DNA of 39,329 nt from a virus. Positions within the stretch are counted from its first letter, which is position 1, and every line of letters begins with the position of its first letter. The position numbers and the translations under genes are program-made. This document shows, one piece after another, positions 1-39,329 of the stretch. The stretch spans positions 1 to 39,329 of the IMG/VR virus record IMGVR_UViG_3300046000_009440. One strand, 5' to 3'. Under the pieces are notes generated by a model. The model saw nothing but the letters and a program-made list of their open reading frames with translations, was not told the DNA's origin and did no database searches.

Positions 1-68
1 TATTAATTTGGAAATCAAACAAATACAGTTTAATAGAAAAACTTGAAGTGTTTTTTAAATTCAGATAA
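1..68 (+). CDS. C-terminal end of an upstream gene (partial)
   Basis: The third reading frame is open from the left edge to a TAA at 66-68 and reads LIWKSNKYSLIEKLEVFFKF plus one Arg. The next gene starts only 5 nt after this stop, the tight same-strand spacing seen throughout this block, so it is probably the tail of a co-transcribed gene. Only 22 residues are visible and no family can be named. A second frame closes at 46 with fewer codons and is less likely. Confidence 0.4.
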   Translation, partial: LIWKSNKYSLIEKLEVFFKFR

Positions 69-73
69 ATTAA

Positions 74-658
74 ATGATAGAAAATTCTTATATACTTGAT
101 TTCCAAGTATTGAAAGAACAGAATATTTCTATTGATGAATTTCTAGGATTAATACAACTGTATGAAAAACTAGGAATAGAATCTAAATTATTAGATTCCT
201 TACAACAAAAACAATTTATAAAAAATACTGAAAATGAAATAACTATTCGTGAAAGAGGAAATCTATTAATAGAGTTATTATTAATAGAAAAAGTAAATTC
301 TGTTAAAAGTAAAAAAGAAATAAGAAAATCAGAACGACTTGTTAATAATGAGTTAAATAGTTTTATTGAAGAATTTAGAGATAAATGGAAAGGTTTAAAA
401 CCTGGAAGCATGGGCAGTTTAAGTACTTGTAAAGAGAAAATGAAAAGATGGATGCGAGAAAATCCAACATATTCACCAAAACAAATACTTAATGCGGCGG
501 ACATATACATAAATTCTTTAAATGATAATACCTATTTGCAACAAGCTGATTATTTTATTTATAAAAAAGACGGTAAAGAAGAAAGTTCAAGGCTGAGTGC
601 TTTTGTTGATGAAACAGAGATAAAAGTAGCAGATAATTGGACAAGCACTTTAAAATAA
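74..658 (+). CDS. Hypothetical protein, possible helicase loader or replisome organiser
   Basis: A 194-residue protein that I do not recognise with certainty. The N-terminal ~70 residues look like a small helical, possibly winged-helix unit, followed by a Lys/Glu-rich linker (about 72-90) and a helical C-terminal part with WKGLKPGSMGS, the Trp/Arg-rich KMKRWMRENPTYSP and YLQQADYFIYKK. No catalytic motif, signal peptide or membrane segment is seen. It lies 2 nt before exon 1 of the DnaB-like helicase, where phages often encode the helicase loader or a replication initiator. That role is inferred from position only. The start is the first ATG after the upstream stop and has an A/T-rich leader without a Shine-Dalgarno site. 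Confidence 0.75.
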   Translation: MIENSYILDFQVLKEQNISIDEFLGLIQLYEKLGIESKLLDSLQQKQFIKNTENEITIRERGNLLIELLLIEKVNSVKSKKEIRKSERLVNNELNSFIEEFRDKWKGLKPGSMGSLSTCKEKMKRWMRENPTYSPKQILNAADIYINSLNDNTYLQQADYFIYKKDGKEESSRLSAFVDETEIKVADNWTSTLK

Positions 659-660
659 TT

Positions 661-828
661 ATGACAGAAAAAAACAGCTTATATGATAGAGTATTTGATA
701 CTCTTGTTGAAAGACGTAATAGAATAGTATCAGGAAGAATAAATTGTATACCTTGGGGACTACCTAGATTTGAAGAAGAAAATCCAGGTATAGAACAAGG
801 TAAATATTATAATGTGACTGCAAATAGT
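661..828 (+). CDS. DnaB-like replicative helicase, exon 1
   Basis: First exon (56 codons) of a split SF4/DnaB-family helicase. ATG at 661 follows the upstream stop by 2 nt. The frame reads MTEKNSLYDRVFDTLVERRN and ends GKYYNVTANS, the first part of a Walker A loop. It then runs into intron sequence and stops at 840. The 5' splice site is placed after T828: exon bases 822-828 (AAATAGT) pair with the intron guide at 868-874 (GCTATTT), giving the usual U.G pair at the junction. Joining to 1872-1880 and 3648-4586 restores A-N-S-K-V-G-K-T, a correct [AG]xxxxGK[ST] motif, and a 371-residue protein. A TTG start at 637 would overlap the upstream gene and is not favoured. Confidence 0.88.
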
Positions 829-875
829 TATTATAAATAATATTATAAAATATTGCAGTTATTACTTGCTATTTT

Positions 876-911
876 AAAATAAATTTCGTATATTTGTATA
901 AAAATTATTTT
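876..911 (+). promoter_or_regulatory. Promoter-in-hairpin leader of the GIY-YIG gene
   Basis: TATATTTG at 889-896 matches the Bacteroidota -7 consensus TAnnTTTG, 16 nt before the ATG. Around it, 876-886 (AAAATAAATTT) can pair with 902-911 (AAATTATTTT) with one bulged A, placing a hairpin next to the start codon in any read-through transcript. A transcript starting ~7 nt after the box would lack the left arm. All pairs are A-T, so the hairpin is weaker than its two counterparts at 19100 and 20540. Confidence 0.5.
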
Positions 912-1631
912 ATGCAAACAATTACAAAAGAGTATTTTGAAAAATCAGGTATATACTGTATTTTAAATTTAGTAAATCAAAAGAAATACATTGGTAGTTC
1001 TAAAAATTTACAAGAACGATTAATTAATCACAAATGTCAATTATTAAAAAATAAACACGGTAATAAAATATTACAAAATTCTTGGAATAAGTATTCTAAA
1101 GATAATTTTATATATATTATATTGGAATATTGTGAAAAAGAAAAATTAATTGAAAGAGAACAATTTTATATTGACAATTTAAATCCAGAATTTAACATTG
1201 TAAAAGAGGTTTTACAACATAGTAGTTTTGGTAAAAAAATTCATCAATATGATTTAAATGGTTATTATATTAAAAGCTACAATTATATTGTTGATGCTTG
1301 TAAAGAAAACAATATACATCAATCTACAATTTGTAGATTTTTAAATGGTACATATAAAAAAGGTGGAAATTTTTTATGGTCTTTAGATTATGTAGAAAAA
1401 ATGAAACCTTATATGAAAAATTTAAAAAATAATGATTATATTAAAAAACAAGTAGAATTAATAGATTGTAATAATTTTGAAACAATAAAAACTTTTAACT
1501 CATTCAAAGAATGTGCTAAATATTTAAATTGTTATCAAAATGAAATTTCTAAAGGAATTAAAAATAATCGTAAATTTAAAAAGAAATATTTTATAAAATT
1601 AAAACAGGCTACGCTAAACAGCGATGTTTAG
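912..1631 (+). CDS. GIY-YIG intron homing endonuclease
   Basis: A 239-residue protein encoded inside intron 1, between P1 and the catalytic core. Residues ~12-100 form the GIY-YIG nuclease domain: GIYCILN, KKYIGSS, then an R...H pattern and a catalytic Glu region (LIEREQFYIDNLNPEFN). The C-terminal half has a NUMOD1-like DNA-binding unit (KIHQYDLNGYYIKSY ... STICRFLNG) and a second, similar helix-turn-helix-like stretch near the end. Such enzymes cut intronless alleles and spread the intron. ATG 912 is chosen over the in-frame TTG at 894 because the TTG lies inside the -7 promoter box. The gene ends in TAG, one of the few non-TAA stops here, and its 3' end runs into the intron core. Confidence 0.9.
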   Translation: MQTITKEYFEKSGIYCILNLVNQKKYIGSSKNLQERLINHKCQLLKNKHGNKILQNSWNKYSKDNFIYIILEYCEKEKLIEREQFYIDNLNPEFNIVKEVLQHSSFGKKIHQYDLNGYYIKSYNYIVDACKENNIHQSTICRFLNGTYKKGGNFLWSLDYVEKMKPYMKNLKNNDYIKKQVELIDCNNFETIKTFNSFKECAKYLNCYQNEISKGIKNNRKFKKKYFIKLKQATLNSDV

Positions 1632-1871
1632 ATGACAAGCTCTTTAATTGCTGGAACATCTGACCGTTAATGACGAAGACAATCAGCAGCGAAGCTCTTA
1701 TTTTAAGAGAACGTTCAACGACTAACCGTTTGCAGGTGTACACAATAAGTTTATGATTGTGGAAAAGGGAGCTACCTCAAGTAGGTAAAGATATAGTCTA
1801 TTCTATATGGAAACATATAGCAGTTCATAAGAGAACGTATATAAGAGTTGCGTCTTATATAGAATATCAAG

Positions 1872-1880
1872 AAAGTGGGT
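1872..1880 (+). CDS. DnaB-like helicase, 9-nt microexon 2
   Basis: AAA GTG GGT, encoding Lys-Val-Gly. It lies between G1871, the terminal G of intron 1, and intron 2. The last five bases (1876-1880, TGGGT) pair with GCCCA at 1888-1892 across a 7-nt loop, a clean P1 with U.G at the splice site. Without these codons the Walker A motif would read NS-KT and be broken; with them it reads A-N-S-K-V-G-K-T. The exon keeps the reading frame in phase 0 on both sides. Confidence 0.75.
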
Positions 1881-1953
1881 AAGTTTTGCCCAGCTAAGTA
1901 GTAATATTTAGATGTAAAAATAATAATTTTACAAATTAGAACAAAATAAAAAA

Positions 1954-2382
1954 ATGAAACAAAACGAACAAGAATTTATTTATGTTTCAGTACATGACGT
2001 TCCTTTAACTAATACAAGAAAAGCCTTAATTAGGTATTTCTTAAGAGGAAAGGCATATGCAACGTATTCAGACAAAGAATGCTTAATTGAACAATGTAAG
2101 CCAACAGCTAATAGAAGTATTACTGACTTATATAAAATAGTGTTATCTAGATTTCCAAACACATCTTTTGAATCTTTATTAAAGATTATTAAGGAATTTA
2201 TGGAAGAAGATAAATCTATTATACTAATATGGTGCAATGATATTTGCAAACCAGTAATTAAGTTTGTGGAAAATAAATCAGCGGCATGGATTAGTGATTT
2301 TAGTAAAAAAAACTATTATCATTCAAAAGGAGTTGATGGATATTCTTTGTACGACTATGAAGAAATAATGAATAAATTGTAA
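1954..2382 (+). CDS. Intron-nested protein, paralogue of the 3189 gene
   Basis: A 142-residue protein of unknown function between P1 and the core of intron 2. It shares the pattern TYSDKE-x(4)-QCK-x(2)-ANRS-x(2)-D-x-Y and a later (W/F)CxDIxKxVI stretch with the 151-residue protein at 3189, so the two are paralogues. Conserved Cys and charged residues could form a small metal or active site, but none of the LAGLIDADG, HNH, GIY-YIG or PD-(D/E)XK signatures is visible. The start is preceded by an A-rich leader. A hairpin, TGTAAAA (1913-1919) with TTTTACA (1927-1933), lies upstream and may be part of the intron fold. Confidence 0.75.
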   Translation: MKQNEQEFIYVSVHDVPLTNTRKALIRYFLRGKAYATYSDKECLIEQCKPTANRSITDLYKIVLSRFPNTSFESLLKIIKEFMEEDKSIILIWCNDICKPVIKFVENKSAAWISDFSKKNYYHSKGVDGYSLYDYEEIMNKL

Positions 2383-2564
2383 TTATTATTAAACTGGATG
2401 AAAACGGTGAAACTCATTGAAAGATGACAATACCGTGCCAAGCTTCAGGGAAGACTGATGAAGGTGTAACGACTAGGGAGATTACGATCAGCCCACAGCG
2501 TCCAGCATCCTTATAGGATGATGATATAGTCTAGACTATAAATATAAATATTAAATTTAGAAAA

Positions 2565-3164
2565 ATGAAAAAAATTTGCAAAAACGCTAAAAACTACAAA
2601 CTAACAGAAGGGTTAGAATACGAAATACTAAAGGAAGAAGATGGGTACATTTTCCTGATAAATGATTCAGGTAAAAATGTAAAATACGATGCTTCTTTAT
2701 TTGAAGAACATGTAGAGCCAGTTCAAGCACCAGCAAGAACAGAACAAGATTGTATTAATTCTATTCATTATAATGGATCAGTATTAAAATATACTGATTT
2801 ATCAAATGAAGAAAAAACAGTAAATGTTTCATTATACAAAAATTCTAACAATGATTTTTCTTGTGGAATAGTTAGATTTGAAGGGATAAACAATCTTTGT
2901 GATGTTATTGATAGTAGTTATTTTGTTTCAAGTGAAGAAGATGATTTAATAGAACTAAAAAAAGCTTTATTTAGCACTGTTCTTAATCATGCAATATCTA
3001 GTGATAATTTAAAAGGAATGTGGATGTGTTCAACCAACAGAGATGTTGCTAATGAAGATTTTCATAATCTTTTAAATGAAGTATGTGATCACAATAGTGG
3101 ATGGTTTAGAAATCCAAATTCTGGAAATGAAATAAAACTTTGGTATGGTATTATAAACCAATAA
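2565..3164 (+). CDS. Hypothetical phage protein nested in intron 2
   Basis: A 199-residue acidic protein starting just after the intron 2 core, between the two paralogous ORFs. Residues ~10-50 (YKLTEGLEYEILKEEDGYIF ... YDASLFEE) have the strand-rich look of a small SH3-like barrel that I associate with phage accessory proteins. The C-terminal part (GMWMCSTNRD ... SGWFRNPNSG) is not recognised. No nuclease motif, signal peptide or membrane segment is seen. It looks like an ordinary phage gene that now sits in an intron rather than a mobility gene. Confidence 0.75.
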   Translation: MKKICKNAKNYKLTEGLEYEILKEEDGYIFLINDSGKNVKYDASLFEEHVEPVQAPARTEQDCINSIHYNGSVLKYTDLSNEEKTVNVSLYKNSNNDFSCGIVRFEGINNLCDVIDSSYFVSSEEDDLIELKKALFSTVLNHAISSDNLKGMWMCSTNRDVANEDFHNLLNEVCDHNSGWFRNPNSGNEIKLWYGIINQ

Positions 3165-3188
3165 TTAAATTTAATTATAAATTATAGA

Positions 3189-3644
3189 ATGCAAAAATTA
3201 TACGTAAACATAGAAAAGAAGAAGGGAGAAAGGATAACTACGTTTTTATCAAAATGTTATCGTATCGGATGTTATAATGTTGGATTTTTAAAAACATATT
3301 CAGATAAAGAATTAACTCAATTTCAATGTAAAGACTCTGCAAATAGAAGTGTAGAGGATATTTACAGTGTTGTTAAAGCTTATTATCCAAGATGTTCTGA
3401 AAAGCACTTCATGAAACAGTTATCTAAAGTATTAGATAAAAATAAAAGGTTAAAACTTTTATTTTGTCCAGATATTGATAAATGGGTCATAATTTATGGT
3501 TACAATGTTATTGATTGTTTAGGTGTTAGATACTTATACAATTATTCAGGGTCCGCTCTTAAAACAAACAATAGAGGGAAAGGAAAATATTGTTACAATG
3601 ACTTAATGATTCTAATGGATCATGATACATATAAATTGCATTAA
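3189..3644 (+). CDS. Intron-nested protein, paralogue of the 1954 gene
   Basis: A 151-residue basic protein whose TAA (3642-3644) lies 3 nt before the 3' end of intron 2. It shares TYSDKE...QCKxxANRS and the following D-x-Y and C-x-D-I-x-K patterns with the 142-residue protein at 1954, and adds an N-terminal KKKGERITTFLSKCYRIGCY segment. Function is unknown. Having two copies in one intron, flanking an unrelated gene, suggests duplication within the intron or stepwise insertion. Confidence 0.75.
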   Translation: MQKLYVNIEKKKGERITTFLSKCYRIGCYNVGFLKTYSDKELTQFQCKDSANRSVEDIYSVVKAYYPRCSEKHFMKQLSKVLDKNKRLKLLFCPDIDKWVIIYGYNVIDCLGVRYLYNYSGSALKTNNRGKGKYCYNDLMILMDHDTYKLH

Positions 3645-3647
3645 AAG

Positions 3648-4586
3648 AAAACACAAATTGCAGATCATTTATTTTTATACAATACTGTACAACAAATTTT
3701 AGATAACAATCTAGATATTAAACTAAAAATATTTTATTTCACTTTAGAGATGTCTAAAGAAGAAAAAATGCTATCAGCATTCTCTAATATACTATATATT
3801 AAAGAAGGTATAAGATTGAGTCCAACTCAATTAAAAAGTACTAAAGCTGATAACGTTTTACCTGAAGAAATATTAAATGTGATAGAAAAATATAAAGATT
3901 ATTTTAATAAAATTGAAGAGATTGTAGAATTTATTGATGATATTAGAAATCCTTACGGAATTTATAATTTTGTAAGAAAATATGCTTTAGCTAATGGAAA
4001 ACTTCATTATAGAACAATAATGATAGAAGGAAAAGAAGTTAAAGTAGAAGATTATTATGAACCAAATAATCCAGAAGAATATGTAATAATAATGATAGAT
4101 CATATCGGACTAATAAGTCCTGAGAAGAATTATGATACTGGGATACCAATGACATTACATGAATCTATAGGTAAATTAAGTTCAGATTATCTTATTAAAT
4201 TACGAAACAGGTTTAAGTACATACCTGTAGTCATACAACAGCAAGCTGCTGCTCAAGAATCTATTGAAAATAAAAAATATAATAAACTAAAGCCTACTTT
4301 AGACGGGTTAGCTGGGAATAAGGAAACACAACGTGATGCCAATGTTGTTGTTGGTTTGTTTAGTCCATTCAGACATGAAATACCAGATTATCTAGGGTAT
4401 GATATTACATTTTTTAAGGACAATATAAGATTCTTTGAGATCCTAGGAGGAAGAGAGGGTGGTGCTGGAACAATCTGTCCACTGTACTTTGATGGAGCTG
4501 TAAATTATTTTAAAGAATTGCCTAAGCCAGACGATAGCGAAGGTATAGTTAAAGTTAAAAACTTTATAAATAGTATTAGAAAATAA
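3648..4586 (+). CDS. DnaB-like replicative helicase, exon 3
   Basis: The main exon (312 codons plus TAA). It opens with KTQIADHLFLYN, the second half of Walker A, and continues to the DnaB-typical IFYFTLEMS (motif H1a). Walker B is YVIIMIDHIGLIS (Asp at about 210 of the joined protein). A Gln-rich sensor-like stretch (VVIQQQAAAQE), the LDGLAGNKETQRDANVVVGL segment and a GGREGGAG loop near the C terminus match the SF4 layout. The enzyme would unwind DNA 5'-3' as a hexamer at the phage fork. The frame is open from 3648 without interruption, so the first in-frame ATG at 3750 is not the real start. The joined protein is 371 residues, shorter than bacterial DnaB because it lacks the usual N-terminal domain. 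Confidence 0.88.
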   Translation, partial: KTQIADHLFLYNTVQQILDNNLDIKLKIFYFTLEMSKEEKMLSAFSNILYIKEGIRLSPTQLKSTKADNVLPEEILNVIEKYKDYFNKIEEIVEFIDDIRNPYGIYNFVRKYALANGKLHYRTIMIEGKEVKVEDYYEPNNPEEYVIIMIDHIGLISPEKNYDTGIPMTLHESIGKLSSDYLIKLRNRFKYIPVVIQQQAAAQESIENKKYNKLKPTLDGLAGNKETQRDANVVVGLFSPFRHEIPDYLGYDITFFKDNIRFFEILGGREGGAGTICPLYFDGAVNYFKELPKPDDSEGIVKVKNFINSIRK

Positions 4587-4622
4587 TTTAATAGTGGAAG
4601 GGTATGGACGGACGATTTAAGT

Positions 4623-5387
4623 ATGATTGAATTACCAACACAAAAAACTAAAGCATCTAGAGTAAATCCTAAAAAGATTATAATGTTTTCAAATCCTAAA
4701 TCAGGTAAAACTACAGCAGTGGCTGCTTTGGAAAATAACTTAATATTAGATTTAGAAAACGGATCAGAATTTTTAGATGCATTGAAAATAAATGTGTTAC
4801 AACTCGCAAGAGAAAACAGCAAAACTCCTTTGACTGTATTAAAAGAAGTATTTAACACAATAAAAGAAGCTAATGATAAAAAAGGTGGTTTTGTATATAA
4901 GTACATTACAATAGATACCGTATCTGCATTAGAAGAAATATCATTAGAATTAGCTAATATTTTATACAGAAAAACACCTATGGGTAGAAACTGGACGGGA
5001 GATGATGTAACTAAGCTACCTAACGGAGCAGGTTATCAATACCTTAGAGAAGCTATGGATGTGATTCTTAATGAAGTAGAGCCTTTGTGTGATACATTAA
5101 TTATTTTAGGACACCTTAAAGGTAAATTTGTTGAAAAAGAAGGAAAAGAAATGGAAGCTAGAGGTTTAGCATTAACTGGTAAAATAGCTTCTATACTATG
5201 TTCTCAGGTAGATGCAATAGGTTATGTTTATCGCGAAGATAATAAAACGCTAGTAAACTTTGCTCCTTCTGAGTCTTTAATTGTAGGGTCTCGACCTGAT
5301 CATTTAAAGAACAAAACTATAACGTTGATTGAATCTGATAAAGATGGTAAATTAACTATTGATTGGAGCAAGATATTTATAGAATAA
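4623..5387 (+). CDS. Sak4-like RecA-fold ATPase
   Basis: A 254-residue NTPase. Walker A is SNPKSGKTT at 23-31, where the PKSGKT form is typical of the Sak4/AAA_24 phage family. Walker B lies at YKYITIDTVSALEE (Asp ~98). The later GHLKGKFVEKEGKEMEARGL and LTGKIASILCSQVDAIGYVY stretches follow the usual family pattern. Sak4 proteins are single-strand annealing or strand-exchange recombinases that act with an SSB, and an SSB-like gene follows here after a non-coding gap. It may equally act as a helicase loader or recombination mediator. The start is the first ATG after the helicase stop, 36 nt downstream. Confidence 0.85.
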   Translation: MIELPTQKTKASRVNPKKIIMFSNPKSGKTTAVAALENNLILDLENGSEFLDALKINVLQLARENSKTPLTVLKEVFNTIKEANDKKGGFVYKYITIDTVSALEEISLELANILYRKTPMGRNWTGDDVTKLPNGAGYQYLREAMDVILNEVEPLCDTLIILGHLKGKFVEKEGKEMEARGLALTGKIASILCSQVDAIGYVYREDNKTLVNFAPSESLIVGSRPDHLKNKTITLIESDKDGKLTIDWSKIFIE

Positions 5388-5571
5388 GCCTAAAGTACAC
5401 AGGATCGAAGACAGGAATTACAGACATGATTTGAAATAAAAAAATCTTTCGAGATAATCATCGTTGGCGTGGATGTCCTCTAAATCGTAGGTTAGCGGAG
5501 TTATGAGGTTCTCAGGGTATTTTAAAAACCTCATTTTATAAGCCAAATAATAATTTTAAAAATAAAAGAAT
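5388..5571 (+). other. Structured non-coding gap
   Basis: No credible ORF is present. The stretch is less A-rich than its surroundings and has several possible stems: ATCT-TTCG-AGAT, a UUCG-capped hairpin, at about 5448-5459, and a perfect 8-bp inverted repeat ATGAGGTT/AACCTCAT at about 5503-5534 just before the next gene. It could be a small RNA, a processed leader or an attenuator for the SSB-like gene. A group I core (GACTA...TAGTC) is not visible. Confidence 0.45.
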
Positions 5572-6135
5572 ATGAGTTTTAACTTAAATGATAAGAGTTT
5601 TGATGGAAGTGTTGCAATCTTTAATAATGGAATTGCAGGAAAAGTTAATAACGTAAAAGTTACAGTTACAAAAAAAACAGCAGTAGATGCTGATAATGCT
5701 CCTGATTACAAAGTAGTATTTTCTGATGCAATTGGAGATGTAAATGTAGGATTTTATTATCCAACAGCAAATCCTTTGTATGATGATAAAAGAAATAAAG
5801 ATTTAGAAAACTGGACAGTAGGAAGAGTTCTTTCTATTGCAAAATCAGTATTGCCAAAAGATTTTGTATTTGATACATATAGTACTTCTAAAGAAGCTTT
5901 AGATGGCCTATTTACTTTGATTAGACAAAATTCTGAAAACAATAAAGTTAATGTGTTTGTAACTTATGGTACTACACAAAAACCTTCTAAATATTTAGGT
6001 CTTAGATATTTTGACTTTGTTGAATCTGCGGATACATCAATTTCAAGATTAGCTAAAAAACCAGCTGACTTAATGGAAAGAATAGAGGCAGACGCTCCGT
6101 CTACATCTACAGCTACTACAGACAGCAACTGGTAA
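5572..6135 (+). CDS. Single-stranded DNA-binding protein (SSB-like)
   Basis: A 187-residue protein rich in beta-prone stretches (VNNVKVTVTKKT, DYKVVFSDAIGDVNVGFYY, NKVNVFVTYGTTQKPSKYLG), as expected of an OB fold. It ends in a Ser/Thr-rich linker (PSTSTATT) and an acidic-aromatic tip, DSNW, resembling the interaction tail of SSB proteins. It lies just after the Sak4-like recombinase, a common phage pairing. It would coat single strands during replication and recombination. The assignment rests on general shape, tail and neighbourhood, not on a diagnostic motif. The leader has no Shine-Dalgarno site. Confidence 0.6.
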   Translation: MSFNLNDKSFDGSVAIFNNGIAGKVNNVKVTVTKKTAVDADNAPDYKVVFSDAIGDVNVGFYYPTANPLYDDKRNKDLENWTVGRVLSIAKSVLPKDFVFDTYSTSKEALDGLFTLIRQNSENNKVNVFVTYGTTQKPSKYLGLRYFDFVESADTSISRLAKKPADLMERIEADAPSTSTATTDSNW

Positions 6136-6195
6136 TAAATAAAACAAACTAAGCTGTGTAAAGCGCCGGAACTGATAATCCGCTAGAAGTTTGGC

Positions 6196-6319
6196 AGTCA
6201 GGTGGCGGAATGGCTTGGGATTTCTCAAGCGATGGTAGACGCAGGCATGGAGTAATTAACTATGTTAGTCTTACTCTCTTGGCGAGAGTGACGTGCAGGT
6301 TCGAGTCCTGTCCTGACTA
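6196..6319 (+). tRNA. tRNA-like gene, Leu-type with long variable arm, aberrant
   Basis: Acceptor AGTCAGG (6196-6202) pairs fully with CCTGACT (6312-6318), and A6319 is the discriminator. TG is followed by a GCG...CGC D stem with GAAT and GGTAGA as in tRNA-Leu. The variable arm ACTCTC-TTGGC-GAGAGT and the T arm GCAGG-TTCGAGT-CCTGT are clear. Two things are wrong for a normal tRNA: a 22-nt block with its own hairpin (GCTTGGG-ATTT-CTCAAGC) sits in the D loop, and the anticodon stem GGCAT/ATGTT encloses 13 nt instead of 7. At 124 nt it is far longer than the usual ~87. No anticodon can be named with confidence. Confidence 0.55.
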
Positions 6320-6365
6320 CTATGGGTTGGTTACTACTATACAACGAATAGAGGAAGTAGAAAAT

Positions 6366-6436
6366 GGTCGGGTGGTGTGTTTGGTAAACACAACTAGTTT
6401 TTAGGAGGGTAGCAAGTTCGATTCTTGCCCTGACCA
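6366..6436 (+). tRNA. tRNA-like gene with non-canonical anticodon arm
   Basis: Acceptor GGTCGGG (6366-6372) pairs with CCTGACC (6429-6435) with one G.U; the discriminator is A6436. The D arm GTGT-GTTTGGTAA-ACAC (6375-6391) and the T arm GCAAG-TTCGATT-CTTGC (6412-6428) are textbook. Between them are only 20 nt (6392-6411) instead of 22-23, and they do not fold into a 5-bp anticodon stem; the best is CTA-GTTTT-TAG. TTT (Lys) or TAG (Leu) could be read as an anticodon, but neither is supported by a stem. It lacks an encoded CCA. Confidence 0.55.
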
Positions 6437-6470
6437 CTAATTAACAACTAATTAAATATAAAAAAATGAA

Positions 6471-7493
6471 ATGATAAACTTAAACAAAACATTAATAACA
6501 AAGAGATTGTTACTTAAGTATTTAACTGATTTAGAAATATTTCAGAAATATACTAATGAAGAAATAATTCCAGGTAAAATAATGCTTTCTCCTCTGAGAA
6601 AAGAATCTAATTCTTCTTTTAACCTATTTAAAGGAGAAGATGGAGAGTTGTATTTTAAAGATTTTGTATTGGGTGGCGGAGATTGTATTAAATTTGTTCA
6701 AATGAAATTTAATCTAAATTATTTTGAAGCATTATCTAAAATAGCAATTGATTTTAACATGGAAGATGATTTTATTGTAAGGAAAAATGAATCAACTACA
6801 TCATCAGGAGTTAGTAATATAACTCCAATAGATAGAAGTGAATTTCTTCATAAATCAGGAACACTAGATTTAAAAAAAACTAAAAGAGAATGGAAATCTT
6901 ATGATTTATTATTTTGGGATAGTTATGGAATATCATTAGATACTTTAAATAAATTTAATGTAGAGCCAATACAATATTTCTTTATAAACGACAGGTGCAT
7001 TAAAGCTGATAAATATGCTTATTGCTTTAAAGAACTTAAAGACAACAAAGAAACCTACAAAATATATCAACCATTTAATCAAAATTACAAATGGATTAAC
7101 AGCCACAACAACAGCGTTTGGCAAGGTTGGTGTAATTTGCCAGAAAAAGGAGATATTCTAATAATTACAAAATCATTAAAAGATGTAATGTCTATATATG
7201 AAGCTACAGGATTGCCTGCAGTCTCAATGCAATGCGAAAATGTATTACCTAAAACACAAGTTTTTGACGAGTTAAAACATAGGTTTGAGGACATATACAT
7301 ATTCTACGACAATGATTTTGATAAAGAAGAAAATTGGGGTAAAATATTTGCTGAAAAATTTAAAGAATCATTTGATGTTTATCAAATAGAAATTGATGAT
7401 AAATATGAATGTAAAGATTTTTCAGATTTTGTAAAAAAATATGGAATACAAGAAGCTAGAAAAATGATTAACTCTCAAATAATACCATTTTAA
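6471..7493 (+). CDS. DNA primase, Toprim type
   Basis: A 340-residue primase. Residues ~35-95 correspond to the N-terminal zinc-ribbon-like domain of DnaG-type enzymes (SPLRKESNSSFNLF ... FVLGGGDCIKFVQMKFNLNY) but without a clear zinc-binding Cys/His set. A Toprim domain follows at ~228-310: the segment GDILIITKSLKDVMSIYEA carries Lys-Ser where the catalytic Glu is usual, as in some phage primases, and the acidic pair is in IFYDNDFD (280-284). It would lay RNA primers for the DnaB-like helicase encoded upstream. No C-terminal helicase domain is present. The ATG at 6465 is closed by an immediate TGA, so 6471 is the start. Confidence 0.87.
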   Translation: MINLNKTLITKRLLLKYLTDLEIFQKYTNEEIIPGKIMLSPLRKESNSSFNLFKGEDGELYFKDFVLGGGDCIKFVQMKFNLNYFEALSKIAIDFNMEDDFIVRKNESTTSSGVSNITPIDRSEFLHKSGTLDLKKTKREWKSYDLLFWDSYGISLDTLNKFNVEPIQYFFINDRCIKADKYAYCFKELKDNKETYKIYQPFNQNYKWINSHNNSVWQGWCNLPEKGDILIITKSLKDVMSIYEATGLPAVSMQCENVLPKTQVFDELKHRFEDIYIFYDNDFDKEENWGKIFAEKFKESFDVYQIEIDDKYECKDFSDFVKKYGIQEARKMINSQIIPF

Positions 7494-7494
7494 A

Positions 7495-7908
7495 ATGAAT
7501 ATATTCAATAGAAAAGAAACAAATTTATTGGCAGTTTTTTGTGAGTTAAGAAGCGGTTTGAAAAATAATTGTTATCTTAAAAATTCAAAAAAAATAGGAG
7601 AATTCTTATCTGAACCAAAATACACCTTAATAGAAACAATATATAAAGATTGTACTGTAGGTTTAAAGTTAGGAAGTACTTCTGTTGTATTTGAAGTTTG
7701 GGAAGTAAGTTCTGAAGATTGTAGTAAAATAGAAAATCTAAAAGGATGGCATTTTAAAAATTACGAATACAATAGAAATAATAAATTAATTATTAAAACT
7801 CCATATGGAGATGCTGTAACATATATAGATAAATTAACTAATATAACAGATTCAATCATATTAGAAGATTATGATTACGCAGATTACGCAGTGTATCAAA
7901 ACATGTAA
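7495..7908 (+). CDS. Gamma-glutamylcyclotransferase (AIG2/GGCT)-like protein, altered active site
   Basis: A 137-residue protein with the GGCT/AIG2 layout. An N-terminal strand, VFCELRSGLKNNCYL, stands where the family has (F/Y)VYGTLRSG. Then come a GEFLSEPKYTLIE strand, SVVFEVWEVSSEDCSKIENL, where GEVYEV...LDxxEG is usual, and an IIKTPYGDAVTYI strand. The catalytic Glu of the LDxxEG motif appears replaced by Lys (IENLKG) and the YGTL nucleotide-binding-like turn is lost, so cyclotransferase activity is doubtful. It begins 1 nt after the primase stop and is the first gene of the amidoligase cassette, where GGCT-fold proteins are known companions. It may release or recognise gamma-glutamyl groups. 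Confidence 0.65.
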   Translation: MNIFNRKETNLLAVFCELRSGLKNNCYLKNSKKIGEFLSEPKYTLIETIYKDCTVGLKLGSTSVVFEVWEVSSEDCSKIENLKGWHFKNYEYNRNNKLIIKTPYGDAVTYIDKLTNITDSIILEDYDYADYAVYQNM

Positions 7909-7929
7909 ATTAAAAAAAAATAAAAAAAA

Positions 7930-8589
7930 ATGAAAAAAATAGGAATAGTAGGTTGGAATACAGGTGAAAATAGCTTTGGTGTAACTAAGCCATATATTGA
8001 CTGGTTAAGTAACTTTGGTATTGTACATATATTATCTCCACAACAAGGAATTGTTGAAGGATTAGATCTATTAGTATTGCCAGGTGGACTAGATATAGCC
8101 CCTCAATCAATGAATCAAGTACCAGGATTCTTTACATCAAATACAGATGTTATGAAGCAGTACTTTTATGAAAACAATTTAGATCAATACATTGAAAACA
8201 ATACGCCAATATTTGGTATATGTTTAGGTTTTCAACAACTATGTGTAAAATTTGGAGGAACGTTGGTTCAAAATCATCCTTTTGATTACTCCACAAAACA
8301 CAGAGCAGAAAGAGTTGATACTTTAATTGGAACAGATAATTTGTTTAAAATTATTGAGAAAACAAGTTTTACAAAAACAAAGTATGAAGTAAATTCTTTA
8401 CATCATCAAGGTTGTTTTAGTGACTTTGAAGGAACTGATGTTGAAGTATTAGCTTTTGATAAAACATTTAAAAATGTAGAAATTGCAAAATTTTCACATA
8501 ATATTTATGGAGTTCAATACCATCCTGAAGAAATAAATGATGGAATTGCTTCAATAATTGTTAAAAAATTATTACAAAATGGAAACTAA
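7930..8589 (+). CDS. Class I glutamine amidotransferase / peptidase C26-like protein A
   Basis: A 219-residue class I GATase-fold enzyme. The nucleophile elbow is GICLGFQQ (Cys98). The C-terminal catalytic pair lies in YGVQYHPEE (His198, Glu200), and a second conserved stretch is SLHHQG (156-161). These features are typical of the C26/PuuD group, which hydrolyses gamma-glutamyl bonds, as well as of amidotransferase subunits. No synthetase domain is attached; it stands 21 nt after the GGCT-like gene and overlaps the ATP-grasp gene by 11 nt, which suggests translational coupling. Likely role: removing gamma-glutamyl groups, or supplying ammonia to the neighbouring ligases. The start follows a long A-run leader. 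Confidence 0.87.
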   Translation: MKKIGIVGWNTGENSFGVTKPYIDWLSNFGIVHILSPQQGIVEGLDLLVLPGGLDIAPQSMNQVPGFFTSNTDVMKQYFYENNLDQYIENNTPIFGICLGFQQLCVKFGGTLVQNHPFDYSTKHRAERVDTLIGTDNLFKIIEKTSFTKTKYEVNSLHHQGCFSDFEGTDVEVLAFDKTFKNVEIAKFSHNIYGVQYHPEEINDGIASIIVKKLLQNGN

Positions 8590-9496
8590 AAGAATAAGAC
8601 ATTCTGATTTATTTACATCTAGAAAAAGTCCTGTAAGTAAAAAAACAAAAACAATAACTCAGTTCAGGCCAATTATATTATCAAGACATCCAAGTCACAA
8701 TATACTTAGAGCTAAGTTTAAACACATCGTTCCTTTGCCTTATAGATCAGTGGTTAGATTTGGTTCTTCTACAGAGATGGAAGATACAATAGCTAAAGGT
8801 GGTCAACGTATAGAAGTTAATACAGTTCAAAGTATTAAGAATTCAGCAAATAAATTATTGATGAAACAAAAATTTACAGAAGCTGAAGTAAGAACTGCAG
8901 AATGGATACAATATACAAACCTAGAAACTTTACGTGGATGGGCCTCAGAAAAGTTTCCAATAGTAGCAAAAGCTCACTTTGGTTCAAAAGGCAAAGGCAA
9001 TACTTTAATAAAAAGCGCTGAAGAACTAGAAGAATGGATTAAAGAACATAGTCCTGTAAATTATATTTATGAAAAATTTATGAACTATGGTCACGAATTT
9101 AGATTACATGTAACAGAACAAGGTTGTTTTTATGCTTGTAGAAAAGCTTTAAAAGCAGATGTTCCTGAAGATCAGAAATGGAGAAGGCATGATGACATAT
9201 GTGTTTGGTTCTTAGAGGAAAATGAAAACTTCTTTAAACCAAATTCATGGAATGACATAGTATCTCATTGTGTTCTTGCTTTAAAATCAATTGGAGCAGA
9301 CATTCTATCTTTTGATGTTAGAGTTCAAACTCCAAAAAATAAAGATGGTGAAGCAAGAGAATATCAAGATTATATTTTATTAGAATGCAATTCAGCAAGT
9401 TCAATGAATAATGGAACTGATGAAATATCAGTGTGCGCTAAAAAATATATGGAAGAAATAAGAAAAGTAATATTGTCAAAAACTAAAGGAATATAA
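8579..9496 (+). CDS. ATP-grasp ligase
   Basis: A 305-residue ATP-grasp enzyme. ATP-binding Lys131 is in PIVAKAHFGSKGKGN, with the Gly-rich loop following. IYEKFMNYGHEFRLHV (163-178) is the usual linker with Glu and Arg. The metal-binding part is SFDVRVQ (Asp246, Arg248) and ILLECNSASSMN (Glu269, Asn271). Such enzymes make peptide or amide bonds through an acyl-phosphate, as RimK-type ligases do. The ATG at 8579 overlaps the preceding GATase gene by 11 nt and is preferred over 8558, which would overlap by 32 nt. Substrate unknown; the cassette context points to a carboxylate-amine ligation on a peptide or amino acid. Confidence 0.87.
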   Translation: METKRIRHSDLFTSRKSPVSKKTKTITQFRPIILSRHPSHNILRAKFKHIVPLPYRSVVRFGSSTEMEDTIAKGGQRIEVNTVQSIKNSANKLLMKQKFTEAEVRTAEWIQYTNLETLRGWASEKFPIVAKAHFGSKGKGNTLIKSAEELEEWIKEHSPVNYIYEKFMNYGHEFRLHVTEQGCFYACRKALKADVPEDQKWRRHDDICVWFLEENENFFKPNSWNDIVSHCVLALKSIGADILSFDVRVQTPKNKDGEAREYQDYILLECNSASSMNNGTDEISVCAKKYMEEIRKVILSKTKGI

Positions 9497-9497
9497 A

Positions 9498-10496
9498 ATG
9501 AAAGAAAAAATAGTAGTATTATTTGCTGCAAATATGATTGATAGATCTATTGTTAAATTTTTAGAAACAGAATTCGAAGTGTCAGTTATTGACATGAATC
9601 CTGAAAGATTAAAAAAAGTAAGTGAAGACGATGTTAATTTACTAAAAACAGTAGATTTAATGATTTTTACTGGAGGAGAAGACGTTGATCCAGAAAGATA
9701 TTACGAAAGTAGAGGTAAAAATACTTATGTAAATAAAAAAAGAGATCAAGATGAGTTCTTATATCTTTATCCAGAATCAACAAAAACTTACTTTATGAGC
9801 AGTATTCCTAAATTAGGAATATGCAGAGGAGCTCAATTACTTACAGTATATAATGGAGGCAAGTTAATTCAACATGTAGAAGGTCATAAAAATAACGAGC
9901 AAGTTATTGAAACAACTTCTGGAACAACATATACAATATCTTCAGATCACCATCAAATGATGAATCCTTTTGAATTAAAGAAAAATAGTTATGAATTAAT
10001 AGCTTGGTCTAAGTATTTTCAAAGTAATCAATATTTAAATGGTAAAAATGAAAACATAAAGTTACCAAAAAATTTTTTAGAGTCTGAAATAATTTATTAT
10101 AACAACTCTAATTCTTTATGTATTCAACCTCATCCAGAATGGTGTATAGGCAGTAAAGGTTCTGAATATTGTTTAAAGCTAATTAATAAGTATTTACTAA
10201 AAAAATCAATTGCAAATAAAAAAACAAATGAAGAATTTGTAGATTACTCTGTTCCTCTAGGAATGAATTCAATACCACATGGGTGGATGAGATCTGGGGT
10301 AGATGGAAATTCTTATATTTTTAATGGAGAATCATTTATATTAGCATCATCGTATAATTATGTTAATGAAATAGGAATTAAAACTACGTCAAAAAATGCT
10401 ACGAAACCAATACAAGATAGCTTAGTTGATGATTATTTTAGTTTTTTATCTAACACAGAAGAACAAGTTGAACCATCAAATAATGATGGTTGGTAA
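9498..10496 (+). CDS. Class I glutamine amidotransferase / peptidase C26-like protein B, with C-terminal extension
   Basis: A 332-residue second class I GATase-fold protein, distant from the one at 7930. The nucleophile is in LGICRGAQ (Cys109), a conserved ISSDHHQMM stretch lies at ~148-155 and the His/Glu pair is in CIQPHPEW (His212, Glu214). Residues ~236-332 are an extra domain with MNSIPHGWMRSGVDGNSYIF, ending in an acidic tail EPSNNDGW. The tail resembles that of the SSB-like protein (DSNW). It begins 1 nt after the ATP-grasp stop. Two such hydrolases in one cassette suggest separate tasks, for example deprotection of a gamma-glutamyl intermediate and ammonia supply. Confidence 0.85.
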   Translation: MKEKIVVLFAANMIDRSIVKFLETEFEVSVIDMNPERLKKVSEDDVNLLKTVDLMIFTGGEDVDPERYYESRGKNTYVNKKRDQDEFLYLYPESTKTYFMSSIPKLGICRGAQLLTVYNGGKLIQHVEGHKNNEQVIETTSGTTYTISSDHHQMMNPFELKKNSYELIAWSKYFQSNQYLNGKNENIKLPKNFLESEIIYYNNSNSLCIQPHPEWCIGSKGSEYCLKLINKYLLKKSIANKKTNEEFVDYSVPLGMNSIPHGWMRSGVDGNSYIFNGESFILASSYNYVNEIGIKTTSKNATKPIQDSLVDDYFSFLSNTEEQVEPSNNDGW

Positions 10497-10523
10497 ATTA
10501 ACACTTAAAAAAACATAAAAAAA

Positions 10524-11342
10524 ATGGAAATAAAAATTAAAAAACACGATATAAAATTAGGCAGCGATCCTGAAATATTTATTGAAAAAGATGGAGAAAT
10601 AGTTTCTGCAGTAGGAATGATTCCAGGAACAAAAAGAGATCCTCATCCAATAACAAATAAAGGTCATTTTATTCAAACAGATAATATTGCATTTGAATTT
10701 AATATTCCTGCATGTGAAACAGCTGAAGAGTATGTTGAAAACATTAATTTTGTAAAAGAACATTTGGAAGTTTTAGCTAATGCAAATGGCTGTAAGTTAT
10801 CAACAATAGTTTCAGCTGAAATAAATCCTATTCACTTACAAACTCGTCAAGCAAAAGAATTTGGATGTGAACCAGACTTAAATGTTTACCTTCAAGATTT
10901 AAATCCAAAACCAGATTCAAACACTAATCTTAGATGTGTAGGTGGACATGTTCATATTGGATATCCAAACCCAGACTTTGAAGTCAGCGAGAGAATAGTA
11001 AAAATGTTTGACATTATGGTTACTTTACCTTCTTTATTAATAGATAAAGATGATAGAAGAAGAGAATTGTATGGTAAACCGGGTTCTTTTAGACAAAAAG
11101 ATTTTGGCGTAGAATGCAGAGCTTTATCTAATTTCTGGATTCATTCAGATGAATTAATAGCTTGGGTTTTTAATCAAACAATAAAAGCTGTTGAAATTGT
11201 TTTAGACAATCAAGATGATGTTTATATTAATAAATTTTCAGAAGAAGTTAGAGAAGCTATAGAATCAAACAATAGAGATTTAGCTAAAATTCTTATTGAA
11301 AATATAGCCGAAGTAAGTCAAACAAAATTAGAATTTGCTTAA
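10524..11342 (+). CDS. COOH-NH2 amidoligase (phage glutamine-synthetase-fold ligase)
   Basis: A 272-residue enzyme of the phage-type COOH-NH2 ligase family, which shares the glutamine-synthetase fold. Motifs in order: KLGSDPEIFI (11-20, metal Glu), QTDNIAFEFNIPA (51-63), CVGGHVHIGY (138-147, His142 and His144) and the Arg-rich nucleotide loop DDRRRELYGKPGSF (176-189), then FGVECRALSNFW (194-205). Family members are predicted to join a carboxylate to an amine with ATP (Iyer and Aravind's amidoligase survey). It lies 27 nt after GATase B and 26 nt before the class II GATase gene, all in one direction. Target unknown. Confidence 0.88.
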   Translation: MEIKIKKHDIKLGSDPEIFIEKDGEIVSAVGMIPGTKRDPHPITNKGHFIQTDNIAFEFNIPACETAEEYVENINFVKEHLEVLANANGCKLSTIVSAEINPIHLQTRQAKEFGCEPDLNVYLQDLNPKPDSNTNLRCVGGHVHIGYPNPDFEVSERIVKMFDIMVTLPSLLIDKDDRRRELYGKPGSFRQKDFGVECRALSNFWIHSDELIAWVFNQTIKAVEIVLDNQDDVYINKFSEEVREAIESNNRDLAKILIENIAEVSQTKLEFA

Positions 11343-11368
11343 TATTTAAATTAACAAAATAAAAAAAA

Positions 11369-13351
11369 ATGATAAAAATTATATTAATATTAACATTAAT
11401 ACATTATATCGGATTCTATTTATTTAAACCAAGCAGGAATACATTATCTTGTGGTTTATTTGGATGGGCGGGCAAAGATGTCAAAAAATTCAATAAAGAT
11501 AAATTTGATAAATTAGGAATACTAAATGTAGAAAGAGGTAAAAATTCTTGTGGAGTATCTTTTGACGGAGATATACATATAGGTCTAGATTCTAAAAAAA
11601 TGTATTATGACTTCATAATAGATAGAGAAATCAATCCTAAAAAATATCCAGTTGTAATTGGACATACAAGACAATCTAGTGTTGGTGTTGTAAATGTTCA
11701 TAATGCTCATCCTTTTGGATTTGGGCAAAATGGAGAAGATTTTGAATTTATTGGAGCTCATAACGGAACTTTGAAGAATCATAAAGAATTAGCTAAAAAG
11801 TATTATGTAGATGATGTTTTTGAAACATTTTACAAAAATGCTCATGATGTTGAAGTTACTACTACTAGAGATAAAATAGATTCTGAAATATTACTAGAGA
11901 TAATATGGAGAAGTAAAAACTTTAAAGTATTAAGTGAGTATGTTGGAGGAGCTGCATTAGTCTTTACAGACACAACTAATCCTAATGTGCTATATCTTTT
12001 TAAAGGCAGTTCTAAAGATTACACTAGTAGTTCAAAAGAAACTGTTGAAAGACCATTATTTGTTTATGTTGAAAATAAAAACTCAATGTATTTCTCTTCT
12101 ATAGAAGATTCTCTTAAAACAATTGGCGGAAAAGACAATAGCATTATAGACATAGAACCAAATGTAGTTTATAAAATAACTAATGGTGATTTTATCAACT
12201 CAGAAATAATATCGGTAACTAGAATAAATGCAACACAAAATCTTCCAATAAACTATGGGAGTGGAAGATATGGTGCAGATTATGGTTATGGTTATAATCA
12301 TGAGTTTTATGAAGTTTATGAAGAACACAAGTCAATCGCAAAAAAAGAAAAAGAGGAAGAGACGAAAACTTCATTAATAACTCTTCCAACCTTGAAAGAA
12401 CAAGGAAAAGAAACAGAAAAAATAGAAGGTAAATCATTATTATTAAATGCATATAGTGAAAAGCCTCTTAAAAATGTAAATGAATACAAAGGCGTTCCTT
12501 ACTTCAACATGTTTAGATGGTGGTCAAATGGACAATTAGTTACTGGTATTTATACTTGGATAAATAATTATGGTTATTATTATCTAGGAGAGACTAATAA
12601 AGTTGCAACAGAAAGATTCTTTTTTTATTTAGATAAAGTTTTTGACGGAAAAATATTTTACGATAATGATGCTTTTACAAAAGGAGTTGTTCCTTTTAAA
12701 AGTACAAACGTAGTTAATCCAACACTATTTTATTTTGTAGAAGGAATCCAGTTAAAAACTAAATTAGATTATGCAGCAATGTATAATGTGCATTCTACTT
12801 TAAAAAGAAACCCTAAAGAATATTTAGACTACATCAAAGCATCTAAAGTTTCTACTCATCCAATTTTGAATTTAAATTTCAAAGCAAAACCAATAAATCA
12901 GCAATCTTTACTTAAAGATGGAGAAGAATATACTGGTAAAATACAAATTTTAGGTTCTGAAAAAATATATGAAATTTCAAAAGGCAATCTAATTGAAGTA
13001 AAAAAAAGTGAATATTTTTCAAATCTAAATCAAGAAGGTTCTTTTCATGTTGAATTTATAGATAAAGATCAATCATCGATAGATTTTGACGATTTTGACG
13101 ATATAAAACTTGATGACGAAAGAATAGGTAGTTTAGATGAAGAATTGCTATTAGACGCTATGATTAATCAAGAAGAGGAAGAAAATGAATTGATTGATGA
13201 AATATGTAACGAAGGCTTTATAGAGCCATTAAAGGATTTTCAACAAATAAGAAGTAAATTGTTTAATAGATATACAGATAACAATCTGGCTATAAAAGTT
13301 ATAAGTTTTATAGATAATACTATTGCCGATATGAATTCTTTTATTAAATAA
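11369..13351 (+). CDS. Class II glutamine amidotransferase with hydrophobic leader and large C-terminal extension
   Basis: A 660-residue protein. Residues 28-290 form an Ntn-type GATase: SCGLFGWAG with the predicted nucleophile Cys28, RGKNSCGVSF, VIGHTRQSS, NAHPFGFG, IGAHNGTLKNH and DSEIL. In this family the Cys must become the N-terminal residue. Here it is preceded by 27 residues that begin MIKIILILTLIHYIGFYLF, a hydrophobic segment like a signal or anchor, so cleavage before Cys28 is needed. No in-frame ATG, GTG or TTG lies closer. A charged linker (~310-350) leads to a second region with VPYFNMFRWWSNGQLVTGIY, and the C-terminal ~130 residues are very acidic. It would release ammonia from glutamine for the flanking amidoligases. 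Confidence 0.83.
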   Translation: MIKIILILTLIHYIGFYLFKPSRNTLSCGLFGWAGKDVKKFNKDKFDKLGILNVERGKNSCGVSFDGDIHIGLDSKKMYYDFIIDREINPKKYPVVIGHTRQSSVGVVNVHNAHPFGFGQNGEDFEFIGAHNGTLKNHKELAKKYYVDDVFETFYKNAHDVEVTTTRDKIDSEILLEIIWRSKNFKVLSEYVGGAALVFTDTTNPNVLYLFKGSSKDYTSSSKETVERPLFVYVENKNSMYFSSIEDSLKTIGGKDNSIIDIEPNVVYKITNGDFINSEIISVTRINATQNLPINYGSGRYGADYGYGYNHEFYEVYEEHKSIAKKEKEEETKTSLITLPTLKEQGKETEKIEGKSLLLNAYSEKPLKNVNEYKGVPYFNMFRWWSNGQLVTGIYTWINNYGYYYLGETNKVATERFFFYLDKVFDGKIFYDNDAFTKGVVPFKSTNVVNPTLFYFVEGIQLKTKLDYAAMYNVHSTLKRNPKEYLDYIKASKVSTHPILNLNFKAKPINQQSLLKDGEEYTGKIQILGSEKIYEISKGNLIEVKKSEYFSNLNQEGSFHVEFIDKDQSSIDFDDFDDIKLDDERIGSLDEELLLDAMINQEEEENELIDEICNEGFIEPLKDFQQIRSKLFNRYTDNNLAIKVISFIDNTIADMNSFIK

Positions 13352-13355
13352 AAAT

Positions 13356-15080
13356 ATGTCTAAAAAAGTGATAAAAATAGTAACAACAATAAAAGGAGAA
13401 GAATTACCTATTTCTAAAACAAAAAAGTTTCCAAATGGATACTACAAAATAGGTGATGAAAACGTAGAGAACTCAGGAGATTGCTATAAAATAAATGATA
13501 AGTTTTATAGATTTGAAACTGGACAACTTGTATTTAATAACTCGATACAAAAATATCAATTATCAAGTAATGATGTAATTTACGGATTAATAGATAATAG
13601 TAAATTTGGTTATTTTAACAGAACTGAACCAGAAAAAATTCCATTAGTGTTAGAAAATGGAAATAAATCTTTTGCAATTAACGAAGAAGTATTAAAAAGC
13701 AATTTAGAATTTAGAGAAGAATTAAGTACTGGAAATTTTGTACACATATCTAAATTAAGTGCAAATAAATTTAATAAAATACTTCCTCCTAAAAATGAAT
13801 ACAAAACTAGTTTGCCTTATGACTCAAAGGGAATAACTGGTAGACATTCAGATCTCTATGAACGATTCTATGACTCAAAGATAAATAACAATTGCAATAC
13901 AGTTGCTGAAATAATTGACGGTTTATCTTTTGGATTAGAATTCGAAACAATTGCTGGATTTATTCCAGAAAGAATTACAAAAAAATTAGGATTAATTCCA
14001 CTAAGAGACGGAAGTATTAGTGGTTTAGAGTATGTTACCGTTCCGTTTAGTGGGAACAAAGGCGTTCAGGCAATAGTAGATGTATGTAAAGTTTTGAAAG
14101 AAAGAACTGAATTCAACAATTCTTGTTCATTTCATTTACATATTGGAAACGTTCCAAGAACTCCTGAATTTATATTAGCGTTTTTAAAAGTAAGTTCTTT
14201 TGTTCAAAACGATATATATAGTATGTTCCCGCTATACAAACAATATAATATGGGTATAAAAAATAAAAATTATAGTAAACCATATGATATGTTTGATCTG
14301 TTTAGCAAAATGGATAGTGTAATTGATAAAAAAAATATAAATAAAAACTTCAATGTTTTATTTAGTTTTTTAGCATCAAATAAAGCTTCTTTTAGCGACT
14401 ATTCAAATGATTTGAATCTTGTAGATAGTCATCCATTAGATCCAAGTGGTAATCAAAAATGGAATGTAAATACAAGATATTTTTTACATAATTTCATTCC
14501 TTTGATTTTTGGTAACAAGCAAACAGTGGAATTTAGGGTTCATACTCCAACATTTGATTATTATAAAATTATAATGTTCTTGTTAATGAATAGTATTTTA
14601 GTAAAAACAGCTATTAAATACGAAAAAGAAATATTACAAGATCCTTTATTTTTTGATAAAATAAAAAATAGCGGAGAGTCTAAAATGAATTTGTCAAATT
14701 TACTGTATTTTTATAGAAGAAATAATGTAAAAGACGACAACGGAGCTTACATTGTTAATTCATTATGTAGATACATTAGTTATAGAAAACAAAAAGCTGA
14801 ATCTTTGACTGCTCAAGGAATGATTGCTTTTGAAGATCATTCAATTGCAATGGACAAAGAGATGGAATTTGATACAAACAGAATTTTAGATAGTAATCAA
14901 AAATTAAATGTATCAGAACAACCAGTTGCTCTTGAAAGTATTGATGCAAATCAATATCACTATGTAACTAAAAAAACAATTCAAGTTAATAAAGGCTATT
15001 TTAATACTCATGAAAGCTCAAGAGATATGACTTTATCTGAAGCTTTAAGTCGTCGTAAAACAACAAATCAAACTTTTTAA
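13356..15080 (+). CDS. Amidoligase_2-type ligase
   Basis: A 574-residue enzyme of the second amidoligase family (glutamine-synthetase fold). The core spans ~185-450: SFGLEFET (191-198), LRDGSISGLEYVTVPF (216-231), CSFHLHIGN (257-265, His260 and His262) and the NTRYFLHNFIPLIFG / TVEFRVHTPTFDYYK strands with the conserved Arg and Asn. The N-terminal ~180 residues are strand-rich and not recognised; they may bind the substrate. It begins 4 nt after the class II GATase stop, which suggests the two act together, ammonia or an amine from one being used by the other. It is the last gene of the seven-gene cassette. Confidence 0.87.
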   Translation: MSKKVIKIVTTIKGEELPISKTKKFPNGYYKIGDENVENSGDCYKINDKFYRFETGQLVFNNSIQKYQLSSNDVIYGLIDNSKFGYFNRTEPEKIPLVLENGNKSFAINEEVLKSNLEFREELSTGNFVHISKLSANKFNKILPPKNEYKTSLPYDSKGITGRHSDLYERFYDSKINNNCNTVAEIIDGLSFGLEFETIAGFIPERITKKLGLIPLRDGSISGLEYVTVPFSGNKGVQAIVDVCKVLKERTEFNNSCSFHLHIGNVPRTPEFILAFLKVSSFVQNDIYSMFPLYKQYNMGIKNKNYSKPYDMFDLFSKMDSVIDKKNINKNFNVLFSFLASNKASFSDYSNDLNLVDSHPLDPSGNQKWNVNTRYFLHNFIPLIFGNKQTVEFRVHTPTFDYYKIIMFLLMNSILVKTAIKYEKEILQDPLFFDKIKNSGESKMNLSNLLYFYRRNNVKDDNGAYIVNSLCRYISYRKQKAESLTAQGMIAFEDHSIAMDKEMEFDTNRILDSNQKLNVSEQPVALESIDANQYHYVTKKTIQVNKGYFNTHESSRDMTLSEALSRRKTTNQTF

Positions 15081-15083
15081 AAT

Positions 15084-15524
15084 TTGAATGAAGAATTAAT
15101 ATTCATTCCATTTAATGTACCGTCTTTAAAAAATTCTAAAATAAAAACATCAAGAGGAATATTTCCTTCTAAAACAGTTAAATCTTATCTTTCAGATTTA
15201 GGGATTCAAAGATATTCAGCTTCTCGTAAAGAAGTAGTTGGATATTCAAAAAAACCAAATAAGATTGAAGAATTAAGAGATAAATTTAACAAAGCTTTAG
15301 AAGGAAAAGAACCTCCTGTTGAGGTGGGATTTCATTTTGTAAGAAAGACAAAGCATAAATTTGATTTTAATAATGCAAATCAAATTATAGCTGATTTACT
15401 TACAGCTCACGGAATTATTGAAGATGATAATATGGATTATTTTATACCATATGCATTTAAAATGAATGATAAATTTTATACCATAGACAAGGATAGTCCT
15501 GGTGTCTATTTAAAAATAAATTAA
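15084..15524 (+). CDS. RusA-family Holliday junction resolvase
   Basis: A 146-residue RusA-like endonuclease. The family core is at the C-terminal half: VEVGFHFVRKTKHKFDFNNA followed by NQIIADLLTAHGIIEDDNMD, with the acidic and Lys residues that hold Mg. It would resolve branched recombination intermediates before packaging. The only suitable in-frame start is TTG at 15084, 3 nt after the amidoligase stop; ATG 15088 is in another frame. The N terminus FNVPSLKNSKIKTSRGIF is typical of phage members, so the TTG start is credible. Confidence 0.83.
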   Translation: MNEELIFIPFNVPSLKNSKIKTSRGIFPSKTVKSYLSDLGIQRYSASRKEVVGYSKKPNKIEELRDKFNKALEGKEPPVEVGFHFVRKTKHKFDFNNANQIIADLLTAHGIIEDDNMDYFIPYAFKMNDKFYTIDKDSPGVYLKIN

Positions 15525-15528
15525 AAAA

Positions 15529-15822
15529 ATGAACAAAAAAGATCAAATTAGAAATATTGAAAAATCTGCAGTTTTTATATTGAGTGACTCAGAATATAAA
15601 GAATTAGTCAGAATGTTAACTTTTGGAAAATATAACAAAGCAAGATTATTTATTGAAGAAATCATTGAAATGAACGAAATAGATATGGCCTTAAATCCTG
15701 AAGATGAAACATTTGTTATTGAATGTAAAAATTTAAACAATTTAGAAGATTTGATAATTGATCTTATTGTGAATGATGAAGAAAATGTTGAAAGAAAACA
15801 ATTTGAACAATATATTAAATAA
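15529..15822 (+). CDS. Hypothetical acidic small protein
   Basis: A 97-residue, Glu/Asp/Asn-rich, largely helical protein without a recognised motif. It starts 4 nt after the RusA-like gene behind an A-rich leader, and its 3' end overlaps the nuclease gene that follows. Position between a resolvase and a PD-(D/E)XK nuclease suggests a recombination accessory factor, but this is only context. Confidence 0.75.
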   Translation: MNKKDQIRNIEKSAVFILSDSEYKELVRMLTFGKYNKARLFIEEIIEMNEIDMALNPEDETFVIECKNLNNLEDLIIDLIVNDEENVERKQFEQYIK

Positions 15823-16816
15823 CGATGAAGAAATTGACCTAACATTAAGTTATAGTAGGCTGTCAGACTTTGACAGAAATGGGCCACAAGCCTTAATCAG
15901 AAAAAGTGATATAGATAATCAAGGTATTAAACATGGTTCAATAGTGAATGATTTACTTGTTGAAAAACTTACTGGAGAACCATTATTTTCAAATAGATAT
16001 TATGTTTATGATGAAAATAAGCCAACAGCTACTCTTGGTTTATTGTGTGATATTATTTTAAATAATTATGAAAATGTACCAAAATTAGAGGCAATATTAA
16101 AAATAGTAAAAAGCAATGGATTTTGGAATAACATAACCAAAGAAGAAACATTGATATCTAAATTTAATACAAATGAATTTTGGGAATATCTTAAGATAAT
16201 GTTTGATACAAAAGATAAAACTGTAATCACTTTTAATGAAAATCTTAGTGCTAAAAATACAGTAAATACTTTATTGTCGCACGAGTATTCTAAAGATATA
16301 TTTTATAATGATTTTGAGAATTATCACGAATTGCCATTTCAGATTGAATATAATAATTTTAAGTTTAAAGGTATATTAGATATATTTCAAATAGACCATA
16401 AAAATAAAAAAGTATATATGATTGATTTAAAAACTGGATCAGGAAAGTCTGAAACATTTTTAAAAAGTTTTATAGATTACAGGTATTATTATCAAGGAGC
16501 CATTTATAGAATGGCTTTTGATTATTTCTGTAATAAATTTAATCTATCAGGATACACTTTAGAAAACTTTAAGTTTTTATTTATAGGTAAATCAGAAAAT
16601 ATACCAATTATATTTGAATTTACTGAAAAATGGAATCAAGCAGCAATAAAAGGTTTTAAGACTAAATCAGGATATTTTTATACCGGTATAGATGAAAACC
16701 TTGAAAAAATATATTATCATTGGAAACATAATAGATATGATTTTTCCAAAGATGTATATGAACAAAACGGATGTTTAATATTAAATGATAACTTTATAGA
16801 CGTTAATGAGGTATAA
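15773..16816 (+). CDS. PD-(D/E)XK nuclease (RecB/Cas4-like)
   Basis: A 347-residue protein with a nuclease core at about 185-260: HELPFQIEYNNFKFKGILDI followed by FQID, then VYMIDLKTGSGKSETFLKSF and YYYQGAIYRMAFDYF. The Asp of GILDI, the D-L-K of IDLKTG and the following Gln/Tyr helix match the RecB-nuclease pattern of phage exonucleases that prepare ends for recombination. The ATG at 15773 overlaps the preceding gene by 50 nt; the in-frame ATG at 15785 is a plausible alternative (38-nt overlap). The N-terminal LTLSYSRLSDFDRNGPQALI is family-typical. It may work with Sak4 and the SSB-like protein. Confidence 0.83.
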   Translation: MMKKMLKENNLNNILNNDEEIDLTLSYSRLSDFDRNGPQALIRKSDIDNQGIKHGSIVNDLLVEKLTGEPLFSNRYYVYDENKPTATLGLLCDIILNNYENVPKLEAILKIVKSNGFWNNITKEETLISKFNTNEFWEYLKIMFDTKDKTVITFNENLSAKNTVNTLLSHEYSKDIFYNDFENYHELPFQIEYNNFKFKGILDIFQIDHKNKKVYMIDLKTGSGKSETFLKSFIDYRYYYQGAIYRMAFDYFCNKFNLSGYTLENFKFLFIGKSENIPIIFEFTEKWNQAAIKGFKTKSGYFYTGIDENLEKIYYHWKHNRYDFSKDVYEQNGCLILNDNFIDVNEV

Positions 16817-17366
16817 TAAAAGCAAAACATATTTGCTACCATTAATAGCTCCAGTTATTGGCATAGAAGAAAAATATGTATCTTTTTTAGATAATACTTT
16901 TATGTTTGATGACCAAAACGAATTTGAAGATTGTTTTTACATCTATCATGATTTTTCATTTAAAAATCCTGAATTTACAAAATACGAACACAAGCTTACA
17001 GAATCTTATTTGTTTAGAAAACTAATCGATATAAGTAGTGATAAGGTTGTGTATATTTTTAGTTTTCCTGAAGAATATCTACACGAGTATAATTGCTTAA
17101 AAAAAAGTAAATATTCAGAATTTGGAGAAGATGCTAAACAACAAATATTAGATTTTTGGACAAAATTATATGGTAAGTCAACACATGGTGTTAACTTTAT
17201 ACTTTCTGTAAAAAAAATATTATATAAAGACGAAAAATTAAAAAAACAAATTGAAGAAAGTTTAAGTTCTAAAAACCATAAAGTCACATTAGATAGTGAC
17301 GCAGAATTGGGAGAAAAAGTAGAAATTATAAACGAAACATTTAATTTGAATGAATATAAAAATTAA
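16806..17366 (+). CDS. Hypothetical protein
   Basis: A 186-residue protein of unknown function. It overlaps the nuclease gene by 11 nt and the dUTPase gene by 17 nt, so it is part of the same operon. Visible features are YLLPLIAPVIGI near the N terminus, an aromatic- and Asp-rich centre (DCFYIYHDFSFKNPEF) and FSFPEEYLHEYNCLKKSKYS. No membrane segment or catalytic motif can be defended. Its steady place after a PD-(D/E)XK nuclease suggests a phage DNA-metabolism accessory gene. Confidence 0.75.
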   Translation: MRYNKSKTYLLPLIAPVIGIEEKYVSFLDNTFMFDDQNEFEDCFYIYHDFSFKNPEFTKYEHKLTESYLFRKLIDISSDKVVYIFSFPEEYLHEYNCLKKSKYSEFGEDAKQQILDFWTKLYGKSTHGVNFILSVKKILYKDEKLKKQIEESLSSKNHKVTLDSDAELGEKVEIINETFNLNEYKN

Positions 17367-17778
17367 AAAATTGCATGAAAATGCAGTTATACCAAGTTAT
17401 GCAAAAGATGGAGATTGCGGATTGGATTTAACTGCAATAAGTATATCAACTGTTGATAAAGGAAACTACGGTTATGTTGAATATGATACTGGAATAAGTA
17501 TTGAAGTGCCGGAAGGATATGTTGGATTAGTTTATCCAAGAAGTAGCATATCTAATTCAGGACTAATACTTACTAATTCAGTAGGAGTAATTGATCAAAA
17601 TTACAGAGGTTCAATAAAATGTAGATTTAAAGCAATACCTAATACAGCTATTTATAGTGTTGGAGATAGAGTTGCTCAATTAATAATTCAACCAATAGCC
17701 AAAATTGAATTTGAATTAGTAGATGAATTATCAGAAACTAATAGAGGCGATTTAGGATTTGGTTCAACAGGAAAATAA
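17350..17778 (+). CDS. dut: dUTPase
   Basis: A 142-residue trimeric-type dUTP pyrophosphatase of normal length. All five family motifs are present: AKDGDCGLDLTA, PRSSIS, GVIDQNYRGSIK, GDRVAQLIIQP and RGDLGFGSTGK. It converts dUTP to dUMP and so feeds the ThyX enzyme encoded at 25775 while keeping uracil out of DNA. It overlaps the previous gene by 17 nt and is followed after 9 nt by the ribonucleotide reductase. Confidence 0.97.
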   Translation: MNIKIKKLHENAVIPSYAKDGDCGLDLTAISISTVDKGNYGYVEYDTGISIEVPEGYVGLVYPRSSISNSGLILTNSVGVIDQNYRGSIKCRFKAIPNTAIYSVGDRVAQLIIQPIAKIEFELVDELSETNRGDLGFGSTGK

Positions 17779-17787
17779 AAGATATAT

Positions 17788-18768
17788 ATGCAATTAGATA
17801 AAAAAATATTAAGTGACATTACGGTATATTCAAAATATGCTAAACATTTACCTGAGTTAGAAAGAAGAGAAACTTGGGAAGAACTGGTTGAAAGGAATAT
17901 GCAAATGCATATGAAAAAACATCCAATAGTTGAAAATGACATTAAAGCTATTTATGATGATTTTGTTTTGACTAAAAAGATTTTACCATCAATGAGAAGT
18001 TTGCAATTTGGAGGTAGAGCAATAGAAATGAATAATAGTAGAATTTATAATTGTGCTTTTTTACCAATTGATGATATTCGTAGTTTTAGTGAAACTATGT
18101 TTTTATTGTTAGGCGGAACAGGCGTAGGCTATAGTGTTCAAAATCATCATATTGACAAATTGCCTGAAATTAGAAAACCTAATTTTGATCGTAAAAGAAA
18201 ATACGTAGTTCAAGATTCAATCATAGGTTGGGCTGATGCGGTAAAGGTATTATTTAAGTCTTATACTTCTGGCGGTAATCATATTGAGTTTGATTTATCA
18301 GACATTAGACATAAAGGTGCTTTATTAGTAACGGCTGGTGGTAAAGCGCCAGGACCTGAGCCTTTAAGAATTGCTTTAGTTAAAATTGAAGCAATACTTC
18401 GTGAAAAAGAAGACGGAGTAAAACTTACAGATATTGAGTGTCATGATATTCAATGTCATATTGCTGATGCAGTATTGGCTGGTGGTATTAGACGTGCAGC
18501 AATGATTAGTTTATTTGATTTAGATAGTGATGCAATGTTGAACTGTAAAGCCGGCAACTGGTGGGAAAACAATCCACAAAGAGGTCGTGCAAACAATTCA
18601 GTAACATTGTTACGTCATAAAATAGACAAAAAAACATTTGATAAAGTATGGGAGCGTATTGAAGCTTCAGGATCAGGAGAGCCAGGAATCTACCTTACTA
18701 ATGATAGAGATTGGGGCACTAATCCTTGTTGTGAGATTGCGTTACGTCCTTATCAATTCTGTAACCTT
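17788..18768 (+). CDS. nrdJ: Class II (B12-dependent) ribonucleotide reductase, exon 1
   Basis: The first 327 codons of a monomeric adenosylcobalamin-dependent ribonucleotide reductase of the Lactobacillus RTPR type. Cys89 (RIYNCAFLP) corresponds to the first redox Cys. The end of the exon reads NPCCEIALRPYQFCNL, giving Asn312, radical Cys314, Glu316 and redox Cys325. The spacing equals that of N406, C408, E410 and C419 in the L. leichmannii enzyme. GGTGVGYSVQN and AGGIRRAAMISLFD are also typical. The exon ends after CTT at T18768: AACCTT (18763-18768) pairs with the intron guide GAGGTT (18779-18784). CGT and CGC Arg codons are more frequent than in neighbouring genes, a hint of foreign origin. 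Confidence 0.93.
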
Positions 18769-18821
18769 TAATTTCTAGGAGGTTGTAAAAGACAGAGAAT
18801 TGCTGGGATATCTAAGTATAA

Positions 18822-18914
18822 TATATAGTCCTATAACAGGTGTAATAGTCAAAAACAAGTCAGGAAAATTATTGAAATCCTGATTAAAATAAGGTTCGAG
18901 TCCTTATTATATAT
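18822..18914 (+). tRNA. tRNA-like fold inside the P5 loop of intron 3
   Basis: The acceptor TATATAG (18822-18828) pairs with TTATATA (18907-18913) with one G.U. Next come TC, a D arm CTAT-AACAGGTGTA-ATAG (18831-18848, with GG in the loop) and a perfect T arm TAAGG-TTCGAGT-CCTTA (18890-18906). Between D and T arms are 41 nt with a hairpin TCAGGA...TCCTGA around a 12-nt loop, so the anticodon domain is not canonical. It may be a captured tRNA that has become part of the intron, or a coincidental elaboration of P5. Function in translation is unlikely. Confidence 0.4.
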
Positions 18915-19099
18915 TATATATGACAATCAGCAGCCGAGCCCTACAAGGGAAGGTTCAGAGACTATCCGTAAGGAGTACACTCAAGTGAGTGGAAGCACTG
19001 TCATCTACACAGTAGATATGATATAGTCCGAACTGCATAGAAATATGCAGATGGGTAAAATTTAACAATAATTTAACATTAAAAATTAGGAATCTTAAA

Positions 19100-19140
19100 T
19101 TGAATTTTGTATATTTGTATTATTACAAAATTCAAAATAT
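19100..19140 (+). promoter_or_regulatory. Promoter-in-hairpin leader of the intron 3 HNH gene
   Basis: TATATTTG (19110-19117) matches the Bacteroidota -7 box. A perfect 12-bp inverted repeat surrounds it: TTGAATTTTGTA (19100-19111) with TACAAAATTCAA (19124-19135), ending 5 nt before the ATG. In read-through pre-mRNA this hairpin would cover the start region. A transcript started by this promoter, at about 19124, would lack the left arm and leave the start free. Confidence 0.65.
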
Positions 19141-19602
19141 ATGCAAGAACTAATTAAAAACAGAGAAGGTAATTTAGTATCAACTACACATAGAGAATGT
19201 TCTAATTCAAAATGTGATATAATATTTAAAATAACTTCAAAAACTGTAACTTTATGTCCAAAATGTAACTCAGAAAGAGTTAAAAGTATTAATCCTATAA
19301 AAAGAATGCTTGCTAGAGCTAAATCTAGAAGTAAAACTAGAAATCACGAATTCAATATTGAATTTGAAGATATTATAGTGCCAGAATATTGTCCAATTCT
19401 AAATATAAAATTAGAATATAATAGTGGAAGAGCTGGTGGTGAAAGTAATTCACCTTCTTTAGATAGAATAGATAATACAAAAGGATATGTTAAAGGAAAT
19501 GTTATTGTTATTAGTCAATTAGCAAATTGTATGAAAAGTAGTTCTTCACCTGAAGAATTAAAACAGTTTGCAAAATGGATTAATAAAGAATTCCCTGATT
19601 AA
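19141..19602 (+). CDS. HNH homing endonuclease in intron 3
   Basis: A 153-residue protein with two N-terminal Cys pairs (HRECSNSKC and TLCPKCNS), likely a zinc ribbon, followed by an HNH-type core: VPEYCPILNIKL, SPSLDRIDNTKGYVKGNVIV and ISQLANCMKSSSSPEELKQF. This is the layout of small phage HNH enzymes that nick intronless targets and spread their intron. It lies after the ribozyme core and ends 27 nt before the 3' splice site. It has its own promoter-like leader, so it can be expressed apart from the reductase. Confidence 0.88.
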   Translation: MQELIKNREGNLVSTTHRECSNSKCDIIFKITSKTVTLCPKCNSERVKSINPIKRMLARAKSRSKTRNHEFNIEFEDIIVPEYCPILNIKLEYNSGRAGGESNSPSLDRIDNTKGYVKGNVIVISQLANCMKSSSSPEELKQFAKWINKEFPD

Positions 19603-19629
19603 GTTTAACGAACTTAATTGAACAAAATG

Positions 19630-20508
19630 GTAGAAATAAATATGAGTAATATTTTAAATCAAGAAGATTTAAATTCTCGCGCGCGCGCCGCTTCTTATTT
19701 AGCAACATTACAAGCATCATATACAGACTTTCATTATCTTAGAGATATATGGAGAAAGAATACTGAAAAAGATGCTTTATTAGGAGTTTCTATGACAGGT
19801 ATTGCTTCAAAAAGTAATCTTGAATTAAACTATCAAGAAGCATCAAGTATTGTAATTGAACAAAATAAAGTATTAGCTGAAATCTTAAATATCAATCCTG
19901 CAGCAAGAACTACTGCTGTTAAGCCTGCTGGAACTACTAGTTTAGTTTTAGGTACATCATCAGGCATTCATGCTTGGCATAATGATTATTATCTAAGAAG
20001 AATGAGAGTTAATAAAAATGAAGCATTATATCAATATTTAGCAATTTATCATCCAGAGTTAATTGAAGATGAATATTTTAGCCCAAACACTACAGCCGTA
20101 ATTACAGTGCCTCAAAAAGCACCAGAAGGAGCCATAACAAGACACGAATCAACTATAGATGCTTTAGAAAGAGTTAAGCTTATTTCTAAAGACTGGGTTA
20201 AAACAGGTCATATTAAAGGTCAAAACACCCATAACGTATCTTGTACTGTTTCAGTAAGAAACAATGAATGGAAGATTGTTGGAGAGTGGATGTGGGTTAA
20301 TAAAGATTATTATAATGGTTTATCTGTACTTCCTTATGATGGAGGAACTTATAAACAAATGCCTTTTTCTGACTGTACAAAAGAAGAATTTGAAAAACTA
20401 ATGCTTTCTTTAAAAAATGTAGATTTAACAAAAGTTATTGAAATTCAAGATAACACAAAACTTAATGACCAACTAGCTTGTTCGGGAAATAATTGCGAGA
20501 TTTCTTAA
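19630..20508 (+). CDS. nrdJ: Class II ribonucleotide reductase, exon 2
   Basis: The last 292 codons plus TAA. The exon opens VEINMSNI directly after G19629; the joined enzyme has 619 residues, shorter than the 739 of the Lactobacillus enzyme. AVKPAGTTSLVLGTSSGIHAW is the conserved phosphate-binding and barrel segment. The C terminus ACSGNNCEIS has the Cys-x4-Cys pair that re-reduces the active site through thioredoxin or glutaredoxin. The in-frame ATG at 19627 belongs to the intron. A run of 13 G/C bases (19678-19690), coding RARA, is out of character with the AT-rich genome. The phage depends on host cobalamin for this step. Confidence 0.93.
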   Translation, partial: VEINMSNILNQEDLNSRARAASYLATLQASYTDFHYLRDIWRKNTEKDALLGVSMTGIASKSNLELNYQEASSIVIEQNKVLAEILNINPAARTTAVKPAGTTSLVLGTSSGIHAWHNDYYLRRMRVNKNEALYQYLAIYHPELIEDEYFSPNTTAVITVPQKAPEGAITRHESTIDALERVKLISKDWVKTGHIKGQNTHNVSCTVSVRNNEWKIVGEWMWVNKDYYNGLSVLPYDGGTYKQMPFSDCTKEEFEKLMLSLKNVDLTKVIEIQDNTKLNDQLACSGNNCEIS

Positions 20509-20530
20509 TATTTATTAGGAAATATCAATT

Positions 20531-20561
20531 ATTTTTCGTATATTTGTAAAAAACAAATATT
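20531..20561 (+). promoter_or_regulatory. Promoter-in-hairpin leader of the free-standing HNH gene
   Basis: The stretch ATTTTTCG and then TATATTTG (20539-20546) nearly repeats the leader of the GIY-YIG gene. The box is itself the left arm of a perfect 8-bp inverted repeat, ATATTTGT (20540-20547) and ACAAATAT (20553-20560) with an A5 loop, ending 1 nt before the ATG. Read-through mRNA could hide the start; promoter-derived mRNA could not form the stem. Confidence 0.6.
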
Positions 20562-21056
20562 ATGGAATTTAAGAAAAATTGTTTAAATTGTAAAAAAGAA
20601 ATTATTTATAATAACAAGTACAACTTAGAAAGATCTATAAGAGATGAAAGTCTTTGTAGATCTTGTACTTGTTTAATTAGAAATAAAAGCGGAGAATTAA
20701 ATAATTCAAAATCTAAAAATAGTCAATGGAAAGGTTATAATGAAATACCTTATGGGTGGTTTAGTAGATATTTTGAAAGAGCTAATAAAATTAAAAGAAC
20801 TGGTAGTATTACAATTGAAGATGTTTATAATCTTTGGATAAAACAAGATAAAAAATGTAAATTATCAGGAATAAATATTGGTTTTTATGATGATGGTAAA
20901 ACACATACTTGTTCTATTGATAGAATTGATAGTTCTAAAGAATATGAAATTGACAATATACAGTTAGTTCATAAACATGTAAATTTAATGAAAAATCATT
21001 TTAATAATGAATATTTTATAAAAATATGTAAATTAATAGCAAAAAATAATGAATAA
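20562..21056 (+). CDS. Free-standing HNH endonuclease
   Basis: A 164-residue protein with an N-terminal zinc ribbon (CLNCKKE ... LCRSC) and a HNH-type core at ~100-150: CKLSGINIGF, HTCSIDRIDSSKEYEIDNIQ and LVHKHVNLMKNHFNNEYF. It sits between the reductase stop and the SF2 helicase, overlapping the latter by 8 nt, and no group I core surrounds it. It is related in layout to the intron 3 enzyme and may cut intronless or endonuclease-free alleles of neighbouring genes in rival phages. It has its own promoter-like leader. Confidence 0.85.
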   Translation: MEFKKNCLNCKKEIIYNNKYNLERSIRDESLCRSCTCLIRNKSGELNNSKSKNSQWKGYNEIPYGWFSRYFERANKIKRTGSITIEDVYNLWIKQDKKCKLSGINIGFYDDGKTHTCSIDRIDSSKEYEIDNIQLVHKHVNLMKNHFNNEYFIKICKLIAKNNE

Positions 21057-22278
21057 CCTTTTAAAAGATAAAATTCAGATGGAAGCATTAGCTTCATGGC
21101 TAGAATCTAATTTAAAAGGTACATTTAATGTGTCGACAGGTGTAGGAAAAACTTTTATGTTCCTACACTGTCTTCACAAAATGCCTAAAAATAAGGATGT
21201 TCATTTATTTCTTGCTGAAGTTACTGATAGAAAAAAAGATCTATGGGATGATATTAAAAAGTATGATTCTATTTTTAATACAAGAACACTAACAGATTAC
21301 AATCTTAAATTTAAAACATATCAATCCGCTTATAAGTTAAAAAATTATGAATTTGGATTAGTAGGAGCAGATGAAATACATAATTCATTAACTCCAGAAT
21401 ATTCTAAATTTTATTTTAATAATAGTTATAAAGCAATAGTAGGCCTATCAGCAACAATAGATGTAAATACAAAGTATGAAACAGATAATAATAAATTTAT
21501 TACCAAAGGCGAATTACTTAATAAAATTGCTCCAATTTGTTTTAAATATACATTGACACAAGCTAAAAATGATGGTGTTGGAAGAAACTTAAAAGTTTAT
21601 GTAATAAATCAAGAACTTGATAATACAAATAAAGCAATAAAATCAGGAAATCAGTTTAAATCTTTTTTTCAAACTGAAAAAACTGCTTATGATTATTGGA
21701 ATAAAGAACATAAAAAATCTTGGTTTATTGAAGATCCAGAAATGAAATCTTTAAAAATAAGGGTAACATCTACAAAAAGAAGTAATTTATTATTTAATTT
21801 ACCATCAAAAGTAAATGCTGTTAAACAATTACTATTAAATATAACAGGTAAAACAATTATATTTGGAAATAGTTTAGATAGTTTATTGAAAATAACAACT
21901 AATGTTGTATCTTCAAGGTACTCAGAAGATGAAAATAAAGCTATTAGAGATGCGTTTGATACAAATCAAATACAAACTATAGGTAGCTTTAAAAAGCTTC
22001 GTCAGGGAGCTAATTTAAAAGAATTAGATAATTGTATAATTATGTCTTATTTTTCATCAGAAGGACATCAAGTTCAACAATGGGGAAGACTTCGTCCAAA
22101 TGACGGTAAAATAGGAAACGTATTTATATTATTAACTAAAGATACTCAAGAAGAAGTTTGGTTTGAAAAAATGACTAAAGACTTACAAGATTTTGAATTT
22201 ATTTATTGTGACAATTTAGAAGAATGTATTAAAAAATATAAAGAAAATGAAAAACATACACATATTACCAACAGATAA
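21049..22278 (+). CDS. SF2 DNA helicase (UvsW-like)
   Basis: A 409-residue superfamily 2 helicase. Motif I is STGVGKT (29-35), motif II ADEIH (Asp108-Glu109), motif III GLSATID, and motif VI QQWGRLRPNDGK near the C terminus. Motifs Ia-V are weakly visible between (FLAEVTDRK, IFGNSLDSLL, FKKLRQGANL). The layout fits phage branch-migration helicases that rescue forks and work with resolvases such as the RusA-like protein. The ATG overlaps the stop of the HNH gene by 8 nt, so translation may be coupled to it. Confidence 0.88.
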   Translation: MNNLLKDKIQMEALASWLESNLKGTFNVSTGVGKTFMFLHCLHKMPKNKDVHLFLAEVTDRKKDLWDDIKKYDSIFNTRTLTDYNLKFKTYQSAYKLKNYEFGLVGADEIHNSLTPEYSKFYFNNSYKAIVGLSATIDVNTKYETDNNKFITKGELLNKIAPICFKYTLTQAKNDGVGRNLKVYVINQELDNTNKAIKSGNQFKSFFQTEKTAYDYWNKEHKKSWFIEDPEMKSLKIRVTSTKRSNLLFNLPSKVNAVKQLLLNITGKTIIFGNSLDSLLKITTNVVSSRYSEDENKAIRDAFDTNQIQTIGSFKKLRQGANLKELDNCIIMSYFSSEGHQVQQWGRLRPNDGKIGNVFILLTKDTQEEVWFEKMTKDLQDFEFIYCDNLEECIKKYKENEKHTHITNR

Positions 22279-23185
22279 ACCAAGTAGGTTGTTTAAATTA
22301 TATTCTCAAGAAGATGAATTATTGTTAGGAAATAGTAGTATTAAACTATGCACAGAAGATAAAAATTTACTTCAGTTACCTCAAAACATCTACATCACTT
22401 CTGATGAAGAAATTAAAGAAGTAGATTACGGATTAGGTAAAAATGGTTCAATCTATAAATTTAATAAAACCACAACACTTCATTGTGTAAAAATGTTTTA
22501 TTGCAAAAAAATCATTCTAACAACAGACCAAGACTTAATAAAAGATGGTGTACAAGCTATCGATAATGAGTTTTTAGAATGGTTTGTTAAAAATTCAAGT
22601 TGTGAGGAGGTTGGTATTTCGACCTATCATGTAAAAGGAGATATTAGTGGAAAATTACATTACAAAATTATCATTCCAAAAGAAGAACCTACTTTTGCTA
22701 ATATGAAATGTACTTGTATGAGATTTGAAGCGAATTGCTTTTCTGGGAGATGTAGAAATTGTGGGTTTCCACCAAAAGAAAAATTATCAACTAAACTACA
22801 TAAAGGAGAAGTTGTAGATGAATCTTATCCAGAAGAATTTAAACATGAATGTAAAGTTCTATCTAAAGAATATATAATGGAAAATAGAAGTAATGCTTAT
22901 GACTTTATTGATTTTGATAAACAAGAAACACTTGAAGAAGCCTCTATAAAATATGCTATGGAAGAATATGGTTCAATTGAGTTGAAAGATTATACTCCAC
23001 AGATGAAATTAAACTATGTTAGATTAGTAACTTCTTACAAACAAGGCGCTAAATGGCAACAACAACAAAACAAGAATAAGTATAATGAGGAGGATTTAGA
23101 TGTGCTTAGAAAATTTATGATACAAGAACAGAATTTTAGTAAATCTTGTCTTGATGTATTCATTGAACAATTTAAAAAGAAATAA
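22247..23185 (+). CDS. Hypothetical phage protein with a Cys-rich knuckle
   Basis: A 312-residue protein whose N terminus (MKNIHILPTDKPSRLFKLYS) and central DGVQAIDNEFLEWFVKNSSC are of a kind common in phages of Bacteroidota, but whose function I do not know. Residues ~155-185 hold a Cys cluster, CTCMRFEANCFSGRCRNCGF, that could bind zinc. The C-terminal third contains a Gln-rich KWQQQQNKNK stretch. It overlaps the helicase gene by 32 nt, in the same operon. Confidence 0.8.
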   Translation: MKNIHILPTDKPSRLFKLYSQEDELLLGNSSIKLCTEDKNLLQLPQNIYITSDEEIKEVDYGLGKNGSIYKFNKTTTLHCVKMFYCKKIILTTDQDLIKDGVQAIDNEFLEWFVKNSSCEEVGISTYHVKGDISGKLHYKIIIPKEEPTFANMKCTCMRFEANCFSGRCRNCGFPPKEKLSTKLHKGEVVDESYPEEFKHECKVLSKEYIMENRSNAYDFIDFDKQETLEEASIKYAMEEYGSIELKDYTPQMKLNYVRLVTSYKQGAKWQQQQNKNKYNEEDLDVLRKFMIQEQNFSKSCLDVFIEQFKKK

Positions 23186-23191
23186 AACAAA

Positions 23192-23908
23192 ATGAAAAAA
23201 ATTAAAGAAATACAAAAAAGATCAAAACTACAAGAAGGAAGAGATTTTGGAGTAGGATTTTCTATTTTAAATAAAATTAAAAATAATTTTAAAACATATT
23301 TACCATTTACTGCATGTAGAGATTATTTTAATGATTTTATATTTGTAGAAAGTAAAAAAACAGAAATAGGTAATATTTATGGATATAATCATAAGTTATT
23401 AAATTGCTTTAATAATAAAAGATTTTTTTACTTAGGAGTTAATACATTAAATTATTCAGACGGAAAAGACTGGTCAAAAAGAAAAGATGCTGAATTATTG
23501 CTATGTTCTAATTATAAAAATTTAGAATATTTTTTAAACAAAATAGAAAAAAAGATAAAGTTAAAATCGAAAACAACTATAGAGTTAGATGAAGAAACAT
23601 TAATACTAAAAGTTCCTTCTTACTGGAGAAAATCAACTCCATTAATAAGTGCTTACACTTTATTAATAAGATGTTTTTTTAACATAGAAGATGATTTTGA
23701 ATTTAATGAAGATTTTATAAATAAACACAAGCCATTTATAGATAGTGACACATATTTTATGAAAACTTGTATTGAATTTATAGACGCAATAGGAGTAGTC
23801 AAATTTGATAAAGTTAATTACGAATTATACAAAGTTGTATATACTGATAAAAACAAGGTTCATAATTTTGGAATACAGGGATTTTTGGCAAAAATAAAAC
23901 AATTATGA
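23192..23908 (+). CDS. Hypothetical protein
   Basis: A 238-residue protein, not recognised. It is basic in the N-terminal half and has VPSYWRKSTPLISAYTLLIR in the middle and KVHNFGIQGFLAKIK at the C terminus, phrases of the sort seen in phage proteins of unknown function. Its TGA stop overlaps the ATG of the next gene (ATGA), which indicates coupled translation. TGA is a rare stop in this window. Confidence 0.8.
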   Translation: MKKIKEIQKRSKLQEGRDFGVGFSILNKIKNNFKTYLPFTACRDYFNDFIFVESKKTEIGNIYGYNHKLLNCFNNKRFFYLGVNTLNYSDGKDWSKRKDAELLLCSNYKNLEYFLNKIEKKIKLKSKTTIELDEETLILKVPSYWRKSTPLISAYTLLIRCFFNIEDDFEFNEDFINKHKPFIDSDTYFMKTCIEFIDAIGVVKFDKVNYELYKVVYTDKNKVHNFGIQGFLAKIKQL

Positions 23909-24231
23909 CAGAAAAAAGATTTGATGAAGTAGTAGATATATTTTTAAATAGCATAAGAGAAACACTTATAGTTAAAGGTAAAGAATACAGAAGAAATGAA
24001 AATGTGTTTCATAATTTTGACGTAGGAGCACAAAGAAGTGGGTTAATTAGAGAGAAAGTTTTAGACGGATTTCTACTAAAACACGAAATATCAATTGCAG
24101 ATATTACTAATGATTTAGAAAAAGGAATACTTCCTAAGATTTCTACATTAGATGAAAAATTTGGAGATAATGTGATTTATCTTATTTTAAAAATGGCATC
24201 TATAATTGATAAAATAGAAAGCAGTGATTAA
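23905..24231 (+). CDS. DUF1599-like protein (nucleotide-modification-associated type 1)
   Basis: A 108-residue all-helical protein with the pattern KGKEYRRNENVFHNFDVGA, FLLKHEISIADI and DEKFGDNVIYLILKM. This resembles the small DUF1599/Nmad1 family, proposed to be linked to phage nucleotide modification. The Glu/Asp/His arrangement is also reminiscent of MazG-type helical nucleotide-binding folds. Its start overlaps the previous stop and its stop overlaps the radical-SAM gene by 8 nt. Confidence 0.65.
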   Translation: MTEKRFDEVVDIFLNSIRETLIVKGKEYRRNENVFHNFDVGAQRSGLIREKVLDGFLLKHEISIADITNDLEKGILPKISTLDEKFGDNVIYLILKMASIIDKIESSD

Positions 24232-25084
24232 ATTTCTTAACAGAAAATCAATGCTAATAAGATATTCAGGAAGGAGTAGTGATTATATTACTCCTTCATT
24301 TGGATATGGTTGCTTATTAAATTGCTCATATTGTTATATGAAAAGGCATTTATCAAAAGGATTGTCTATTTCTAAAAATTATCACGATATTTTAACAGCC
24401 GTAAATAGTCATGCTTATTTTGACACAATTGAAAAACCAAATCAAACGGATGATAAATTCATAACTTATGATTTCTCTTGCAATGAAGATTTTGCTTTGC
24501 ATTTAAAATATCATGAGTGGGAAAAAATATTTGATTTTTTTAAAGATCATCCAATTGCAAAAGGCACAATTGCAACTAAAGTAATTCCTATTGAATTGTT
24601 GAAATATAATCCTAATAAAAAGATTAGAATAAGATTTAGCTTAATGCCTCAAGTATATTCTAATTTGCTAGAACCAAACACTCCACAAATAATTGATAGA
24701 GTAAAAGCAATTAATACATTTATTGAAGCAGGATATGAAATACACATTAATTTTAGTCCTGTAATTATAGAAGAAGGTTGGTTAAAAGAATATGAAGAAT
24801 TATTCAAATTAGTTGATGAAAATGTAAAAGAAGAATACAAAAAAGAAGTGAAATGTGAAGTTATATTTTTAACTCACAATGAAGAAAAACATTTACAAAA
24901 TATTAAAGATAATTTAACAGGAGAAGAATTATTGTGGAAACCTGATATACAAGAAAGAAAAACATCTATGTATGGAGGAAATAATTTAAGATATAAGTTT
25001 CAATTAAAAGAAAAATATATTGAAGAATTTAAGACATTGCATAATAAAATAATTCCTTGGAATTTTATAAGATATATTTTTTAA
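24224..25084 (+). CDS. Radical SAM enzyme, spore photoproduct lyase-like
   Basis: A 286-residue radical SAM protein. The cluster motif is GCLLNCSYCY (Cys30, Cys34, Cys37, CxxxCxxC), preceded by RSSDYITPSFGYG. Strands with FITYDFSCNEDFALHL, GTIATKVIP, RIRFSLMPQ and EIHINFSPVI follow the SplB-type barrel order. Spore photoproduct lyases reverse thymine dimers, so a DNA-repair role is likely; a base-modification role is possible given the neighbouring DUF1599-like gene. The start is GTG at 24224, overlapping the previous gene by 8 nt; ATG 24251 is an alternative that still keeps the cluster. Confidence 0.8.
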   Translation: MIKFLNRKSMLIRYSGRSSDYITPSFGYGCLLNCSYCYMKRHLSKGLSISKNYHDILTAVNSHAYFDTIEKPNQTDDKFITYDFSCNEDFALHLKYHEWEKIFDFFKDHPIAKGTIATKVIPIELLKYNPNKKIRIRFSLMPQVYSNLLEPNTPQIIDRVKAINTFIEAGYEIHINFSPVIIEEGWLKEYEELFKLVDENVKEEYKKEVKCEVIFLTHNEEKHLQNIKDNLTGEELLWKPDIQERKTSMYGGNNLRYKFQLKEKYIEEFKTLHNKIIPWNFIRYIF

Positions 25085-25098
25085 TAAAATAAAATAAA

Positions 25099-25782
25099 AT
25101 GAAAAAGATATGGCACATTAGTGATACACACACTTATCATAATTTACTTACCGTCCCAGAAGACATAGATATTGTTATATTTTCTGGCGATTGTAGTAAT
25201 CCTAGAGATCCATATTTAAACGAACCTCAAGTAAGAGATTTTATTAATTGGTTTAAATCATTACCTATAGAAAATAAAATATTTGTGGCAGGAAACCATG
25301 ATTCTTCTATTGAAAAAGGTTTGGTTAAAAAAATAGATTTTTCAGGATATAATATTCATTATTTAGAGAATGATTATATAAATATTGATGGAATTAAAAT
25401 ATTTGGATCACCTTATACACCTCAATATGGAAACTGGTCATTTATGAAAGACAGAAGTAAAATAAATAAAATTTGGGAAAAAGTTGAAGATGATGTAGAT
25501 ATATTTGTTGTGCACGGACCTCCTAAAGGAATATTAGATCTTTCTTATAGCAGAGAAGGTGTTTTAGAATATTGTGGATGTAGCGCCCTTAAAAAGCATA
25601 TAATAAATAGAATTAAACCAAAACTATGCTTATTTGGACACATACATAATAATGAAGACATAATTAACGCAGGGGTATTAAAACTATCAGACTATCCAAC
25701 TGTTTTTAGCAACGGAAGCGTAGTATGTGATAGAAAATTTGGAATATTAAGCAGTAACGGAAATGTATTAGAATATGAGTAA
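25099..25782 (+). CDS. Calcineurin-like metallophosphoesterase
   Basis: A 227-residue binuclear metallophosphoesterase with all signature blocks in order: HISDTH (metal Asp and His), FSGDCSN, FVAGNHD, VVHGPPKG and LFGHIHN. Substrates of phage members include nucleotides, RNA ends and protein phosphates; the sequence does not decide. It starts 14 nt after the radical-SAM gene behind an A-rich leader and overlaps thyX by 8 nt. Confidence 0.9.
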   Translation: MKKIWHISDTHTYHNLLTVPEDIDIVIFSGDCSNPRDPYLNEPQVRDFINWFKSLPIENKIFVAGNHDSSIEKGLVKKIDFSGYNIHYLENDYINIDGIKIFGSPYTPQYGNWSFMKDRSKINKIWEKVEDDVDIFVVHGPPKGILDLSYSREGVLEYCGCSALKKHIINRIKPKLCLFGHIHNNEDIINAGVLKLSDYPTVFSNGSVVCDRKFGILSSNGNVLEYE

Positions 25783-26458
25783 AAATAAAGTCCAATTACT
25801 TGGATATTATGGTAACGATGAGGTAATAGCTTGCTCTGCATGGACAAGTACTTCTCGTGACCTTACAGATGAAAAAAAAGCTAGAATACCTAAATTAATA
25901 GAACATCTTTGGATGGAAGGACATGAAACACCATTTGAAAAAGGCATGGTTCATTTCCTTGTAGATACTGAAATAGCTAGTCATATTCACTTACTTAAAC
26001 ATAGAATTAGTTCTATGAATGGTGAATCAGCTAGGTATAAAGAATTAAAAGAAGATAAATTTTATTTACCTGAAGATTGGAAAAATATCGAAGTATCTAA
26101 CAATAATATTAGAATGAATGAAACTTTTTCTAGTAAAAATTGGTATGAGGTATTAAGAAATTATACTGAAATAGGAAATACACTATATCATGAATGTTTA
26201 GAAGATTTAACGCCTGTTTTGGGCCGTAAAAGAGCTAAAGAATCTGCTAGATTTTTTAAAACATATAACTCTCAGATTGAGGCCGATATTAGTTTTAATA
26301 TGAGAAGTTTTGCTAATTTTATTAAATTAAGAGACAGCGAACATGCTCAATTAGAAATTAGAGAAGTAGCACAGCAAATGTGGAAACTTGTAGAAGAAAT
26401 AGAAGGGAATCCTTTTAAAGAAACATTAAATGTAATCAACAAAAGAATTCATGGATAA
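25775..26458 (+). CDS. thyX: Flavin-dependent thymidylate synthase
   Basis: A 227-residue ThyX of normal length. The signature motif RHRxxSxNxxSxR appears as KHRISSMNGESAR (75-87), with Lys for the first Arg. HETPFEKG (50-57) and the C-terminal NFIKLRDSEHAQLEIREVAQ are also conserved. It makes dTMP from dUMP using FAD, NADPH and methylene-tetrahydrofolate, completing a dUTPase-reductase-ThyX path for phage DNA synthesis. It overlaps the phosphoesterase gene by 8 nt and the small gene after it by 8 nt. Confidence 0.96.
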   Translation: MSKNKVQLLGYYGNDEVIACSAWTSTSRDLTDEKKARIPKLIEHLWMEGHETPFEKGMVHFLVDTEIASHIHLLKHRISSMNGESARYKELKEDKFYLPEDWKNIEVSNNNIRMNETFSSKNWYEVLRNYTEIGNTLYHECLEDLTPVLGRKRAKESARFFKTYNSQIEADISFNMRSFANFIKLRDSEHAQLEIREVAQQMWKLVEEIEGNPFKETLNVINKRIHG

Positions 26459-26627
26459 AAGTAAAATTATAGTATTAGACTTTACTAGAGGAGAAGTTGT
26501 AGTTTATGATTATGATTTAAACATTTGGGGAGATGCTATTGAGTTTTTAGAAAGCGAAGAAATAGGATTAAATTCAAACAATTGTCAATGGATGATTGTT
26601 GATAAATTAAATATAATAATTAAATAA
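26451..26627 (+). CDS. Small 58-residue phage protein
   Basis: A short ORF starting inside the 3' end of thyX (8-nt overlap) and ending in TAA 3 nt before the terminator stem. The translation begins MDKSKIIVLDFTRGEVVVYD and includes a hydrophobic end (WMIVDKLNIIIK). It has balanced acidic content and no Cys pair or membrane segment. It is plausibly real because of its coupled start, phage-like codon use and position as the last gene of the + strand operon. Function unknown. Confidence 0.65.
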   Translation: MDKSKIIVLDFTRGEVVVYDYDLNIWGDAIEFLESEEIGLNSNNCQWMIVDKLNIIIK

Positions 26628-26630
26628 AAT

Positions 26631-26674
26631 AAAAAAGGGTAGATAGTCTTAATTGACCGTCTACCCTTTTTTTT
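26631..26674. terminator. Bidirectional intrinsic terminator at the strand switch
   Basis: The arms AAAAAAGGGTAGA (26631-26643) and TCTACCC plus a T run (26660-26674) form a 7-bp G/C-containing stem extended by A-T pairs; an inner GTC/GAC pair supports it further. A-run on one side and T-run on the other make it a terminator for both the + operon and the convergent - strand genes. Confidence 0.93.
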
Positions 26675-26683
26675 GACTTTTAC

Positions 26684-29600
26684 TTATTTATCAATAAGTG
26701 AATAAAATTGTTTGTAGTTTCTGTCTAATTGAGAAACCATAGGAATTAATTTTTTACCTTTTTTAAGTAATATATTATTATGTTTTGCATCTTCATTTAA
26801 ATAAGAAAAGAAGTTTTGTTTATCACTAGGCACAAAATCCAACGGCGTAGCAACTTCATATATAAATGACAATCCATTTTGAATTAACTTAATACCAGCA
26901 ACAGGATTTGTAATTATTTTAGTAGCCTCTATTGGGTTTCTAAATTGAGATAATTCTGATTCAAGTCTTCTAGTTTGATATGCTAAGAACCAGATTTCAT
27001 CGTCATCAGGTCCAGCGCCAGCAGCCAATAAAGCACCTATACAAGGTAAAAGTACACTTGTAAGCATTATTTCTAAAGTTGCTTTTTTAAGATTTGCTTT
27101 TTCATGTTCAGATAAATTATTGTACACTCCCTTCATGTGCATTAATTGAAGTGATTTTAAAGAAGGTATTACTCCTTGCTTAAAATATCTTATTAAACTA
27201 ACATAAGTTCCTTCAATATAATCTTTTTTAGCAGAACTATAGCTTAATTCATCTTCAGTTAAATCTTCTTTGTTCTTTAAAGAAGTAGTAAATCCTGTAA
27301 ACCTATAATCAGCGGCACTTAAAAAATAGTTTTTAAACATCATAACAGACTTACCTAGCCAATGTTTAGATAATTCATTTTTAAAGTTTATATCATAAAC
27401 TCCAAATAAATCAAATACTTTATTTTTAATAAGTAGATTAATGTGAACTTTACCGCCTTGATTATACTCTAAAGTTAAATTATGTTTTGTATATTTAACC
27501 TTATCGTCCATAACAAGTTTGCCATCTTTATTCATTTTTAACATATCAAGTAAAGAAACCGCTTTTTCTTCAGAAACTACGTTGCCATCTTTATCTATAT
27601 GTTTATGGTTAGAATTCATTACTTTTAATGAGTCTAAAACTGCCATTGTAACTACCGCATTCATTGCATGCTCGCCCATCTCATTTAAACCGTTCATAGT
27701 TTTTCTAGAAGCTATTTTTTTAGCAATAGTATTTCTTATGAAGTCTTGAGTGGAAGGATCAAATCCTCCAAAAACATCATACATTTCAAGTAACTGATTT
27801 GTAAATGATTTTTTAACAGGGTTTGCTAAATCACCAAGTATGTGTGGAATGTCTTGAGTATATTTTTTTTCAGCCTTTAATAAAGATTTGGTACTAAAAA
27901 CATCTCCACCAAAAGCCTCTATAAATAATTGAGTAAACCCATTAGTTAAGTTTGCTGTTCCTGAAGCAAGATTTGCAGACATCGCAATAGAGGCTGTCAT
28001 TCCATTTACAAAATCAGAAACTTTGCTTAAATCTACTCCTGCAATACCTATACTAGAAGTATGGAAGGTATCATATAAGTTTCTTTCAATAATTCCTTTT
28101 ATTCTAGAATATTCTTGACTAAATTCACCCTTAATGGTTTCAGTTTGATCGTACTTATTAAACGCATTAAGCAAAGGCTTGCCAGTTTTTTTAGATATTT
28201 GATAATAATCTTTAGTTTTAGATATATCAGCTAACAATAACATGGTAGTTTCTTCTTTACTTTTTTCTCTATAATTTAACGCATTTAACTTTTCAGTTCT
28301 AAGTATAGTAAATACATCTAATGATTGTTGATTAGGATCAATTCTTCCTCTAAAGTGAATTTTAATACTTTTTAAAGATTCTCCTTTATTAGAAACAGCC
28401 TCGCTATAACCTATTTCATCTGGTCTAACTTTTGTAAAAAAATCTTTTTTTTCTTTTAAGATTCCTTTAAAGTCTTTTTCAATAGTTCTTTCAAATTCAG
28501 ATTTAGTTATTGAAGGAAATTTAAAAAATTGAACTTGACCAGTTCTTCTTATTAAAGATCTTTTTCCTCCGGTTTGTTTGTGACTATCTTTAATTAAAGA
28601 AATAGCTTCTTTAAGTAAATCTTTATCAATCCCAGTTAACTCTTCATTTAAATACTTTTTCTTAGGAACCCAATCTTGACCTAATGTATCTGTTTGATCT
28701 TTTTCAGTATGTTCTTTTAGCCAATCATTAATTTTTTTCTTAGCATCCTTAACTTCTTGTTTTTGTTTTATTTCTAGTTTAGTTAAGCCGTCTTCTCTAA
28801 ATTGTGCTTCAAGGTTTAATAATTCTTGCTCTAAAGGAACAAATTCTTCAATATATATATCTCTAAACTTAATAGAATATTTTCCTTTAAAAAAATAATT
28901 ACCATCTTTGTCTTGTTCATATAAGTTCTTATACAATTCAGAAGGTGGTTTATTTCCTTTCTCCTTTATGTACTGCTCGTGAAATTTACCAAGCATAAGC
29001 TCGTAATCTTTGTATTGAGATGTGATTCTATCTCTAACAGCATTTGAAATGTTTGTTATGATTTGTATTAACTTACTTTTAGTATTTAAAGGGTTTCCAG
29101 ATATTCTTTCAAAATTAGATATATCAAAAGCAGGATCATTAACTATTTTTTCAGCCGCTTTCATTAAGTCATTTTCATACATTTCTTTATCTCTAGTTGA
29201 TAACATTCTAGATATGTATTCAAATTTAGATTCATTAGGTGGCTTTACTTCATTATATTCTTTTGTAAGCCTAATTCTATGATCTGTTTCAATTTGAGTA
29301 TTATTTTCAGGCCTTGCGAATATTGTAATGGCTTGCTCTTTTTTAATCTTTTTAAATAAAGACAATAAAGAATCATGACTTCCAGCTAATTCATTCATTA
29401 TTTTAGAAATCTCAGCAACAGCCATTAATTCTTCAGGCTTTAATTTAGATTGATTTATTTTAGCATCTGATAATATATCATCTATTTCACTTTTTAAATC
29501 GTAAGCAGCAAGGTAATCTTCAAAAGCATTTATACTTGGAAGTAAGCTATCTTTTCTTACATTTTTAGACTTACTTAATAAAGAGTCAGTTTTTTTAGTT

Positions 29601-30808
29601 AAACTATAAACCGTCTTAGCCATAGCTTTACTATATTGAACTAATACTTTCCATTTTTCAGCCTCATCCACATTTTCCATCTCCGTAAGAAGATTTGTAA
29701 TATTTTTTAAATGTTCTCTTCTAGCTGATTTATTTTTACTTCTGCTTGAAGAAGTTCTTGCTCTAACTTGACTTATATTATCCTTGGCTTTATTAACTAA
29801 ATTTGTTAACCTTTTTTCAATGGTATCTAATTCAGGCTTTTTAAACTCAGCTTCTTTAGCAAAAACTCTATCATAATGTTTAATTCCTTCAAAATCTTGA
29901 TAATCTCCTTCAACAAAATTAATTATTGTGTCAAACAATTTAGTGTATTCAGGATTTTTTGCAACATCAAACATTCTTCTAATTGCATCCATAATCTTTT
30001 TCCACCAATTGTCCGACAACTCTTTTACAGCATCTCTAAATTCTGGATTAGAATAAAATTCAGCAACAAATTCAAATTGATCTGTAAAACCATAATCTTT
30101 TGCTAAACTACTATCTTTATATTTTTCAAGAAAATTATTAACAACATCAGCTAATTCTTGCTCTGCAAATGTTCTTTTAGAAGGATCTTTCATTAATGCT
30201 TGAACCGTAAGACTATGTACTACTTCATGTAAAAAAGCAACAGTACCTGTTTTAGAATCAAAGTTATTAATAGTATCTAAAGATATTTGAATAACATTTC
30301 TGTCTGAATCATACTGCATAACTGTTTTTTTACCAACAATTTCATTTTCAGGAACCAATTCAACTTTAACTTTTGATTTACCAAGTAATCTTTCAGCTCT
30401 ATAAATAAGTTCAGCAGTGTGTTCAGTTATATCCGGAACATTGTTCATAATATTGCTTAATATATTATTCACATTTAAATTTCCAGTATTACCTCCAAAA
30501 AGTATTTCAGTATTTTTACCAAAATTACTATCATCTACTTGAGAAAATATATTTTCAACATTATCTTCAAACATTGATTCTGCATTGTCATCTAAAAAGT
30601 CATTGAAATTTACAGTAGGTTCAGATATGTTTGTTGATGAAATATTTGAATCTGCCACAGAAGTAGCAGATTCTTTAATATTTTCAGATTTATAATACTC
30701 TTGAGGAACATTTCCTTGGTGCTGATCCCATAAGATATAAGACATATCTTCCCCAACCGCACTTACTAAATCTTTCCAAGCTTTTAATCTTTTATTTGGA
30801 CATACCAT
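26684..30808 (-). CDS. Giant virion-type protein with zinc-metallopeptidase motif
   Basis: A 1374-residue protein transcribed toward the terminator. After a Cys-Pro-Asn start (CPNKRLKAWKDLV) and an Asn/Asp-rich linker, residues ~130-260 hold a zincin domain: HEVVH (His194, Glu195, His198) and a later EFVAEFYSNPEFRD (Glu ~248), probably the third ligand. Most of the rest is long, Lys/Glu-rich helical coiled-coil-like sequence. A hydrophobic stretch lies at ~1240-1265 (IMLTSVLLPCIGALLAAGAG). Such giant proteins in phages are often packaged and ejected with DNA. The peptidase may act on the host envelope or mature virion proteins. It begins immediately after the ferritin gene. Confidence 0.85.
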   Translation of the reverse strand: MVCPNKRLKAWKDLVSAVGEDMSYILWDQHQGNVPQEYYKSENIKESATSVADSNISSTNISEPTVNFNDFLDDNAESMFEDNVENIFSQVDDSNFGKNTEILFGGNTGNLNVNNILSNIMNNVPDITEHTAELIYRAERLLGKSKVKVELVPENEIVGKKTVMQYDSDRNVIQISLDTINNFDSKTGTVAFLHEVVHSLTVQALMKDPSKRTFAEQELADVVNNFLEKYKDSSLAKDYGFTDQFEFVAEFYSNPEFRDAVKELSDNWWKKIMDAIRRMFDVAKNPEYTKLFDTIINFVEGDYQDFEGIKHYDRVFAKEAEFKKPELDTIEKRLTNLVNKAKDNISQVRARTSSSRSKNKSARREHLKNITNLLTEMENVDEAEKWKVLVQYSKAMAKTVYSLTKKTDSLLSKSKNVRKDSLLPSINAFEDYLAAYDLKSEIDDILSDAKINQSKLKPEELMAVAEISKIMNELAGSHDSLLSLFKKIKKEQAITIFARPENNTQIETDHRIRLTKEYNEVKPPNESKFEYISRMLSTRDKEMYENDLMKAAEKIVNDPAFDISNFERISGNPLNTKSKLIQIITNISNAVRDRITSQYKDYELMLGKFHEQYIKEKGNKPPSELYKNLYEQDKDGNYFFKGKYSIKFRDIYIEEFVPLEQELLNLEAQFREDGLTKLEIKQKQEVKDAKKKINDWLKEHTEKDQTDTLGQDWVPKKKYLNEELTGIDKDLLKEAISLIKDSHKQTGGKRSLIRRTGQVQFFKFPSITKSEFERTIEKDFKGILKEKKDFFTKVRPDEIGYSEAVSNKGESLKSIKIHFRGRIDPNQQSLDVFTILRTEKLNALNYREKSKEETTMLLLADISKTKDYYQISKKTGKPLLNAFNKYDQTETIKGEFSQEYSRIKGIIERNLYDTFHTSSIGIAGVDLSKVSDFVNGMTASIAMSANLASGTANLTNGFTQLFIEAFGGDVFSTKSLLKAEKKYTQDIPHILGDLANPVKKSFTNQLLEMYDVFGGFDPSTQDFIRNTIAKKIASRKTMNGLNEMGEHAMNAVVTMAVLDSLKVMNSNHKHIDKDGNVVSEEKAVSLLDMLKMNKDGKLVMDDKVKYTKHNLTLEYNQGGKVHINLLIKNKVFDLFGVYDINFKNELSKHWLGKSVMMFKNYFLSAADYRFTGFTTSLKNKEDLTEDELSYSSAKKDYIEGTYVSLIRYFKQGVIPSLKSLQLMHMKGVYNNLSEHEKANLKKATLEIMLTSVLLPCIGALLAAGAGPDDDEIWFLAYQTRRLESELSQFRNPIEATKIITNPVAGIKLIQNGLSFIYEVATPLDFVPSDKQNFFSYLNEDAKHNNILLKKGKKLIPMVSQLDRNYKQFYSLIDK

Positions 30809-30809
30809 A

Positions 30810-31313
30810 TTATCCTAGTAATTTTTCACCTACATAATGATCTATAACCAACATGTCGGTACTTAATTTATAAATATCTAAATTTGTAATAGATTTACCT
30901 ATTTCTTCTTGTTGCTCTGTGCAATATTTTAAAGCTAATTGATACAATACGTGATTGCCTTCTTTTAAAGCCATAGAAGCAAGTTCCTCACATTGTTGAG
31001 TAACTAATAGCTCATGATCATAAGCAGCTTCTAAAACGTCTAATAAGCAGTCTATTTCCATTTCTGGAGAAGGCAACGCTTCAAGACAAGGAGTAATTCC
31101 ATAGTCTAATAAAAAATCTTTAGAAAATTTAGCATGAACTAATTCTTCATCTGAATAGTTTTTAAACAATTCAGCAAAATTTAAAAAGCCTTTGTTGTTT
31201 AACCACAAAGATAATTGCTCATAAATTCTTGAAGAATATTCTTCTTGTTGTATTCTATAGTTTAAAGTTTCAATAACTTTATCATTTAATAATTTTTTCT
31301 TATTATTTTCCAT
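30810..31313 (-). CDS. Ferritin
   Basis: A 167-residue four-helix ferritin. The ferroxidase residues can be placed exactly: Glu24, Glu57, His60 (YSDEELVHA), Glu101 (YDHELLV), Gln134 and Glu137 (TEQQEE). Each is seven residues on from E17, E50, H53, E94, Q127 and E130 of E. coli FtnA, so the site is complete and unshifted. DYGITPCLEALPSP is the family's loop between helices. It would oxidise Fe(II) and store iron. It is wedged between two giant virion-type genes with almost no spacing, an unusual place for a metabolic gene. Confidence 0.92.
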   Translation of the reverse strand: MENNKKKLLNDKVIETLNYRIQQEEYSSRIYEQLSLWLNNKGFLNFAELFKNYSDEELVHAKFSKDFLLDYGITPCLEALPSPEMEIDCLLDVLEAAYDHELLVTQQCEELASMALKEGNHVLYQLALKYCTEQQEEIGKSITNLDIYKLSTDMLVIDHYVGEKLLG

Positions 31314-31315
31314 AA

Positions 31316-34300
31316 TTAACTTGGGTTACAATATTTTTTTAATTCATCAGCCTTATCTTGCTGCTCTTTAGTTAAAGTAGTTTTTGTTTTAATTGCTAAT
31401 GATTTTTTTACATTATCATTATTAGTTTCAGCCTTACTTGTAATAACAATAGCTGTGTTTTTAGCTCTTGTTAAAGCAGTGTACACACTTTGAGATTTCG
31501 ACTTGTTGGAAGTAGCTCCTACGCCGTAAATATCTTTTAAATCAACAATAACATTATCATATGTAGATCCTTGAGATTTATGTGATGTAATAGCGTAAGA
31601 ATAATCTATCTCAGCAAACATTCCTTTTAAAGACCAAGCTTGTTGATAAGCCATTCTTCTTAAATCTCCTCTAGGCATAGCTTTAGCCGCTTCAAATCTT
31701 TTAGATACATCTTCATCAAATTTTACCTTATCTTCTTTATGTATTACTGGAAAATAAGTAAGCTTATTGCTGTTAGAAGAAAATTTAACTCCTAATTCAA
31801 AAACTTTATATCCATTTTTAGTTGTTTCATTTATTTGCTCTATTGTAAACTCATCACTATTAGAAAAAGTAGTGTATTTATCTAAAGTATAATTGTTCTG
31901 GAACATTATCTGATCTTTTACCACAAACTGAGGAACATCTTCGCCAAATACTTCTTTTCTTATTTTGTTATTATAAGCTTGTCTTGTTGCGTTTCTGTAT
32001 GTAACAATTTTTATAACATTAAAGTTTTTTTCATTAATTCCTTTTCTAAAAGTTTCAACAACATCATCAAAAGCGTCATTTAAGTTATTTATAAAAACTA
32101 AATTACCTTTTTCTGAAAGAGTATCTTTTATTTTTCCTTCAGGAATAGGATTTGCTTTTGGATTAGAAGATTCTGAATTATCCCAAAAGTAATCTGCAAA
32201 AGGCAATATTGGAGATTCTTCCCCTTGTCTAACTCTTTCAGTTAAACTTGCTTTATTTTTAGATTCAAATACAGGGCTTATTTCATCTGAAGATATTTTT
32301 CTAATAGGAGGTAATTGACCTCTGTCTCCTAAAAATATAACTTTTGCATATCTTCTTTTTTCAGACATAATCAAGCTTAAAGACTCTTCATTAACCATTG
32401 ATGCTTCATCTATAACAATGATATCTGCGTTTTCAATAGGTCTTTCCATCCCGTATCCTGGCTCAAACTCTCCAGTTTCTTGGTCCATAGTCATTCCAAG
32501 TAATCCAGCAATACTACTACTTCCAATTTTTTTAGGAAATCTTTCTTCAAGCTTTGAGGCTAATACTAATTTAGCTTTATGAGATAAGGCAGCAATTTGT
32601 ATGTTTTTCCCTTTTTCTACAGAATCAACTAAAGCCTCTTGGACCATTGTTGTTTTACCAGTACCAGCTTTACCTTCAAGCATAAATATTTCTTGAGGAT
32701 TACCATTTTCAATAAAATCTTTAATAGCAATAATAGCATCTTCTTGTTGCTTATTAGCTGGTTTAAAAGATTGCTGTGTTTGAGATTTAGTTTCAGTTAA
32801 ATAATTATTTTCCTCTATTTTAACTTCAGGAGCCTTTGTGATATTGTTACCTGCTTTTTCTAAGATAGCTTTTTTATTACCATCATTTTCTAAATACTTC
32901 ATAACTTTATTAGAAGTCATAGAAATAATAGTATTACTTGGAGTAACAATATAATTAGCTCCTTTGTGTTTAACTATTTTAGCCTTAGAATTTAAAGCAG
33001 TTAATTTATCTTTAGATACTGATATTTTACTACTTGCTCCAACTAAGTTAGGATTATAAATTTGAATAGTTCCATTAGCATTTTCCTGTGTAACAATATA
33101 TGTCTCATTATTATATTTAACATATTGTCCTGGATTAAATTCAGTGTTAATTGAAACCGTGCTTTCTTCTGTTTTAGAAGATTCTTCAGTATTAATTTCT
33201 CCTGAAATACTATCTTTAGTTTTTCGATAAACATCTCTAATAGCTTGTTTAGCTGCTTCTGATTTTTTATCTCCAATATATTCTTTCCTTGAAACCCATT
33301 TATTAGGATTTTCTTTATCTGGAACACTATAATTTTCAATATCTCTAGTTCCAACCCCTGCAAAATCTTTAGTAAGAATAGGTGTTTCTACTTCTTCAAA
33401 TATAAATCCATTATTTAAATACCATCGTTCTGTATTAATGTCCCAAACATAAGTTGGTTTATTTAATTTTAACCCTAATTGAATAGCAGTATTAGTTCCA
33501 CCTTTAACTTTATTTTCTATTATATCTAAAGATGCAATAGCAAAAACAGCATCAGCATTAGCTACTTGATAGTAATTTCTAACTTGAAGATTGCCTCTTA
33601 AATCATTTTTATATTCAATTCCTAAAAGATTTTTAATTTCCTGTCTAGCAACTTCCATTTGTTCAGAAGTAACTTCAGTAGATTTAACTCCAAGGTTTTT
33701 AAGTAAAGGAGCAAGATTTGCATTCTTTCCTTCTCTATAGTGTTTGTGTTCTGTAACTCCAAATTCTTTTCTACCAATTACATCCCACATAGTATCAGAT
33801 CCATAAGCTCCGCCAGAGTGATTTGTAATTTCAGACATTGATGTTATTGGTTCAGAAACTGATTCTATTTGAGCAGTAGATGGTTGAGCAGTTTCTTTTT
33901 CTAATAAAGGAGTAATTAATTTATCATACTTATCATAAATTTCCTCATACTTTTTTAGAACACGAGAAGGCATTAATGTTTTATCTACTTTACCATCTAC
34001 CTTATAATTTTCTATGTCAGGTATTTTAGATAAAGTTTCGGCTTTTTCTTCTTCTCTTAATTTTTCTATTGTAACATCATTAGCTAAATCTTCTTTTCTA
34101 TCTTCAATTTTATCTAAAACAAAGTTAGGATTAAATTGATTTCTAGAAGTAACTATTGTGCCTCTTAGTTTATCAACATAATTTTCATCTATAATTAGTG
34201 TGCTTCTAGTAAATACATCTCCATATTCAACAATAGTTGCTCCTTTACTTTTATTACCCAAAGGCTGTACTCTTGTATAAACAGCTTGATTTCTTGAATT

Positions 34301-37300
34301 ATATCCCTCTAATTTATAAGTTAAATACTTTTTTTCTTTTTTTGCAACTTCTTGACCTAAATTATCAAAGCTTTTCTCTTCTAATTCTCTTTTTAAATAA
34401 TATTTGGCTTTTCCTGGCTCTTTTAGTATAAAACCAGTGTCAAAATTTTCAGACACCGCATCGTTATCAAAAACTCTATTTACAAATTTATAGTCAGAAG
34501 TATTATTTAAATAAAATTTATCTATAAAATCAGAATGATCTTCTTTTGAAAAGTTTTTAACAAAATGATCTATACCTTCTTTTACTAAAAATTCATGAGG
34601 CATATAAGTGTAAAACTGATTAGAGTTCATTCTAAACCCAGAAGTAATAAAAGAATATCTAATTAAGTCTTCTCCTAGTTCAGGATTATCTATAATTAAA
34701 TCTCTCCATGAGTCTGTTATCTTTTGTTCAAAGTCTGGAGATTTTTTTCTATTATTTAAAGCAATTAATTTTAATTTACCTTGGTTTTTTATTTGAAGTT
34801 CATCTAAAATTAAATACTTATCTTTATTTTGTTTTTTAAATTCACTAAATCTTTCAGGTAATTTATCTAATAATTGTCTTGTTTCTGTAGAAGATAAATT
34901 AAATGCAGGAAAATTAGACATTACATAAGTATAATAACTTTTTTCCAATTCAGTCATTAATTTTTCATCAACAGCTGGCATAGAATATATGTCGTTAGAT
35001 ATTTCATTAAACAACCCTTGAACATCTTGTTGTCCTTGAGGGAATAAAGATGGATTAGCTTGAACTATTCTCATTACTTCTTTTAAAGCATCTAAATAAG
35101 TTCCTAACGGAGTGTTTTCAAATTTACTACCTAAACCTACTAAAACTTTTTCTTTGTCTGTATTTTCTTTATCTAAGATATATTGTTTAAGATTAAATAT
35201 AGAATATAATGAGTTAATATTTTTACCCATTCCATTTGTATCTACTTTAGATACATCTACATTTTCTCTAAGTGCTTTACTTACTTCTTGAAGTTCAAAA
35301 AACTTGTCTAACAATGCAACTTGAAAAGAACCATCTTGTTCTGATTTAACTTGATCTCTATAATACTTTAAATTATATTTAGGCTCTGTAACTTTGATTT
35401 TTTTCTCTTCAAATATTTTAGAATGAGCGTCTTTTAAAAATGTTAAAACATCTTCTAATCTTTCATCACTAACATCTTTTCCAACTATTTTTTTTAGCTT
35501 TTCTTTAGATTGTTGTCCGACTAAATAACCAAGACCAGATCTTTCTGATCTTACTAATTTTTGATATATAAAAGGAAGTGATTTTTTTAAATCAGAAAAT
35601 TGTTCGCTATTTTTCTTTAAATCATTTAAAACTAAATTTCTTTTAAACTTAGATTTCATATCTCCTGAATTATTTCCTAAGATGGATTCAAGACTTGACT
35701 GATAATCTATATATTCTTTTATTATTGGCTGAGCCATAAAAGAAGTTGCATATAAAGGATGAACTCCAGCTCTAATTAATAAGTTACCAGTATTTGTTGT
35801 TGAAGTAACCCAGTTTCCTCTAGTAATGTAAGGATCTTTAGCTATATCAACAAAAGCATTAAGAATAGCAGTAAGTGAGTCACTGATTTTAATCTTTTTA
35901 ATAGACTCTCTAAAAGCGTCTACTCTAGCTTTTTCACTACCAGGTTTAATTAATTCATTAACATAATATTCTAAGTCTTCTTTAGACAGTTCTTCAGAAT
36001 ATTCATTATCTAATTTAGTATCTCCTTTTTGATTTGTAGCACCCCATCCAATAAAGTATTTATTAATACTTAATTCTCCTAATCTATTAATATCTACTAA
36101 AGCGTTTGCTTCTTGACCAACTCCAGCTTTACCGCCAGTGTATTCATATCTTAATTTAGTATCATTATATGCATTAAAATGAAACATAACTTCGCTAGAA
36201 TCTGTAGGCATTAAATCAGTAATGTTGTCTTTTAAAACATCATTATCTAATGGTTTCATTATATCTTCAAGAACTTTAGTATGTGTCAAAACAGACTTAT
36301 ATAATTCAATCAATCTATTTTGTAATGCCTCTTTAGTTTGCCTTTTATTGCTCAGCATCTTATCATGCTCAGTATAAACAAGTCTGCCTTCTTCTAATTC
36401 ATAATTTGCCATCATAAGATACATCTTATCAATGTCAAAGTCAGAACCTGTTTTTGTTGTGATACCTGTATAAGCAACAATAGTATCTCCATTCTCTTCA
36501 GGGAGTATTCCTATTATTTCTAAAGCATCATTTGAAGACAAACCTTGATTTGGAATTCTATAACCTATTAGGTTTTTTCTAATTCTTTCATCAATTATAG
36601 GAGGATTTCCATCTTTACCTATAAACAATTCTTCAGCTGTATATTTTTTGTAATCTTTAATATATTTTGCAATAAATGAACCAGAAATAAATACACCTCC
36701 TGGTCTTACTTTCTTTTTACCATTTTCATCTTTATAGTAATGAGGTTCGTAAGCTGTTTCTCCAGTTTTTAAACTAGGATGCATTATAATTCCTTGCTGA
36801 ATAGCTTCGTCTTTATTAATACCAAAATTAGACATTTGAATAAATGCTCCACCATTAGTTTTGATCTTAATTAAACGATCATTCATAATAGAAGAAAATA
36901 TACTCATAATCTTGTCCATAGACTGAGGAATTCCATATAATGTAGTTTCTTTTTTTAAAGCATCTATTACATTTTTAGAACCACCTCTTTCTTCAAGTTC
37001 TCTTACTAAAGCATTATAAAAACCTTTTACATTTTTTATTTCTCCATTTCTAAAAACTTTAAATTCATCTCTGACTTCAGCAAGACCTTTCTCAACTAAC
37101 CCATCAACAATATTGACAATGTTATTAATAATGGTTTGCCCATTAGTTTCTTTACCATCTAAATCAAAGCCACTTAATTCTTTATTAAAGATCAATCCAG
37201 CAAATATGTTTTTTTGAATTTGAGAACCTACAGCAGTTTGCTTTACTGTTTTAGTAGGTAAATCTTGCTGTAATTTCCAGCCATAGTTAGATAACTGATT

Positions 37301-39329
37301 TACATTAAAAGTAAATTCATCTTTTACTGTACCATCTTCGTTATGTATAGTTGTTGGAGTATTAGATCCTACTTTAATACCATCCAAAGTAATTAACTCA
37401 TCTACTTCTTGAGTAATCATTTGGTCATAAACTCTCTGTAAACCAGTGCCTTTTACTAAATTTTTAGTTAATACTGCTTGAGAGTATTTTAAAAATGTAG
37501 GAGTTTTGCCATTCATATAAAAGTAAACTCCTTTCAATGCTTGACCTACGACCTTTAATTCTTCTTTACTATATGGTTTTGGATCATCACTAATCATTTT
37601 TTCATAAACTGAATTATGAAGGGCAGACCATTTTCCAAGTCTTTCCATTAAAAATTTCCATCTAGCAGGAGTTATCCATGCTTGACCATCAGCAGAGTTT
37701 GTGTTTTCATAAGGCTTTGCGCCTTCTTTACCTAAAATTTCTTCAATTCTAGCGTATTCTTGAGGTTTTATTTTTACTTTACTAGTAGTAGCCGCGTTAA
37801 AAAACTCTTCACCAGATTTTAATCTAAGCTGCAATCCGTCAGTATATGTTGCAGGAACACGCTTTTTATAATCTACCATGTCTTTATGAAAAGCAACATC
37901 ACCAGTAAACATTTTAGAGTACTCAATATTACTAACCAATCCATTAATATAAAAATCAGAAGCCATAGCTATTAAGGCTTGTTCTTTATTTAAAAGATTT
38001 TCTTCCATATATTTTTCAAATACTTTTTTAGATATACCAAAATTATCTATTTCTCCTTCTTCATTTATATCAAATATACCTTCAGAAAGAAAATTATCAA
38101 TAGTACTTTCAACGCCTTGTCTAAGAGATTCTTTTAAGTATTGTTTTACAAGATTAGTTAGTTCTTTATTGGCTACTAAATCAGTTGTGTGTTTAATTTC
38201 ATTTGAATAAACTCCTGACTTTTTAACATATAATTCGTCTTTAATTTTATTTACTAATTCATTTTTTGAAGCAGAATTGTAAGAAAGTTCTGGAAAATAT
38301 TGAGATAAAAAAGCGTTTCCATTTTTAGCGTCAATATTAGAGCCTTCCTTATAATGATAATTAACAAATAAACTTTCAGGACTATCCTTTAAAGAATCTA
38401 CTTCTTTATGAGCCTCTTTCATTCTGTTAAATTCAGAATTAAAGTAATTAAAGAAAGTATCTAATGTTTCTTGTGTAAACACAGCTTCACCATTATTATC
38501 TAGACTATTAAATGAATCTATAAAGAATCCAGTTTTTATTTGATAATCAGTTCCTTTATCCGCAGGGGTAGTTGTTCTTGAATAACTTTGAGATAATGTT
38601 TTATTTACATAATCATTAAAGTAATCTTTAAAAGATAAATCAGAAGAATCACTATAATTACCATCATTATCTTGAAATGTATTAAAAATACCTAACTTTA
38701 AGCCTTCTAATCTTTCTTTGATAATACTATTAACATCACTATCTTCATAAGTCATGTTTGGATCTAAGTCTTCAGCTAGCAAATATTTCATTAAAGCAGA
38801 GCCTTTGTTGTATGCAGAAGCATTTTTCCAGTTTTTTAAAAGTTCTGGATTTTTTTGCCATTGTTTTATTCTTGTAGATAAATAAGATGGATATGAGAAT
38901 AACCATTTATTCTTTCCGGAAGACCATATACTTGCATCTGATCCTTCAGACATAAAGAATGATTCAGCTTTAGCCATTTTTTTAAAAACACCTTCTTTAT
39001 CAAAAGGATTTTTAAAATCAACGCTTGATTTAGAAAAGTTTTTTAAAGCTGATTTAACAGCAATTATTGATTGAGTTATACTTTTAGATAATAAATCTAT
39101 TTGCTTGTCTGTATCAAAGAAAAAAGTACCTTCTCCATCAAGATAGTTCATTAATCCTTGTTTAGTTGACTCAATTCCTAATTTTCTAGATATATTTAAA
39201 AATTTATTTACATTATCTTCAAATTCTTTTCTAGAAATATTAGGCTTAACTAATCCTTTTAAAGATTCAAGCTCACTTTTTACTTGCTCTATATATTCTT
39301 TTGAGCCTTCTTTTAGTTTATTATCCTCT
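31316..39329 (-). CDS. Giant fusion: crAss-like virion RNA polymerase, SLOG domain and SF1 helicase (5' end beyond window)
   Basis: The frame is open to the right edge; at least 2670 residues are visible and the start lies outside. Counting from the ATG at 39151, residues ~870-920 hold LIGYRIPNQGLSSNDALEII and KTGSDFDIDKMYLMM, resembling the RNA polymerase beta-prime NADFDGD metal loop. This DxDxD form fits crAss-like virion RNA polymerases. At ~1775 begins a SLOG/YpsA-like domain (NHSGGAYGSDTMWD, KHYREGKNANLA, VKGGTNTAIQLGL). Small strand-rich modules follow, then an SF1 helicase of RecD/Dda type: GKAGTGKTT (~2160), VIDEASM, FLGDRGQLPP, YAITSHKSQGSTYDN and VYTALTRAKN. It is probably packaged and injected to start early transcription, though packaging is inferred. 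Confidence 0.82.
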   Translation of the reverse strand, partial: EDNKLKEGSKEYIEQVKSELESLKGLVKPNISRKEFEDNVNKFLNISRKLGIESTKQGLMNYLDGEGTFFFDTDKQIDLLSKSITQSIIAVKSALKNFSKSSVDFKNPFDKEGVFKKMAKAESFFMSEGSDASIWSSGKNKWLFSYPSYLSTRIKQWQKNPELLKNWKNASAYNKGSALMKYLLAEDLDPNMTYEDSDVNSIIKERLEGLKLGIFNTFQDNDGNYSDSSDLSFKDYFNDYVNKTLSQSYSRTTTPADKGTDYQIKTGFFIDSFNSLDNNGEAVFTQETLDTFFNYFNSEFNRMKEAHKEVDSLKDSPESLFVNYHYKEGSNIDAKNGNAFLSQYFPELSYNSASKNELVNKIKDELYVKKSGVYSNEIKHTTDLVANKELTNLVKQYLKESLRQGVESTIDNFLSEGIFDINEEGEIDNFGISKKVFEKYMEENLLNKEQALIAMASDFYINGLVSNIEYSKMFTGDVAFHKDMVDYKKRVPATYTDGLQLRLKSGEEFFNAATTSKVKIKPQEYARIEEILGKEGAKPYENTNSADGQAWITPARWKFLMERLGKWSALHNSVYEKMISDDPKPYSKEELKVVGQALKGVYFYMNGKTPTFLKYSQAVLTKNLVKGTGLQRVYDQMITQEVDELITLDGIKVGSNTPTTIHNEDGTVKDEFTFNVNQLSNYGWKLQQDLPTKTVKQTAVGSQIQKNIFAGLIFNKELSGFDLDGKETNGQTIINNIVNIVDGLVEKGLAEVRDEFKVFRNGEIKNVKGFYNALVRELEERGGSKNVIDALKKETTLYGIPQSMDKIMSIFSSIMNDRLIKIKTNGGAFIQMSNFGINKDEAIQQGIIMHPSLKTGETAYEPHYYKDENGKKKVRPGGVFISGSFIAKYIKDYKKYTAEELFIGKDGNPPIIDERIRKNLIGYRIPNQGLSSNDALEIIGILPEENGDTIVAYTGITTKTGSDFDIDKMYLMMANYELEEGRLVYTEHDKMLSNKRQTKEALQNRLIELYKSVLTHTKVLEDIMKPLDNDVLKDNITDLMPTDSSEVMFHFNAYNDTKLRYEYTGGKAGVGQEANALVDINRLGELSINKYFIGWGATNQKGDTKLDNEYSEELSKEDLEYYVNELIKPGSEKARVDAFRESIKKIKISDSLTAILNAFVDIAKDPYITRGNWVTSTTNTGNLLIRAGVHPLYATSFMAQPIIKEYIDYQSSLESILGNNSGDMKSKFKRNLVLNDLKKNSEQFSDLKKSLPFIYQKLVRSERSGLGYLVGQQSKEKLKKIVGKDVSDERLEDVLTFLKDAHSKIFEEKKIKVTEPKYNLKYYRDQVKSEQDGSFQVALLDKFFELQEVSKALRENVDVSKVDTNGMGKNINSLYSIFNLKQYILDKENTDKEKVLVGLGSKFENTPLGTYLDALKEVMRIVQANPSLFPQGQQDVQGLFNEISNDIYSMPAVDEKLMTELEKSYYTYVMSNFPAFNLSSTETRQLLDKLPERFSEFKKQNKDKYLILDELQIKNQGKLKLIALNNRKKSPDFEQKITDSWRDLIIDNPELGEDLIRYSFITSGFRMNSNQFYTYMPHEFLVKEGIDHFVKNFSKEDHSDFIDKFYLNNTSDYKFVNRVFDNDAVSENFDTGFILKEPGKAKYYLKRELEEKSFDNLGQEVAKKEKKYLTYKLEGYNSRNQAVYTRVQPLGNKSKGATIVEYGDVFTRSTLIIDENYVDKLRGTIVTSRNQFNPNFVLDKIEDRKEDLANDVTIEKLREEEKAETLSKIPDIENYKVDGKVDKTLMPSRVLKKYEEIYDKYDKLITPLLEKETAQPSTAQIESVSEPITSMSEITNHSGGAYGSDTMWDVIGRKEFGVTEHKHYREGKNANLAPLLKNLGVKSTEVTSEQMEVARQEIKNLLGIEYKNDLRGNLQVRNYYQVANADAVFAIASLDIIENKVKGGTNTAIQLGLKLNKPTYVWDINTERWYLNNGFIFEEVETPILTKDFAGVGTRDIENYSVPDKENPNKWVSRKEYIGDKKSEAAKQAIRDVYRKTKDSISGEINTEESSKTEESTVSINTEFNPGQYVKYNNETYIVTQENANGTIQIYNPNLVGASSKISVSKDKLTALNSKAKIVKHKGANYIVTPSNTIISMTSNKVMKYLENDGNKKAILEKAGNNITKAPEVKIEENNYLTETKSQTQQSFKPANKQQEDAIIAIKDFIENGNPQEIFMLEGKAGTGKTTMVQEALVDSVEKGKNIQIAALSHKAKLVLASKLEERFPKKIGSSSIAGLLGMTMDQETGEFEPGYGMERPIENADIIVIDEASMVNEESLSLIMSEKRRYAKVIFLGDRGQLPPIRKISSDEISPVFESKNKASLTERVRQGEESPILPFADYFWDNSESSNPKANPIPEGKIKDTLSEKGNLVFINNLNDAFDDVVETFRKGINEKNFNVIKIVTYRNATRQAYNNKIRKEVFGEDVPQFVVKDQIMFQNNYTLDKYTTFSNSDEFTIEQINETTKNGYKVFELGVKFSSNSNKLTYFPVIHKEDKVKFDEDVSKRFEAAKAMPRGDLRRMAYQQAWSLKGMFAEIDYSYAITSHKSQGSTYDNVIVDLKDIYGVGATSNKSKSQSVYTALTRAKNTAIVITSKAETNNDNVKKSLAIKTKTTLTKEQQDKADELKKYCNPS

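Follow-up and report, generated by a model that had tools for sequence, protein, structure and literature searches.

A recurrent 9-nt exon between two predicted group I introns in the Walker A motif of a crAss-like phage helicase

Mini-exons lying between introns, down to 3 nt or even 1 nt in length, are described for mitochondrial genes in passages of several papers (PMC8971849, PMC10352661, PMC12308204). The phage locus considered here resembles these cases in that a tiny coding exon lies between adjacent self-splicing introns (here predicted ones) of a conserved gene. The mitochondrial examples, however, are organellar, whereas the present arrangement is found in phages, where it is repeated at nine distinct loci, each time with an exon of 9 nt in the Walker A motif. 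Bacillus phages offer another parallel, since passages of PMC11878797 describe neighboring group I introns in the ribonucleotide reductase gene of phiNIT1, the TerL gene of SIOphi, and orf142 of Twort. The exon between them is small or can be skipped, with skipping described for SIOphi TerL and Twort orf142, and skipping is conceivable here too. Compared to those exons, the one described below is 9 nt long, preserves the frame, and is known from sequence alone.

Intron-rich crAss-like phages have been described as well, and they share the virus order and the kind of intron with the phage studied here (passages of PMC7886860). The introns in those passages were recognized by their endonuclease domains, which are lacking in the second of the two introns reported here, and the passages on intron-rich crAss-like phages make no mention of helicase P-loop sites or of a microexon. 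The P-loop of DnaB is, in addition, a known target of inteins, as stated in part of PMC6195587. Mobile elements enter the same conserved ATPase motif in both cases, but inteins are removed by protein splicing, and the present elements would be removed at the level of RNA.

The DNA analyzed (the window) is a stretch of 39,329 nucleotides, a 39-kb fragment of a crAss-like phage, and the kin found through its helicase include members of the Steigviridae (crAss001, cr111_1, and Cellulophaga phage phi14:2). Its replicative helicase is encoded in three exons that, when concatenated, give a single 371-aa frame (Table 1). The joined protein passes the Pfam DnaB_C model and contains a Walker A motif, A-N-S-K-V-G-K-T, in which the first position is A instead of G, as it is in crAss001 (ANQKVGKS). 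A first-pass annotation had proposed that a microexon between two group I introns completes this motif, and the comparison with the DnaB-like helicase family PHROG_19 bears this out, with a score of 55.5 bits when the three codons are included and 35.2 when they are left out. The junction between exon 1 and the microexon has zero sliding room given its flanking bases. The junction between the microexon and exon 3 could slide by up to 2 nt by sequence alone, but the U.G / omega-G rule fixes it at 1880/3647.

One could also consider 829-3647 to be a single composite intron (a twintron) without any middle exon, so that the S of the helicase is joined directly to K-T. The frame survives if the nine bases are skipped, and SIOphi TerL and Twort orf142 provide known cases of an exon skipped between group I introns (passages of PMC11878797). 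However, a protein without K-V-G drops 20 bits against the DnaB-like family, and the relatives speak clearly. In a comparison set of 78 distinct loci from crAss-like phages, 46 are intronless; there, the P-loop is read straight through, with exactly 9 nt at the same spot, coding for K-V-G or a close variant. Another 19 loci have only the downstream intron (site B, after AAAGTGGGT), and in these, the nine bases are fused to exon 1. Direct joining of 828 to 3648 is rejected on account of these two groups of relatives, which leaves the twintron scarcely credible.

Introns at both sites (A+B) occur at nine of the 78 loci, including the window, and the 9-nt exon is kept in every one of them as AAAGTGGGT, AAAGTTGGT, AAAGTAGGT, or AAAATTGGT. 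With at least eight other phages sharing it, the arrangement is real and cannot be put down to chance in the window sequence, and finding the same architecture on independent contigs is a strong argument against misassembly. By comparison of the loci, then, the exon boundaries and their recurrence are established, and the 9-nt exon is real. The last four loci (L042, L064, L075, which is cr111_1, and L088) have an intron after the fifth base of the nine (site C, following AAGGT), so three intron sites share nine P-loop bases. The upstream (site A) intron was found alone at none of the 78 loci. When viral contigs were scanned for the joined exon sequence as a sign of cDNA, only diverged intronless phages were returned.

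Table 1. Coordinates of the helicase exons, the two predicted group I introns, and the features within them (window positions)
Feature	Position	Strand	Details
Helicase exon 1	661..828	+	56 codons, end ...V-T-A-N-S
Group I intron 1 (site A)	829..1871	+	1043 nt; RF00028 88.5 bits at 1582-1820
Promoter-like box TATATTTG	889..896	+	before the GIY-YIG gene; repeated before ORFs 19141 and 20562
GIY-YIG homing endonuclease ORF (NUMOD1) in intron 1	912..1631	+	GIY-YIG 7.9e-12; stop codon in P2
Intron 1 conserved internal guide GCUACG	1608..1613	+	pairs with UAGU of exon 1
Intron 1 P2 hairpin	1614..1631	+	covariation
Intron 1 core	1637..1861	+	P3 1637-1643/1767-1773, P4 1647-1654/1682-1690, P6 1691-1715
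Intron 1 core, continued		+	P7 1720-1724/1794-1798, P8 1772-1785, P9 1803-1820, 3' hairpin 1838-1861
Microexon AAAGTGGGT	1872..1880	+	AAA GTG GGT = K-V-G, Walker A
Group I intron 2 (site B)	1881..3647	+	1767 nt; RF00028 68.8 bits at 2339-2555
Intron 2 P10 UUUU	1884..1887	+	pairs with AAAA 3648-3651; at least AAA/UUU in 28/28 site-B introns
Intron 2 internal guide GCCCA	1888..1892	+	pairs with UGGGU 1876-1880
Intron 2 P2 hairpin	1894..1911	+	
Gene 1a, between P2 and P3 of intron 2	1954..2382	+	orthologues upstream of the helicase in intronless relatives
Intron 2 core P3-P8/P7	2394..2531	+	within the gap between genes 1a and 12
Gene 12 in intron 2	2565..3164	+	homologue immediately before the helicase in L028, L035, L055
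Gene 1b in intron 2	3189..3644	+	distantly paralogous to 1a; 3 nt separate its stop codon from the 3' splice site
Helicase exon 3 (K-T-Q-I-A-D...)	3648..4586	+	312 codons plus stop

The two introns appear to be group I introns of similar layout, in which a guide is followed at once by the P2 hairpin, and they would have entered the Walker A codons at two points separated by 9 nt. Each 5' junction would be set by the intron's own guide beside P2, GCUACG acting on UAGU in intron 1 and GCCCA on UGGGU in intron 2. Intron 1 contains the conserved catalytic core (P3-P8/P7). Its P2, P3, P5, P6, and P8 covary, and 26 of the 65 predicted pairs survive two-sided changes in an alignment of seven site-A introns. 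A compact, endonuclease-free relative whose core contains no genes (intron A of L040) matches cleanly across the whole RF00028 model, at 99.5 bits. In every site-A intron examined, including the one in the window, the guide lies directly 5' of P2. Eight of the nine have GCUACG as the guide; the ninth, L102, has GCUGCG, and its exon carries the compensatory CAGU for UAGU, to go with GCUG for GCUA. Conservation and covariation of the guide are thus evident from the aligned introns. A U.G pair stands at the 5' splice site of intron 1, and the last base is G in all nine site-A introns.

The P1 that the conserved guide forms in the window is only 4 bp long, with a loop of about 780 nt. A conserved P10 was sought among the site-A introns with the conserved guide, and none was found; group I introns are not known to require a P10. 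The first-pass annotation had used a different pairing for intron 1, GCTATTT at 868-874 for P1 with ACTT at 864-867 for P10, and held that P1 and P10 place all four junctions independently. Both pairings are present in the window, adjacent to each other, and the 7-bp P1 is longer than that of the conserved guide. In shuffled introns, a 7-bp P1 plus a 4-bp P10 arises in 0.8% of cases in the first 70 nt and in 3.4% over the whole intron; the pairing is therefore somewhat unlikely by chance, and a role specific to this lineage is possible. For example, it could be a replacement guide, taken up once the P1 loop had received the endonuclease gene. However, none of the other site-A introns examined has these pairings, and the guide at 1608-1613 is preserved in the window, with a covarying counterpart in L102. 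The element also lies about 15 nt upstream of the TATATTTG box, copies of which stand ahead of two other endonuclease ORFs, so it may be no more than the promoter region of the endonuclease gene. On the grounds of conservation, 868-874 was set aside as the guide of intron 1, and such a replacement in the window is judged unlikely, though not negligibly so.

The claim about the junctions is thus supported for intron 2, whose scheme is conserved in 28 introns, and not supported for intron 1. The related proposal, that the microexon is the P10 partner of intron 1 while also the P1 substrate of intron 2, is weakened in its first half; with no P10 shared by the site-A introns that have the conserved guide, nothing obliges the microexon to take part in both pairings simultaneously.

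The guide and P2 of intron 1 (1608-1631) are also part of the GIY-YIG reading frame, the translation of which should therefore compete with intron 1 splicing. The box in front of this ORF matches the Bacteroidetes TAnnTTTG box. Boxes containing TATATTTG also occur at about 19110-19117 and 20539-20546, where they precede both HNH-type ORFs, and the endonucleases of the window seem, from these repeats, to have a common promoter of their own. One of these ORFs (19141-19602) lies in a ribonucleotide reductase gene that is split by a third group I intron at 18759-19629 (RF00028, 61.1 bits), an intron missed by the full-window scan at default settings. A tRNA-like match is also present at 6366-6436 (Rfam, 37.2 bits), though ARAGORN did not find it.

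Between the window and L001, dN/dS is about 0.09 for exon 1 and about 0.07 for exon 3, the latter with a dS of about 1, values that point to purifying selection on the helicase exons. The possibility that the locus is decaying, with introns that no longer splice and another gene in place of the helicase, is hard to reconcile with this constraint in both exons and with core helices that are intact, and it can be given next to no weight.

Despite the divergence in exon 3, the intron 1 cores of the window and L001 are 99.2% identical over 265 nt, which demonstrates, at the level of sequence, that intron 1 moved recently between these phages. The endonuclease genes in these two introns are not alike in length or sequence. 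Intron 1 would thus be a recently mobile GIY-YIG element, and it is absent from L007, where AATAGTAAAGTGGGT runs directly into intron 2; the exon 3 protein of L007 is 98% identical to that of L001, which has intron 1. On the helicase tree, the A+B state takes six changes, and the well-supported branches make four of these unavoidable. All nine site-A introns are in genes that also have a site-B intron (hypergeometric 6e-5, kinship ignored). The Val codon is GTG, which suits the intron 2 guide, at 17 of 21 site-B loci versus one of 30 intronless ones (kinship again ignored). One reading of the co-occurrence of the two introns is that the site-B intron fixes codons that the intron 1 endonuclease may need. 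We infer that intron 2 came before intron 1, which would have been gained in lineages already holding intron 2.

Intron 2 is the commoner of the two, mostly without an endonuclease. It has the catalytic core, a P1 with U.G, a P10, and a terminal G, and its pairing scheme is kept in all 28 site-B introns examined, although P1 is weak, with only 3 contiguous pairs, in L045, L047, L050, L122, and L123. The proposal that the microexon is the P1 substrate of intron 2 (UGGGU/GCCCA) gains from L017 and L079, which have the compensatory pair UUGGU/GCCAA. The compact site-B intron of L019, with no genes in its core, matches the whole RF00028 model cleanly at 67 bits. Searches for endonuclease family matches to the intron 2 ORFs at 1954, 2565, and 3189 gave none; the intron of L044 contains a LAGLIDADG gene. 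In one branch (L038, L040, L043, and L049), translation of a zinc-ribbon-like ORF seems to continue across the intron 2 P7 motif GTAGAGACTA, an overlap of coding and ribozyme sequence. The cultured Cellulophaga phage phi14:2 (L059; KC821624.1, about 13.1-15.8 kb) has an unannotated site-B helicase intron enclosing several hypothetical genes. An Rfam search of this intron gave zero matches, perhaps because genes split its core.

What intron 2 encloses in the window are genes that are found beside the helicase in relatives. In intronless phages, homologues of 1a, 12, and 1b immediately precede the uninterrupted helicase gene (the loci compared were L011, L028, L035, L055, and L003), and in L011 these families follow one another as they do in the window. 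About 15 intronless relatives have an orthologue of gene 1a, 46-53% identical, upstream of an unsplit helicase, and a member of family 12, gp039, is inside the site-B intron of phi14:2. The gene order in L011 is 2-29-1a-12-1b-helicase-6-1-3, and in the window, it is 2-exon1-[intron 1]-1a-core-12-1b-exon3-3-4. Gene 1b is matched by family and position, with low pairwise similarity to intronless copies (about 31% in L024); its predicted fold is confident (pLDDT 88), and that fold yielded only weak, nonsignificant matches to winged-helix-like proteins, plus one phi14:2 protein. In another branch, families 6 and 13 are inside the site-B intron, and in intronless relatives, they are just downstream of the helicase.

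This arrangement could have come from capture of the neighboring genes by the intron or from their release by intron loss; either is allowed. In crAss001, family 2 directly precedes the helicase and a different ATPase family follows it, which suggests that the genes came later, whether beside the helicase or into the intron. Four core-motif patterns were used to look for ribozyme relics beside intronless helicases, and none was found at any intronless locus. Intron 2 could also be viewed as a mosaic of ribozyme segments and helicase neighbor genes in alternation (P1-P2, 1a, core, 12, 1b, 3' end). One transcript would then yield either the helicase, when spliced, or the enclosed proteins, when unspliced, and the 9-nt exon, which could be skipped in frame, would add another switch on helicase activity. 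This view is offered as a tentative one that is probably wrong.

From these features, we infer that both introns splice, and that they do so sequentially, since there is scarcely room for two ribozymes on the same nine bases. The guide of intron 1 pairs with 4 bases of exon 1 and 3 of the microexon, and that of intron 2 with 5 of the microexon and 2 of exon 1. Given this poor cross-recognition, the introns would be removed singly and probably in either order, and the product would be an intact helicase with A-N-S-K-V-G-K-T. A real microexon could still be skipped in a sizeable fraction of transcripts. The frame would be kept, and the product would be a helicase lacking K-V-G and with it a functional P-loop. 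Such a protein could poison the hexamer, and the splicing choice would then act as a regulator. The 9-nt length, the AAA with which the 3' exons of both introns begin, and the phage precedents for skipping (passages of PMC11878797) fit this possibility, but the poor cross-recognition of the guides does not, and regulation of this sort is considered quite improbable. The account as a whole, of two introns 9 nt apart that use their own guides and are removed one at a time, with intron 1 a recent arrival and intron 2 now a container for genes that lie beside the helicase in relatives, is very probably correct.

Three features appear to be new in the searchable literature: a recurrent 9-nt exon in a phage helicase Walker A motif, the crowding of three insertion sites into nine bases, and an intron holding genes that are neighbors of the helicase elsewhere. 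A single 9-nt stretch of an essential ATPase motif is the site of three separate introns, and intron 2 shows that an intron can hold ordinary phage genes in place of an endonuclease. There is also a warning for annotation, since a helicase called from exon 3 alone misses Walker A. The phages amount to a natural, repeated test of two ribozymes sharing a 9-nt exon, in which relatives provide the states with no intron, site B only, A+B, and a third site, and one of them, Cellulophaga phage phi14:2 (site B), is in culture.

Follow-up and report, generated by a model that had tools for sequence, protein, structure and literature searches.

Group I introns of the P5abc type (subgroup IC) carry at the tip of P5 a multi-helix domain that is optional for the catalytic core and that has a hairpin with a GNRA-type loop and an A-rich bulge. 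Mimicry of tRNA within a larger RNA occurs at the 3' ends of plant viruses, where the tRNA-like end is free and charged, and in the thrS operator, where an anticodon-like hairpin is read by the synthetase. CYT-18 binds the core of its introns, a core that itself resembles a tRNA to the protein. This fungal mitochondrial tyrosyl-tRNA synthetase is a tRNA-binding splicing cofactor that recognizes tRNA-like intron features (PMC7373986). Bacterial Y RNAs mimic tRNAs according to work cited in PMC7790460. One such RNA, YrlA (RF02553), is a tRNA mimic without decoding, arranged in the order closing stem, T arm, acceptor-like hairpin, and D side.

The intron analyzed here, in a ribonucleotide reductase gene of a phage, has at its P5 tip a block that differs from all of these systems. 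As in the P5abc introns, it is a multi-helix peripheral domain, but its helices are, following the order of a tRNA, a D arm, a hairpin, and a T arm, and neither the GNRA-type loop hairpin nor the A-rich bulge is present (both were found by inspection in L440-L463). It resembles the plant virus ends and the thrS operator in being embedded in a larger RNA, but has neither a chargeable free 3' end nor an anticodon-like hairpin for a synthetase to read. Like YrlA it lacks decoding, but its order is the canonical, unpermuted one, and no TROVE/Ro60 gene was found in the phage records examined. In CYT-18-dependent introns it is the core that is tRNA-like, whereas here a separate tRNA-like domain is attached and a cofactor is hypothetical; the CYT-18 parallel drawn in the first-pass annotation therefore holds for the idea of a tRNA-binding splicing cofactor and is looser than proposed there, since CYT-18 does not bind an embedded tRNA. 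The searchable literature (mostly without subscription papers) yielded no account of a P5 with a tRNA-like domain.

The window, i.e., the whole stretch of DNA analyzed, is a phage record of 39,329 bases in which a group I intron lies within a class II ribonucleotide reductase gene. The main features are the following:

17788-18768, + strand: exon 1 of the class II (B12-type) ribonucleotide reductase, from the ORF translation, ending in ...YQFCNL
18769-19629, + strand: group I intron (intron 3), matched by RF00028, with boundaries from intron-less relatives
18798-18806, + strand: region of the 5' strand of P4, AATTGCTGG, from the RF00028 alignment
18816-18827, + strand: 5' strand of the 12-bp P5-extension/acceptor stem in the minimum-energy fold, partner 18908-18919
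18822-18828, + strand: 5' side of the acceptor-like stem, TATATAG, from the descriptor scan
18831-18848, + strand: D arm, CTAT-AACAGGTGTA-ATAG, with A14, R15, G18, G19, and A21
18849-18889, + strand: nucleotide 26 and the remodelled anticodon/variable region, made of an unpaired linker, an 8-bp hairpin (18858-18885), and a second linker
18890-18906, + strand: T arm, TAAGG-TTCGAGT-CCTTA
18907-18913, + strand: 3' side of the acceptor-like stem, TTATATA, with no CCA following
18926-18933, + strand: region of the 3' strand of P4, TCAGCAGC, from the RF00028 alignment
19141-19602, + strand: ORF of an intron-encoded HNH-type homing endonuclease (153 aa), from the translation
19630-20508, + strand: exon 2 of the reductase, starting VEINMSN..., from intron-less relatives

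Exon 1 contains the Pfam RNR-II insertion domain (E 9.8e-5), and the insertion site is uninterrupted in nearly all nrdJ relatives with both exons in hand; in the intron-less ones, from viral contigs, the junction reads CNL followed directly by VEI or CEI. Intron 3 matches RF00028 at 18759-19050 over the full model (1-253) with 61.1 bits (E 3e-15), exceeding the gathering score of 50, and has the conserved P3-P9 core with P7/J8-7; by sequence it is a group I intron, predicted to be self-splicing. Its endonuclease ORF has 71 relatives in viral contigs and no Pfam match at E 0.01, the HNH label coming from inspection of the sequence. A TAnnTTTG promoter of Bacteroidota type was noticed by inspection upstream of the endonuclease gene, and this suggests Bacteroidota as the probable host phylum. 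Another intron-like insertion with an ORF is found in the same reductase gene in L046 (from 4940) and L100 (from 4943); it was set aside as a different element, about 14 codons upstream of the window site and, by inspection, without the tRNA-like block.

The P5 extension spans 18816-18919. The P4 strands are 119 nt apart here and 29 nt apart in the sister intron L090, which puts the surplus at about 90 nt and not at the 110 estimated at first; the P5 loops of introns 1 and 2 of the window are indeed short. Whether folded by itself or as part of the whole intron, the block has a minimum-energy structure in which the 12-bp stem encloses the D arm, the hairpin of 8 bp with a 12-nt loop, and the T arm, in tRNA order and with tRNA spacing (z -3.1; none of 200 shuffles was as stable). 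Within the whole intron, acceptor pairs 1 to 5 form with probabilities of 0.95-1.0, pair 6 with 0.65, and pair 7 with 0.19; the values are about 0.7 for the D stem and 0.86-1.0 for the T stem. The acceptor (18822-18828 with 18907-18913) is nearly all A/U, with six Watson-Crick pairs and one G.U, and the 4-bp D arm has GG in its loop. Among the conserved positions of the tRNA body, 16 of 17 are present (U8, Y11, A14, R15, G18, G19, A21, R24, G53, T54, U55, C56, R57, A58, Y60, and C61, including the G53-C61 pair), the only mismatch being Y48, which is A here. The first-pass annotation had described this as a tRNA-like fold grafted onto P5 at 18822-18914, with a 7-bp acceptor, a GG-loop D arm, a TTCGAGT T arm, and an abnormal anticodon domain; the coordinates are correct within one base, the acceptor and the D and T arms were recovered, as were their order and spacing, by the minimum-energy fold and by a descriptor, and the anticodon domain is indeed abnormal.

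The remaining parts depart from a tRNA. Between position 26 and the T stem there are 40 nt with the single 8-bp hairpin in place of a 5-bp anticodon stem with a 7-nt loop, and instead of free, processable ends with a CCA, which is not encoded, the acceptor extends into six further P5 pairs. The graft is therefore not a tRNA by its anticodon domain or its ends; judged from the modelled fold, it is a tRNA-like body in shape, with an anticodon domain that would be unusable for decoding. The gene finders behave accordingly: ARAGORN reported no gene at the native block with default, intron-allowing, reduced-score, or mitochondrial settings, called it at a halved threshold amid spurious overlapping calls, and recognized it as a tRNA after the native middle had been replaced by a standard anticodon arm (as it did for the L006 block discussed below). 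The Rfam tRNA model RF00005, suggested at the outset as a check, gave a weak alignment of 16.9 bits, below the gathering score of 29 and in a different register from the one proposed, which is a real limitation of that register.

To search for the arrangement without an anticodon domain we used a strict descriptor that asks for a 7-nt acceptor with at least six pairs, a 2-nt spacer, a 4-bp D stem with a GG loop, and a 5-bp T stem with a TTCRANY loop, and that recovers 84 of 144 ARAGORN tRNAs. It had no match in 20,000 dinucleotide-shuffled versions of the block or in a further 198 P5 regions, taken from introns selected by pattern. A scan of 6.5 Mb of strands yielded 96 distinct matches. Of these, 88 lie inside ARAGORN tRNAs, two are clear false positives, one is the block in the window, and about five more look on inspection like genes for tRNAs or tRNA-like RNAs. 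Six further conserved positions outside the descriptor also agree in the block (1 in 512 by simple base odds), and of 3,000 shuffles that were folded, only three came out with a similar arrangement of three hairpins that ends in a 7-nt loop. The tRNA-like fold of the block is rare and exceeds chance.

The nearest relative, L120, has an intron at the same site, with identical bases at 47 of 48 positions of the 5' part, 131 of 138 of the core (core identity of 95-98%), and 436 of 462 of the endonuclease. Its P5 interior, however, shares 55 matches with that of the window against a shuffled mean of 54.5; it has been exchanged wholesale for unrelated sequence. The P5 stem is also paired in L120 (14 bp), and in five of the pairs both bases differ from those of the window, a covariation that is weak because the changes are A/T-only. 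This stem helix is as far as the relatives bear out the covariance first called for: none was found for the D and T arms because no relative shares them. In L090, with the same site and a homologous endonuclease, the P5 extension is absent, as it is in L121, so that splicing presumably does not depend on the domain. The block itself, which was to be looked for in related introns, recurs in neither sister, and when the blocks of the window, L006, and L120 were compared by blastn with 50,697 phage records, nothing longer than short pieces matched.

The sequence that fills P5 in L120 has a T-type arm of its own (GUGGG-UUUGAUU-CCCAC, a 5-bp stem with a 7-nt loop) followed by an 8-bp hairpin, which gives the insert a circularly permuted tRNA order; at 2200-2294 of L120 the T arm is followed by this acceptor-like 8-bp hairpin, capped by UUU. 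YrlA has the same order and is the best tRNA-mimic match of the insert in Rfam, end to end, although its 16.0 bits (E 1, or 0.08 for the L120 record) lie far below the gathering score of 69. These matches hint weakly at a permuted, Y-RNA-like T-arm module. Over 26 nt, the T arm and variable region of the insert match a stretch of a tRNA-like gene of L009 with 92% identity.

A second candidate, L006, is an intron with a GIY-YIG endonuclease in the polymerase gene of another phage (the gene was named by inspection), and was found through a T-arm pattern, hence selected by its T arm. Its P5 block aligns to RF00005 positions 1-71 with 21.2 bits, under the gathering score (E 0.004 for its 126-kb record and 0.034 in a short search), and its lowest-energy fold is not a cloverleaf; the resemblance is weak, and weaker than that of the window block. 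Relatives of the L006 endonuclease have, by inspection, a P5abc-like domain at the same place. Among 194 other long P5 inserts, a string resembling a T arm turned up only once more, in L199, where it is weak and of A/T type, and no other T arm with a 5-bp stem was found. Inspection of the other introns of the same phages, and of eight introns near those of described phages, showed no comparable tRNA-like P5 extension. Pattern matches in L191, which on inspection is an ordinary tRNA-Cys, and in L192 were rejected as not being introns, and L434/L435 are introns with P5abc-like extensions in which a chance GGTTCAA string occurs and a T arm is absent. There is one clear case of a tRNA-like P5 graft.

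Other tRNA-like elements are found in the window and in related phages. At 6366-6436 of the window lies a tRNA-like gene that RF00005 scores over its cut-off (37.2 bits) and ARAGORN does not call; only about 20 nt separate the D stem from the T stem, so that the anticodon arm is shortened. A long tRNA-like element at 6197-6322 has AGTCAGG...CCTGACT ends, a long variable arm, an extra D-loop hairpin, and at the anticodon position a 9-nt loop, AGTAATTAA, which recurs in the L006 P5 block. Records of related phages (L411, L420, L409, and L424) contain more tRNA-like genes, which ARAGORN either rejects or leaves unassigned, and abnormal tRNAs look like a trait of this phage group. The phage record of L040, a close nrdJ relative, encodes a tmRNA with a tRNA-Glu after it (L407/L424). 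Elsewhere in the window, an ATP-grasp protein, two glutamine amidotransferases (C26-like), a phiEco32-like COOH-NH2 ligase, a protein with a class II amidotransferase domain, and an amidoligase are clustered at 7930-15077, an arrangement that suggests a cassette for making peptides or amide bonds, and there are genes for a spore photoproduct lyase-like radical SAM protein (24224-25081) and a ferritin-like protein (30813-31313).

Several explanations of the block have to be weighed. A chance resemblance within an A+T-rich P5 extension is very improbable: the window was picked over by eye for striking features, so that there is some selection, and the alignment favoured by the Rfam tRNA model is not the proposed one, but the descriptor's empty counts in shuffles and P5 regions, its false-positive rate, and the agreement at positions beyond it all speak against it. 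That the block is a phage tRNA gene, present or recent, nested in the intron, with a product that tRNA-processing enzymes free once the intron is spliced and with an anticodon domain in decay, appears unlikely. Related phages do have many tRNA genes, several of them abnormal, and the L120 insert shares its T arm and variable region with a tRNA-like gene; however, no blastn relative of the whole block was found in the phage records, the acceptor is nearly all A/U, the anticodon loop is unusable, and the hairpin that replaces the anticodon arm is well formed, not decayed. This possibility is ranked low because the flanks are paired and the CCA is missing, and processing by RNase P or RNase Z is disfavoured for the same two reasons, the acceptor running on into P5 and the CCA end being absent.

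The strongest competing explanation is that the insert is neutral and swappable: almost any foldable RNA would be tolerated at the P5 tip, which would have caught a functionless tRNA or piece of one. We consider this a serious possibility, though a somewhat less probable one than a functional domain. Introns of phages and bacteria often have long P5 extensions, with many sequences unrelated to one another, and the interior was swapped between sisters and is missing from L090; yet the elbow nucleotides and the D and T arms are intact despite the altered anticodon domain, and a T arm, of the 5-bp-stem type otherwise unseen in the 194 inserts, appears again in the L120 replacement. A broader proposal, which we regard as doubtful, is that P5 in this lineage is a docking slot that has repeatedly acquired tRNA mimics of varied topology, with a bacterial tRNA-binding protein as a general splicing cofactor; the window graft would then be joined via its acceptor stem, the permuted L120 module via an anticodon-side stem, and the L006 block in replacement of P5abc.

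We tentatively prefer to see the block as a tRNA-like domain at the periphery of a mobile group I intron, on its P5, kept for folding and/or for proteins that bind T arms. The computed fold, the tRNA identity of the acceptor, D, and T arms, the absence from one sister, and the replaced interior in the closest one are the observations at hand, and from this structure we infer what the domain may do. An acceptor continuous with P5, the missing CCA, and the loss of the decoding end argue against translation and ordinary tRNA maturation, while the preservation of the T arm, the stacking helix, and the D/T elbow is the reason to prefer a P5 folding or landing domain. The block would have been captured from a tRNA, or would have converged on one, and its anticodon domain would have been remodelled without decoding. 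With the acceptor stem continuous with P5, the D/T elbow and T arm would project from the ribozyme, and a module locked by its D and T loops could provide a rigid, fast-folding P5 domain, as P5abc does elsewhere. TruB and TrmA act on T arms, and both are tRNA-folding chaperones. The T arm might attract such host enzymes, which need only that part of a tRNA, and folding of the intron might thereby be aided. An anticodon-reading synthetase is an unlikely partner, and binders of the T arm or elbow would fit the block better.

The three sister introns, L090 without the domain, the window with it, and L120 with an exchanged module, form a natural set for measuring the effect of a P5 domain on folding. 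Splicing cofactors derived from tRNA-binding proteins are known from fungal mitochondria; if the intron carries a true tRNA-like domain, the recruitment of host proteins to ribozymes in bacteria by tRNA mimicry would become directly testable.

Follow-up and report, generated by a model that had tools for sequence, protein, structure and literature searches.

Control of homing endonuclease genes by an RNA hairpin is already known for I-TevI, I-TevII, I-TevIII and segB of phage T4 and for mobE of phage Aeh1 (PMC2988022), and the T4 precedent is supported by experiments (PMC2988022, PMC3014915). I-TevI moreover represses itself, through an operator that resembles its homing site and lies at its late promoter (PMC2988022). 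In the literature that we found, experimental hairpin control of homing nucleases is confined to T4-like phages. Here we describe a layout of this kind that recurs in other phages and around other promoters, including phages of hosts that do not use Shine-Dalgarno sites.

The stretch of DNA analysed, hereafter the window, is a 39-kb IMG/VR virus record from a phage of Bacteroidota-type bacteria, and a phage collection contained no close DNA relatives of it. The window carries an nrdJ-like class II ribonucleotide reductase gene in two exons (Table 1). Joined in frame at 18768|19630, the exons give a product that aligns to an Oceanospirillum phage ribonucleotide reductase, gapless at the junction. 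Intron 3, which the Rfam scan at the gathering threshold had missed, was recovered by a local scan in which RF00028 matches its catalytic core at 18759-19050 with 61.1 bits (gathering 50); on the strength of both the core match and the in-frame junction, it is classed as a group I intron. HNH1 lies within this intron, 3' of the catalytic core, and HNH2 stands free. Both proteins match PHROG endonuclease, endonuclease VII and HNH families; a Pfam search with the two gave no match, including none to the Pfam HNH domain.

Two more group I introns are found at 1582-1820 and 2339-2555 of the window (Rfam 88.5 and 68.8 bits), the first overlapped at its start by the GIY-YIG open reading frame. The window also has an Rfam tRNA match at 6366-6436 (37 bits, no ARAGORN call) and, at 7930-15080, a cluster of amidotransferase- and COOH-NH2-ligase-like genes (PHROG 3815, GATase), which perhaps serves peptide modification. 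In Rhizobium phage RHph_N3_13 (MN988507), an HNH1 homolog (L289:1804-2250) that lies between the two portions of an interrupted ribonucleotide reductase gene bears the annotation 'postulated decoy of host sigma factor (Srd)'; a homing endonuclease is the likelier identity. PHROG 1400 and 4592 bear the Srd name too and match HNH1, and the label may have spread by homology.

Table 1. Features of the nuclease genes and their control regions, in window coordinates.
Feature	Position	Strand	Basis or remark
GIY-YIG control region: -33-like TTG, box 889-896, leader that pairs with upstream DNA	865..911	+
GIY-YIG homing endonuclease	912..1631	+	PF01541 7.9e-12; PHROG 314
nrdJ-like class II ribonucleotide reductase, exon 1	17788..18768	+	PHROG 367
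Core of intron insertion (putative homing) site AATTCTGTAA	18755..18764	+	in exon 1
Group I intron 3	18769..19629	+	Rfam RF00028 and in-frame exon junction
HNH1 -33 element TTAGG	19086..19090	+	spacing to box as in HNH2, L002, L207, L214, L215
HNH1 hairpin left arm TTGAATTTTGTA	19100..19111	+
Homing-site-like AATTTTGTAT	19103..19112	+	8/10; overlaps HNH1 left arm
HNH1 -7 box TATATTTG	19110..19117	+	consensus PMC9723704, PMC6847099
Predicted HNH1 transcription start	19122	+	hairpin loop; from PMC9723704 spacing
Inverted homing-site-like AATTTTGTAA	19123..19132	-	9/10; at HNH1 right arm
HNH1 hairpin right arm TACAAAATTCAA	19124..19135	+
HNH1 intron-encoded endonuclease, 153 aa	19141..19602	+	PHROG 3322 endonuclease 7e-35
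nrdJ-like exon 2	19630..20508	+	gapless alignment of joined product
HNH2 -33 element TTAGG	20515..20519	+
HNH2 -7 box TATATTTG	20539..20546	+
HNH2 hairpin left arm ATATTTGT	20540..20547	+
Predicted HNH2 transcription start	20551	+	from PMC9723704 spacing
HNH2 hairpin right arm ACAAATAT	20553..20560	+
HNH2 free-standing endonuclease, 164 aa	20562..21056	+	PHROG 3322 / 1035; just 3' of nrdJ

Judged by sequence, the boxes ahead of the HNH genes are Bacteroidota sigma-A promoters of the form TTAGG-N19-TATATTTG: the -7 TAnnTTTG and -33 TTG elements in the consensus of the Bacteroidota primary sigma factor (PMC6847099, PMC9723704) are present at the fixed spacing, and TTAGG is one base off the TTTGG that holds this position in many ordinary phage promoters. 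With the box placed at -12 to -5, as in Flavobacterium psychrophilum (PMC9723704), we infer transcription starts in or next to the hairpin loops of HNH1 and HNH2 (Table 1) and at 901 for GIY-YIG. A scan of the window for promoter-like boxes between genes and ahead of a start returned only three, all before nucleases. The promoter is nevertheless not special to nucleases, since two relatives (G001 and G004) have it ahead of two ordinary genes each.

Other genes, too, have the Bacteroidota promoter in phages related to that of the window (L284:1801 (-), L285:3821, L284:17220 (-) and L286:81); they encode a product beginning IKEFL..GYLKEGG and a very large protein, and for this reason some of the phage genes are probably transcribed by the host RNA polymerase. 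Strong boxes of the form TTTCGTATATTTGTA, followed by similar non-coding sequence, occur at L082:636, L138:3340, L087:1025 and 1111, and L151; L082 and L138 have a common leader, L087 has two tandem copies and L151 six boxes, and these loci are possibly small RNA genes of Bacteroidota phages. In the nuclease genes L095, L089 and L090, the box stands 4-5 nt ahead of the ATG, so that a leaderless mRNA is predicted.

An earlier note on this DNA had described a 12-bp stem around the box of HNH1 and an 8-bp stem with the box as its left arm before HNH2. Both are borne out by the anatomy: the HNH1 arms pair perfectly over 12 bp around a 12-nt loop, with the 3' end 5 nt ahead of the ATG, and the HNH2 stem has 8 bp, a 5-nt loop, a 3' end 1 nt ahead of the ATG, and 7/8 box bases inside the left arm. 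The HNH1 stem is the longest of the window and its sole perfect stem of at least 11 bp (loop 3-14), where dinucleotide shuffles lead one to expect 0.25 stems of 12 bp per window. Stems of 8 bp are commonplace (39 in the window, 24 in shuffles); of these perfect stems of at least 8 bp, only the two of HNH1 and HNH2 end within 20 nt 5' of a gene start (2/39, 0.7 expected). Four sequences of the HNH1 stem showed a single covarying pair, which was non-significant. The position of HNH1 in an intron, 50 nt past an Rfam match that ends in P9, could suggest that its stem belongs to the intron fold, or that such stems are intrinsic terminators or RNA-processing sites rather than translational switches. 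We consider this scarcely credible: the core match stops 5' of the stem, free-standing genes outside introns have the same layout, and no T run follows the stems.

The predicted folds of the two kinds of transcript differ sharply. Opening the start region of GIY-YIG, HNH1 or HNH2 takes 7-8 kcal/mol if the RNA is read-through, and 0.1-0.2 kcal/mol if it begins at the predicted start, which for both HNH genes excludes the left arm. By this cost in read-through RNA, the three nucleases rank 1-3 of 34 window genes, in a ranking that used 909 as the GIY-YIG start (the gene starts at 912). Against shuffled upstream DNA, the start-region opening energy reached p = 0.003 for HNH1 and p = 0.027 for HNH2, and was non-significant for GIY-YIG taken alone (p = 0.13). 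The leaders in the window contain no Shine-Dalgarno site; it is the start region itself that is paired. Flavobacterium mRNAs likewise have no Shine-Dalgarno sites, and structure near the start tunes their translation (PMC6847099).

The reading that we favour, with a probability of roughly 70%, is that promoters of mobile nucleases are nested in a start-proximal inverted repeat so that read-through RNA is silenced and the gene's own RNA is open. Each such gene would have a host-type promoter within an inverted repeat ending at or near its start codon. RNA reading through from the phage operon would contain both arms and fold, hiding the start region so that no nuclease is made; for HNH1, the fold would also keep ribosomes off the intron. 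RNA from the nested promoter would begin inside the loop or with the right arm, without the left arm, and would be open for translation. Self-repression may come on top of this in the HNH1 family, where sequences close to the nuclease's own insertion site cover the promoter and start. The analysis establishes the anatomy, the predicted folds and their enrichment at nuclease genes; from these we infer the activity of the promoters, the transcription starts and the effect on translation.

A comparison with genes that have the same promoter bears on whether this pairing is selected. The comparison set comprised 81 genes from other viral contigs with an exact TTTYGTATATTTGTA ahead of the start. 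Nuclease genes exceeded the ordinary genes both in pairing energy between the upstream part and the transcript (p = 0.0014) and in the change in start opening (p = 1e-4); with the window left out, the values are p = 0.015 and p = 0.002, respectively. The difference holds over nine settings with other start positions and context lengths; the sensitivity runs excluded L192 (GIY-YIG-like with HTH; Pfam MUG113/T5orf172), since its product is unlikely to be a homing nuclease. Individually, HNH2 and GIY-YIG are unexceptional, as 12-13% of ordinary same-promoter genes pair equally strongly. L207, L089 and L090 have the promoter and no strong hairpin, and L093, an ordinary kinase-like gene, has TATTTGT/ACAAATA pairing. 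The earlier note would have given up its reading if the same hairpins were common before ordinary genes; this is so in part, for HNH2 alone, whose upstream/transcript pairing is equalled by 12% of ordinary genes.

Such cases raise the question of whether a T-rich box and the A-rich leader that Bacteroidota genes need simply pair by chance, with the pairing unselected. The ordinary genes L093, L139 and L142 do have ACAAAT soon after the box, and 8-bp stems are common in the window, as would be expected of a by-product of composition. We nonetheless hold this explanation to be improbable. Pairing is far weaker in ordinary genes that have the identical promoter; shuffles that retain dinucleotide composition still leave nucleases separated from controls; and the layout recurs with sigma70-type promoters, as the homologs show.

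For the homologs, upstream DNA was shuffled with dinucleotides kept, and 181 control ORFs gave 6.6% significant. Among held-out homologs of the free-standing nuclease of G001, the start was significantly hidden in 10/19 (53%, p = 5e-4), and among held-out HNH1 homologs with room for a promoter in 5/12 (42%; Mann-Whitney U p = 0.025, Fisher p = 0.002), in both cases with the reservation that homologs of common descent are not fully independent. The layout is thus enriched at mobile nucleases. That different stems share one layout, as first noticed in the window, proved to extend to homologs with other promoters: it is kept in L002 with the promoter TATCTTTG, and around sigma70-type promoters in L004 (TTTACA-17-TATACT), L009 (TTGACA-17-TAAAAC) and L228 (TTGACA-17-TATACT). 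The arms of L217 and L218 show a paired change (TTCACA/TGTGAA versus TTCGCA/TGCGAA), the stem spans the start codon in L213 and L212, and some homologs (L223, L228 and L299 are examples) have their Shine-Dalgarno site paired within the hairpin. In about half of the nuclease genes, no hairpin reaches significance. Several nuclease genes that lie directly 3' of an upstream gene or intron core have no such stem. As a signature for finding mobile genes, a use that the earlier note had proposed, the layout is accordingly weak, for about half of nucleases lack a significant hairpin and some ordinary genes have one.

In the HNH1 family, the inverted repeat has a second property. In the close HNH1 homologs with readable exons, the surrounding intron interrupts the same gene at one and the same position, with AATTCTGTAA or a close variant at the junction, and the right arms of their hairpins closely resemble its inverse: TTACAAAATT in the window and L002, TTACATAATT in L004 and TTACAGAACT in L009. 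In these four, the right arm matches AATTCTGTAA at 9/10 positions, and the left arm at 8-9/10. When about 395 exon sliding windows were compared using words of 10 to 14, the junction was the most similar to the promoter regions. The operator-like site was spotted post hoc. When 415 exon decamers matched for AT content were ranked on held-out HNH1 homologs, outside the set that had formed the idea, AATTCTGTAA took first place (z = 3.8). The insertion site or its common variant occurs without mismatch in L302 and L303, and the held-out set also contains clear misses (L294, L289 and L305). The HNH1 promoter compared with the homing site alone was non-significant (p = 0.38 gapped, 0.12 ungapped). 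Target-like copies of the hairpin arms of free-standing homologs were sought in flanking genes, and none was found.

By way of resemblance, then, the HNH1 family has a homing-site-like sequence over its promoter, as in I-TevI autorepression. Because the inverted repeat holds near-copies of the insertion site over the promoter and start, we suggest that it is a self-repression operator as in I-TevI, a proposal to which we give not quite even odds. One could go further and hold that the repeat exists for binding and repression by the nuclease or its dimer, the RNA hairpin being a by-product. Both arms resemble AATTCTGTAA, which is the top decamer and the top exon window, and I-TevI does likewise at its late promoter (PMC2988022). 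The stems of L295, L299, L309 and L292, however, run on into sequence that has nothing in common with the site, and base-pair with the ribosome-binding region; L003 retains the site-like sequence yet uses a different hairpin; and the free-standing family has no such site in flanking genes. A repeat that serves DNA binding alone is thus unlikely. The extra stem of L295, L299 and L309, which pairs the ribosome-binding region and is unlike the site in sequence, argues that RNA pairing is selected in its own right. The earlier note took independent stems of one layout as selection for silencing nucleases in read-through RNA; the same-promoter comparison and the two held-out sets favour this, and the inverted repeat may also reflect a DNA operator.

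Silencing of read-through RNA by a hairpin around the nuclease's own promoter remains our preferred reading. We propose more tentatively still than the operator itself that some 40 bp ahead of mobile phage nucleases combine a host promoter, a silencing hairpin and an inverted target pair as repressor site, rebuilt with one layout for each sigma factor in phages of Bacteroidota and sigma70-type hosts. Two questions become testable: is silencing in the RNA of the host gene a general requirement for mobile nucleases, and does the hairpin originate in a doubled target site? Moreover, the layout offers a way to connect nucleases with their DNA targets by reading sequence.

The design is not new in kind. 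In the insertion sequences IS10 and IS50, the start region of the transposase gene lies within an inverted repeat, by which the gene is silenced in RNA entering from outside; there the gene encodes a transposase, not a homing nuclease. The start regions of T4 genes e, soc and 49 are likewise held in an inhibitory stem, with late promoters in the DNA of the left strand in gene e, but these are ordinary phage genes under late promoters (PMC3014915). T4 segB and Aeromonas phage Aeh1 mobE are, as is HNH2, free-standing nuclease genes with a start-proximal hairpin, and mobE and HNH2 both lie in a ribonucleotide reductase region (PMC2988022). The segB and mobE hairpins sequester the ribosome-binding site, whereas the left arm of HNH2 is the promoter box itself, and HNH2 has a Bacteroidota promoter and no Shine-Dalgarno site.

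HNH1 resembles T4 I-TevI (td intron), I-TevII and I-TevIII in its location as a nuclease ORF within an intron of a gene for nucleotide metabolism, in having its promoter nested in a hairpin with its own transcript, as predicted here, lacking the left arm, and in the homing-site-like sequence over the promoter (PMC2988022, PMC3014915). At the sequence level, the promoter inside a start-proximal inverted repeat before an endonuclease gene, as in I-TevI, is present. In contrast to I-TevI, the promoter is not a phage late promoter (TATAAATA) but TTAGG-N19-TATATTTG, as on ordinary Bacteroidota-phage genes; since it is of the host sigma-A (Bacteroidota) or sigma70 type, no temporal switch is implied. 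The window hairpins also pair the start region and not a Shine-Dalgarno site, and the two hairpin arms are an inverted pair of the operator-like sequence. What is new relative to the T4 systems is thus the use of other promoters in many unrelated phages and, in the HNH1 family, a hairpin that contains inverted near-copies of the intron insertion site.
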